From: an uncultured Bacillota bacterium
GTDB taxonomy: Bacteria > Bacillota_I > Bacilli_A > Culicoidibacterales > ZOR0006
Length of the DNA stretch: 38,270 bases
Direction of reading: 5' to 3'
Assembly: GCA_945956935.1 (NCBI GenBank)
Contig: CAMFJD010000016.1
Coordinates: 1 to 38,270, forward strand
The notes under the pieces: generated by a model
What the model was told of the DNA's origin: nothing
The model's database searches: none
The model's input: the letters and a program-made list of their open reading frames with translations, nothing else
In this document: positions 1 through 38,270 of the stretch, piece by piece
Layout: each line of letters begins with the position of its first letter
Numbering within the stretch: the stretch's first letter is position 1
Program-made: the position numbers and the translations under genes

Positions 1-304
1 ATAAAGTAACTGACAGCCAAGGAGCAAGTGCAACGAAAACAGTATATGTGAGCGTGAATGAACGATTAAGTGGTATGAACAGCATTCCGACAATTCAAGC
101 AGGAAATAGTACATTGATTGTTGGAGAAGCGTTTGATCCGTATAAAGGAATCAGTGCTCAAGATAAAGAAGATGGTGACTTGACAGATAAAATAGAAGTC
201 ATTGCGAACAATGTTGACACAAGCAAAGCTGGCGTGTATGAAGTGACGTATAAAGTAACTGACAGCCAAGGAGCAAGTGCAACGAAAACAGTATATGTGA
301 GCGT
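1..304 (+). repeat. Tandem repeat in surface-protein gene, 249-bp period
   Basis: Bases 1-55 recur without change at 250-304. This gives an in-frame 249-bp (83-codon) period matching one Ig-like domain. The array begins outside the window, so copy number cannot be told. Perfect DNA identity suggests recent duplication or recombination between repeats. Confidence 0.85.
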
Positions 305-842
305 TGAAGGAGTCGAGGTGACGATTGATCCAGAATTAAAGGCAATCATAACAAATCCAGACATTATATCGGAAGTAAGTGGATTTGGAACGATAGAGAA
401 TCCTTTGATGGTCGGTGTTCGGTCTGATGTAACGGTAGAACTTGTTACTGAATATGTAAAACAGCTGAATGAAGCTATGAAAACGAGTAAAAAAGTAGTG
501 AGTCAAGATGGGTATGTTTATTACTATTTAACGTTAGTGAATTCAAAAACAAGAGCAGACGGGACTATCTATGTAACAATACGTATCAATCAGGAACAAA
601 CTGATGTAATACGTATTGTAGATCAATATTTTGGCTTAGATAATAATCAGATAATTCCACCGACAGAAAATGAAGGCGGAAGTACGGATACAAGTACACC
701 TAATGAAGAAAATGGTAATTCAGAGTCACAATTAAACCAATTACCAAATTTAGGAATGCAATTAGCACAGTTATTTATTGGTATTGGAGCGGCTATTTTG
801 GCTATTTCAGGTGTAGTACTGTTTTTTATGCGACGTAAGTAA
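1..842 (+). CDS. Wall-anchored surface protein with Ig-like repeats (5' partial)
   Basis: The gene enters from the left edge; the frame is open from base 3 with no start codon in the window. It encodes at least one and a half copies of an 83-residue Ig-like unit resembling the DUF5011/HYR type, with the typical 'DKEDGDLT' and 'AGVYEVTYKVTDSQGA' strands. Bases 1-55 and 250-304 are identical at DNA level. After a region with no assigned fold (about residues 110-205) comes a Ser/Thr/Asn/Glu-rich linker. The C-terminus looks like a sorting signal: LPNLG, about 22 hydrophobic residues, then the charged end MRRK. Such proteins are exported and linked to peptidoglycan by sortase. The motif has Leu where Thr is canonical. 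The ligand is unknown. A strong terminator follows. Confidence 0.85.
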   Translation, partial: KVTDSQGASATKTVYVSVNERLSGMNSIPTIQAGNSTLIVGEAFDPYKGISAQDKEDGDLTDKIEVIANNVDTSKAGVYEVTYKVTDSQGASATKTVYVSVEGVEVTIDPELKAIITNPDIISEVSGFGTIENPLMVGVRSDVTVELVTEYVKQLNEAMKTSKKVVSQDGYVYYYLTLVNSKTRADGTIYVTIRINQEQTDVIRIVDQYFGLDNNQIIPPTENEGGSTDTSTPNEENGNSESQLNQLPNLGMQLAQLFIGIGAAILAISGVVLFFMRRK

Positions 843-880
843 AGAGTAAGAATATAAGATATAGGTGACAAAACAAAAAA

Positions 881-908
881 GACTGCACACGTTGTGCAGT
901 TTTTTTTG
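881..908. terminator. Intrinsic terminator after the surface-protein gene
   Basis: ACTGCACA pairs with TGTGCAGT around a short loop, followed by eight T on the plus strand. It lies between the convergent surface-protein and hydrolase genes. The hydrolase stop codon is next to the T tract, so it may serve both. Confidence 0.85.
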
Positions 909-909
909 T

Positions 910-1899
910 TTAATAAATTGTTGCTAAAAATTCACTTACTTTATGTAAATACCCTTGTGTATCTGTTTCTAAGCAATTATCATGTTCTGCATCAGGTACA
1001 AGCCAAAGATCACGATAACCGGTTGTTTTTGCATTGTATAATTGTTGACTCATATCATATAAAATATATGAATCGCTTAATCCATGGATGAACAAAATAG
1101 GTGTTTGAACAGTACTAATAGTCGCAATAGGTGATGCATCAGCCAAATCAATTTTATGAGAAATTTTTGTTAGTAAACGATTAGCTTGTACAAACGGGAG
1201 CCAACGTAATAACGGATATTCAACTTTCAAGCGATATTGAAACTCAGCAAGAGCATCAGAGTATGCACAATCACTAATTGCAAAAGCAACATGAGTATCA
1301 GAAAGCCCGACGTACTGTAGTACAGTAGCAGCACCCATCGATACACCATGAATTCCTACATAAATATCATTGCCAAATCGTTGATATAAATCATCAATAA
1401 CTGTTTTCAAATCGAATTTTTCTTGTATTCCAAAAGTTGTAAATGCATCAGCATTATTGCCATGATTTCTCTGACTATATGTAATAATATTATAGCCAAG
1501 TTTATGGAAAATAGGGTAAAATTTTAAAGAAGCTTTTAAATTTTGTGTAATTCCATGAACAAGTACAATGAATTTACGACTTGGCTGTGAGGCTGGTAAA
1601 ATACTGGCTTCTAGCACGTACCCATCTGGTGTGATAACATCATACATATCAAATTCAAAGAAGTTTTGATCAAATTCAAGTGATGTTTCTGTTGCTAGCT
1701 GTTCAGGAAGTGGTAATAACTCTGCCTTTTTGGGGAAAAGCACTTGCTTTTGTAGCTTACGTGTAATTGCGCTAAATGTTGCAATCGATGCAACTGCAAC
1801 AACTGCTGTGGTACCGAAGACAGCTTTTTTGTTAATTGCTGGTAATTTTGCTGTTTTACTTATAGCTTTTTTAGTTTTCTGTTTTTGTGTTGTCCGCAT
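910..1899 (-). CDS. Membrane-anchored alpha/beta hydrolase
   Basis: A 329-aa protein with a basic N-terminus, one hydrophobic segment (about residues 27-46) and an alpha/beta-hydrolase fold. Visible elements are the oxyanion-region HG (about 115-116), nucleophile elbow G-V-S-M-G with Ser187, probable acid Asp276 in 'HGLSDSY', and His306 in 'DAEHDN'. All three triad members are present, so an active serine hydrolase is expected. The layout resembles the Bacillus YqkD-type group of membrane-tethered hydrolases; the substrate is unknown. The N-terminal anchor suggests action at the outer membrane face. It is transcribed alone, opposite the upstream surface protein and divergent from the EcsC-family gene. 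Confidence 0.8.
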   Translation of the reverse strand: MRTTQKQKTKKAISKTAKLPAINKKAVFGTTAVVAVASIATFSAITRKLQKQVLFPKKAELLPLPEQLATETSLEFDQNFFEFDMYDVITPDGYVLEASILPASQPSRKFIVLVHGITQNLKASLKFYPIFHKLGYNIITYSQRNHGNNADAFTTFGIQEKFDLKTVIDDLYQRFGNDIYVGIHGVSMGAATVLQYVGLSDTHVAFAISDCAYSDALAEFQYRLKVEYPLLRWLPFVQANRLLTKISHKIDLADASPIATISTVQTPILFIHGLSDSYILYDMSQQLYNAKTTGYRDLWLVPDAEHDNCLETDTQGYLHKVSEFLATIY

Positions 1900-1989
1900 A
1901 GAATCATCAATCCTTACTCGTTAAGTTGTCTTTTTCATCATATCGTAAAGCAATAAAAAATACTAGTGTAAAATAAAGAAAGAAAAAGA

Positions 1990-2018
1990 TTGAAAAGAAC
2001 ATAGGAATGTGCGATAAA
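1990..2018 (+). promoter_or_regulatory. Probable sigma-A promoter of the EcsC-family gene
   Basis: TTGAAA (1990-1995), a 17-bp spacer and GATAAA (2013-2018), with a TG one base before the -10 hexamer. It lies about 40 bp upstream of the start codon at 2058. Confidence 0.6.
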
Positions 2019-2057
2019 TAAAAGAACAGAACAAGATGATAGAGAGGGGAATGAGAT

Positions 2058-2717
2058 ATGGGAAAACATCATCCTGAACTTGAAAAACGCATGCAACAGT
2101 TGTTAAATTGGGCATATGATTGCGCATGTAAAGGGATAGGGACTTTTCAGAGTGCTACACAACTAGCAAATAAATATAGAGCAACTGAAACCCAATTAGA
2201 TCAGATTATAGCAATTGAACAATTATTTGCTAATCAATTAAAAGAAGCAACTACAATTGGATTTGTTAGTGGTGTAGGTGGAATTGTAACAGCACCGATT
2301 ACGTTGCCAGCGAATATTTTTGTTATCACTTTTTTACAGGTGCGCTTGAGTGCGACCGTTGCGGTTTTAAAAGGATATGATTTAACGAATGAAAGTACGA
2401 AAATACTTGTATTACTCGCTTTAGCAGGAAATAATGTTGAAGCTGTAGCGCATGATACAGGGGTGAAAATCGGTGTGAAACTGGGTGAACAAGTAGTGGA
2501 AGTAGCGAGTGAAGAGGTTGTGGCGAAAATAGTCGAAAAAATTGGTTTGCGTTTTGCTGCGTTTCTAGGCGAAGTTGGGTTAATGAGTATAGAAACATTA
2601 CTTCCTTTAGCTGGTGGGGTTATTGATGCTACAATAGACCGTGTTATTTTCAAAGAAACACAGTGTGCCGTATGGCAATTATTTTTAAAAGAGGATGAAC
2701 AAGGAAATATGATGTGA
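2058..2717 (+). CDS. EcsC-family protein
   Basis: A 219-aa protein matching the EcsC family by overall pattern: a helical N-terminus, then a glycine- and hydrophobic-rich core ('FVSGVGGIVTAPITLPANIFVITFLQVRLSATVAVLKGY' region, about residues 73-111) and a long amphipathic C-terminal half. The family is named after the third gene of the Bacillus ecs locus, but its biochemical role is unsettled; some members associate with membranes or secretion. No EcsAB transporter genes are nearby, so that link cannot be assumed. The RBS is GAGAGGGG. The gene ends at a strong bidirectional terminator and appears monocistronic. Confidence 0.75.
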   Translation: MGKHHPELEKRMQQLLNWAYDCACKGIGTFQSATQLANKYRATETQLDQIIAIEQLFANQLKEATTIGFVSGVGGIVTAPITLPANIFVITFLQVRLSATVAVLKGYDLTNESTKILVLLALAGNNVEAVAHDTGVKIGVKLGEQVVEVASEEVVAKIVEKIGLRFAAFLGEVGLMSIETLLPLAGGVIDATIDRVIFKETQCAVWQLFLKEDEQGNMM

Positions 2718-2734
2718 ATAGGAGTTACATGATA

Positions 2735-2780
2735 TAAAAAACCTCTCTGGCGCATGAATAGGCGTTAGAGAGGTTTTTTA
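2735..2780. terminator. Bidirectional terminator between EcsC-family and thioredoxin-like genes
   Basis: AAAAAACCTCTCT pairs with AGAGAGGTTTTTT, with A and T tracts on either side. It lies between convergent genes and can work in both directions. Confidence 0.9.
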
Positions 2781-2789
2781 TTATTATAT

Positions 2790-3245
2790 TTAGTAACCCA
2801 TTTCTGTTAACCAAGTTGATAAATCAGCTTCTGATTTATTTCCGACTAAACGACCAATCTCTTCTCCGTCTTTAATAGCGATTAAAGTTGGAGTTCCTTC
2901 GATTTGTAAACGATCAAGCATTGCATTTTTTGTGTCATTATCTTCAGTAGCAGCATCATCAACATTATAGTAGTCAACAGTAAAGTTGTTTGTTTTTGCA
3001 GCTGATTCAATTTTGGGTTTGAATTCGACACATGCTGAACATGTCGGACGGCCTACATAGACGATGAAATCTTCTTTGGCATCAAGCTTTGTTGTTAAAT
3101 CATTTGTTGTAATTGATGGTAAATATTGTTCGTTTTGGGTACTACGAGCAAATTGCAATCCAAATAAGAGTGCAATAGCTAAAATAATTCCACCGGCAAT
3201 AAGGCCGATACGAACAGTGTTTGAATTTGTTGTTGTTTTAGACAT
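2790..3245 (-). CDS. Membrane-anchored thioredoxin-like protein (CxxC)
   Basis: A 151-aa protein with one N-terminal membrane segment (about 12-32) and an extracytoplasmic thioredoxin fold. The redox motif is Cys69-Ser-Ala-Cys72 in 'GRPTCSAC', and the cis-proline loop is 'EGTPTL'. This resembles the thioredoxin-like accessory proteins found with bacteriocin or competence systems in Firmicutes. It probably performs thiol-disulfide exchange outside the membrane; the partner is unknown. The RBS GGAAGG precedes the ATG. It lies 44 bp downstream of a paralogue (3290-3751), so the two are probably co-transcribed. Confidence 0.8.
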   Translation of the reverse strand: MSKTTTNSNTVRIGLIAGGIILAIALLFGLQFARSTQNEQYLPSITTNDLTTKLDAKEDFIVYVGRPTCSACVEFKPKIESAAKTNNFTVDYYNVDDAATEDNDTKNAMLDRLQIEGTPTLIAIKDGEEIGRLVGNKSEADLSTWLTEMGY

Positions 3246-3289
3246 AAAAAACCTTCCTTTATAAATTAGAGTATATAAATTGTAGCATG

Positions 3290-3751
3290 TTATTGTGCAT
3301 TAATCCAGGCAGTCACTTCAGCTTGATCGAAACCATCTCGCAGTGACCAGGCAATTTGATCAACAATTTTTCCATCGACCACATGTACAAGTGTTGGCGT
3401 AGTGGTAATTTCATATTGTGTTTTGAAAGCTTCGAATGTATCATTTTCGCGTAATGATTTGACACTAACATATTCCCAAGTGTAGTCTGTTTCCCATGTT
3501 GTTGATGGTAAATCAGCTAAAAACCATGTTTCAAACTCATCAGAATCACCACAACTTGGATCACCAATATAAATAATTGCATCTGATGTAGAAGCAATTA
3601 ATGTATCAAGTGTGCTAACATCATGTTCAGTCATAACATTTGTAATTGGTGTTACATTATCTTGGTACCACTCATATCCATAGTATCCGCCAAATCCAAT
3701 CGCTACAATGGCAATTGTACTGGCAATGATTTTTATTAATGTTGTATTCAT
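3290..3751 (-). CDS. Membrane-anchored thioredoxin-like protein with single active-site Cys
   Basis: A 153-aa paralogue of the 2790-3245 product with the same architecture: an N-terminal membrane segment (about 5-24) and an extracytoplasmic thioredoxin-like domain. The redox site reads 'GDPSCGDSDEF', Cys67-Gly-Asp-Ser70, so the second Cys of CxxC is Ser. The cis-proline segment 'TTTPTL' is kept. This is a monothiol-type site, more suited to mixed disulfides or an isomerase or chaperone role than to a classical dithiol reaction. A strong GGGAGG RBS precedes the ATG. It is the first gene of a probable two-gene operon with the CxxC protein. Confidence 0.7.
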   Translation of the reverse strand: MNTTLIKIIASTIAIVAIGFGGYYGYEWYQDNVTPITNVMTEHDVSTLDTLIASTSDAIIYIGDPSCGDSDEFETWFLADLPSTTWETDYTWEYVSVKSLRENDTFEAFKTQYEITTTPTLVHVVDGKIVDQIAWSLRDGFDQAEVTAWINAQ

Positions 3752-3834
3752 TAGAACAACCTCCCTTAGTTTATATATGTAGTATACAATAAAAAAATAG
3801 AAAAACTATCGAACAATTGTGGGAAATTATGTGA

Positions 3835-3864
3835 TTGAGCTTTGATAGGGAAATAGGATAGAAT
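3835..3864 (+). promoter_or_regulatory. Probable promoter of the first two-component system
   Basis: TTGAGC (3835-3840), an 18-bp spacer and TAGAAT (3859-3864), located 30 bp before the response-regulator start. Confidence 0.5.
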
Positions 3865-3893
3865 AAGAAAGAAAGAAGAAATGGGGTTTTTAG

Positions 3894-4565
3894 ATGAATA
3901 GATATAAAATTGCAATTGTTGAGGATGAACATTTATTACAACAGTTACTCATGACATATATACGCCAAGCAGGTATGGAAGTTATTTGTTTTGATGATTA
4001 TCCACAAGTACAGCAAGCAATTAAAGATGAATCAATTTCAGCGTGGGTACTAGATATTATGTTACCAAACGGAGATGGAAGAGAGATTTTAGCAAAAATT
4101 CGTGAATATAATACAACTATTCCTGTAATGATGTTATCAGCTAGAGACAGTGAGTATGATCGAATCCAAGGATTAGAACTTGGAAGTGATGATTATATTA
4201 CAAAACCATTTTCGCCTAAGGAAGTTGTTTTGCGATTACAAAAATTATTACAGCGAACGTACGGTCATAAACAGCTTCAAACAGCATTTAGTCTTGGTTC
4301 ATATATTTTGGATCTGCAGTGTGAACAGGTGTTACACGCGAATGGGCAAAAAATTGAATTAACATATCGTGAATTCCAACTGCTAGTTTATCTGGTGAGG
4401 CACCATCAAAAACCAGTGACGCGTGAGCAATTATTACAACATGTGTGGGGAAGTGATTATTTTGGCAGTGATCGAGTTGTCGATGATTTAATTCGACGAT
4501 TACGTAAAAAAATGCCGGAACTTGAATTAACAACTATTTATGGACAAGGGTATCGCTTATCATGA
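3894..4565 (+). CDS. OmpR-family response regulator
   Basis: A 223-aa regulator. The receiver domain (about 1-120) has the acidic pocket 'VEDEH', phospho-acceptor Asp54 in 'VLDIMLP', the Thr/Ser switch 'MMLSARD' and conserved Lys in 'ITKPFSP'. A winged-helix DNA-binding domain follows (about 130-223), with the usual 'TYREFQLLVYLVRH', 'RVVDDLIRRLRKKM' and 'YGQGYRL' segments. Its stop overlaps the kinase start by 4 bp (ATGA), so the pair is translationally coupled. Its targets are not evident. The divergent thioredoxin-like genes are the nearest candidates, but no shared operator was found. Confidence 0.93.
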   Translation: MNRYKIAIVEDEHLLQQLLMTYIRQAGMEVICFDDYPQVQQAIKDESISAWVLDIMLPNGDGREILAKIREYNTTIPVMMLSARDSEYDRIQGLELGSDDYITKPFSPKEVVLRLQKLLQRTYGHKQLQTAFSLGSYILDLQCEQVLHANGQKIELTYREFQLLVYLVRHHQKPVTREQLLQHVWGSDYFGSDRVVDDLIRRLRKKMPELELTTIYGQGYRLS

Positions 4566-5875
4566 AACATCATTTTTTAAGTTTACGTTGGAAAATTATC
4601 GTTATTTATGCAAGTGTACTCATTATTGGTGTTGCTATTGCTGGAGGAGTGATTCAAGATCGCTATCAAACTATATTTGTCGAGGAACAACTCAACGAGT
4701 TGACGGTACAACAAGAAGCAATTTTAGCTAATCTTTCATTTTATATTGATCAGAAAATTTTTCAACCAGTGAATGATGTACAGACCATTATTATTCGTAC
4801 AGATAAAACAGTATTAGCGCAAAGTTGTTTTCCAGAACAACGATTATTTAATGAATTAATGCAAATAGCTGTTTCACAACAAAATGAACGTTTACAGTAT
4901 CATTATGAAATTGGTGAGCAGCTCATGAATGTGCAAATTACGAAAGTCGTTGCAGCAGAATCATTATTTGTTATCTCCTATGTGTTAACAGGAGTACCTT
5001 CATTTTTATCGAATGTATTGATGAAAGAAGTTATCATATTGTTTGGTGTGTTATTCATTGCGGGGAGTGGTTTATTTTTATTTTGGACGTTGTTTATTGC
5101 TCGTGATCTACGCAAAATAAATAATTTTGCGAAAGAAATCGGTGAGCGTAATTGGCAGGCAAAACTCTCAGTTAGTCGACAAGATGAAATTGGTGAATTA
5201 GGAGACCAACTTCAACGTGTTCAACAGCAATTAGCAAATAATGAGTGGCAACAACAGTGTTTTTATCATCATACATCTCATGATTTAAAAACGCCAATTG
5301 CGGTGATTCAAGGTTATGCTGAAGCGATGATAGAAGGTATCTATCCTCAAGGTGATGAAATTGCTAGTGCTCAAATTATTGCGGAAGAGGCACAGTTATT
5401 GAATCGTAAAGTCGAGCAATTATTAAGGTATGCTAAAATGCAACAGCCGAACCTACAGGCCCGTACGTCATGTAATCTTGTTGAATTGGGAGAACAATTA
5501 CAACGAAAGTGGCAGCCAATATCAGATATTGAAATTCAATTTACTGTCAAAACAACTAAGTGTGAATGGTATGGATCATCATGGGAGTGGGAACAAGTAT
5601 TACAAAATTTATTAGAAAATGCACTACGGTATGCAAATAGAAAAATTGTTATTTCACTTCTAGATGATGAAATCACTATTTATAATGATGGATCACCAAT
5701 TTCAGATGTCATACTTGCACATGTATTTGAGCCATTTGTTATTGGTGAATCAGGTAAATATGGACTTGGTTTAGCAATTTGTGCTGAATTTGCTAAGAAT
5801 TATGAATATGAATTTCAAGCAGAAAATTTAGCTGGTGGTGTCATTTTTAGTTTAAAACGTAATAATGAAAGCTGA
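4562..5875 (+). CDS. Sensor histidine kinase
   Basis: A 437-aa membrane kinase. Two membrane segments (about 10-32 and 158-182) flank an extracytoplasmic sensor of roughly 125 residues. A HAMP linker follows (about 183-225), then the H box 'HHTSHDLKTPIAV' with His240, the N box 'WEQVLQNLLENALRYA', a G1-like 'IYNDGSPI' and the G2 box 'GKYGLGLAI'. It pairs with the response regulator it overlaps. The signal is unknown; no recognisable ligand domain is seen in the sensor. No clear terminator follows the gene. Confidence 0.92.
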   Translation: MKHHFLSLRWKIIVIYASVLIIGVAIAGGVIQDRYQTIFVEEQLNELTVQQEAILANLSFYIDQKIFQPVNDVQTIIIRTDKTVLAQSCFPEQRLFNELMQIAVSQQNERLQYHYEIGEQLMNVQITKVVAAESLFVISYVLTGVPSFLSNVLMKEVIILFGVLFIAGSGLFLFWTLFIARDLRKINNFAKEIGERNWQAKLSVSRQDEIGELGDQLQRVQQQLANNEWQQQCFYHHTSHDLKTPIAVIQGYAEAMIEGIYPQGDEIASAQIIAEEAQLLNRKVEQLLRYAKMQQPNLQARTSCNLVELGEQLQRKWQPISDIEIQFTVKTTKCEWYGSSWEWEQVLQNLLENALRYANRKIVISLLDDEITIYNDGSPISDVILAHVFEPFVIGESGKYGLGLAICAEFAKNYEYEFQAENLAGGVIFSLKRNNES

Positions 5876-5960
5876 TAAATGAGAAATACCAAATTTTAGA
5901 TAAAATAGACTAAAAAAATACAAAAAATGTTGTTTGACACATCAATTATCGGTTGGATTG

Positions 5961-5969
5961 TGTTATGAT
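5961..5969 (+). promoter_or_regulatory. Extended -10 promoter of the AI-2E-family permease gene
   Basis: TGT followed by TATGAT (5964-5969), 32 bp before the ATG. A TTGACA at 5934-5939 is 24 bp upstream, too far for a normal -35, so the extended -10 is the likely main element. Confidence 0.5.
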
Positions 5970-6001
5970 AATACTACTTTTCATAGTAAAGGAGCAACAA
6001 G

Positions 6002-7105
6002 ATGGAAATGAAAAATTTAAAAATGAAAGTATCAACACTTAAAGGATTGCTCACTATTATATGTGGACTCATCATTTTAATTTTGGTGCCAATAGTGTGG
6101 GATGAATATGGCACATTTGTCGATATTGCATTTTCGGTTTTAACACCGTTTATCGGTGGATTTATCATTGCCTATTTATTTTTACCGCTTGTTGAATTGA
6201 TTTCAACAAAATTATTGAAGGGAAAATTTCGTGCATTAACATCATTAGTTGTGCTGGTTGTTTTTGCCAGTATACTTATCTATTTGTTACTTTTCGTTTT
6301 TCCACTTATCGCAACACAGCTATACTCGGTATTTTCATCTGTAACAGTATTTTTTGACTGGTTAGCAGCAAATGTTGATTCAAGTATAATGATGCAAATT
6401 AATACAATTGTCGCCGAAAAATGGCCAAGTGTTTTAGCATCAGTATCGGGATGGTTATTGACAACGGCTACATCATATGTGTCACTAGCTGCAGGCTATT
6501 TGTTTAATGCATTTATGATGTTTGTTATTGCAGCATATTTCTTAATTGATCAAAAACGGATTATGCAAGGTTTAGCGTATGTTTTCCCCGAGAAGAAGCG
6601 TGACACATGGATTGCGTATTTTGAAACTTTGAATATGGAAATGAGAAGATATTTGAAAGCATTGGGAATTATTACAAGTATTGGCTTTTGTATTGTGTCT
6701 ATATTATTAACGGTAACAAAAACACCAAACGCAATTGCATTAGCATTAGTATTTAATCTCATTCAATTAATTCCAATGTTTGGAAGTATTATTGGTTCTG
6801 TTGTTATTGCGATTATTACTTTACCAATTTCATTCAACTTATTTTTAGTAACAGGTATTGGCTTATTGATTTATAGCCAAGTCGATGCAAATTTCATTCA
6901 ACCAAGAATTTTCTCGCATTCGATGAAATCACATGATTTATTGATTATTTTGTCAATGTTTATCGGTGGAAATTTCTTTGGATTGGTTGGCGTTTTATTC
7001 GCAATTCCAATTTTGGTGGCAATTTTACACACGATTAAATTTGTGAAAGCACATAAGGCAGGAAAAGTGTTACAAATAACTGATATGGAAGCAGAAGATG
7101 CTTAA
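6002..7105 (+). CDS. AI-2E-family transporter (YtvI/YdbI-like permease)
   Basis: A 367-aa polytopic membrane protein with about eight hydrophobic segments. It matches the AI-2E/UPF0118 family: an N-terminal pair of helices, a central soluble stretch (about 120-150) and the C-terminal 'DANFIQPRIFSHSMKSHDLLIILSMFIGG' region typical of the family. Members have been linked to autoinducer-2 export or Na+/H+ antiport, so the substrate here is open. The RBS is AAAGGAG. It is a single-gene unit with its own promoter and terminator. Confidence 0.88.
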   Translation: MEMKNLKMKVSTLKGLLTIICGLIILILVPIVWDEYGTFVDIAFSVLTPFIGGFIIAYLFLPLVELISTKLLKGKFRALTSLVVLVVFASILIYLLLFVFPLIATQLYSVFSSVTVFFDWLAANVDSSIMMQINTIVAEKWPSVLASVSGWLLTTATSYVSLAAGYLFNAFMMFVIAAYFLIDQKRIMQGLAYVFPEKKRDTWIAYFETLNMEMRRYLKALGIITSIGFCIVSILLTVTKTPNAIALALVFNLIQLIPMFGSIIGSVVIAIITLPISFNLFLVTGIGLLIYSQVDANFIQPRIFSHSMKSHDLLIILSMFIGGNFFGLVGVLFAIPILVAILHTIKFVKAHKAGKVLQITDMEAEDA

Positions 7106-7146
7106 AAACACGCTGTGTCACAACAAGAGTGATACAGCGTGTTTTT
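7105..7146 (+). terminator. Intrinsic terminator after the AI-2E-family gene
   Basis: AACACGCTGTGTCAC pairs with GTGATACAGCGTGTT, with one mismatch, followed by T6. Confidence 0.85.
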
Positions 7147-7214
7147 TGAGATGATTTATGGTTTTTTAGTTAAAATATCCGCGACTTTAGTAATAGTAAA
7201 TTCAACTGTACATA

Positions 7215-8450
7215 CTAGTAAGTTTCATCATCTTTTTTTCGTGGAGTATAGTGCTGAGCGAGCGACTGCTCATATCGTGATGTGTGTTCTGGAAGATAAA
7301 ATTGTGTGCCTTGGAGCTCTTTTGGTAAATAATTATACTCATACCACAAATCACGACGATTCCAATTATATTGTTTATTTTTTGGTACGTTTTGTGGGTG
7401 TAATTTGATAAATTCCGGTACATCATATGTATGTCCTTCCTCAATCATAGTGAGTGCTTTTTTGACACCGCTATAAGCAGAGCGTGATTTTGGCGATAAT
7501 GCTAAGTCAGTGACAATAACACTGAGAGGAATCGAAGCTTCTGGAAATCCTACTTCACGTGCTGTTTGGATGGCTTGGTGAGTCCTTTGCACCGCTTGTG
7601 GATTTGCAAGACCAATATCTTCATAGGCAATGACGAGTAATCGTCTGGCAATACTTTCTAAATCTTTAGCAGCACACAGCCGTGCAAGCCAATACAACGC
7701 AGCATCAACATCACTGCCACGAATTGATTTTTGAAAAGCTGAAACGAGATTATAATGATGATCTTCGCTTTGATCGTGGAGTAAGTGAGGTGTTTGGAGA
7801 AAAGACTTGATCGTGTCTACTGTAATTATTTTGTCAGCGCACATGAGTGTTGCCGTTTCAAGTGTGTTTAGTGCAAAGCGAATATCACCACTTGATTGAC
7901 GTGCAATATAGACAATAGCTGCTTGTTCAACGTGTAATGAGGAAAAAAGTTCATCTGTATGGATAGCACGTAGTAGTGCAACGACGATATCCTCGCTTGT
8001 AACTGGTTCAAATTGAACAATTTGGCATCGACTACGAATAGCTAAATTAATAGCTTGATATGGGTTAGCAGTTGTCATCCCGATAAGTACAATTAATCCT
8101 GTTTCTAAATGTGGTAATAATAAATCTTGTTTGTCTTTATTTAAACGATGAATTTCGTCCATAATAACAATTAATTGACGCTCCATTTGGGCTTTATGAA
8201 TCGCGCGTTCAATCTGAGCTTTATTGCACGTAACAGCGTTTAATAATTCAAACGGTAAATCAATGTGGTTTGCGAGTATTTGAGCAGTTGTTGTTTTACC
8301 CGTTCCAGGGGGCCCTGCAAAAATCATGGAAATACACCGTTGATGAGCAATTAGTTGTGAGAATAAACGACCTTCATCAATGAGATGGCGTTGCCCGACA
8401 ATATCGGTTAGTGTTTTCGGGCGTAATCGATGTGACAATGGAATATTCAT
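7215..8450 (-). CDS. rarA: Replication-associated recombination protein A (RarA/MgsA)
   Basis: A 411-aa clamp-loader-like AAA+ ATPase acting at stalled replication forks. It has Walker A GPPGTGKT (about 46-53), Walker B 'IVIMDEIHRLNK', sensor 1 'IGMTTANP', the arginine region 'AIRSRC' and the C-terminal RarA tetramerisation region ('RTHQAIQTAREVGFPEA'). The frame also opens at a TTG four codons upstream, but that codon abuts the AAAGGA. The ATG giving 'MNIPLSHRLRPKTL' fits the family N-terminus better. The RBS-to-ATG distance is about 13 bp, slightly long. The gene is adjacent to and codirectional with an unknown small gene, but a terminator separates them. Confidence 0.93.
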   Translation of the reverse strand: MNIPLSHRLRPKTLTDIVGQRHLIDEGRLFSQLIAHQRCISMIFAGPPGTGKTTTAQILANHIDLPFELLNAVTCNKAQIERAIHKAQMERQLIVIMDEIHRLNKDKQDLLLPHLETGLIVLIGMTTANPYQAINLAIRSRCQIVQFEPVTSEDIVVALLRAIHTDELFSSLHVEQAAIVYIARQSSGDIRFALNTLETATLMCADKIITVDTIKSFLQTPHLLHDQSEDHHYNLVSAFQKSIRGSDVDAALYWLARLCAAKDLESIARRLLVIAYEDIGLANPQAVQRTHQAIQTAREVGFPEASIPLSVIVTDLALSPKSRSAYSGVKKALTMIEEGHTYDVPEFIKLHPQNVPKNKQYNWNRRDLWYEYNYLPKELQGTQFYLPEHTSRYEQSLAQHYTPRKKDDETY

Positions 8451-8503
8451 AAAATGATACAAGTCCTTTCAAATGAGAAGTATTAGGCTTAGTATAGCAT
8501 CAT

Positions 8504-8548
8504 TACATAGAAAAAGCACGAGTCGTTGACACGTGCTTTTTCTATGTA
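8504..8548. terminator. Long perfect-stem terminator upstream of rarA
   Basis: A 17-bp perfect inverted repeat (8504-8520 with 8532-8548) with a core of AAAAAGCACG / CGTGCTTTTT. It follows the small gene read on the minus strand. Confidence 0.85.
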
Positions 8549-8554
8549 GTTAGC

Positions 8555-8803
8555 TTAATAAATAATTGTTTCTTCGATATTTTGAGTTGCTTTAAAATTC
8601 ACTTGATCAATAATTGATAAGTCACCAAGTGTACCTTGAGTATGACCTAAGTATGTACTCATAAAAGCGGTAGCTTTTGTTTTTGCTTCAGATTTATTGT
8701 TACATGTAGTAAGATAAAAATCAGTCATAAAATGTTTTGCTTCATCAAGCGAACCGATAAATAGGGGTATTGTTTTCGTTGTTTCAGTTACATAATAATC
8801 CAT
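8555..8803 (-). CDS. Hypothetical 82-aa protein
   Basis: I do not recognise this small protein. It is soluble, with no membrane segment or signal peptide, moderately acidic, and rich in Thr. It contains one Cys (about residue 34) and predicted short strands and helices. It is credible as a gene because a textbook GGAGGT RBS sits 7 bp before the ATG and a strong terminator follows its stop. It is transcribed alone, between mnmA (divergent) and rarA. Confidence 0.65.
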   Translation of the reverse strand: MDYYVTETTKTIPLFIGSLDEAKHFMTDFYLTTCNNKSEAKTKATAFMSTYLGHTQGTLGDLSIIDQVNFKATQNIEETIIY

Positions 8804-8982
8804 AAACTGTTACCTCCGTATTAAGTATGACTATATTTTATCACTCTAGTATATTGAAAGCGCTTAATTTTCTGTAAAATTTTGATAAAAACACAGATAA
8901 TTCTTATGAATTAAAACAAACAACAGAATTATATGAAAAAACAGATAAAACAAACTATATTTTATGTAATGGCAAAAAAATA

Positions 8983-8991
8983 TGATACAAT
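8983..8991 (+). promoter_or_regulatory. Extended -10 promoter of mnmA
   Basis: TGA followed by TACAAT (8986-8991). The predicted transcript start near 8998 leaves a leader of about 70 nt before the mnmA ATG. Confidence 0.5.
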
Positions 8992-9009
8992 AATCAGGAT
9001 AAAATATGA

Positions 9010-10206
<1,197 letters not shown>

Positions 10207-10212
10207 TAAAAG

Positions 10213-10251
10213 AAGTAGGATTGACGTTATCAACGTCAATCCTACTTTTTT
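10213..10251 (+). terminator. Intrinsic terminator after mnmA
   Basis: A 16-bp perfect stem (AAGTAGGATTGACGTT with its complement), a 3-nt loop and a T tract. Confidence 0.9.
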
Positions 10252-10364
10252 GTAAATCAAGGTAATTTTGTCGTGAGCTTTTTTATTCATATTTGTCGCT
10301 TTTTTAGAAAGAAAAGCGTAAAATTAAAAGTGATGTAGCTATTAAGTGAAGGGAGAGAAAAGGA

Positions 10365-11324
10365 ATGTGGAAGTATTTTCAACAATTTTGGCAAATAAGT
10401 AAACAAATTATTGGTGTATTGATAACAATGTTCATCGTGCAGTGTGTACTGGGTGAATTGCCAACAACAGTTGTTTTATTAATTGCCTTCTTTTTTTTAG
10501 TTCCACCTGCTGCAAGGCATCAAGAGTGGCATATTGGTACAGTGTTAGCTCAATACGGAGCAGTTTTGTTTTTGCCAATACTAGCTGTTATCATTCATAA
10601 ACCGATTGCAATTATTTTATTTGGTGCATTACTTGTCTGTGTTCCATACGTCATGAAGAAACCAATATCCTTTATGCAAACGATTGCCGTTTTTTTAGTT
10701 GGCACAGATTATTTACTTCAAGCTGTAGAACCAAGTATTGTTTATTTGATACCGAGTATATTAGCAGCGTGTATCGCATACGGTATCTCTCGGCTGCTAT
10801 TGCCATTGGGGAATGGGATTTTCATCAATCGGCGTATTTATGAACAAACACAGCGGTTGTTTATATTAACTAATCGCTATTGTTTGGAATCAATTAAAAT
10901 CACCCCAGAAGAATTTCAGCAGTTTCGAAAAGAACAACAATTGTTGCAAGCAACTATAAAAAATTATGAGACATGGGGAATAGATATACGAACGCGTTAT
11001 CGTTCACATTTACATTTGTATAGCCTTGTATATGATTTAAATTCAGCAGGGATCCATGTGCTTTATGAAGCAAATCAACGCGATGTACCAAGATGGATCT
11101 GTGCTGAATTTCATAATTCACAACGCATTCATCGATTGTTATTAGAAACAGTCTATCAAGAGGCAAATGCATGCCCAGTATTGCAGTATCGTATGCCAGA
11201 GTGTGTATATGATCAACAATTTCAGCATTCATTAGCAATTCATGCGTTAACACAATATATGAAGTGTTTAGAGCAAGCAGTACCTATTTGGCGAAAGGAG
11301 CTGTGTTATGGAAATCATCACTAA
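10365..11324 (+). CDS. FUSC/aromatic-acid-exporter-like membrane protein
   Basis: A 319-aa protein with five to six N-terminal hydrophobic segments (about 12-155) and a cytoplasmic helical C-terminal half of about 160 residues. The membrane half plus soluble helical half resembles the FUSC/ArAE family, whose members export aromatic acids or are of unknown role. The GGGAGAGAAAAGG region acts as RBS. Its last 17 bp overlap the next gene, which has the same architecture, so the products may form a heteromer. Assignment is by architecture, not by specific motifs. Confidence 0.6.
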   Translation: MWKYFQQFWQISKQIIGVLITMFIVQCVLGELPTTVVLLIAFFFLVPPAARHQEWHIGTVLAQYGAVLFLPILAVIIHKPIAIILFGALLVCVPYVMKKPISFMQTIAVFLVGTDYLLQAVEPSIVYLIPSILAACIAYGISRLLLPLGNGIFINRRIYEQTQRLFILTNRYCLESIKITPEEFQQFRKEQQLLQATIKNYETWGIDIRTRYRSHLHLYSLVYDLNSAGIHVLYEANQRDVPRWICAEFHNSQRIHRLLLETVYQEANACPVLQYRMPECVYDQQFQHSLAIHALTQYMKCLEQAVPIWRKELCYGNHH

Positions 11325-12222
11325 AAGACAAATTTATCAAGTCCTTATTGGTTTGTTAGCAACAGTTGGTTTTTATTGGCTCGTTGATTATCCGTTAACG
11401 AGTACAGCTATTATTGCAAATTTTATCATTTTATTAATTTCACCAACCAAGCAACGAGCACAGATGAATATTAAAGGGCAAATATATGCACAAATTGTTG
11501 GGATAAGTGTTGGTGTTGTGTTAGCTTTTTTGATGCAAAATGCGTATAGTGCGATTACATGTATTTTATTGATTGTTTTGACGTTACCTTTTTGGTTTCG
11601 TGTTGAAATTCCATCGCTTGCTCTAACGATTGCAGCATATGCAATTTTTCAATCAGAGTCTGTGGCTGGAGCTAGCCTTGAACGATTACTTGTCACGTTA
11701 GTAAGTTTAGCTATTGCTTTTGGGGTGAGTTGGATTTTTGCAGTACGCTATACATTGTCAAAATCACAACGGGAATTACACCATCAGTTTTTGCTGTTAT
11801 CACGTGCAATCCATGAAGTGTTATGGCGTGGAAATGACAAACAGTTGATAACAGAACTGCCACAAATTCCACGATTACCGGCTGAAGCAAAACAGATGTT
11901 GCTACAATATGAACGTGAATTGATGCTATTACAGGAAGCTTTATTTGATGTCCATCAAGCATTGTATGAAAGAAATGAAGATATCCCATTGATTGTTCAT
12001 CAAGAATTACGTTACGCACTTCAAATACACTATGTACTACTGAATCAAGTGCATGAATTAGTGGAACCACATATGGAATTGTTCTATGAGGTGTCTGAAA
12101 CAGTGATTGTGAGTACATGGGAACATAGCCGTAGCTTAGCCGTAACACTTGTCTATTTACAACGATTAGAACAAGCAGTTACATATGTTAATCAGGGAGA
12201 AGTTGCCAAGAATCAGCAATAA
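11308..12222 (+). CDS. FUSC/aromatic-acid-exporter-like membrane protein, second subunit
   Basis: A 304-aa protein with about six hydrophobic segments (11-150) followed by a helical cytoplasmic domain, like the upstream partner. The segment 'STAIIANFIILLISPTKQRAQMNIKGQIYAQIVGISVGVVLAFLM' (about 32-76) is reminiscent of the FUSC family. The start lies inside the previous gene (RBS AAAGGAG), so translation is coupled. Its 3' end overlaps the convergent mini-SSB gene by 35 bp with no obvious terminator between. The substrate is unknown. Confidence 0.65.
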   Translation: MEIITKRQIYQVLIGLLATVGFYWLVDYPLTSTAIIANFIILLISPTKQRAQMNIKGQIYAQIVGISVGVVLAFLMQNAYSAITCILLIVLTLPFWFRVEIPSLALTIAAYAIFQSESVAGASLERLLVTLVSLAIAFGVSWIFAVRYTLSKSQRELHHQFLLLSRAIHEVLWRGNDKQLITELPQIPRLPAEAKQMLLQYERELMLLQEALFDVHQALYERNEDIPLIVHQELRYALQIHYVLLNQVHELVEPHMELFYEVSETVIVSTWEHSRSLAVTLVYLQRLEQAVTYVNQGEVAKNQQ

Positions 12223-12460
12223 TATAGAGTTGATTATTAAATGTTTCAACGTGTCCACGAACAAGCAGTTTATGCGAATGGTCTAGTGTTACGTGTTTAT
12301 GTTGTTCAGTTGGAAAAAGACAATGAATATAATCACAAATAAATTGGTTTTGGCTATTGCGGAACCCACGGGTTGTTCTAATGGTAACCAAATCATATTC
12401 AGGATCGAATTTTGTATGTATTTTTTCGAATATACCAATGATGAGTGATGAGTTAAACAT
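12188..12460 (-). CDS. Mini SSB-like OB-fold protein
   Basis: A 90-aa protein that looks like a shortened single-stranded-DNA-binding protein. The N-terminus 'MFNSSLIIGIF' parallels 'MINRVVLVGRL' of SSB. The C-terminal strand pattern 'KLLVRGHVETFNNQLYIIADSWQLL' parallels the 'VEGRL...V.ADxVxxL' end of the SSB OB fold. It lacks the disordered tail and acidic DDDLPF tip of true SSB. It is second in a two-gene unit with a similar 84-aa protein, 23 bp apart, RBS AAGGA. Single-stranded nucleic acid binding is inferred. The 3' end overlaps the convergent FUSC-type gene. Confidence 0.55.
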   Translation of the reverse strand: MFNSSLIIGIFEKIHTKFDPEYDLVTIRTTRGFRNSQNQFICDYIHCLFPTEQHKHVTLDHSHKLLVRGHVETFNNQLYIIADSWQLLPD

Positions 12461-12483
12461 AGAATCACGTCCTTTAGAATGGT

Positions 12484-12738
12484 TTACGTAAGTTGAATGA
12501 TATGTTCGATAATAAAACGATTGGATTGATTTGGTAATTCACAATCAATCCTACCATGAATGCATAATATATTAGATTCATCGAATTCAGTTTTAATCAA
12601 ATTATGACCATGAAATTTTTTGATTTCACCAAAGATTGTAACAGATGAATTGAGTGGTTGAATACGGACAAATAAAGTGTCCTCTGTACCATGGTCTTTA
12701 GGTGTAACTGTACCAATTAAAATAGTTTTATTAATCAT
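12484..12738 (-). CDS. Mini SSB-like OB-fold protein
   Basis: An 84-aa protein with an SSB-type N-terminus 'MINKTILIGTVTP' and a later 'NILCIHGRIDCELPNQSNRFIIEHIIQL' that matches the last strands of an SSB OB fold. It is shorter than SSB (usually over 105 residues) and has no acidic protein-interaction tail. It is the first gene of a two-gene unit; a paralogous-looking 90-aa gene follows. A perfect palindrome (12762-12781) sits between the probable -10 region and its RBS, suggesting repression. A role in competence, repair or plasmid/phage-like DNA handling is possible but unproven. Confidence 0.6.
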   Translation of the reverse strand: MINKTILIGTVTPKDHGTEDTLFVRIQPLNSSVTIFGEIKKFHGHNLIKTEFDESNILCIHGRIDCELPNQSNRFIIEHIIQLT

Positions 12739-12761
12739 AAAAGTATACCTTTCTATTATTT

Positions 12762-12781
12762 TTGTTAACGAATGTTAACAA
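12762..12781. promoter_or_regulatory. Palindromic operator candidate upstream of the mini-SSB pair
   Basis: TTGTTAAC-GAAT-GTTAACAA is a perfect 8-bp inverted repeat with a 4-bp centre, located 23-43 bp before the ATG at 12738. The core AAC-N4-GTT has the spacing of Bacillus-type LexA boxes (GAAC-N4-GTTC), but the flanking bases differ. The repressor identity is open. Confidence 0.5.
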
Positions 12782-12906
12782 TGATAGTATGTCACGTTAT
12801 GATTGAAGAATCAATTTAAAACACATTGCTTACTTCATTGACTGATAGAAATAACTACTAGATTATTTCTATTTATATCATAAATATTGTTATGAATTTT
12901 TTTTTG

Positions 12907-12960
12907 AAAAAAACAGTAACCCTCTTCGAACTAATAGATTTCGAAGAGGGTTACTGTTTT
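12907..12960 (-). terminator. Terminator after mntP
   Basis: A 21-bp perfect inverted repeat (12910-12930 with 12940-12960) with a 9-nt loop and a T tract on the minus strand. The right arm overlaps the mntP stop codon. Confidence 0.9.
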
Positions 12961-13576
12961 AAAACAACGAAGCAACTCCAAGTAGGATTAAAATGATTCC
13001 ACCGATGATGTTGGCACGGTTTCCAATGAGTTTTTCAAGTTTTCCGCCAAAAAATGCACCAGCAAGTGCTAGTATGAAGGTGATGAGACCGATAAATATC
13101 ATAGAAATTAAACCGACAGCATCTTGTGAGTAAATCAATCCAAATGATAACCCAGCAGCAAAAGCATCAATACTAGTAGCAACACCAAATACAATTAATG
13201 TTTGGAGTGATAAGCGGCGTTTTTTGCCAGTACGTAAGCAAATATCCTCATGACATGATTCGTAGTTACATGTTTCATGTGCACAATTATTTTCTTGTTC
13301 TTCAAATCCATCACGAATCATTTTGATTCCAAGAATACACAGTAAGACAACAGCAATAAATTGATTAAATGTCGTGAGTTCTTGAGAAAAGAAACCAACT
13401 GCGATGAAACCAATTCCGAACATAAGTGCTTGGAATAACCCAAACGTAGTAGCTATCGCATAGCGATCACGCTTATGGTAAGCAGTTCCTCCCATTCCCA
13501 TAGAGATTGAAACAGCAAAAGCATCCATTGCAAGTGCAAGTGAAAGGAAAAGAACGGTAATAATTAGTGTAAACAT
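12959..13576 (-). CDS. mntP: Manganese efflux pump MntP family
   Basis: A 205-aa, six-helix membrane protein of the MntP (DUF204) family, which exports Mn2+. Both signature helices are present: 'AMDAFAVSISMG' (Asp18) and 'SIDAFAAGLSFG'. The cytoplasmic loop between helices 3 and 4 is unusual, with Cys98, 103, 108 and 113 each five residues apart plus two His, followed by a basic patch. The frame also opens at an upstream TTG, but AAGGAG lies 8 bp before the ATG at 13576, which I take as the start. No yybP-ykoY-type Mn riboswitch was recognised upstream. Confidence 0.9.
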   Translation of the reverse strand: MFTLIITVLFLSLALAMDAFAVSISMGMGGTAYHKRDRYAIATTFGLFQALMFGIGFIAVGFFSQELTTFNQFIAVVLLCILGIKMIRDGFEEQENNCAHETCNYESCHEDICLRTGKKRRLSLQTLIVFGVATSIDAFAAGLSFGLIYSQDAVGLISMIFIGLITFILALAGAFFGGKLEKLIGNRANIIGGIILILLGVASLF

Positions 13577-13857
13577 GAAAAAAACTCCTTGACTCAATAT
13601 TTCATTATTATAACAAAACTAAAAATAGAAAAAAAGATGAAATGCGGAGAAACGAACAATTTGGATACTATTGTTCTCAATATAATATATTTCAATTACA
13701 TTTTTTAAATCTTCAAGTGTATTGAAGGTATTTTTGTGGCCGCAAAATATTTCTTTTTTAACAGACTAAAGAAATATTTCATCCGTGAATAGTTCAAACA
13801 AATGTTGTAATGGTGTGTATAAAATTTAATTCGATATTCTATAAACAATTGTATCAT
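13577..13857. other. Intergenic region upstream of mntP
   Basis: No gene is seen here. It holds an extended -10 (TGT-TATAAT on the minus strand, 13607-13615) and a perfect 12-bp inverted repeat, 13745-13756 with 13768-13779. The repeat has an 11-nt loop and no T tract on the mntP side. The rest is AT-rich. Confidence 0.6.
13607..13615 (-). promoter_or_regulatory. Extended -10 promoter of mntP
   Basis: On the minus strand this reads TGT then TATAAT, about 30 bp before the mntP start. There is no good -35; the region upstream is T-rich. Confidence 0.55.
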
Positions 13858-13903
13858 ACAAAAACACCCCATTATTTGTGTCCAAATAATGGGGTGTTTT
13901 TGT
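13858..13903. terminator. Long perfect-stem terminator after the histidine phosphatase gene
   Basis: A 21-bp perfect inverted repeat (13858-13878 with 13883-13903) around a 4-nt loop, with a core of AACACCCC and T runs on both strands. Confidence 0.92.
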
Positions 13904-13919
13904 ACTTCAATCTTTTTTG

Positions 13920-14519
13920 TTATACAAGAGATGTTTGGTTAGGAGTTATTGTAACATTAATTGCTTCAATCTTCCATTCATCAGTGAGTGGATAAAACTG
14001 CAAAAAATTTGCACTTACATTGACAAGTTTCTCTTTAAATGTATAGTGTTCAGGTGCAATTGCACAGAGTGCAGCTTTAATAACATGTGAATGAGCGACA
14101 ACTAATATGATTTGGTCATCATTTGGGTAAGCATGTCCAAATTCATATAATGCCTCCATAACTCGATCCATAATAGCTTGTTCAGTTTCTAGGTTAAGAA
14201 TATCACCAGTAAACACTTTAGCATATGCTTCGTCGACATGCTTTCCGTTCGCTTCTCCAAAATCACGTTCTACAATTCGACTATCATATAAAATTTCATC
14301 TGTGTAGTTAAGATGGTCTGCAAGTGTTTGTGCAGTTTGTTTCGCACGTAGCATTGGACTTGAAATAATAGCATTGATTGCTAGATCTTGAAAAAGTGGG
14401 GCTGCTTCACGAGCTTGTTGAAATCCAAGTGTGTTGAGTGAGTTGTCTGTTCGACCTTGAATGAGACCTTGACGGTTCCAATCAGTTTCACCATGACGAA
14501 TAAGAATAATTTTAGGCAT
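13920..14519 (-). CDS. Histidine phosphatase family protein (phosphoglycerate-mutase-like)
   Basis: A 199-aa enzyme of the two-histidine phosphatase superfamily. The phospho-accepting motif 'LIRHGETDWN' has His9. Further signatures are 'SSPMLRAKQTA', the catalytic acid region 'VERDFGEANGK' and the second histidine in 'VVAHSHVIKA'. Length and motifs fit the cofactor-independent-looking GpmB/PhoE/CobC-type phosphatases of Firmicutes rather than true glycolytic dPGM (about 230-250 aa). The substrate is unknown. An AAGGAG-type RBS precedes the ATG. It stands alone, divergent from pyrimidine-nucleoside phosphorylase. Confidence 0.88.
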   Translation of the reverse strand: MPKIILIRHGETDWNRQGLIQGRTDNSLNTLGFQQAREAAPLFQDLAINAIISSPMLRAKQTAQTLADHLNYTDEILYDSRIVERDFGEANGKHVDEAYAKVFTGDILNLETEQAIMDRVMEALYEFGHAYPNDDQIILVVAHSHVIKAALCAIAPEHYTFKEKLVNVSANFLQFYPLTDEWKIEAINVTITPNQTSLV

Positions 14520-14635
14520 AAGAAACTCCTTTTGTGTGATAAAGTTTAGATGAGTATAGTACGTTATAACATCTGATTAATTGAGATAACTTTATTATAG
14601 CAAACTGTATTTGAAATGAAAATGGTATCATTAGC

Positions 14636-14670
14636 GATATATTTTGTAACAAATATTTGCAAAATATATC
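14636..14670. promoter_or_regulatory. Inverted repeat between divergent phosphatase and pdp genes
   Basis: GATATATTTTG (14636-14646) is the exact reverse complement of CAAAATATATC (14660-14670). It lies about 40 bp upstream of the pdp -10 box. It may be an operator; it has no T tract. Confidence 0.35.
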
Positions 14671-14706
14671 AAGAAAGCGATATTTTTACCAGTTCAATCA
14701 AGTCCA

Positions 14707-14715
14707 TGATATAAT
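14707..14715 (+). promoter_or_regulatory. Promoter of pyrimidine-nucleoside phosphorylase
   Basis: TGA followed by a perfect TATAAT (14710-14715). TTACCA at 14686-14691 with an 18-bp spacer may act as a weak -35. Confidence 0.65.
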
Positions 14716-14748
14716 GAGAGAGTATTTTGATAAAATGAGGTGACCAAA

Positions 14749-16053
14749 ATGAGAATGGTTGATGTGATTGAAAAAAAACGGAATGGAAAAGAATTAACAC
14801 CAGAGGAAATTCATTTTGTTATTACGGGGTATACTAATGGAAGGATTCCGGACTACCAAATGAGTGCGTTTGCAATGGCTGTATTTTTTCAAGGGATGAA
14901 TAACGCGGAGATGACAGAATTAACTATGGCAATGGTTGAATCGGGTGATACAATTGATTTAACAATGATAGATGGTGTGAAAGTAGATAAGCACTCAACA
15001 GGTGGTGTTGGAGATAAAACAACGCTAGTATTAGCACCGCTTGTCGCTTCGGTTGGAGCACCTGTTGCTAAAATGAGCGGGCGTGGACTAGGTCATACCG
15101 GGGGAACATTAGATAAATTAGAAGCGATTGAAGGCTTTCAAATTGAGTTGTCCGAAACAGCATTTGTGAATCAAGTCAATGAAATAGGGATTGCTGTTAT
15201 TGGTCAAAGTGGTGATTTAACACCAGCCGATAAAAAATTGTATGCATTACGTGATGTTACAGCAACAGTTGACTCGATCCCACTAATCGCCAGTTCAATT
15301 ATGAGTAAAAAAATTGCAGCCGGTAGTGATGCAATCTGTTTAGATGTAAAAGTAGGCAGCGGAGCATTTATGAAAGATATTGACTCTGCAAAAGCATTGG
15401 CACAAGCAATGGTAGGAATTGCTCATCATTCCGGGCGAAAAGCTGCAGCATTTCTGACTAATATGCAAGAGCCATTAGGTTTTGCTATCGGAAATGCACT
15501 TGAAATCAAAGAAGCCATTGATACCCTCAAAGGACATGGTCCACAAGATTTGACAGAGTTGTCATTAATTATTGGTTCTTATATGGTATATTTTGCACAA
15601 AAAGCCGAGAGTGTTGAAGAAGCTCGAAAGTTACTAGAAGCCAATATTGCTAACGGAAGAGCATACGCTAAATTTGAAGAGTTTATTCAAGCACAACATG
15701 GGAATCTGGCAGTGATTCAAAATCTAGAGTTATTGCCGACCGCAGTATATACAATCCCAGTGTATGCAACAGAAACGGGATATATTCAAGAAATTGAAGC
15801 AATTGCTTTAGGTCATGCTGCAATGACACTGGGTGCTGGGCGGCAAACAAAAGAAGACGCAATTGATTATGGAGTTGGAATTGTGTTAACCAAAAAAGTC
15901 GGTGATTTTATCAATGAAGGAGATGTTATTGCATATTTACATGCGAATCGTGAAAATGTGACAAATGAAATAAATATTGTATTAACAGGAATTCATATTG
16001 AAGAGACATTGGCAAATAAATTACCTCTCATTTATGAAATTATTACTGATTAA
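14749..16053 (+). CDS. pdp: Pyrimidine-nucleoside phosphorylase
   Basis: A 434-aa enzyme for phosphorolysis of uridine and thymidine in pyrimidine salvage. The thymidine/pyrimidine phosphorylase signature '[18 protein letters not shown]' and the phosphate-binding '[13 protein letters not shown]' are intact. Length equals the Bacillus enzyme (433 aa). A GTG nine bases upstream overlaps the RBS (GAGGTGA), so the ATG at 14749, giving '[17 protein letters not shown]', is the start. It is not next to deoC, cdd or a nucleoside permease, unlike many Firmicutes. A terminator follows. Confidence 0.95.
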
Positions 16054-16063
16054 TAACTAGTTG

Positions 16064-16092
16064 AAAGGATTGGTGTGACAATCCTTTTTTTA
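16064..16092 (+). terminator. Intrinsic terminator after pdp
   Basis: AAAGGATTG pairs with CAATCCTTT around a 6-nt loop, followed by a T tract. Confidence 0.85.
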
Positions 16093-16159
16093 TATAATTA
16101 AAACACCCATTCAGAAAATTGAAAAGGTGTTAAATGTGATGTATTGACTGATAGGATAG

Positions 16160-17536
16160 TTACTCATTTTGAGTAGTAATATACTTTGGATTAAGTACGT
16201 CATCTTTTTTGCGGAGATTGTGAAATAATAGCCAGGCAACAATAGCGGCGAGACATTCCGCAATAATGAATGTAAGCCAAATACTTGTAATACCGTACAT
16301 GGGAGCAAAAATGAAAGCAAGTGGTAAAATAATGATTGTTTGACGTAAAAGAGCTGTGATGAGTGCAAAGCTTCCGCGATTGACGGCTTGAAAAACTGTC
16401 GTATAAATTAAGCTGATTCCAGCAGGAATAAAACTGAGTCCGAGAATTGGTAACGCTATTGCTCCTAATTCAAGCATTTCTTTAGATGCACCAAAGAATC
16501 CGAGTAGTTGATGTGGAAAGAAGATGAATAGAGATGTGCCAATAAAAGTAATTAATGTTGAGACTAGAAGGCTCCAGTTACATGTTGCAAACAAGCGATT
16601 CGTTTTTCGGGCACCGTAGTTATAACCAATAATTGGCATTGCACCTTGTGTTAGACCGAGTACAGGCATGAAAATGAATGATTGTAATTTGAAGAAAATA
16701 CCAAGTAAAGCAACAGCGGCTTCCGAGAAGGCAATCAAAATGGCGTTTAAGCCGATGACTAAAATAGAACCTAAGCTATAGATGAGTGTTACTGGAATAC
16801 CAACAGCATAAATGTCTTTGATTATTTTAAAATTAAAACGAAATGATTGGAATGACAGTGTAACATCATTTTTTGCAAAGAAAAGCGTAATAAGAGCTAA
16901 AAGCATAGCAGAAAACTGACCAATGATTGTCGCCCAAGCAGCACCTTCAATACCAAGGGCTGGAAACCCAACTAAACCGAAAATAAGGATAGGATCGAGA
17001 ATGATATTTACGATAGCACCAACAGCTTGGAAAATCATTGGAAAAATCATTTTACCAGTCGCTTGTAAAATTTTTTCAATCGCGATATGAATAATAATCC
17101 CAAATGATAAAAACGTAATAATTGATGTATATTGAACACCTAAATCAAAAATGACTGGTGAATCAGTAAAAGCTTTAAAAAATGGTTGAATAAAAAAACA
17201 GCTTAATGTCATAAAAACAGCAGAAGTTGCTAAAGCGAGCAATAATCCATGAGTTGCAGCACTATTTGCATCATTAAAGTTTTGCTCACCGAGTTTGCGT
17301 GCGACAACAGCATTAATACCCACACCGGTTCCGACTGCGAAAGCTAGAATTAAATTTTGAATAGGAAATGCCAATGAAACAGCTGTTAGGGCATCAGTGC
17401 TAAATTGAGCAATGAACATACTGTCGACAATATTGTAGAGTGATTGAATGAACATTGATAACATAGCAGGAAATGCCATAGTTAAGAGTAAAGGTAAAAT
17501 AGGCCGAACAGCCATTTTATTTTGCGTATGAGACAT
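16160..17536 (-). CDS. MATE-family efflux transporter
   Basis: A 458-aa protein with twelve hydrophobic segments in two homologous halves, typical of MATE (NorM/DinF-like) multidrug exporters driven by Na+ or H+. Family-typical stretches are 'AFPAMLSMFIQSLYNIVDSMFIAQ' near residue 20 and 'PVLGLTQGAMPIIGYNYGA' in the second half. The substrate cannot be inferred. The GGAG RBS lies 11 bp before the ATG. It lies downstream of a CPBP protease gene, with a terminator-like hairpin between, so co-transcription would be partial at most. Confidence 0.92.
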   Translation of the reverse strand: MSHTQNKMAVRPILPLLLTMAFPAMLSMFIQSLYNIVDSMFIAQFSTDALTAVSLAFPIQNLILAFAVGTGVGINAVVARKLGEQNFNDANSAATHGLLLALATSAVFMTLSCFFIQPFFKAFTDSPVIFDLGVQYTSIITFLSFGIIIHIAIEKILQATGKMIFPMIFQAVGAIVNIILDPILIFGLVGFPALGIEGAAWATIIGQFSAMLLALITLFFAKNDVTLSFQSFRFNFKIIKDIYAVGIPVTLIYSLGSILVIGLNAILIAFSEAAVALLGIFFKLQSFIFMPVLGLTQGAMPIIGYNYGARKTNRLFATCNWSLLVSTLITFIGTSLFIFFPHQLLGFFGASKEMLELGAIALPILGLSFIPAGISLIYTTVFQAVNRGSFALITALLRQTIIILPLAFIFAPMYGITSIWLTFIIAECLAAIVAWLLFHNLRKKDDVLNPKYITTQNE

Positions 17537-17562
17537 AAAAAAAGAGACTCCTTTCTAAATTA

Positions 17563-17615
17563 AACAAAAAAAAACCACTTTCGCCTATTTGGATACCAGA
17601 AATAGAGAAAATGGT
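17563..17615 (-). terminator. Terminator between CPBP protease and MATE genes
   Basis: Read on the minus strand, a stem of about 16 bp with one bulge and two wobbles (arms about 17574-17590 and 17600-17615) is followed by nine T. It can end CPBP transcription. Because only about 30 bp separates it from the MATE start, it could also act as an attenuator for MATE. Confidence 0.7.
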
Positions 17616-17671
17616 GCTTCAAGTATTTTATTATATTTTATTCGAAAAAGCAAGTATGCGAATAATGAATT

Positions 17672-18418
17672 TTATAATCCCATCATAACTAAAATAGCGA
17701 TAAAGTTTTGGATAAAGTGAATGGCAATGGCAACCATAATATTATCTGTCCGTACATAGGCAATGGTGAGACCGGCCCCAAGTGCTAAGTATGGTATAAT
17801 ATTAATGAAATCGCCTGCTTCTAAAACGTGAATGAGTGCAAAAAGCACAATCGAGATAGTTGCTGCTACACCAATAGGTACAAAACGTTTCAATCCGCGA
17901 ATGAGCAAATAGCGAAAGACAATCTCTTCGACAAAAGGAGCTAAAAAAACGACTGTAATAACTGAAAGGAGTGGTGAGGTTGAGAGAATTGCTTCAACTC
18001 CTGTTTGATTAGCAGAAGAGTCAACAATATTGAGTAGTGTCATAATAATAGATGCTACAGCGCTGAGTGCAAACATAATCAGGTAACCAATAACGACTTG
18101 TTTCAAAAATGTTTTTTTGTCATTCCAAGCTTGCATAAAATAAGTATCGAGTTCATCATGCAAAAGCATAAACATCGGAATAGCTGCTAAAGTATAAATA
18201 GTGACGTTCATAATAGAGTTTGGTAATGCTGTTGCACTTAATAGTTGTGTTTCACTTGCACCACTAGCAATTAGCTCATTGATAAATGTAAGTGATTGTG
18301 GATCAAATTGGAAATAAATTGTTTGTACAAGGTATGAAATTGGAATGACAAGAATATAAAATAGTAAAATATACCAAATAAACAATGCTTTGTGTCGATG
18401 ACGCGTTAAAAATTTCAA
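17672..18418 (-). CDS. CPBP-family intramembrane metalloprotease
   Basis: A 248-aa polytopic membrane protein of the CPBP (Abi/Rce1-like) family. All three motifs are present: E164-E165-x3-R169 in 'FVEEIVFR', His197 in 'FALIH', and H234-x3-N238 in 'HFIQN'. These form the membrane-embedded metal site, so it is probably active. Firmicute members include bacteriocin-immunity and surface-protein-processing types; no bacteriocin gene is nearby. The GGAGG RBS lies 6 bp before the ATG. It is the first gene upstream of MATE. Confidence 0.88.
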   Translation of the reverse strand: MKFLTRHRHKALFIWYILLFYILVIPISYLVQTIYFQFDPQSLTFINELIASGASETQLLSATALPNSIMNVTIYTLAAIPMFMLLHDELDTYFMQAWNDKKTFLKQVVIGYLIMFALSAVASIIMTLLNIVDSSANQTGVEAILSTSPLLSVITVVFLAPFVEEIVFRYLLIRGLKRFVPIGVAATISIVLFALIHVLEAGDFINIIPYLALGAGLTIAYVRTDNIMVAIAIHFIQNFIAILVMMGL

Positions 18419-18542
18419 AAGAATGCCTCCGTTCTAAAGTAGTGTCCAAAATAGACCACTATAATTAGTCTCATTATACCGAATAAACTTGAGAGACGCA
18501 AAGATTATTAGAAGTTTCCCTTTAAAAAAATTTAAAATTCGT

Positions 18543-18548
18543 TATAAT
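18543..18548 (+). promoter_or_regulatory. -10 box of the tocopherol-cyclase-like gene
   Basis: A perfect TATAAT 26 bp before the GTG start. No convincing -35 at the normal distance. Confidence 0.45.
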
Positions 18549-18574
18549 AGAAAAAATGCAAAGGAAGTGAGACG

Positions 18575-19543
18575 GTGATTCGCATATATCATCCAAGTGT
18601 TTTTCAAGGAAGCGATAAAAGAAACCCTTATTTTGAAGGATGGTACTGTAAGTGTATTGATAAGGACCAAGCGATTCAATTCGCAGTCATTTTTGGTTTT
18701 TCATTTGATATAGAACAAAGCCATGCTTTTATCCAGTTTATTGATGGGAGCGATGGTGAAACAGAATATCAAGTGTATCCGATGACAGATACGTATATAA
18801 GCAAAACAGCATTTCAAATCAAAATTGGAAACAATGAATTGAATGCATCTGGGTTGGTGTTAAATGAACAATTCACAAATGGAAAGTATTTAAACGTACA
18901 ACTGTATTTTGAACAACTTGAGTACTATCCTGTGACTGTGTTAAAACCAGGTATTATGGGACCGTTCAGATATGTGCCTTTCCTTGAATGCTATCATGCA
19001 ATCATCTCTTGTCGCCATAACATACATGGGGTGTTTACAATGAATGGTAAGACTAAACAACTCACAAACGCTATTGGTTATATGGAAAAGGATTGGGGTG
19101 TATCAATGCCAAATGCGTGGATGTGGAGTCAATCCAATCATCCAAAAACTGAAGAACAAAGTGATTACTTCTTATCAATTGCGAATGTACCACTCAAACA
19201 ATGGCAGTTTACTGGTTGTATTGGATATATACGTACAAAAGAAAGAATATACAATTTTAGTACATATACAGGTGTTCGTATCATGGCAGTGAATGATGAC
19301 AAGGAAATGAAGTCGCTTGTTCTCAGTGATTGTACATACATTTATCATTTTATTTTTTGGAATTTTGATGATATGGGTAATTTGAAAGCACCAAGTGAAG
19401 GCAGGATGTCAAGAACGATTGCTGAAACATTAGTAGCGTGTGCATCAGTAACGATTTACCACAAGCGTTCCCAATATGCGGTCTTTGATCAAGAGTATGA
19501 ATATGTTGGGTTAGAATGTGTAAGAATTCATGATTTAAAGTAA
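18575..19543 (+). CDS. Tocopherol-cyclase-like family protein
   Basis: A 322-aa protein with hallmark segments of the tocopherol cyclase-like family. The N-terminus has 'NPYFEGWYCKCID', the middle has 'IGYMEKDWGVSMPNAWMWSQSNH', and the rest is beta-rich (lipocalin-like two-barrel fold expected). In plants and cyanobacteria the enzyme closes the chromanol ring, but Firmicute members have no tocopherol pathway and their role is unknown. It starts with GTG behind AAGGAAGTGAG; no better ATG is near. No signal peptide or membrane segment is visible. It has its own -10 box. Confidence 0.75.
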   Translation: MIRIYHPSVFQGSDKRNPYFEGWYCKCIDKDQAIQFAVIFGFSFDIEQSHAFIQFIDGSDGETEYQVYPMTDTYISKTAFQIKIGNNELNASGLVLNEQFTNGKYLNVQLYFEQLEYYPVTVLKPGIMGPFRYVPFLECYHAIISCRHNIHGVFTMNGKTKQLTNAIGYMEKDWGVSMPNAWMWSQSNHPKTEEQSDYFLSIANVPLKQWQFTGCIGYIRTKERIYNFSTYTGVRIMAVNDDKEMKSLVLSDCTYIYHFIFWNFDDMGNLKAPSEGRMSRTIAETLVACASVTIYHKRSQYAVFDQEYEYVGLECVRIHDLK

Positions 19544-19616
19544 GTATGCTTAGCGGTGCGAGAGTGTGGATGATGCACTCGGCTAGACTTCTCAATAGAA
19601 AATGGTATTTTATTTC

Positions 19617-19645
19617 TTGAATAAATATTTTAAATATGATAGAAT
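19617..19645 (+). promoter_or_regulatory. Promoter of the rimP-nusA-infB operon
   Basis: TTGAAT (19617-19622), a 17-bp spacer and TAGAAT (19640-19645), with TG one base before the -10. It lies about 95 bp before rimP, leaving a structured leader. Confidence 0.7.
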
Positions 19646-19653
19646 AGGTGCAA

Positions 19654-19708
19654 GTAACATAGAGCGGACGACAAGAGTGAGCACCAGCTCACTCTTTTGT
19701 ATTGTTAC
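19654..19708 (+). promoter_or_regulatory. Structured 5' leader of the rimP operon
   Basis: An outer stem GTAACA (19654-19659) with TGTTAC (19703-19708) encloses a strong hairpin. In that hairpin AAGAGTGAGC pairs with GCTCACTCTT around the loop ACCA, and ACA/TGT extends the stem. The T run after the inner hairpin is short and interrupted, so it could be a weak attenuator or an RNA-stability or protein-binding element. No known leader family is assigned. Confidence 0.5.
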
Positions 19709-19740
19709 CACGACATTCCAACTTCCAAGGAGGAAAGAAA

Positions 19741-20211
19741 ATGAGCTTAATTATTGAAAAAACGCGTGAATTAGTGCAACCAATTTTGGAGGCGAAAGAG
19801 TTAACTCTTTATGATATTGAATATGTGCAAGAAGGACGTGACTTTTTCTTGCGTATTTATATCGATGGCCCAAATGGAATCGACTTGGATATGTGTGTAG
19901 ATGTAAGTGAATCACTAAGTATTCAATTAGATGAAGCGGATTACATTGAGGATGTATACTTCTTAGAAGTGAGCTCGCCAGGTGCTGAACGCCCTTTACG
20001 TTCATTAGAAGATGTTCAGGACGCGGTTGGAGAACATGTGTATGTGAAAGTACGTGAGAAAGTTAATGGTATCCAAGCATTTCAAGGGGACTTAGTAAAT
20101 GTTACAGAAACTGGTGACTTAACAATTGAGTATTTAGATAAAACAAGACGTAAAGTTGTCACTTTCCCATACACTAATGTGAAAAAAGCGAGATTAGCAA
20201 TCAAATTCTAG
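19741..20211 (+). CDS. rimP: Ribosome maturation factor RimP
   Basis: A 156-aa protein, the same length as Bacillus RimP (YlxS), needed for 30S subunit maturation. It has the N-terminal alpha/beta domain with 'YDIEYVQEGRDFFLRIYID', the conserved 'LEVSSPGAERPL' and the C-terminal SH3-like barrel. The frame opens 39 bp upstream, but the AAGGAGG RBS fixes the ATG at 19741. It is the first gene of the operon; nusA starts 18 bp after its stop. Confidence 0.96.
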   Translation: MSLIIEKTRELVQPILEAKELTLYDIEYVQEGRDFFLRIYIDGPNGIDLDMCVDVSESLSIQLDEADYIEDVYFLEVSSPGAERPLRSLEDVQDAVGEHVYVKVREKVNGIQAFQGDLVNVTETGDLTIEYLDKTRRKVVTFPYTNVKKARLAIKF

Positions 20212-20228
20212 AAAGGAAGTATGCAATC

Positions 20229-21287
20229 GTGAATACAAGAGAGTTTTTAAAAGCATTGAATTTATTAGTAGAAGAAAAGGGTTTAGACAAAGAGTTTGTC
20301 TTAGAATCAGTACGTCAAGCATTAGAGCATGCATATAAAAAGAATTTTGATCAATTACAAAATGTAGAGGTTGAAATTGATGAAAAAAAAGGCCGAGTAG
20401 CTGTGTATGCATTAAAAAACGTTGTTGATGATGTGATGGATCCATTTGAAGATATTTTAATTGAGGAAGCAAAACTCATTAACCCACGTGTTGAGTTAGG
20501 AGATATTGTTCGTTGTGAGATTGAGGCAAATGACTTTGAGCGCGTGGCAGCTCAAACGGCGAAAAATGTTGTGTTACAAAAAATTCGTGAAGCAGAACGT
20601 GATTTAATTTATAAAGAATTTATTGATCGTGAACAAGACATCGTAAATGGGACAGTTACACGTCTTGAGGGAGATAATATCTATATTAACATTGGTAAGA
20701 CGGAAGCTATTTTACCAAAATTTGATCAAATGCCAACGGAGCATCTCCGTCATGAAGAAACAGTAAAAGTATTTATTAATCGTATCGATCGCACGTCAAA
20801 AGGAGCACTTATTCGTGTTTCACGTACGAGTCCTGGATTATTAAAACGTTTATTTGAGTTAGAAGTTCCAGAAATTTTTGATGGAACAATTGAAGTTAAA
20901 TCAGTTGTTCGTGAAGCAGGCGATCGTTCGAAAATTGCCGTACATTCTGCAGATGAAACAATTGATGCCGTAGGAGCATGTGTTGGACCGCAAGGGATGC
21001 GTGTGCAAAATATTGTGACTGAATTGAAAGGTGAGAAAATTGACATCATTGAATGGTCAGAAACTCCTGAAGTCTATATATCAAACGCATTAAGTCCTGC
21101 AAAAGTAACAACGGTTATTTTAGATGCTGAAGATGAAGAACGTATGTCAATTGTTGTAGTTCCCGATGATCAGTTATCTTTAGCAATCGGAAAACAAGGA
21201 CAAAATGCACGTTTAGCTGCCCGTCTAACAAGTTGGAAAATTGATATTATTAATGAAACAGAAGCAACAGAGCAAGGATTGATTTAA
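20229..21287 (+). CDS. nusA: Transcription termination/antitermination factor NusA
   Basis: A 352-aa protein with the Firmicute NusA layout: an N-terminal RNA-polymerase-binding domain (1 to about 125), S1 domain (about 135-200) and two KH domains (about 205-345, ending with 'LAIGKQGQNARLAARLTSWKIDI'). There is no C-terminal acidic repeat extension, as usual in this phylum. It controls pausing and termination and often autoregulates this operon. The start is GTG behind AAAGGAAG; the nearby ATG at 20221 is out of frame. Confidence 0.96.
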   Translation: MNTREFLKALNLLVEEKGLDKEFVLESVRQALEHAYKKNFDQLQNVEVEIDEKKGRVAVYALKNVVDDVMDPFEDILIEEAKLINPRVELGDIVRCEIEANDFERVAAQTAKNVVLQKIREAERDLIYKEFIDREQDIVNGTVTRLEGDNIYINIGKTEAILPKFDQMPTEHLRHEETVKVFINRIDRTSKGALIRVSRTSPGLLKRLFELEVPEIFDGTIEVKSVVREAGDRSKIAVHSADETIDAVGACVGPQGMRVQNIVTELKGEKIDIIEWSETPEVYISNALSPAKVTTVILDAEDEERMSIVVVPDDQLSLAIGKQGQNARLAARLTSWKIDIINETEATEQGLI

Positions 21288-21312
21288 TTGTGAAGCAGGA
21301 AGGTGAGCAAAG

Positions 21313-21588
21313 ATGAAAGGAAAAATGCCTTTACGTCGTTGTGTTGTGACACGCGAACAACTCCCAAAGCGTGAGCTCATGCGTGTAGTACGCAACAAAG
21401 AAGGAATTGTTTCAATTGACGAGACAGGAAAAGCACATGGACGTGGTGCTTATTTGCAAAAAAGTGTTGAGGTTGTAACACTTGCAAAACAGAGAAAAGT
21501 ACTTGAACGTCAATTTGATATACAAATTCCTGAAGAAATTTATCAACAATTACTTGTCATTGCCCAAACATTTGAAAAGGAGCAATAA
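21313..21588 (+). CDS. ylxR: YlxR-family RNA-binding protein (RnpM)
   Basis: A 91-aa basic protein with the YlxR signature 'PLRRCVVTREQLPKRELMRVV' and 'GRGAYLQKS'. The family has recently been described as RnpM, a modulator of RNase P. RBS AAGGTGAG. It lies between nusA and the L7Ae-type gene, as in Bacillus, and its stop abuts the next ATG. Confidence 0.93.
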   Translation: MKGKMPLRRCVVTREQLPKRELMRVVRNKEGIVSIDETGKAHGRGAYLQKSVEVVTLAKQRKVLERQFDIQIPEEIYQQLLVIAQTFEKEQ

Positions 21589-21918
21589 ATGATGTGGAAT
21601 CAAAAATGCCATCAATTTCTTGGTCTCGCAATGAGCGCGGGGAAAGTATTGTCTGGTGAAGAAATTGTTCTTTCCGGTGCGAAAAGCAAAAAAGTAAAAT
21701 TAGTATTACTAGCAACAGATGTTGCCAAAAATAACCAAAAAAAAGTAACGAATAAGTGTCAGACATATGGTGTGCCACTTCTACAAGTTGCTACAACAGC
21801 TGAACAATCTTTAGCAATTGGCAAAGCCAATCGTGTCGTAATCGGAATTACTGACAATGGATTTGCAAAAGGCTTTAAAGAGCGTTTAACGAAGGTGGAA
21901 GAAAAAGATGAAAACTGA
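21589..21918 (+). CDS. ylxQ: L7Ae/L30e-family ribosomal protein (YlxQ)
   Basis: A 109-aa protein of the L7Ae/L30e/S12e/Gadd45 kink-turn-binding fold, at the conserved YlxQ position between ylxR and infB. Typical features are 'FLGLAMSAGKVLSGEE', 'LVLLATDVAKNNQKKV' and 'GVPLLQV'. It probably binds structured RNA such as k-turns. The RBS lies in the end of ylxR. It overlaps the next gene by 11 bp. Confidence 0.9.
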   Translation: MMWNQKCHQFLGLAMSAGKVLSGEEIVLSGAKSKKVKLVLLATDVAKNNQKKVTNKCQTYGVPLLQVATTAEQSLAIGKANRVVIGITDNGFAKGFKERLTKVEEKDEN

Positions 21919-22741
21919 AAAAATTCGTGTAATCGACTATGCAAAAAGTCGACAAGTACAAGCACGTGAAGTAATTGAGGCTGCTAAATCGCAAGGTCAA
22001 ATCATTAATGCAATGACACTAATTACATTCCGTGAAGCAACAACATTGGATGGAGTGCTGAATGAACGCATTGACAAAACTGAAACATTAGCTGATTTAT
22101 TTAAGCGCATTTTGCAAGAAAATATCCAGTTCCATAAAGATCGCCAACGTCGTCGTTTTGAGCGTATCGATGCGATGCGTGCAGCAGGATTACCAACTCC
22201 AAGACGTCAAAGTCGTAGTGATCGCGATCCAGTTGGTGGACCAGACCACTCTGAGCGTGGGACACGTGGTGATAATCGTCGCCCAAGACGACTAGGACCA
22301 GCTAATGAACAACGTGGAGGAGAGCGTCGTCAATATAATAATGACCGTCCACAACGTGATGGAGAGCGTCGTCAATATAATAGTGATCGTCCACAACGTG
22401 ATGGAGAGCGTCGTCAATACAGTAATGACCGCCCACAACGTGATGGAGAGCGTCGTCAATACAATAATGACCGTCCACAACGTGATGGAGAACGTCGTTC
22501 GTACAATAGTAATCGTCCACAACGAGATGGAGAACGCCGTTCGAACAATAATGACCGCCCACAACGAGGAGGAGAGCGTCGTTCGTACAATAATGACCGC
22601 CCACAACGTAGAGAAAAAACAGGCGTAAATCGTCGTTTGGAAGAGAAAAAACGTGATGCAGAACGTGACGCAGCTCGTGGAGGAAGACCACCAAAACGAA
22701 AAGGTGATCGTAAAGTAAAACAATTTAAAAAATCAGAATAA
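21908..22741 (+). CDS. Orphan IF2-N-like domain protein with Arg-rich 14-aa repeats
   Basis: A 277-aa protein I cannot match to a named family. Residues 1 to about 50 align with the N-terminus of the IF2 encoded downstream (shared EKIRV-x-x-YA, QAR-x-V, MTL). A helical stretch follows (50-95), then a disordered basic linker. About residues 135-240 hold some seven units of a 14-residue repeat ([14 protein letters not shown] type), ending in a Lys/Arg-rich tail. There is no GTPase domain. It overlaps ylxQ by 11 bp and precedes infB by 62 bp, so it is co-expressed with the translation machinery. Likely role: RNA or ribosome binding, by inference from the IF2-N domain and the RG-like tail. It probably arose by partial infB duplication. 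Confidence 0.75.
   Translation: MKTEKIRVIDYAKSRQVQAREVIEAAKSQGQIINAMTLITFREATTLDGVLNERIDKTETLADLFKRILQENIQFHKDRQRRRFERIDAMRAAGLPTPRRQSRSDRDPVGGPDHSERGTRGDNRRPRRLGPANEQRGGERRQYNNDRPQRDGERRQYNSDRPQRDGERRQYSNDRPQRDGERRQYNNDRPQRDGERRSYNSNRPQRDGERRSNNNDRPQRGGERRSYNNDRPQRREKTGVNRRLEEKKRDAERDAARGGRPPKRKGDRKVKQFKKSE
22312..22611 (+). repeat. 42-bp tandem repeat array in the orphan IF2-N gene
   Basis: About seven in-frame 42-bp units, each encoding a variant of R-P-Q-R-D-G-E-R-R-x-Y-N-N-D. Differences are mostly single bases. The same unit recurs in infB (23004-23390), in the same reading frame. Confidence 0.85.
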
Positions 22742-22803
22742 AAAGTGAATAACATTGAATTGTAAAAAATACAGTTCAAAAATAATACGAGGTGAAATTT
22801 CAT

Positions 22804-25515
22804 ATGACTGAAAAAATTCGTGTGCGCGAGTACGCAGAACAAAATAATTTACAAGCCCGTGACGTGGTTTCAATTGCCCGCCAACTTAATATGAATGTTA
22901 AAAACATTATGACGCTTTTAACACCACAAGAGGTAGACCAATTGAATGCAAAAAAACCAGAATTTAAAGCATTATTAGAAGCAAATGCAGAACGTCGTAA
23001 TAATCGTCCACAACGTGATGGAGAGCGCCGTCCGTATAATAATGACCGCCCACAACGTGATGGAGAACGTCGTTTTAACAACAATGGACCCCGTCGTCCA
23101 TTGCCATCAGCTGGTGAACGTTTAGAGCCACTTGAGGCACCAGGAGAACGTCGTCCATATTATAACAATAAAACACGTGGAATTACTGATGGTGAGCAAC
23201 TACCAAATTCATATCGTGCAATGCCAAAACGACCAGAACGTCGTCAATATAACAATGATCGTCCACAACGTGATGGAGAGCGTCGTCAATATAACAATGA
23301 TCGTCCACAACGTGATGGAGAACGCCGTCCGTATAATAATGACCGCCCACAACGTGATGGAGAGCGTCGTTCATATAACAATGATCGACAAGGCGGACAA
23401 GGTCGTTATAACAACAACGATCGCGGAGGAAACCGCCAAGGTGGACAAGGTCGTTATAACAACAACGATCGCGGAGGAAACCGTCAAGGGAATCAAGGTG
23501 GTGCAGGTCGTTTAGAACGTCAAATCGCTGATATTAAAACAGATGCACAAGCACAAGTAGCATTACGCGGTGAAGAGCGTCCACGTGTAAAGCGTGAGGA
23601 AAAAAATTGGATTGATGTTGTTACTGAACGCGAAGAAAAAAAATCAATCAAACAACGTAAAGACGAAGAGCGTCGTGAAATGCGTCGTCGTCAAAAAGAA
23701 AAACAACAAGAAGAGAACCGTCGTCGTCAAGAAGAGGCACGTAAAAACTCTGGACCTAAAGTAATTAAATATGTTGATACATTAACAGTTGGAGAATTCG
23801 CACATAAATTAGGAATTCAAGCAAGTGAAATTATCAAATATTTATTATTAGAATTAGGAATCATGGCTACGTTAAATCAAGAATTAAACGAGGAAACAAT
23901 TGAGTTATTAGCATCAGAACATAATGCAGTTGTTGAACGTGAAGTATCAACAGATGCAACAGACCTTGATAAATTCTTCGAAGAAGTTGAAGGTGCAGTT
24001 TTAGCAACTCGTCCACCAGTTATTACAATTATGGGACATGTTGACCACGGAAAAACAACGTTATTAGATACAATTCGTAATACGCGTGTTGTTGCTGGCG
24101 AAGCTGGTGGAATCACTCAGCATATCGGTGCATATCAAATTGAACATGATGGAAAACCTCTAACATTTTTAGATACACCAGGTCACGAAGCCTTTACAAC
24201 AATGCGTGCACGTGGAGCACAAGTTACTGATATTGCCATTATTGTTGTTGCAGCAGATGATGGTGTGATGCCACAAACAAGAGAAGCAATTGAGCATGCA
24301 CGTGCAGCGGAAGTTCCAATGATTGTTGCTGTTAATAAAATGGATAAACCAGGAGCAAATCCGGATCGAGTTATGCAAGAATTGGCTGAATTAAGTGTTT
24401 TATCTGAAGCGTGGGGTGGAGATACAATCTTCGTTCAAGTATCAGCAAAAGCAAATACAGGAATCGATGAATTATTAGAAATGATTCTGTTAACAGCTGA
24501 AGTAAATGAATATAAAGCAAATCCGGATCGTTTAGCAGTCGGAACAGTAATTGAAGCGCGCTTAGATAAAGGACGTGGACCGGTTGCTACGTTATTAGTA
24601 CAATCTGGTACATTACGTGTTGGAGATCCAGTTGTAGTTGGGAATACATATGGACGCGTACGTACAATGGAAGATGATTTCGGTACACGTTTAACTGAAG
24701 CAGGACCATCAACGCCTGTTGAATTAACAGGTTTAGTTGGAGTACCGGCAGCTGGTGATAAGTTTGCTGCATTTGATAATGAAAAACAAGCTCGTCAAAT
24801 CGGTGAAGAACGTGCGAAAATGGCATTAGTGCAACAACGTTCTGCTTCATCAGCAATGAGCCTTGAAGATTTGGCACAACAAATCTTAGAGGGTGATATT
24901 AAAGAAATTAATGTAATTGTGAAAGCAGACGTACAAGGTTCTGTTGAAGCAGTTGTTGGATCATTTAATAAGATTGATGTAAATGGTGTACGTGTTAAAA
25001 TTATTCGTTCAGGCGCAGGTGCAATTACTGAATCTGATGTAACATTAGCAATGGCTTCAAATGCAATTGTTTATGGATTCAACGTTCGTCCAGATGCAAA
25101 AACACGTGACTTTGCTGAACGTGAAGGTGTATCGATTCGTCTACATAACATTATCTATAAAGCAATTGAAGAATTAGAAGGAATGATGCACGGAATGTTA
25201 GATCCAGAGTTTGAAGAAAAAATTCTTGGTCAGGCAGAAGTTCGTCAATTATTCAAAGTTTCTAAAGTTGGAACAATCGCTGGATGTATGGTTACAAGCG
25301 GAACAATTGAGCGTGATAGTATTGCTCGAGTTATCCGTGATGGAATCGTTGTATACGAAGGTAAGTTAGCTTCATTAAAACGTGAGAAAAATGATGCGAA
25401 AACAGTTGCTGCAGGATATGAATGTGGTATGATGTTAGAAAAATTCAATGACCTTAAAGAAGGAGATATCATTGAAGCTGCGAAACTTGAAGAGATTCAA
25501 CGTAAAGGGAAATAA
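22804..25515 (+). CDS. infB: Translation initiation factor IF-2
   Basis: A 903-aa GTPase that positions initiator tRNA on the 30S subunit. It has an IF2-N domain (1 to about 50) and a long Arg/Asn/Gly-rich disordered linker (about 60-300) with the 14-residue repeats and '[14 protein letters not shown]' units. A second IF2-N-like domain follows near 320-375, then the G domain with GHVDHGKT (411-418), DTPGHE (from 457), NKMD (from 511) and SAK (547-549). The C-terminal domains II, III and IV are complete. The frame opens at a GTG four codons earlier, but that overlaps the GAGGTGA RBS. The ATG at 22804 has 9-bp spacing and fits the family. Confidence 0.97.
23004..23502 (+). repeat. Repeat arrays in the infB linker
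   Basis: Two blocks of the 42-bp RPQRDGERR-type repeat (about 23004-23080 and 23238-23390) are separated by a non-repeated stretch. They are followed by two units of a '[16 protein letters not shown]' repeat (about 23390-23502). All are in frame. Confidence 0.85.
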
Positions 25516-25529
25516 TCGAGGTGAAAGCA

Positions 25530-25868
25530 ATGGCAAATGTGAAAACACAACGTTTAGCTGGAACAATTCAAAAAGCGTTAACACAAATTATTTCGCGTGA
25601 AGTGAAAGATCCATCTGTTGGTTTGATGACAATTACTGCTGTCGAATTAACAGGTGATCAATCAATCGCAACAATTTATGTGACATTCATGGGTAATGAA
25701 AAAGATGAAGTTGCAGGATTAGAGGCACTCAGTCGTGCAAAATCATTTATTCGTCGTGAATTAGCTCATAGTGTGAAAATGCGTGCCGTACCAAACTTAG
25801 TATTTAAAATTGATACATCGTTTAAATACGGAACACATATCGATCAAATTTTACAACAATTGAAGTAA
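25530..25868 (+). CDS. rbfA: Ribosome-binding factor A
   Basis: A 112-aa KH-like protein for 16S rRNA 5'-end processing and 30S maturation. Its family features include 'RLAGTIQKALTQIISREVKDP', 'IATIYVTFMG' and 'LVFKIDTSFKYGTHID'. A GTG three codons upstream is part of the GAGGTGA RBS, so the ATG at 25530 is the start. It begins 15 bp after infB and ends the operon; truB and ribF, often next, are absent. Confidence 0.95.
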   Translation: MANVKTQRLAGTIQKALTQIISREVKDPSVGLMTITAVELTGDQSIATIYVTFMGNEKDEVAGLEALSRAKSFIRRELAHSVKMRAVPNLVFKIDTSFKYGTHIDQILQQLK

Positions 25869-25872
25869 TAAA

Positions 25873-25909
25873 AAAGTCAACCTTATTCCAATAAGGTTGG
25901 CTTTTTTTC
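25873..25909 (+). terminator. Terminator of the rimP-rbfA operon
   Basis: AGTCAACCTTAT pairs with ATAAGGTTGGCT (one G-T wobble) around a short loop, followed by T7. Confidence 0.9.
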
Positions 25910-25914
25910 TAATG

Positions 25915-25943
25915 TTGATTTATTCTACTTTTTATGTTAAAAT
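25915..25943 (+). promoter_or_regulatory. Promoter of the ABC exporter operon
   Basis: TTGATT (25915-25920), a 17-bp spacer and TAAAAT (25938-25943), with TG one base before the -10. Confidence 0.7.
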
Positions 25944-25975
25944 AAAATGAATTTATCTAGGAGGACAAGAGTAAT

Positions 25976-26854
25976 ATGCTTGAAATATGTGAAATTACAA
26001 AAAAATTTGGGCAACAGACAGCGGTGAATAAATTTTCTTTCACAGTTCAACCTGGGGCTCCATATGGTTTACTTGGGCGAAATGGAGCTGGAAAAACGAC
26101 GACAATTAAAATGATTTTAGGTTTAATTGAGCAAGATTCAGGTGAAATTGTTTATCAAGGGCAGCCATTTGATCGTAAAAAACATACACTAGGATATATG
26201 CCAGAAGAACGCGGTTTATACTTAGATGCAAAAATTGATGAGCAACTTACATATTTTGCTAAACTTGAAGGAAAGCGTCATGTACAAAAAGAAATTGATA
26301 CTTGGCTTGAACGATTCGAATTATTAGAATATAAACATAAAAAAGCACAGGAATTATCAAAAGGAAATAAGCAAAAAGTCCAATTGATTGCTACTTTGTT
26401 ACATGATCCAGAAATCATTATTTTAGATGAACCATTTAGTGGATTAGATCCTGTGAATGCAGATTTGTTTACGAAAATTATTCAAGAACAAGTACAAAGA
26501 GAGAAAATTGTTATTTTCTCAAGTCACCAAATGCAACAAGTTGAGTCTTTGTGTGATGATATTGCTATTTTGAAAGCAGGCGAAATAAAAGTACAAGGGA
26601 ATTTATCTGCCATTCAAGCGAGCTATCATGAGCGTTTTTTACAGTTACCAGCGACAAAGGAGATTGAGGAATACTTACAGCAGTATTTTCAAAATTATGA
26701 AAAATTATCTGCTAAAGAGCTCCAATTAACGCTTGCTGATAGTTTTTCAGCAATTGATGTATTGCAGCGATTACAGCAAGCTGGTGTGAATGTTCCAGCA
26801 TTTAGTTGTAAACAACCATCGTTACATGATATTTTTGTCAGTGTAGCCAAATAG
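25976..26854 (+). CDS. ABC transporter ATP-binding protein (NatA-like)
   Basis: A 292-aa ATPase with Walker A GRNGAGKT (34-41), the signature region 'LSKGNKQKVQ' and Walker B 'IIILDEPFSGLDP', then the switch His in 'FSSHQM'. The C-terminal extension (about 220-292) ends with 'PSLHDIFVSVAK', typical of NatA/CcmA-type exporters. RBS GGAGG. It forms an operon with the ABC-2 permease 14 bp downstream. The transported substrate (Na+, drug or peptide) is not deducible. Confidence 0.93.
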   Translation: MLEICEITKKFGQQTAVNKFSFTVQPGAPYGLLGRNGAGKTTTIKMILGLIEQDSGEIVYQGQPFDRKKHTLGYMPEERGLYLDAKIDEQLTYFAKLEGKRHVQKEIDTWLERFELLEYKHKKAQELSKGNKQKVQLIATLLHDPEIIILDEPFSGLDPVNADLFTKIIQEQVQREKIVIFSSHQMQQVESLCDDIAILKAGEIKVQGNLSAIQASYHERFLQLPATKEIEEYLQQYFQNYEKLSAKELQLTLADSFSAIDVLQRLQQAGVNVPAFSCKQPSLHDIFVSVAK

Positions 26855-26868
26855 CAGGAGGGGATAGA

Positions 26869-28113
26869 ATGCAACGCTTATTTGATGTCTATTTATTTCA
26901 CTTTTTACAAGCAGTGAAATCAAAGGGGTTTATTATTTCTTCAAGTATTATTGTCGTGTTATTACTTGGTTTTTTTACTTTCAGTGCTGTGACAAGTGGG
27001 GGGAGTAATGCGAATGAATTGAAATTTAGTGTATACAATACTTCTGAAAATTATCAATTTGATATAACGAAAATCCAAACATTATTACAATCAACGAATT
27101 CAGAATATGAATATGTACTCGTCACAGGTATTTCATCGACTGATATTGATCAGGCAATTAAAGATGGAAAAGTGGATGGTGCCGTCTATATTTCTGAACA
27201 ACAGGGCGAACCAGTACTTGATTTTACATTTGAAAACACACCATATCAATCACTTGTATTTGCAACAGAATCAATTGTGAAAGATGTGAAAACCACATAT
27301 CTAGCAAGTGTAGAAGGTATTGATCAAAATATTTTAGCACAAGTACAAACACCAATTACATCTACTATCCATCAAGTAGATGAGATAACAGTATCAATGA
27401 CAACATCTATGTTAATTTATGTATTTGCATTTTTCTTTTACATTTTTGCACTAACATTTGGTAATTTAATTGCTTCAAATATTGTCAGTGAAAAATCGTC
27501 ACGTGTGATGGAAGTTATGATTTCTAAAGTTAAGCCACTGACGCTTATGTATGGGAAAATATTGGCTATTCTTTCTTTAGGGATTGTGCAATTATTTATT
27601 ATTGGTGCAACGATTGGAATTGCAGCATTGACTGGTTTATTTGATATGAATAGTATAGGGCTATTTGGTGTACCACTTGATTTTAGTGCACTCACACCGA
27701 TGATGATTGGATATTTCATCATTTTCTTACTACTAGGATTCGGTTTATATGCTATTTTATTTGCAGCTGTTGGTGCAAGCGTAAGTAAAATGGAGCAATT
27801 AGGAAATGCGACATTCCCAGTTGTATTATTTGCGATCGGGGCATTTTTTATTGGTATGTCAGCGATGTCGGATCCAACGAGTACACTTGTGAGTGTTAGC
27901 GCATATGTTCCATTTTTCTCACCAATAGCAGAGTATGCACGCATTTTAGCAGGAGTAGCGCAACCAATCGAAATTGCACTGTCTATTGCCATCCTCGTTA
28001 TGACCATTCTAGTTGTGAACAAGATTGCCGCAAGAGTGTATGTAAATGGAGTTATGTCGTACCAAGAAAAATGGACATGGAAAACATTATGGAGCCTCGT
28101 TCGTCAAAAGTAA
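26869..28113 (+). CDS. ABC-2-type permease (NatB-like)
   Basis: A 414-aa permease with an N-terminal membrane helix (about 20-42), a large extracytoplasmic domain (about 45-180) and then five or six helices in the C-terminal half. The architecture and the 'IVSEKSSRVMEVMISKVKPLTLMYGKIL' segment match NatB/YhaP-type ABC-2 exporters. It pairs with the ATPase directly upstream. RBS GGAGGGG. An AlkD-like gene follows within 12 bp, so it may be co-transcribed. Confidence 0.9.
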   Translation: MQRLFDVYLFHFLQAVKSKGFIISSSIIVVLLLGFFTFSAVTSGGSNANELKFSVYNTSENYQFDITKIQTLLQSTNSEYEYVLVTGISSTDIDQAIKDGKVDGAVYISEQQGEPVLDFTFENTPYQSLVFATESIVKDVKTTYLASVEGIDQNILAQVQTPITSTIHQVDEITVSMTTSMLIYVFAFFFYIFALTFGNLIASNIVSEKSSRVMEVMISKVKPLTLMYGKILAILSLGIVQLFIIGATIGIAALTGLFDMNSIGLFGVPLDFSALTPMMIGYFIIFLLLGFGLYAILFAAVGASVSKMEQLGNATFPVVLFAIGAFFIGMSAMSDPTSTLVSVSAYVPFFSPIAEYARILAGVAQPIEIALSIAILVMTILVVNKIAARVYVNGVMSYQEKWTWKTLWSLVRQK

Positions 28114-28125
28114 GGTGGTGGGATA

Positions 28126-28833
28126 ATGAGTAAAACCGAACAAGTAATTGATACATTACGCACATATGCACAAGTTGAACGGGCACAAAAAAGTGCGAAG
28201 TATTTACAAACACAAGAAGGGGGATATGGCTACCCAGATCGATTTCTTGGTGTAACAAACCCACAAGTACGAATGGTTGTCAAGCAATATCTCCAACTTA
28301 GTGTTTATGAAATTACACAGTTATTTTGTCATGAGTATCATGAGGTGCGTTTGTTTGCAACGATTATTATGAATGAACAATATAAACGGAATAAGTTGTT
28401 AGGAGATACTTTCTTCCAAATATATTACCAAAATATTTCACAAATGAATAATTGGGATCTTGTCGATACACTTGGACCTCATATGATAGGGCCATATTTA
28501 TATAGCCATCAACGAAGTGATATGGTTTGGGAGTTAGCACACAGTCCAAATTTATTTGAACAGCGGATGGCAGTTATTGCACAATTTGCGTGGATAAGAG
28601 CAGGTGAAACAACATTGTTATATGAGTTAGCTATTCATTTTTTGGATCATACACATGATTTAATGCATAAAGCAGTAGGATGGTTATTACGTGAAGCTGG
28701 TAAATTCAATCGTGAAGAATTGTATATATTTTTGGATCGATATGGGAAGCAAATGCCACGGACAATGCTACGATATGCTATTGAACACTTTGAGGAACCA
28801 ATCCGACAACAGTATCTTTTGAAAACAAAATAA
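28126..28833 (+). CDS. DNA alkylation repair protein (AlkD-like)
   Basis: A 235-aa all-helical protein of the AlkD (HEAT-like repeat) DNA glycosylase family. Typical segments are 'FLGVTNPQVRMVVKQY', 'HEVRLFATIIM', 'QMNNWDLVDTLGPHMIG' with the conserved W-D, and 'MHKAVGWLLREAGK'. It probably excises bulky or positively charged alkylated bases. RBS AAGGTGG. It starts 12 bp after the ABC permease gene and ends at a terminator. Confidence 0.9.
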   Translation: MSKTEQVIDTLRTYAQVERAQKSAKYLQTQEGGYGYPDRFLGVTNPQVRMVVKQYLQLSVYEITQLFCHEYHEVRLFATIIMNEQYKRNKLLGDTFFQIYYQNISQMNNWDLVDTLGPHMIGPYLYSHQRSDMVWELAHSPNLFEQRMAVIAQFAWIRAGETTLLYELAIHFLDHTHDLMHKAVGWLLREAGKFNREELYIFLDRYGKQMPRTMLRYAIEHFEEPIRQQYLLKTK

Positions 28834-28838
28834 AAAGG

Positions 28839-28880
28839 AAAACAGTGTGGATGTTAATAGTACAACCACACTGTTTTTTT
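28839..28880 (+). terminator. Terminator after the AlkD-like gene
   Basis: AAAACAGTGTGG pairs with CCACACTGTTTT, followed by further T. Confidence 0.85.
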
Positions 28881-28905
28881 CAATTATACAATCATGTATT
28901 TGTGA

Positions 28906-28934
28906 TTTACAAATCAGTATATAACATGTATAAT
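28906..28934 (+). promoter_or_regulatory. Intact promoter of the M20 peptidase pseudogene
   Basis: TTTACA (28906-28911), a 17-bp spacer and a perfect TATAAT (28929-28934). An intact RBS (AAAGGAG) also remains upstream of 28967. Confidence 0.65.
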
Positions 28935-28966
28935 CATCTATATTTCATTAAAGGAGTGAGGGGGAC

Positions 28967-29980
28967 ATGGATAGTCAACAACGTGTTCACCTATTACAAG
29001 AGTTAATTCGTATTGATACTACAAATGGAAACGAATAAGCAGCAGCACAATATTTGGCATCTATTTTTGCAGAACATGGTATTAGTAGTGAAGAGCTTGT
29101 ATACAGTGAAGGACGTGCTAATTTAATTACAACAATTGGCACGACAGACTTAGTATTAGGATTTTCAGGACATTTAGATGTCGTTAGTGTTGGAAATGAA
29201 GCAGAGTCATTTCATGGGAAAATTAAACTACTAGCAACAGTTGGAGAAGAGATAGGGATGTTGTGTGCACGTCAATTAACGCAAGCTGGTTATGTCGATG
29301 ATGTATCAGCAATGGTAATTGGGGAACCAACACAAAATACCATTGTCTTTGCACACAAAGGAGTATTTAGTTATCGTGTGGAATCACGTGGAGTGAGTGC
29401 ACATAGTTCAGTTCCAGAATTGGGAAAAAATGCAATTGAAAAATTAATCATCTTCTATGATGAATTAAAATTAGCATTGGCAACTATTACAGTAGAAAAT
29501 CCGGTACTGGGTGGGTTTGTTCATAATACAAGTATTATTGAAGGAGGGAATCAAATCAATAGTGTGCCTGAATATGCGCATCTTATTGGTAATATTCGTA
29601 CAATTCCTGAATTTGATAATGAAAAAACAGAAGAAATGTTTCAAAATTTAGTGGATAAAATAAATGCAGCTGATCCTGATAGTCAACTAACATTAGTTGT
29701 TACTCAAAGTGCATATCCGATGTTCAGTGAACCAGATTCAAAAATTGTAGTAATTGCTCAAGAGGTAGGAAAATCAATCATTGGAGAAGATATTGCGTGT
29801 ATTGGTATTTCAGGTGGAACAGATGCAAGTGAATTCGTGCGCGTAGGGCATTCACTACCAACGATTATTTTTGGTCCTGGAAACGAGACGCCTCACATGA
29901 CAGATGAGCACGTAGCTGTTGAGAATTACTTAGAGATGATTGAAATATATAAAGGAATAGCACGTCAATATTTTGAATAG
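28967..29980 (+). pseudogene. M20-family peptidase/deacylase (ArgE/DapE type), disrupted
   Basis: Translation from the ATG at 28967 gives 'LIRIDTTNGNE', then a TAA at 29036-29038. The same frame continues with family sequence ('AAAQYLASIFAEHGI...') to 29980. The first metal ligand motif 'GHLDVV' and the later 'TVGEEIG', 'GEPTQNTIVFAHKG' and 'ISGGTDASE' segments are recognisable. 'GNEAESF' runs straight into 'HGKIKLLATVGEE'. The usual 40-50 residues carrying the bridging Asp (GRGxxDMKxG) are missing, in frame. Both lesions should abolish activity. Promoter, RBS and terminator remain, so decay is probably recent. Reinitiation at TTG 29054 is possible but would give an inactive protein. Confidence 0.85.
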
Positions 29981-29986
29981 CTTCTT

Positions 29987-30024
29987 ACAAAAAAAGGGAT
30001 TCTACAACAGAATCCCTTTTTTGT
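29987..30024. terminator. Bidirectional terminator between M20 pseudogene and RNase J
   Basis: A perfect stem AAAAAAGGGATTCT / AGAATCCCTTTTTT around a 5-nt loop lies between convergent genes. Confidence 0.92.
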
Positions 30025-31707
30025 TTATTTTACATCCATAATAACAGGTAAAATCATTGGTTCACGTCCAGTCTGCTCAACGATAAATTTCTTTAAATCA
30101 TCAGCAAAACTTTGTTTTAAATCTGTGAATGTGATTGTTTTTTTAGAACTAGCTAGCGTTTCTTTCATACGTTCACGCACGAGACGTTCAGCATTATGCA
30201 TAAGGCTCCCAGACTCATTTACATAGACAAACCCGCGAGAAACAATTGTCGGTCCAGATAGTAAAGTACGTGATTTCATATCAACACTTGCAACTGCAAG
30301 GAGTAGTCCAGATTCAGCTAAAATTTTTCGATCGTGAATAACAACGTTACCAACACCACCAATGCTATTTCCATCAACATAGACATCACCAACTGAATCT
30401 AAAGTTCCAGCTAAACGGACACGACCACAATTCATTGCGAGGACATCACCATTTTTGATGATGAAGTTATTTTCTTCAGCAACACCGCATTCAACGGCAG
30501 TTTTTGCGTGAATTTTCAACATGCGATACTCACCGTGCATTGGAGTGAAATATTTTGGCTTGATTAATTGTAACATTAATTTTTGCTCTTCTTGTGATGC
30601 ATGACCAGATGTATGGACATTATTGAGTTTTCCATGAATAACATGAGCACCGGCACGGTACAATAAGTTAATGACACGGTTCACGCTATTTGCATTCCCA
30701 GGAATTGGTGAAGAAGAGAAAATAACTGTATCACCAGGAATAATCGATACTTGCCTGTGTGTGCCATTAGCAATACGTGACAGAGCTGCTAATGCCTCAC
30801 CTTGTGAACCAGTACAAATAATTGTGACTTCGTTACTCGGTAATTGATTAATTTCACGTTCGGAAATAAATGTGTTTTCTGGTACAACAATATGACCAAG
30901 CTCTTGAGCTAGACGAATTGCATTTTCCATGCTTCGACCAAAAATTGCAATTTTACGACCTGCTTGAATTGACGCAGCAACAATTTGTGAAACACGATGA
31001 ACATTTGATGCAAAGGTAGCAACGATTACACGGCCTTCAGCTTTATGGAAAATGCTTCGGATACTTTTTCCAACTTTACGTTCGCTCATAGTAAAGTTTG
31101 GCACCTCACTATTTGTACTATCTGACATTAGCATTGTTACGCCACGTGCACCAAGTTCAGCCATCTTCGTTAAGTTAGCAGGTTCACCAATTGGAGTGAA
31201 GTCAAAACGGAAATCACCAGTTTCAACAATTGTTCCATTTGGTGTTTTAATTGCTAATCCATATGAATCTGGAATACTATGAGTTGTTGTGAAAAACGAA
31301 ACAGTCAGATATTTAAATTTTAAAACATCACTCTCTGTGATTTCGATTAACTCGACTTTGCGCAACAAACGATGTTCTTCTAATTTATTGCGAATTAATC
31401 CAGCTGCTAAACGTCCAGCGTAGATCTTTTTTATAGGGACTTGCTTTAATAAGAATGGGATTCCTCCGATATGATCTTCATGTCCATGAGTAATCACAAG
31501 TGCAACGATTTTTTCTTGATTCTTCATGAGGTAACTGTAGTCTGGAATGACGTAGTCCACCCCAAATAAATTGTCATCAGGAAATTTAATCCCGGCATCG
31601 ATAATAAGTAATTCTTCTTTGTGTTCAACACAGTAGCAGTTTTTACCAATCTCGTTTAATCCACCGAGGGCGAAAACTGCTGTTTCATGTGGTTTCAAAA
31701 ATTCCAT
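30025..31707 (-). CDS. rnjA: Ribonuclease J
   Basis: A 560-aa metallo-beta-lactamase/beta-CASP nuclease with endo- and 5'-exonuclease activity, central to mRNA decay and rRNA maturation. The metal motif HGHEDH is at 74-79. The beta-CASP region includes '[12 protein letters not shown]', '[12 protein letters not shown]', '[13 protein letters not shown]' and '[11 protein letters not shown]', and a C-terminal domain is present. Length is close to RNase J1 (555 aa). The J1 versus J2 assignment is by the intact active site. The AAAGGAG RBS is in a leader of about 95 nt. No rpoY homologue is next to it. Confidence 0.95.
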
Positions 31708-31807
31708 AATTGAAACATGCTCCTTTCAATACTTTGATTTATTTTTATGATTATTTAAAGAGACACTTGTGAGAGTGGCTCATAAAACCGATAGAATAGC
31801 TGTATAC

Positions 31808-31836
31808 ATTATATGCTTTTTTTCTGTCATTGTCTA
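31808..31836 (-). promoter_or_regulatory. Promoter of rnjA
   Basis: On the minus strand this reads TAGACA, a 17-bp spacer and TATAAT (plus-strand 31831-31836 and 31808-31813). It predicts a leader of about 95 nt. Confidence 0.7.
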
Positions 31837-31891
31837 ATAGAAGTGACTGTTTCAACGAAAAAAGTCTCAAATAGCCTTAAAATATGATGTA

Positions 31892-31900
31892 TGGTATAAT
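31892..31900 (+). promoter_or_regulatory. Extended -10 promoter of the Cof-type phosphatase gene
   Basis: TGG followed by a perfect TATAAT (31895-31900), 34 bp before the ATG at 31934. Confidence 0.6.
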
Positions 31901-31933
31901 GAAAATGAACAGAAAGAAAAGAGGACGAGAGAA

Positions 31934-32701
31934 ATGAAAGCAATATTTTTTGACATTGATGATACGTTAATTGATAAGGAAACCCATGTGTTACCTGTGA
32001 GTGCGAAGCAAGCAATAGAACAACTTGCGGCAGCGGGACATTTTATAGGTATTGCGACAGGTCGAGCGCGTTATTTTGCAGAAACGATTATTGAACAATT
32101 ACCAGTTCAAGCGTGTGTGACGATTAATGGACAATACGTACAGCATGGTGATGATGTTATTTATGAACAGCCAATTGAAAAAGAAGACATCGAAAAAGTC
32201 ATAGCTTTCTGTGAAAAATATGGATTTACATATGGTTGTATTGGGAACAAAGATGCGAAAGTATCAAGTAAAAATAATGAGACAACAGAAGTGTTGTTGC
32301 ATTGGCTAGATCGTCATGAAGAAGATCCTGAGTATTATCAACATGAAACAATTTATCAGATGTGGGTATTTATACCAGAAGATCATGAAGCGAATAATCA
32401 CTTTCCAAAAGATGTGGATGTAAGGCCAGTACGTTTCCATAGTCATGCTGTTGATATTGTACCGAATCGTGGATCAAAAGCGAATGGGTTGCAACAATTG
32501 TTATCACATCTTGATATTAGTAGTGATGACCTTATTGTTTTTGGAGATGGTTTGAATGATCTTGAAATGTTTGCGTTAGCGAATACGAGTGTTGCAATGG
32601 GGAATGCAGAACCACAGCTAAAAGCAATTGCTACATATGTGACGGATCCTGTGTTAGAAGATGGGATTGCGAATGCACTGAAGAAATTAGCATTAATTTA
32701 A
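31934..32701 (+). CDS. Cof-type HAD-IIB phosphatase
   Basis: A 255-aa HAD-superfamily hydrolase with motif I 'FFDIDDTLI' (nucleophile Asp7, acid Asp9), a type IIB cap (about 85-185), Lys in 'NRGSKANGLQQLL', and the metal motif 'VFGDGLNDLEMF' with 'SVAMGNA'. Members dephosphorylate sugar phosphates, flavin or cofactor precursors; the substrate is unknown. RBS GAGGACGAGAG. It stands alone with its own promoter. No strong terminator separates it from the recJ promoter. Confidence 0.9.
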   Translation: MKAIFFDIDDTLIDKETHVLPVSAKQAIEQLAAAGHFIGIATGRARYFAETIIEQLPVQACVTINGQYVQHGDDVIYEQPIEKEDIEKVIAFCEKYGFTYGCIGNKDAKVSSKNNETTEVLLHWLDRHEEDPEYYQHETIYQMWVFIPEDHEANNHFPKDVDVRPVRFHSHAVDIVPNRGSKANGLQQLLSHLDISSDDLIVFGDGLNDLEMFALANTSVAMGNAEPQLKAIATYVTDPVLEDGIANALKKLALI

Positions 32702-32732
32702 ATATCAAGCACACAGTTGTGAATAGACCTAT

Positions 32733-32760
32733 TTGACAATGGAAGTGATACGTTTATTGT
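32733..32760 (+). promoter_or_regulatory. Possible promoter of recJ
   Basis: A perfect TTGACA (32733-32738), a 16-bp spacer and TATTGT (32755-32760). The -10 is weak. It implies a 5' leader of about 120 nt. Confidence 0.4.
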
Positions 32761-32885
32761 GGGTGTTTCGATAATAGTTATGAGAAATCTTGAATTTTAT
32801 TTGAAAATACCGTATGATAATGAATTGTTGCCCTTTATATTTTGGGCAAGTCATGACCGGAAAACAAAAAGGAAGCGTATGAAAT

Positions 32886-35030
32886 ATGACAAAAGAAAAG
32901 AAATGGCAATTTCCAGCACAGCTTGATGAAATACAGATCGTACTCTTAATGCAACAACTCCAGTTGCCACGCTTAGTGATTGAGTTATGTGTTGCTCGTG
33001 GTTTAAATACAAAAGAAGCAATTGCTTCTTTTGTCCAGATGGATGAAAAAAGCATGCATAATCCAAATCAATTTGCTGATATGGCGAAGGTAGTAGCACG
33101 CATTCAGCAAGCAATTGCGCAACAAGAGTCAATCATTATTTGTGGTGATTATGATGTTGATGGAATGAGTGCAACGACAATTGTTTTACAAACATTAAAG
33201 CAACTTGGTGCGCAAGCAGATTTTATCATTCCAAATCGTTTTATTGATGGTTATGGAATGAATATTCGAATTGTTGATGAAGCTGTAGAGCGAGGTGCGA
33301 CTTTAATTATTACTGTTGATAATGGAATTGCAGCATTAGAAGCAGTCACGCATGCGAATACCTGTGGTATAGATGTCATTATTACCGATCATCATGATCC
33401 ACAAGCAATATTACCTGAAGCATACGCAATTTTACATCCGAAGTTAGATGATACATATCCATTCGATGGTTTAAGTGGTGGAGGAATTGCTTTTAAACTT
33501 GCACAAGCACTCTTACCTAATATTCCTGAATCATTTTATGCATATGCAGCACTATCAACTGTTGCGGATATGGTGCCACTTATCGATGAAAATCACTATT
33601 TAGTAAAACGTGGATTACGCGCATTGCAAACAACAACGGAACTCGGTCTCGTTCAATTGATGCGTGTCTGTGGATTGTCGCAAGAATGCATTGATGAAGA
33701 AAGCATTGGGTTTTACATGGGACCGCGAATGAACGCAGCAGGTCGGTTAGACGATGCGTCAATTGTTGTTGAACTTTTTATGACAGATGATGAATATTTA
33801 GCAGAAGATATTGCAAATGAATTACAAACATTAAACGAACAACGCCAACAATTAGTGACTGATATTAGTGAACATGCAATTACAGAGCTAGGGGCTATTG
33901 CTGATACATATGACTGTCTCGTTCATGCATCAACATACAATCACAAAGGTGTTGCAGGTATAGTTGCTACGCGTTTAATGCATCATTATCAAAAACCCGT
34001 AATTAGTTTAGTAATCGACGAGGAACAGCAAATAGCAACAGGTTCAGCACGTGCATTTGGTGAACTGCATTTGATGGACATGTTGACGGAGCTATCGACG
34101 TATTTAATTCGCTATGGTGGTCACAAACATGCAGCAGGATTGAGTATTGCTGTAGATCAAATTTCAGTATTTCAAGCAGCGATTCAAACGTATATGGATA
34201 CACGAGCAATTGATTGTCAAGAAACAGTTCAAATTGATGTTGTTGCAACACTTGAGCAAATTGATGTTGCTGCGATTCAATCACTTGATTTTTTGGCACC
34301 GTTTGGTGTCGGGAATCCAAAGCCTATAGTATGTATCCCACAAGTTGCTGTGAATGAAGCAAAAACGATGGGAACTGATCAAAAACATCTAAAGATGCAA
34401 ATAGCACAAGCAGAAATTACAATGGATGTTGTTGGTTTTCAACAAGGGGAGCTTGTGTATTATGTTCAAGAACATGATTATGTTGATATTATAGGTACGT
34501 TGAATGTGAATACTTGGCGTAATATTGAGAAGCCGCAGCTTATGTTAGAAGCAGTAAGAAAAAATAATTATTTTATTACATACGATTTATCAGAAATATC
34601 AGAAGAACGTAGACCAGTACAAGTAGTACAAATTCCTACCAATGAACACGAACTATATGAGATGTTGGTGAATCAAGCCGTGATTTATATACATCCAAAA
34701 TTTTATCAACATCGTCCAGCTACACGTGTTGATTTTATTGGTGTGTATCGTTTATTGCAAAAATATCCAAAAATTACACGAGAGCAGTTAGGAAAACTTG
34801 CAATGCAAACTATTCAATTACCACCAAAATATCTTAATAGCATTCTAACTGTTTTTTCCGAGCTAGAATTTGTTATAATAGATGATGGCGTCTTATCTTT
34901 CCAACAGTGCATGCAAAAGATTGATTTAGAGCAATCAATTACATATTGTGAATTAATGCGCAAACAAGCATTGGCAAATATTTTACGACATCCAAATAAT
35001 ATTCGTTGTTTTGTAGAACAAGCAAAATAA
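32886..35030 (+). CDS. recJ: Single-stranded-DNA-specific exonuclease RecJ
   Basis: A 714-aa 5'-3' ssDNA exonuclease for recombination and repair. DHH-family motifs are seen: 'CGDYDVDGMSA' (Asp88, 90 and 92 region), DHH at 168-170 and 'GGHKHAAG' (about 411-418) in the DHHA1 domain. An OB fold (about 450-560) and a C-terminal Firmicute-specific domain follow. It is shorter than Bacillus RecJ (about 786 aa), mainly in the C-terminal part. As in many Firmicutes, apt follows directly. Confidence 0.94.
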   Translation: MTKEKKWQFPAQLDEIQIVLLMQQLQLPRLVIELCVARGLNTKEAIASFVQMDEKSMHNPNQFADMAKVVARIQQAIAQQESIIICGDYDVDGMSATTIVLQTLKQLGAQADFIIPNRFIDGYGMNIRIVDEAVERGATLIITVDNGIAALEAVTHANTCGIDVIITDHHDPQAILPEAYAILHPKLDDTYPFDGLSGGGIAFKLAQALLPNIPESFYAYAALSTVADMVPLIDENHYLVKRGLRALQTTTELGLVQLMRVCGLSQECIDEESIGFYMGPRMNAAGRLDDASIVVELFMTDDEYLAEDIANELQTLNEQRQQLVTDISEHAITELGAIADTYDCLVHASTYNHKGVAGIVATRLMHHYQKPVISLVIDEEQQIATGSARAFGELHLMDMLTELSTYLIRYGGHKHAAGLSIAVDQISVFQAAIQTYMDTRAIDCQETVQIDVVATLEQIDVAAIQSLDFLAPFGVGNPKPIVCIPQVAVNEAKTMGTDQKHLKMQIAQAEITMDVVGFQQGELVYYVQEHDYVDIIGTLNVNTWRNIEKPQLMLEAVRKNNYFITYDLSEISEERRPVQVVQIPTNEHELYEMLVNQAVIYIHPKFYQHRPATRVDFIGVYRLLQKYPKITREQLGKLAMQTIQLPPKYLNSILTVFSELEFVIIDDGVLSFQQCMQKIDLEQSITYCELMRKQALANILRHPNNIRCFVEQAK

Positions 35031-35113
35031 ATCGAATAGGGATAAATAAATATCACTGTAATAATTTGAAAAATAAGCGAAACAAGTATTGGATATATTT
35101 TATTAAAGGAGAA

Positions 35114-35148
35114 GTTATCATTTGGCATTTAGCAATTGAAATGATAAC
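35114..35148 (+). promoter_or_regulatory. Hairpin immediately upstream of the apt RBS
   Basis: GTTATCATTT (35114-35123) is the exact complement of AAATGATAAC (35139-35148), with a 15-nt loop. The apt Shine-Dalgarno GAGGTG starts two bases later, and a second AAAGGAG lies just before the hairpin. It lacks a T tract, so it is not a terminator. It may affect mRNA stability or translation of apt. Confidence 0.45.
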
Positions 35149-35159
35149 GAGGTGAAACA

Positions 35160-35672
35160 ATGGACTTAAAACAATTTATCGCAGATGTTGAAAATTTTCC
35201 AAAAGAAGGAATTTTATTCCGTGACATTACACCGTTGATGAGCAACGGTGAAGCTTACAAACACGCAACACAACTATTTGTTGATTTTGCACGTGAGTGT
35301 GAAGCAGATGTTATCGTTGGACCAGAAGCACGTGGATTTATTTTCGGATGTCCAGCAGCATTCGAATTAGGTGTAGGATTTGCGCCTGTACGCAAGCCAG
35401 GAAAATTACCACGTGAAACAGTAGAGGTTGAGTATGACCTTGAGTATGGTTCAAATACGTTATGCATGCACAAAGATTCAATTCAACCTGGACAACGTGT
35501 TGTAATTATTGACGATTTACTTGCAACAGGTGGTACAGTTGAAGCAACGGTAAAATTGATCGAAAGCTTAGGTGGAGTTGTAGCAGGATTAGGATTCTTA
35601 ATCGAGTTAGATGATTTAAACGGTCGTGATAAATTAGCTGGATACAAAGTTATGACAGTAATGAATTACTAA
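35160..35672 (+). CDS. apt: Adenine phosphoribosyltransferase
   Basis: A 170-aa purine salvage enzyme converting adenine and PRPP to AMP. The N-terminal '[15 protein letters not shown]', '[11 protein letters not shown]' and the PRPP-binding '[13 protein letters not shown]' match the family, and the length is exact. RBS GAGGTGAAACA. It lies 130 bp after recJ with a hairpin in between, the usual recJ-apt neighbourhood but without relA next. Confidence 0.96.
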
Positions 35673-35701
35673 TAGAATACTTTACGGCTAGTTAGAAAAC
35701 A

Positions 35702-35747
35702 CAAAGGGTACAGGTAACAGAAATGTTATCTGTACCCCTTTTTTTAT
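35702..35747 (+). terminator. Terminator after apt
   Basis: GGGTACAGGTAACA pairs with TGTTATCTGTACCC (one wobble) around GAAA, followed by a T tract. Confidence 0.9.
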
Positions 35748-35773
35748 TTAAAAAAGAGAGCGATGACACCGGT
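35747..35773 (+). repeat. 27-bp direct repeat, copy 1
   Basis: This 27-bp sequence recurs without change at 35904-35930, 157 bp downstream. On the minus strand both copies read in frame as T-G-V-I-A-L-F-F-K. Copy 1 is followed by a stop. Confidence 0.8.
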
Positions 35774-35813
35774 TTTGCAAAAAAAGAAGATTAAGGCAAA
35801 AACGAAAGGTAAG

Positions 35814-35879
35814 AAATAAGCAGAGAAACCAATCATAAATTCAACAAACAAGAGAATTATGATTGGTTTTGGCTTATTT
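35814..35879. repeat. Large interrupted hairpin between the 27-bp repeats
   Basis: AAATAAGC (35814-35821) pairs with GCTTATTT (35872-35879). Inside, AAACCAATCATAA (35826-35838) pairs with TTATGATTGGTTT (35857-35869). All arms are perfect; the loop is 18 nt. It could serve as a terminator-like or mobile-element structure. Confidence 0.65.
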
Positions 35880-35903
35880 TAAACTTTCGTAGGTGGAAAC
35901 GCG

Positions 35904-35930
35904 TTTAAAAAAGAGAGCGATGACACCGGT
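35904..35930 (+). repeat. 27-bp direct repeat, copy 2
   Basis: Identical to 35747-35773. The flanking bases differ, so identity stops sharply at both ends. Confidence 0.8.
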
Positions 35931-36131
35931 GCCCAAAAATAAATGTAGAATTTGGTTAATTTCGTACACAGAGTACACAATATTATCAGCTCTACTTTCC
36001 TGGTGAGAAATAATGAAAATTAAGTTGTTTGGAGCATGTATTGATTTTAATATTTACACATATAATCGAAGAATTTTCCTTGATTTTTTTGAGAAATGTA
36101 GTAACAATTAACACGTAACTTTTTTAATAGT

Positions 36132-36166
36132 TTTAAGTAGAATTTAAGTACAGTTGATAGTATAGT
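36132..36166 (+). promoter_or_regulatory. CiaR-type operator and promoter of the second two-component system
   Basis: TTTAAG (36132-36137), N5 and TTTAAG (36143-36148) form a direct repeat with an 11-bp period, followed 12 bp later by TATAGT (36161-36166). This is the layout of streptococcal CiaR sites (TTTAAG-N5-TTTAAG), placed where a -35 box would be. It suggests that the encoded regulator activates its own operon. Confidence 0.6.
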
Positions 36167-36186
36167 AATTAAAAAGGAGGATTTTT

Positions 36187-36870
36187 ATGCGTTTATTAGT
36201 TGTGGAAGATGAAAAGCATCTCGCAGAGGCTTTGACAGAAATTTTAACTCTCAATAATTATTCCGTAGATACTGTCTATGATGGGCAGCAAGCACTTGAT
36301 TATTTAGAGAGTGGGAGTGTTTATGATGGAGTTATTTTGGATATTATGATACCTAAAATTGATGGTATAGGTGTGCTGAGGACATTACGAGCAAACAAAA
36401 ACAAAATACCTATTTTGTTACTTACTGCGAAGAGTGAAGTAGATGATAAAGTACTTGGGCTTGACAGTGGTGCAGACGATTACCTTACGAAACCATTTGC
36501 AGCAAAAGAATTACTTGCACGTATTCGTACGATGACTCGACGTGAAAAAGAAGAACATACGCCTGATTTACAAGTTGGTAATACGATGTTAAGCCGAGTT
36601 ACCTATGAGGTAGCTACTGAAAAAGGAAGTTTGTCTCTTGCCAATAAAGAATATCAACTTCTAGAATTACTTTTTAGAAATGAAGGGAAATACATCTCTT
36701 CTGAACAGTTTATGGAAAGAATCTGGGGTTTTGATAGTGAAAGTGAGATTAATGTGGTGTGGGCACATTTATCATCAGTGCGTAAAAAATTAGAAAATAT
36801 AGGTTCTGATTTAAAAATTAAATCAGTTCGTAATTTGGGATATACATTGGAGGTTATCAATGGAAAATAA
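36187..36870 (+). CDS. OmpR-family response regulator (CiaR-like)
   Basis: A 227-aa regulator. The receiver domain has 'VVEDEKHLAEAL', phospho-acceptor Asp52 in 'VILDIMIPKIDG', 'LLLTAKSEVDDKVLGLDSGADDYLTKPF' and a winged-helix domain (about 130-223). The segment 'ERIWGFDSESEINVVWAHLSSVRKKL' is close to the corresponding CiaR region. The promoter carries a CiaR-type TTTAAG-N5-TTTAAG repeat, which supports the family, but orthology is not proven. RBS AAAAGGAGG. It overlaps the kinase gene by 11 bp. Confidence 0.92.
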   Translation: MRLLVVEDEKHLAEALTEILTLNNYSVDTVYDGQQALDYLESGSVYDGVILDIMIPKIDGIGVLRTLRANKNKIPILLLTAKSEVDDKVLGLDSGADDYLTKPFAAKELLARIRTMTRREKEEHTPDLQVGNTMLSRVTYEVATEKGSLSLANKEYQLLELLFRNEGKYISSEQFMERIWGFDSESEINVVWAHLSSVRKKLENIGSDLKIKSVRNLGYTLEVINGK

Positions 36871-38074
36871 ACTCAGACAAAAGTTTGTGTTAGTTGCGAC
36901 AACTTCTGTCTTTGTTATGCTTTTCGTAGTACTAATCGGTGCGAGTTTTTGGAATTATATTGATCTCGACCAAAAAACAAATCAACTTGTTTATTTAATC
37001 GCTGACAATGGCGGAACTTTACCAAAACCTGGAGAAAAGCAGCCGGCTTTTGGTGGAAAAGATTTACCTCGTGAGGCAAACTTTGATACGAGATATTTTG
37101 TTGTGTATGTCGGAAAACAACATGAAATTTTGTATACTGATACTGGGAATATCTATGCTACAAGTTCTCAAGCGGCACAGGAATATGCTACAGATGTTTT
37201 GAAGAAACAAAAGGACACAGGTTTTATTGACGGTTATAAATATTTACGTACGACGATAAATGAAAAAGATAGTATTGTCTTTGTGGATGTCTCCAGAGAT
37301 CTAGAAATTTTTAAAAGTTTTGTAATTACTAACAGTATATTCTCGCTCATATCACTTGTTTTTGTAGCGATAATATCCTATGTTCTTTCACCTATTGCCA
37401 TAAAACCGATTATTGAAGCTTACGAAAAACAGAAAAAATTTATTACAAATGCGTCTCATGAAATTAAAACGCCACTCACTGTTATCTCTGCAAATTTGGA
37501 TATTATTGAAATGAGAAGTGGTGAAAGTAAGTGGACGAAAAATTCAAAAGAGCAAATCGGAAGACTAGATGATCTAATCAATCGCTTAGTAGCTCTTTCT
37601 CGTATGGAAGAAATCGAAGCTTTGACTCGAACAAGTTTTGATTTTTCTCAATTATGTGAAAAAGCTGCTGAAAGTTATCAAAGCCTGTCAATGAGTACGA
37701 ATAAACATTTTTTGGTTGATATTCAACCAGATATTGTTTATAAAGGAAATGAACAGACGCTTAGTCAATTATGCTATATCGTATTGGATAATGCGTTTAA
37801 GTATTCTAGGAACAACGGAAAAATTTATTTTTCACTTTCACAAAATCAAGGGAAAGTGTATCTGAATGTTGTCAATGAAATTGAAAATATTGAAGTAGGG
37901 AAACACAATGAATTTTTTGATCGCTTTTATCGTGCGGATGATTCTAGAAATTCGCAACTGGGTGGTTTTGGTATTGGATTATCGCTTGCAAAGTTAATTG
38001 TAGAAAAGCATAGAGGAAAAATTAGTGCAAGTAGTATAGATGGTAAAACAATTAGCATAGAAGTGGTTTTATGA
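36860..38074 (+). CDS. Sensor histidine kinase (partner of the CiaR-like regulator)
   Basis: A 404-aa membrane kinase with helices at about 10-32 and 152-176 flanking a sensor domain of about 120 residues. There is no clear HAMP; the dimerisation helix follows the second helix closely. The H box 'ITNASHEIKTPLTVI' has His200. The N box is 'CYIVLDNAFKYSRNNG', the F-box-like 'FFDRFYRADDSRN' is present, and G2 is 'GGFGIGLSLAKLIV'. The G1 box is degenerate ('VVNEIENI' in place of DNGxGI). The start is inside the regulator gene, behind GGAGG, so the two are coupled. The signal is unknown. Confidence 0.92.
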   Translation: MENKLRQKFVLVATTSVFVMLFVVLIGASFWNYIDLDQKTNQLVYLIADNGGTLPKPGEKQPAFGGKDLPREANFDTRYFVVYVGKQHEILYTDTGNIYATSSQAAQEYATDVLKKQKDTGFIDGYKYLRTTINEKDSIVFVDVSRDLEIFKSFVITNSIFSLISLVFVAIISYVLSPIAIKPIIEAYEKQKKFITNASHEIKTPLTVISANLDIIEMRSGESKWTKNSKEQIGRLDDLINRLVALSRMEEIEALTRTSFDFSQLCEKAAESYQSLSMSTNKHFLVDIQPDIVYKGNEQTLSQLCYIVLDNAFKYSRNNGKIYFSLSQNQGKVYLNVVNEIENIEVGKHNEFFDRFYRADDSRNSQLGGFGIGLSLAKLIVEKHRGKISASSIDGKTISIEVVL

Positions 38075-38126
38075 AGTCCACCAGAATATTGGTGATTGTA
38101 TTTAGTTGATTCAAAAGTGTGTGCAG

Positions 38127-38152
38127 CAGTCTTTTTATAGGACTGTTTTTTT
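38127..38152 (+). terminator. Terminator after the second two-component system
   Basis: CAGTC pairs with GACTG around a 9-nt AT-rich loop, followed by T8. The stem is short but well placed, 53 bp after the kinase stop. Confidence 0.6.
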
Positions 38153-38174
38153 CTTTGTAAAAAGTTTTATGGAC

Positions 38175-38206
38175 TTTAAGTAAATTTTAGGTTCAGTCAG
38201 TATACT
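38175..38206 (+). promoter_or_regulatory. Second CiaR-type operator and promoter at the window edge
   Basis: TTTAAG (38175-38180), N5 and TTTAGG (38186-38191), then TATACT (38201-38206). It matches the arrangement at 36132-36166, with one base changed in the second half-site. The transcript would start near 38213 and run out of the window, to a gene or small RNA. The remaining bases show no start codon with a RBS. Confidence 0.55.
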
Positions 38207-38270
38207 AAGTTCAAACTGGTACGATGTCAAGAAATTGGACCAAAAAAATTAAAAATTCTTACAGTTACAG

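Follow-up and report, generated by a model that had tools for sequence, protein, structure and literature searches.

Two very small adjacent reading frames in the genome of an uncultured Bacillota bacterium raise the question of what a species with a standard SSB might do with two additional, much reduced and putatively SSB-like proteins. These frames, hereafter A and B, are found in a 38,270-nt stretch of contig CAMFJD010000016.1 (hereafter, the window) and the original prediction, made from the sequence alone, described them as a chromosomal operon of two mini-SSB-like OB-fold proteins. We asked whether A and B are genuine genes, whether they are related to SSB and which process they might serve.

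The A-B locus in two species of the genus

Both reading frames were found adjacent to one another on the minus strand, with A transcribed before B, and their translations start with the residues MINKTILIGTV and MFNSSLIIGIF, exactly as predicted. The gene mntP is located 5' of A on the same strand, and the last codons of B share 35 bases tail to tail with a convergent exporter-like gene (12188-12222). The features of the locus are the following:

12484..12738, minus strand: gene A, ORF of 84 aa, first of the pair
12188..12460, minus strand: gene B, ORF of 90 aa, second of the pair
12786..12814, minus strand: promoter-like TTGATT-17-CATACT before A (scripted pattern, chosen after looking)
12748..12754, minus strand: ribosome-binding-like AGAAAGG of A (by eye)
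12470..12475, minus strand: ribosome-binding-like AAAGGA of B (read from the sequence)
12764..12779, no strand assigned: dyad GTTAACATTCGTTAAC in the leader of A, which may be due to chance
12907..12961, minus strand: terminator-like element where mntP ends, a long hairpin with a T-run behind it (by eye)

We compared this locus to Firmicutes bacterium ZOR0006 (JTLC01000035.1), the sole further representative of the genus in our comparison, such that synteny and orthology refer to two genomes out of two. There, mntP and a convergent exporter-like gene also flank the pair, in which A and B are arranged as in the window and encoded by ORFs of 78 and 128 aa, respectively. The tail-to-tail overlap of B with the exporter-like gene reaches 143 bases in this species (locus positions 8818-8960), and the C-terminal extension of its B protein is antisense to the end of this neighbor. 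The alignments between orthologs (A: 27% identity, z = 9.4; B: 31-34% identity depending on the aligner, z = 13.0) present scores that were not reached by any of 1000 shuffles. When sequences were resampled with their first-order base composition kept, an open frame was obtained by chance in 18 of 4000 resamples for A and in 36 of 4000 for B; across all four genes of both species, these counts range from 9 to 215 of 4000 (0.2-5.4% per gene). Because the same pair is found in the same order and at the same place in ZOR0006, A and B are genuine genes and more than chance ORFs. The gene order kept in the two species also supports the predicted organization of A and B as one small operon.

A promoter-like element of the form TTGATT-17-YAT..T precedes A in both species (TTGATT-17-TATAGT in ZOR0006); the pattern was chosen after looking at the sequences and the element of the window (12786..12814) is absent from the output of the consensus promoter scan. 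The hairpin at the end of mntP (12907..12961) is terminator-like and, judging from its sequence, would set mntP apart from the A-B pair. It was not listed by the terminator scan, whose limits are exceeded by its 9-base loop. No tRNA was detected in the window using ARAGORN and no Rfam family was found there at its gathering score. We also considered and rejected control by the SOS response through the dyad in the leader of A: this LexA-like box represents a single genomic site, the reversed control pattern gives equal counts, and the dyad is missing from the ZOR0006 locus. The LexA DNA-binding family was found in none of the four genomes of the order, one of which is only 78% complete. For comparison, this domain was matched in 10 of the 14 control genomes (9 over the cut-off).

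On the other side of the pair, positions 10365-12222 of the window contain two overlapping membrane-protein-like genes, both with less than 50% identity between the window species and ZOR0006. One presents a sub-threshold similarity to aromatic-acid exporters (E = 0.0033) and the other has no exporter match. The exporter-like neighbor had no match in the two other genomes of the order that we examined, one of them only 78% complete.

Relationship of B, and probable relationship of A, to SSB

The only NCBIfam match of B in the window is PRK06752 (E = 0.0015), which we take to be the model of B. subtilis SsbB; its score is 18.7 bits relative to a curated cut-off of 189 bits. The B protein of ZOR0006 matches PRK06751 (E = 0.015), also far under the curated cut-off. 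When a two-row profile of B was searched against PDB sequences, seven of the nine matches at E ≤ 10 were SSBs (best E = 0.012) and the other two corresponded to a P450-like enzyme (E = 0.19). B was also matched by hhalign to an SSB profile built from eight SSBs of the genomes examined (probability 92; P = 5e-7). Limiting this comparison to the OB domain of SSB yielded a score of 42.4, and none of 400 column shuffles did as well (maximum 18.7; reversed profile 12.8). Neither A nor B matched the Pfam family SSB (PF00436) in either species at E up to 10, and the same test assigned 117.7 bits to SsbA. Three of the four proteins, namely both from the window and the B protein of ZOR0006, matched no Pfam family at all.

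The structural model of B points in the same direction. AlphaFold, run on the two sequences, yielded a mean pLDDT of 64.5, and the best Foldseek match of this model was B. subtilis SsbB (3vdy; E = 3e-3). Chains of RPA and Stn1 came next, and the top rows also included PriB and more SSBs; no match reached E = 0.001. With VIA-align, several OB families were tied at Z = 8.5-8.0, such that this method singles out no family: the N-terminal domain of TtePriB (8.5), M. smegmatis SSBb, RPA, E. coli PriB (8.3), OB domains of tRNA synthetases and others. Based on this model, the assignment of B to the OB fold class appears fairly clear. Together with the profile comparisons, these results provide good support for B as a divergent, tail-less, SSB-derived OB-fold protein, which would have descended from a bacterial SSB.

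We further analyzed which SSB residues are kept by B. The alignment with SsbA shows that R31-x-F33 and D43-Y44-x-x-C47 of B correspond to the R-x-F and D-F-x-x-C motifs of SsbA. In E. coli SSB, the aromatics that stack on ssDNA are W40, W54, F60 and W88, as listed in the part of PMC5945547 that concerns these residues. We placed them on SsbA through the SaSsbC equivalents given in the same part of that paper and through the alignment, a placement that involves no structural superposition. Both hhalign and the SSB alignments indicate that F33 and Y44 of B fit the first and second stacking positions. The third position (Phe60 in E. coli; W54 in SsbA of the window species) is a proline in B of both species (P50 in the window), and the fourth (the equivalent of Trp88) falls inside a loop that is shortened in B. 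Its loops are trimmed, but B appears to retain the OB barrel, along with both signatures (R-x-F and D-aromatic-x-x-C) and half of the four stacking aromatics. Because of the proline at the Phe60 equivalent and the shortened Trp88 loop, the affinity of B for ssDNA could be weak or lost.

The acidic C-terminal tip is missing from A and B in both species, as the original prediction had it, and the tail of the longer B protein of ZOR0006 (128 aa) is non-acidic. This absence is not unusual for accessory SSBs: B. subtilis SsbB also lacks the tip according to the sections of PMC5945547 and PMC3976300 devoted to it. The claim that both proteins are shorter than any standard SSB holds relative to eight SSBs (126-182 aa) but fails for B of ZOR0006, given its length.

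The relationship of A to SSB is more tenuous. Against the SSB profile, hhalign aligned residues 1-80 of A to positions 3-98 of the profile with P = 0.0027 and a probability of 11. Using the OB domain only, the score of A was 21.6, which was not equaled by any of 400 column shuffles (maximum 17.8) or by any of 70 chunks of seven neighboring orthologous genes used as controls (maximum 15.9). Taken alone, A of the window scored 21.3 across only 13 columns, and A of ZOR0006 scored 16.9 across 18 columns, inside the shuffle range. The AlphaFold model of A was uninformative (pLDDT 41), and Foldseek and VIA searches with this model returned noise and nothing meaningful. No SSB match was found for A in NCBIfam, Pfam or PDB sequences, and its few weak family matches look like chance: the only Pfam match of ZOR0006 A is TPP1 (E = 0.049), and PHROGs yielded only families of unknown function (E = 0.056-0.21). 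We infer from the profile comparisons that A is probably a second SSB-like OB-fold protein and an even more reduced copy. The predicted OB fold is supported for B by PRK06752, hhalign and Foldseek and only weakly for A. The same division is seen in two of the checks that had been proposed: structure prediction returned OB proteins as the top matches of B and was uninformative for A, and the search of SSB profiles recovered B clearly and A marginally, with PF00436 matching neither.

We also searched for a direct relationship between A and B, and the hypothesis that they are paralogs of each other was not supported. Their profiles fail to align (hhalign, P = 0.37), and the local alignment was equaled by 16 of 1000 shuffles for the window pair, 904 of 1000 for the ZOR0006 pair, and 321 and 970 of 1000 for the cross pairs. 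The sequences would connect A and B only indirectly, through SSB. An origin of the pair by splitting of a two-OB protein is not supported either. PRK05813, presumably a two-OB protein, scored over its cut-off in none of 395 genomes, yet also in none of the 14 control genomes, which makes this comparison of little weight; weaker matches were found in 289 of the 395 genomes and, among those listed, these were mostly to its second half.

The structural tie and the reduced set of aromatics bear on another explanation, in which A and B would be an OB-fold heterodimer that itself binds ssDNA weakly and that, like OrfL/OrfM or PriB, serves as an adaptor for a helicase, a relaxase or the restart primosome. 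The original prediction regarded paired tiny OB-fold genes in a chromosomal operon as unusual; for paired OB-fold genes, a precedent has been published: OrfL and OrfM of ICESt3 are OB-fold proteins that form a heterodimer, as described in the relevant part of PMC12614216. The adjacency of A and B, the presence of TtePriB and E. coli PriB among the tied best matches of B, and the absence of two of the four stacking aromatics from B are all compatible with such an adaptor. As far as the published descriptions of these elements extend, OrfL/OrfM (ICESt3), Orf22/Orf23 (Tn916) and HelP (ICEBs1) resemble A-B in involving two OB-fold proteins of one Gram-positive element; they are carried by conjugative elements with a relaxase, whereas A and B occupy a fixed chromosomal place, and no relaxase, mobile element or other mobile gene was recognized on reading the ORF list of the window. 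TtePriB and E. coli PriB are, like A and B, OB proteins without an SSB tail, but TtePriB carries two OB domains on one chain in the account given by PMC12614216, and A and B are encoded separately. The role of PriB lies in the restart primosome; the sequence matches of B are to SSB, and neither A nor B of the window has a Pfam match. We consider this adaptor role rather unlikely, although it is the most credible of the alternatives.

Distribution and rapid divergence of the pair

We searched for relatives of A and B in a broader set of genomes. A single-sequence search with B against 60 genomes (its own included) matched 19 of them at E ≤ 1. ZOR0006 was the best match outside B's own locus (E = 1.6e-4) and was followed by a match at E = 0.005 and weaker ones; few of these were inspected and none was taken as an ortholog. 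Across 395 genomes of the class, the A profile matched five at E ≤ 0.01 and the B profile matched five at E ≤ 1e-4, two of which are the pair itself in each case. The remaining candidates were rejected: the three A matches (E = 0.004-0.007) correspond to two loci without an SSB-like gene and to a site inside a 1295-codon frame, and the three B matches are canonical-looking SSBs. At these thresholds (E = 0.01 and 1e-4 for the A and B profiles, respectively), none of the other 393 class-wide genomes presented a convincing relative. Co-occurrence in related genomes, another proposed check, was therefore observed in ZOR0006 and not beyond it. As far as searched, the pair is peculiar to this genus. 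Among plasmids, A matched seven records (E = 0.2-0.3) and B none; among phages, A matched hypothetical proteins in three records (E = 0.7) and B matched an ssbA in one (E = 0.2). We treated the plasmid and phage matches of A as chance. No relative of A or B was confirmed among viral contigs, and the literature that we searched contains no account of a paired or fast-evolving SSB like A-B.

We then compared nine chosen syntenic genes, the pair among them, between the window species and ZOR0006 (the names MnmA, permease and kinase come from reading the sequences). Protein identity was 93% for MnmA, 77% for MntP, 74% for RarA, 71% for an AI-2E-type permease, 55% for a histidine kinase, and 48% and 46% for the two exporter-like genes. 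A (27%) and B (31%) are the fastest-changing of the nine. By comparison, SsbA presents 92% identity along its whole length and 99% within its OB domain. The rapid divergence of A and B is the most telling feature of the locus. The contrast between a slow SsbA and a racing pair within the same two genomes also offers a clean natural setting in which to compare how housekeeping and accessory SSBs evolve.

Relaxed constraint would also account for the fast divergence, and A and B could be remnants of a duplicated SSB, weakly constrained and without an important role. They diverge much more than SsbA and the seven other neighbors chosen, aromatics and acidic tip are missing, and no wider distribution was seen. 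Nevertheless, both frames remain intact and in the same order in both species at about 30% sequence identity, when a frame would stay open by chance in only a few percent of resamples at most, and the similarity of the proteins far exceeds that of shuffles. These observations make decay of the pair an improbable explanation.

The fast change could alternatively reflect an arms race, if the pair were a phage-facing factor such as a defense protein or an anti-recombination decoy. Phages commonly use OB and SSB-like proteins and commonly target them, and A and B change fastest of the syntenic genes compared. Neither A nor B matched a PADLOC family in either species (E up to 1); the two exporter-like neighbors had no PADLOC match either, and no defense gene was recognized on reading the ORFs of the window. 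Given also that viral contigs yielded no confirmed relative and that phage matches were at E = 0.2 or weaker, we regard this phage-facing role as the least probable of the explanations considered here.

Possible role of A and B beside SsbA

In our best explanation, to which we would give slightly less than an even chance, A and B are accessory SSB-like proteins that lack the tail, are encoded together in a two-gene operon and bind ssDNA beside SsbA, with competence as a first guess and perhaps as a heteromer. In each of the two species, a single protein was found over the PF00436 cut-off, which is SsbA, ending with DDDLPF. A and B would coat ssDNA next to this housekeeping protein without recruiting its partners, and most likely they would serve one specialized process. 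Uptake of transforming DNA is our first guess for this process because comEC, dprA and comG-like genes are present in both species and a second standard SSB is not. The comG-like genes encode, in this order, a comGA-like ATPase, a comGB-like product and a prepilin, and were named from a domain match and gene order. The families of comEC and dprA were found, respectively, in 10 and 11 of the 14 control genomes (10 over the cut-off for each) and both in all four genomes of the order; being so widespread, they indicate that competence is permitted and not that it is proven. No motif common to the promoter region of A and the upstream regions of comG was identified by eye, and no competence gene was recognized in the ORF list of the window.

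The simplest reading by analogy is that A and B would be this genus's counterpart of the tail-less SsbB. In B. subtilis, SsbB lacks the tail and is specialized for transformational recombination beside SsbA, according to the portions of PMC5945547, PMC3976300 and PMC6050356 that describe it. B shares with this protein its small size, its probable accessory status and the lack of an acidic tip; it differs in its length (90 aa, relative to 113 aa for SsbB in the relevant section of PMC5945547), in one missing stacking aromatic and in being partnered with A. SsbC of Staphylococcus aureus is, like B, an extra Firmicute SSB without the acidic tail, but it is 131 aa long and keeps the four aromatics critical for ssDNA, as far as PMC5945547 describes it, whereas B keeps two of them.

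Within the accessory SSB-like explanation, A and B may work jointly as a heteromer; the original prediction had likewise suggested that they could form a heteromeric complex, for competence, repair or defense. A stronger version would be an obligate two-gene heteromeric bacterial SSB, in which two reduced tail-less OB proteins, neither working alone, stand in for a homo-oligomeric accessory SSB and diverge much more rapidly than the housekeeping SSB because their partner or DNA cargo keeps changing; we consider this version a long shot. If ssDNA is bound by a heteromer of the two, the pair would illustrate how a homo-oligomeric SSB is reduced and its function divided between two dedicated subunits. 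It would also constitute a small system in which to examine what an SSB still needs when deprived of its tail, half of its stacking residues and its long loops.

Two other regions of the window drew our attention. A 277-aa ORF (21908-22741) precedes an IF-2-like gene (22792-25515), and its start resembles the IF-2 N-terminal domain; the two have long runs of DGERR-type repeats in common, a pattern that resembles a duplication of the N-terminal part of IF-2. Finally, two adjacent minus-strand ORFs (2790-3751) look like membrane-anchored thioredoxin-like proteins, with the motif CSACVEF and a GDPSCGDSDEF variant.

Follow-up and report, generated by a model that had tools for sequence, protein, structure and literature searches.

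Why should a bacterium encode a free-standing protein with an IF2-type N-terminal domain directly in front of infB, the gene for IF2 itself? The question is posed by gene X of an uncultured Bacillota bacterium (assembly of 1.84 Mb), which we examined within a stretch of 38,270 nt (the window) where the plus-strand gene order is rimP-nusA-ylxR-ylxQ-X-infB-rbfA; of these names, rimP and rbfA were given by sequence. An earlier note on this DNA had reported a 277-aa gene between ylxQ and infB, and our analysis confirms it: X is co-directional with both neighbours, its start lies inside the end of ylxQ with an overlap of 11 nt, and 62 bp separate its stop from the infB ATG (Table 1). The GC3 of X, at 0.20, is similar to that of the neighbouring genes. 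The interval between X and infB holds no convincing terminator or promoter, pattern counts there being equal to those of shuffled controls, and an Rfam scan of the window matched no RNA element. Judging from the ylxQ overlap and the Shine-Dalgarno sequence, a single operon mRNA probably serves for the translation of ylxQ, X and IF2.

The X-infB gap (22742-22803) contains a short palindrome, TGAATTGTAAAAAATACAGTTCA. Its counterpart in Firmicutes bacterium ZOR0006, the only other species of the genus examined, is longer (∼113 bp); the hairpin there is a different one, and a TATAAT-like box is present. An RNA element was considered and rejected; the hairpins upstream of infB in the two species differ in sequence.

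Table 1. Coordinates of gene X, its parts, its neighbours and its ortholog (window positions unless a contig is named)
Feature	Position	Strand	Description	Basis
ylxQ	21589..21918	+	L7Ae family	PF01248
Likely Shine-Dalgarno of X	21892..21898	+	AAGGTGG, 9 nt 5' of the X ATG	sequence
Gene X	21908..22741	+	277-aa stand-alone IF2-N protein, ATG start	ORF and sequence
IF2-N1-like domain	21908..22072	+	X residues 1-55	PF04760 match, identity to own IF2 N1, AlphaFold2 model, Foldseek
Long basic helix	22088..22183	+	X residues 61-92 (32 residues); without counterpart in IF2	predicted helix in both models
Tandem repeats	22309..22609	+	42-bp unit, 7.2 copies, predicted disordered	TRF; pLDDT
C-terminal block	22610..22738	+	X residues 235-277; core RRLEEKKRDAERDAARGGRPPKRKGDRK	nearly identical in ZOR0006
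infB Shine-Dalgarno	22789-22794		GAGGTG	sequence
infB	22804..25515	+	ATG 22804; 903-aa IF2: N1, repeat IDR, N2, G domain	Pfam
Partner repeats inside infB	22993..23387	+	same family as the X repeats	TRF (23235-23387); protein repeat search
ZOR0006 X ortholog	L008:6001-6498 and L017:6540-6770 minus		split over two contigs

The proposal that the first 50 residues of X mirror the N-terminus of IF2 was borne out. In the genome search the IF2_N family (PF04760) matches residues 3-48 above the cut-off, with 27.8 bits, and hmmscan of the full protein gives 24.3 bits (E 2.7e-5), just under the cut-off of 25.3; by BLASTP, this domain is 42% identical to N1 of the neighbouring IF2 (E 8e-10). A Pfam scan of all 277 residues finds IF2_N alone, the GTPase domain and domains II, C1 and C2 being absent, in agreement with the claim that X has no G domain, and an NCBIfam search returned nothing meaningful. 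The sole match in a sequence search for a solved relative, a pentatricopeptide repeat (E 0.038), was judged spurious.

Prediction of the fold, with superposition on IF2-N, had been suggested as a check, and the model did superpose on an IF2 N-domain. The AlphaFold2 model of residues 1-126, built on an alignment of nine rows and taken as the basis for N1, has a mean pLDDT of 77 (about 79-91 over residues 1-50) and is predicted to run strand-helix-helix-strand-helix over residues 5-55, followed by a helix at 61-92. The closest Foldseek match is 7UIU, in which IF2 N2 is bound to the 30S subunit; 48 columns superpose at 1.3 A. Matches to IF2 N-domains have probabilities of 0.97-0.98 yet weak E-values of 0.3-0.8, the fold being about 50 residues long. 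Foldseek also returns MerR/RacA-type winged helices with a long helix after them (E 0.27 or weaker), a likeness at the level of fold only; no Pfam helix-turn-helix family matches X. The N1 fold of the full-length model differs, is of low confidence and comes from an alignment of three rows only, and was set aside. Q16-V17-Q18 of X aligns with GIQ of its own IF2 N2 and with S277-V278-K279 of Pseudomonas aeruginosa N2, which are h16-contacting residues, and the h16-contact lysine is not retained in X.

Two further parts of the protein, both missed in the earlier note, are the basic helix and the block that begins at residue 235. The best conserved part of X is the helix plus the beginning of the linker after it (GLPTPRRQ...DRDPVGGP), and this region includes 18 consecutive residues, LFKRILQENIQFHKDRQR, that are identical between the two species. 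Residues 237-256 are modestly helical in the full-length model. Homology of the C-terminal block to the end of the IF2 linker seemed possible by eye and found no support on testing. The whole protein has a pI of 11.2.

Between helix and block lie the repeats, where the expected seven or so units were recovered as seven GERR units. The full-length model has pLDDT <50 over residues 127-237, which are thus predicted to be disordered. The description of this tail as RG-like was inaccurate: X has 14 RR dyads against only six RG/GR dipeptides in its 277 residues, the tail is of an Arg-Arg/GERR type, and a test for clustered RGG/RG motifs was negative. In each of the two genomes of the genus, a protein repeat search places the family in X and infB alone, and none of it was found in the sister-family genomes. 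The X units have a pN/pS of 0.29 among themselves, consistent with selection acting on the repeat as protein. Over the eight-codon cores, X and infB of the window differ at 0.085 per site and the X genes of the two species at 0.147; this is suggestive only of later homogenisation of the X and infB repeats, because the units are few and short.

In IF2 of the sister family (L015, L016, L019) the long linkers are built from repeats that are quite different (GGYQGNRDGGNRQG; QQGGYQNRPAGQP), and one sister-family infB is split over two contigs within its own, different repeat. Repeat-rich IF2 linkers of this order therefore change quickly in evolution and break assemblies.

Is X anything other than an accident of one strain? 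ZOR0006, a cultured isolate from the zebrafish gut, is placed by NCBI in unclassified Bacillota, and the order may be Culicoidibacterales. Its X ortholog is found at the corresponding position, the 11-nt overlap with ylxQ and the AAGGTGG are unchanged, and the two proteins are 73-75% identical over residues 1-96. The ZOR0006 gene leaves one contig inside the repeats, and its C-terminal block opens the end of the contig that bears infB; the two contig ends have 42 identical bases in common, and the open reading frame is very probably whole across the break. Thus the supposition that close relatives might have no homologue did not hold, and a search of relatives for X beside infB, as had been proposed, was answered in part: X is conserved within the genus, in two species, and reaches no further. 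The two sister-family genomes of the same order have ylxQ followed directly by infB and no X. Searches with the N-terminal part, with a two-row profile and with the helix only revealed no other clear X in 60 relatives, 295 genomes of the phylum and 395 of the class (overlapping samples), so that X is present in 2/395 class genomes. Weak matches in G222 and G086 contain two internal stops and one, respectively, and were taken as noise. A mobile origin was likewise rejected, as collections of phage, plasmid and viral contigs returned no relative.

Substitution rates between the two species, at a dS of about 1, indicate that the X ortholog is under purifying selection. The dN/dS of about 0.14-0.22 (about 0.22 for residues 1-47 and about 0.14 for residues 48-96) is comparable to that of ylxR and infB N1, and its lowest value lies in the helical part that has no counterpart in infB. 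For dN, X gives 0.226 over residues 1-47, 0.132 over residues 48-96 and 0.278 in the linker, compared with 0.215 for ylxR, 0.162 for infB N1 and 0.047 for the infB core. The low dN, the identical helix residues and the repeat pN/pS together exclude a recent broken copy of infB, and the ortholog under purifying selection led us to reject a broken or strain-specific copy, an outcome that the earlier note had allowed for.

Where, then, did X come from? Its N1 shares 40-42% identity with the IF2 N1 domains of the genus itself and 23-29% with that of sister-family IF2. In a tree of 54 columns, which settles neither the timing of the X-infB split nor the node at which X joins IF2, the X proteins of the two species form one clade (support 96/99); the duplication therefore predates the two species. 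These sequences are most simply read as a partial duplication of the infB 5' end, after which the repeats were homogenised: N1 and the Arg-rich repeat linker would have been duplicated in an ancestor of the genus, and the copy, bearing a long basic helix absent from IF2, has since been kept by purifying selection. Our conclusion is that X is in all likelihood a partial IF2 paralogue under purifying selection, and it is best called a GTPase-less one.

What such a protein does is a question on which we commit ourselves only tentatively. The role of IF2 N1 and the disordered linker is itself unsettled between NusA coupling, 30S recruitment and cold condensates. The Domain-I part of IF2 has been associated with faster recruitment to the 30S subunit, with N2 on h16 (PMC13345285, PMC9192638), truncation of N1 slows recruitment of IF2 to the 30S pre-initiation complex (PMC13345285), and the N-terminal IDR of IF2 drives RNA-dependent, cold-enhanced condensation (PMC11838494). 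The reading that we lean towards, and hold with slightly less than even confidence, is that X is a GTPase-less accessory of IF2 that binds RNA or the 30S subunit and co-assembles with IF2. N1 and the basic helix would dock on the 30S shoulder and 16S rRNA, or on an N1 partner; the repeats, of the same kind as in the IF2 linker, would permit co-assembly with IF2 on RNA; and this might raise local IF2 near 30S subunits, perhaps in cold stress or ribosome maturation. We favour co-assembly because the repeats are common to X and IF2, and the conservation of the basic helix suggests that X has a ligand of its own, probably rRNA or a 30S protein. The fold match to 30S-bound N2, and the presence of Q16-V17-Q18 where N2 of P. 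aeruginosa touches h16, also speak for it. This accessory reading draws on two species only, in one of which X is split over contigs, and the likeness of the X and infB repeats could be the product of gene conversion without functional meaning, which counts against it. The weak Foldseek E-values, the nine-row alignment behind the model, the loss of the h16-contact lysine and a tree that does not date the X-infB split weigh on the same side. More doubtful is the stronger form, a dedicated trans-acting IF2 N-domain protein, in which a separate, co-expressed Domain I scaffold, its repeats evolving together with those of IF2, would steer the gathering of IF2 on RNA and 30S subunits.

The same resemblance to IF2 could serve an opposite end. 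X has the N1 fold and the repeats of IF2 without its G or C domains, and it sits upstream of and adjoins infB; translated from the shared mRNA shortly ahead of IF2, it might occupy the 30S or RNA sites of the IF2 N-domain and so damp initiation or titrate partners of IF2, a notion with which the slower recruitment of N1-truncated IF2 (cited above) would be compatible. We consider such a decoy unlikely: the most conserved part of X is a helix absent from IF2, which pure mimicry would not need, and in Escherichia coli the main anchor of IF2 on the 30S subunit is N2, not N1.

We regard as improbable a role as transcription-translation adaptor, in which X N1 would bind NusA and the tail nascent RNA, as isolated Domain I of E. 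coli IF2 does. That isolated domain suffices for NusA binding (PMC12297416), and nusA lies in the same gene string as X. However, in E. coli the contact is predicted to involve NusA KH2 and AR1 (PMC12297416), and the window NusA (352 aa; NusA_N, S1 and KH matches only) ends after KH2. Its lack of AR domains makes a NusA role less likely for X, and the IF2 N-terminus and the NusA C-terminus are both not conserved (PMC12297416).

We give a little less weight still to the suggestion that the basic helix and C-terminal block let X bind RNA or DNA independently of IF2, for instance as a ribosome-assembly factor. Conservation is higher in the helix and the PVGGP linker than in N1, the pI is high, and there are the weak fold matches to winged helices of the MerR/RacA type that continue into a long helix; against this, X has kept the N1 core and the IF2-type repeat, and Pfam gives IF2_N alone. 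That X is a slowly decaying, functionless relic or a selfish repeat expansion of infB would agree with its restriction to one genus and with the likeness of the repeats within one genome, and is very improbable given the open frame, the conserved start overlap and Shine-Dalgarno sequence, the low dN/dS, and the conservation of the unique helix and C-terminal block.

X is of interest as a natural version of the debated IF2 fragment, cut loose, joined to a conserved helix and selected beside infB. It offers a natural separation-of-function system, as the ligands of X should reveal the function of Domain I, and the repeats common to X and IF2 make homotypic IDR-IDR assembly testable.

Set beside known systems, X most resembles Domain I of bacterial IF2-alpha, in which a long linker, basic and disordered, comes after the N1 fold, and the genus's own IF2 bears the same repeat; it differs in being its own gene without the N2, G and C domains, and in adding the basic helix and its own C-terminal block. 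Internal starts in infB, which yield IF2 beta and gamma, likewise shift the balance between IF2 that contains Domain I and IF2 that lacks it; X is the reciprocal product, Domain I alone, from a separate gene. Like RGG/RG-repeat RNA-binding proteins, X is Arg-rich, basic and predicted to be disordered, but its RG/GR dipeptides are few and its units carry RR dyads. In the open-access literature we found no stand-alone IF2 Domain I gene, most subscription papers lying outside that search.

IF2_N also occurs outside IF2 in other families of the class, where it heads proteins of 313-395 aa (L038:1477-2661, L048:1501-2439 and L049:1489-2445) whose remainder resembles, by eye, the N-lobe of glycogen/starch synthase (glycosyltransferase 5). 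Unlike X, these fusions lie far from infB, have an enzyme-like domain and contain no Arg repeats.

Just upstream of rimP, at window positions 18575-19543, we also observed a gene for a tocopherol-cyclase-like protein of 322 aa (PF14249, 41 bits), which is not expected in a Firmicute; ZOR0006 has a similar open reading frame at the matching place (L008:2671-3645).
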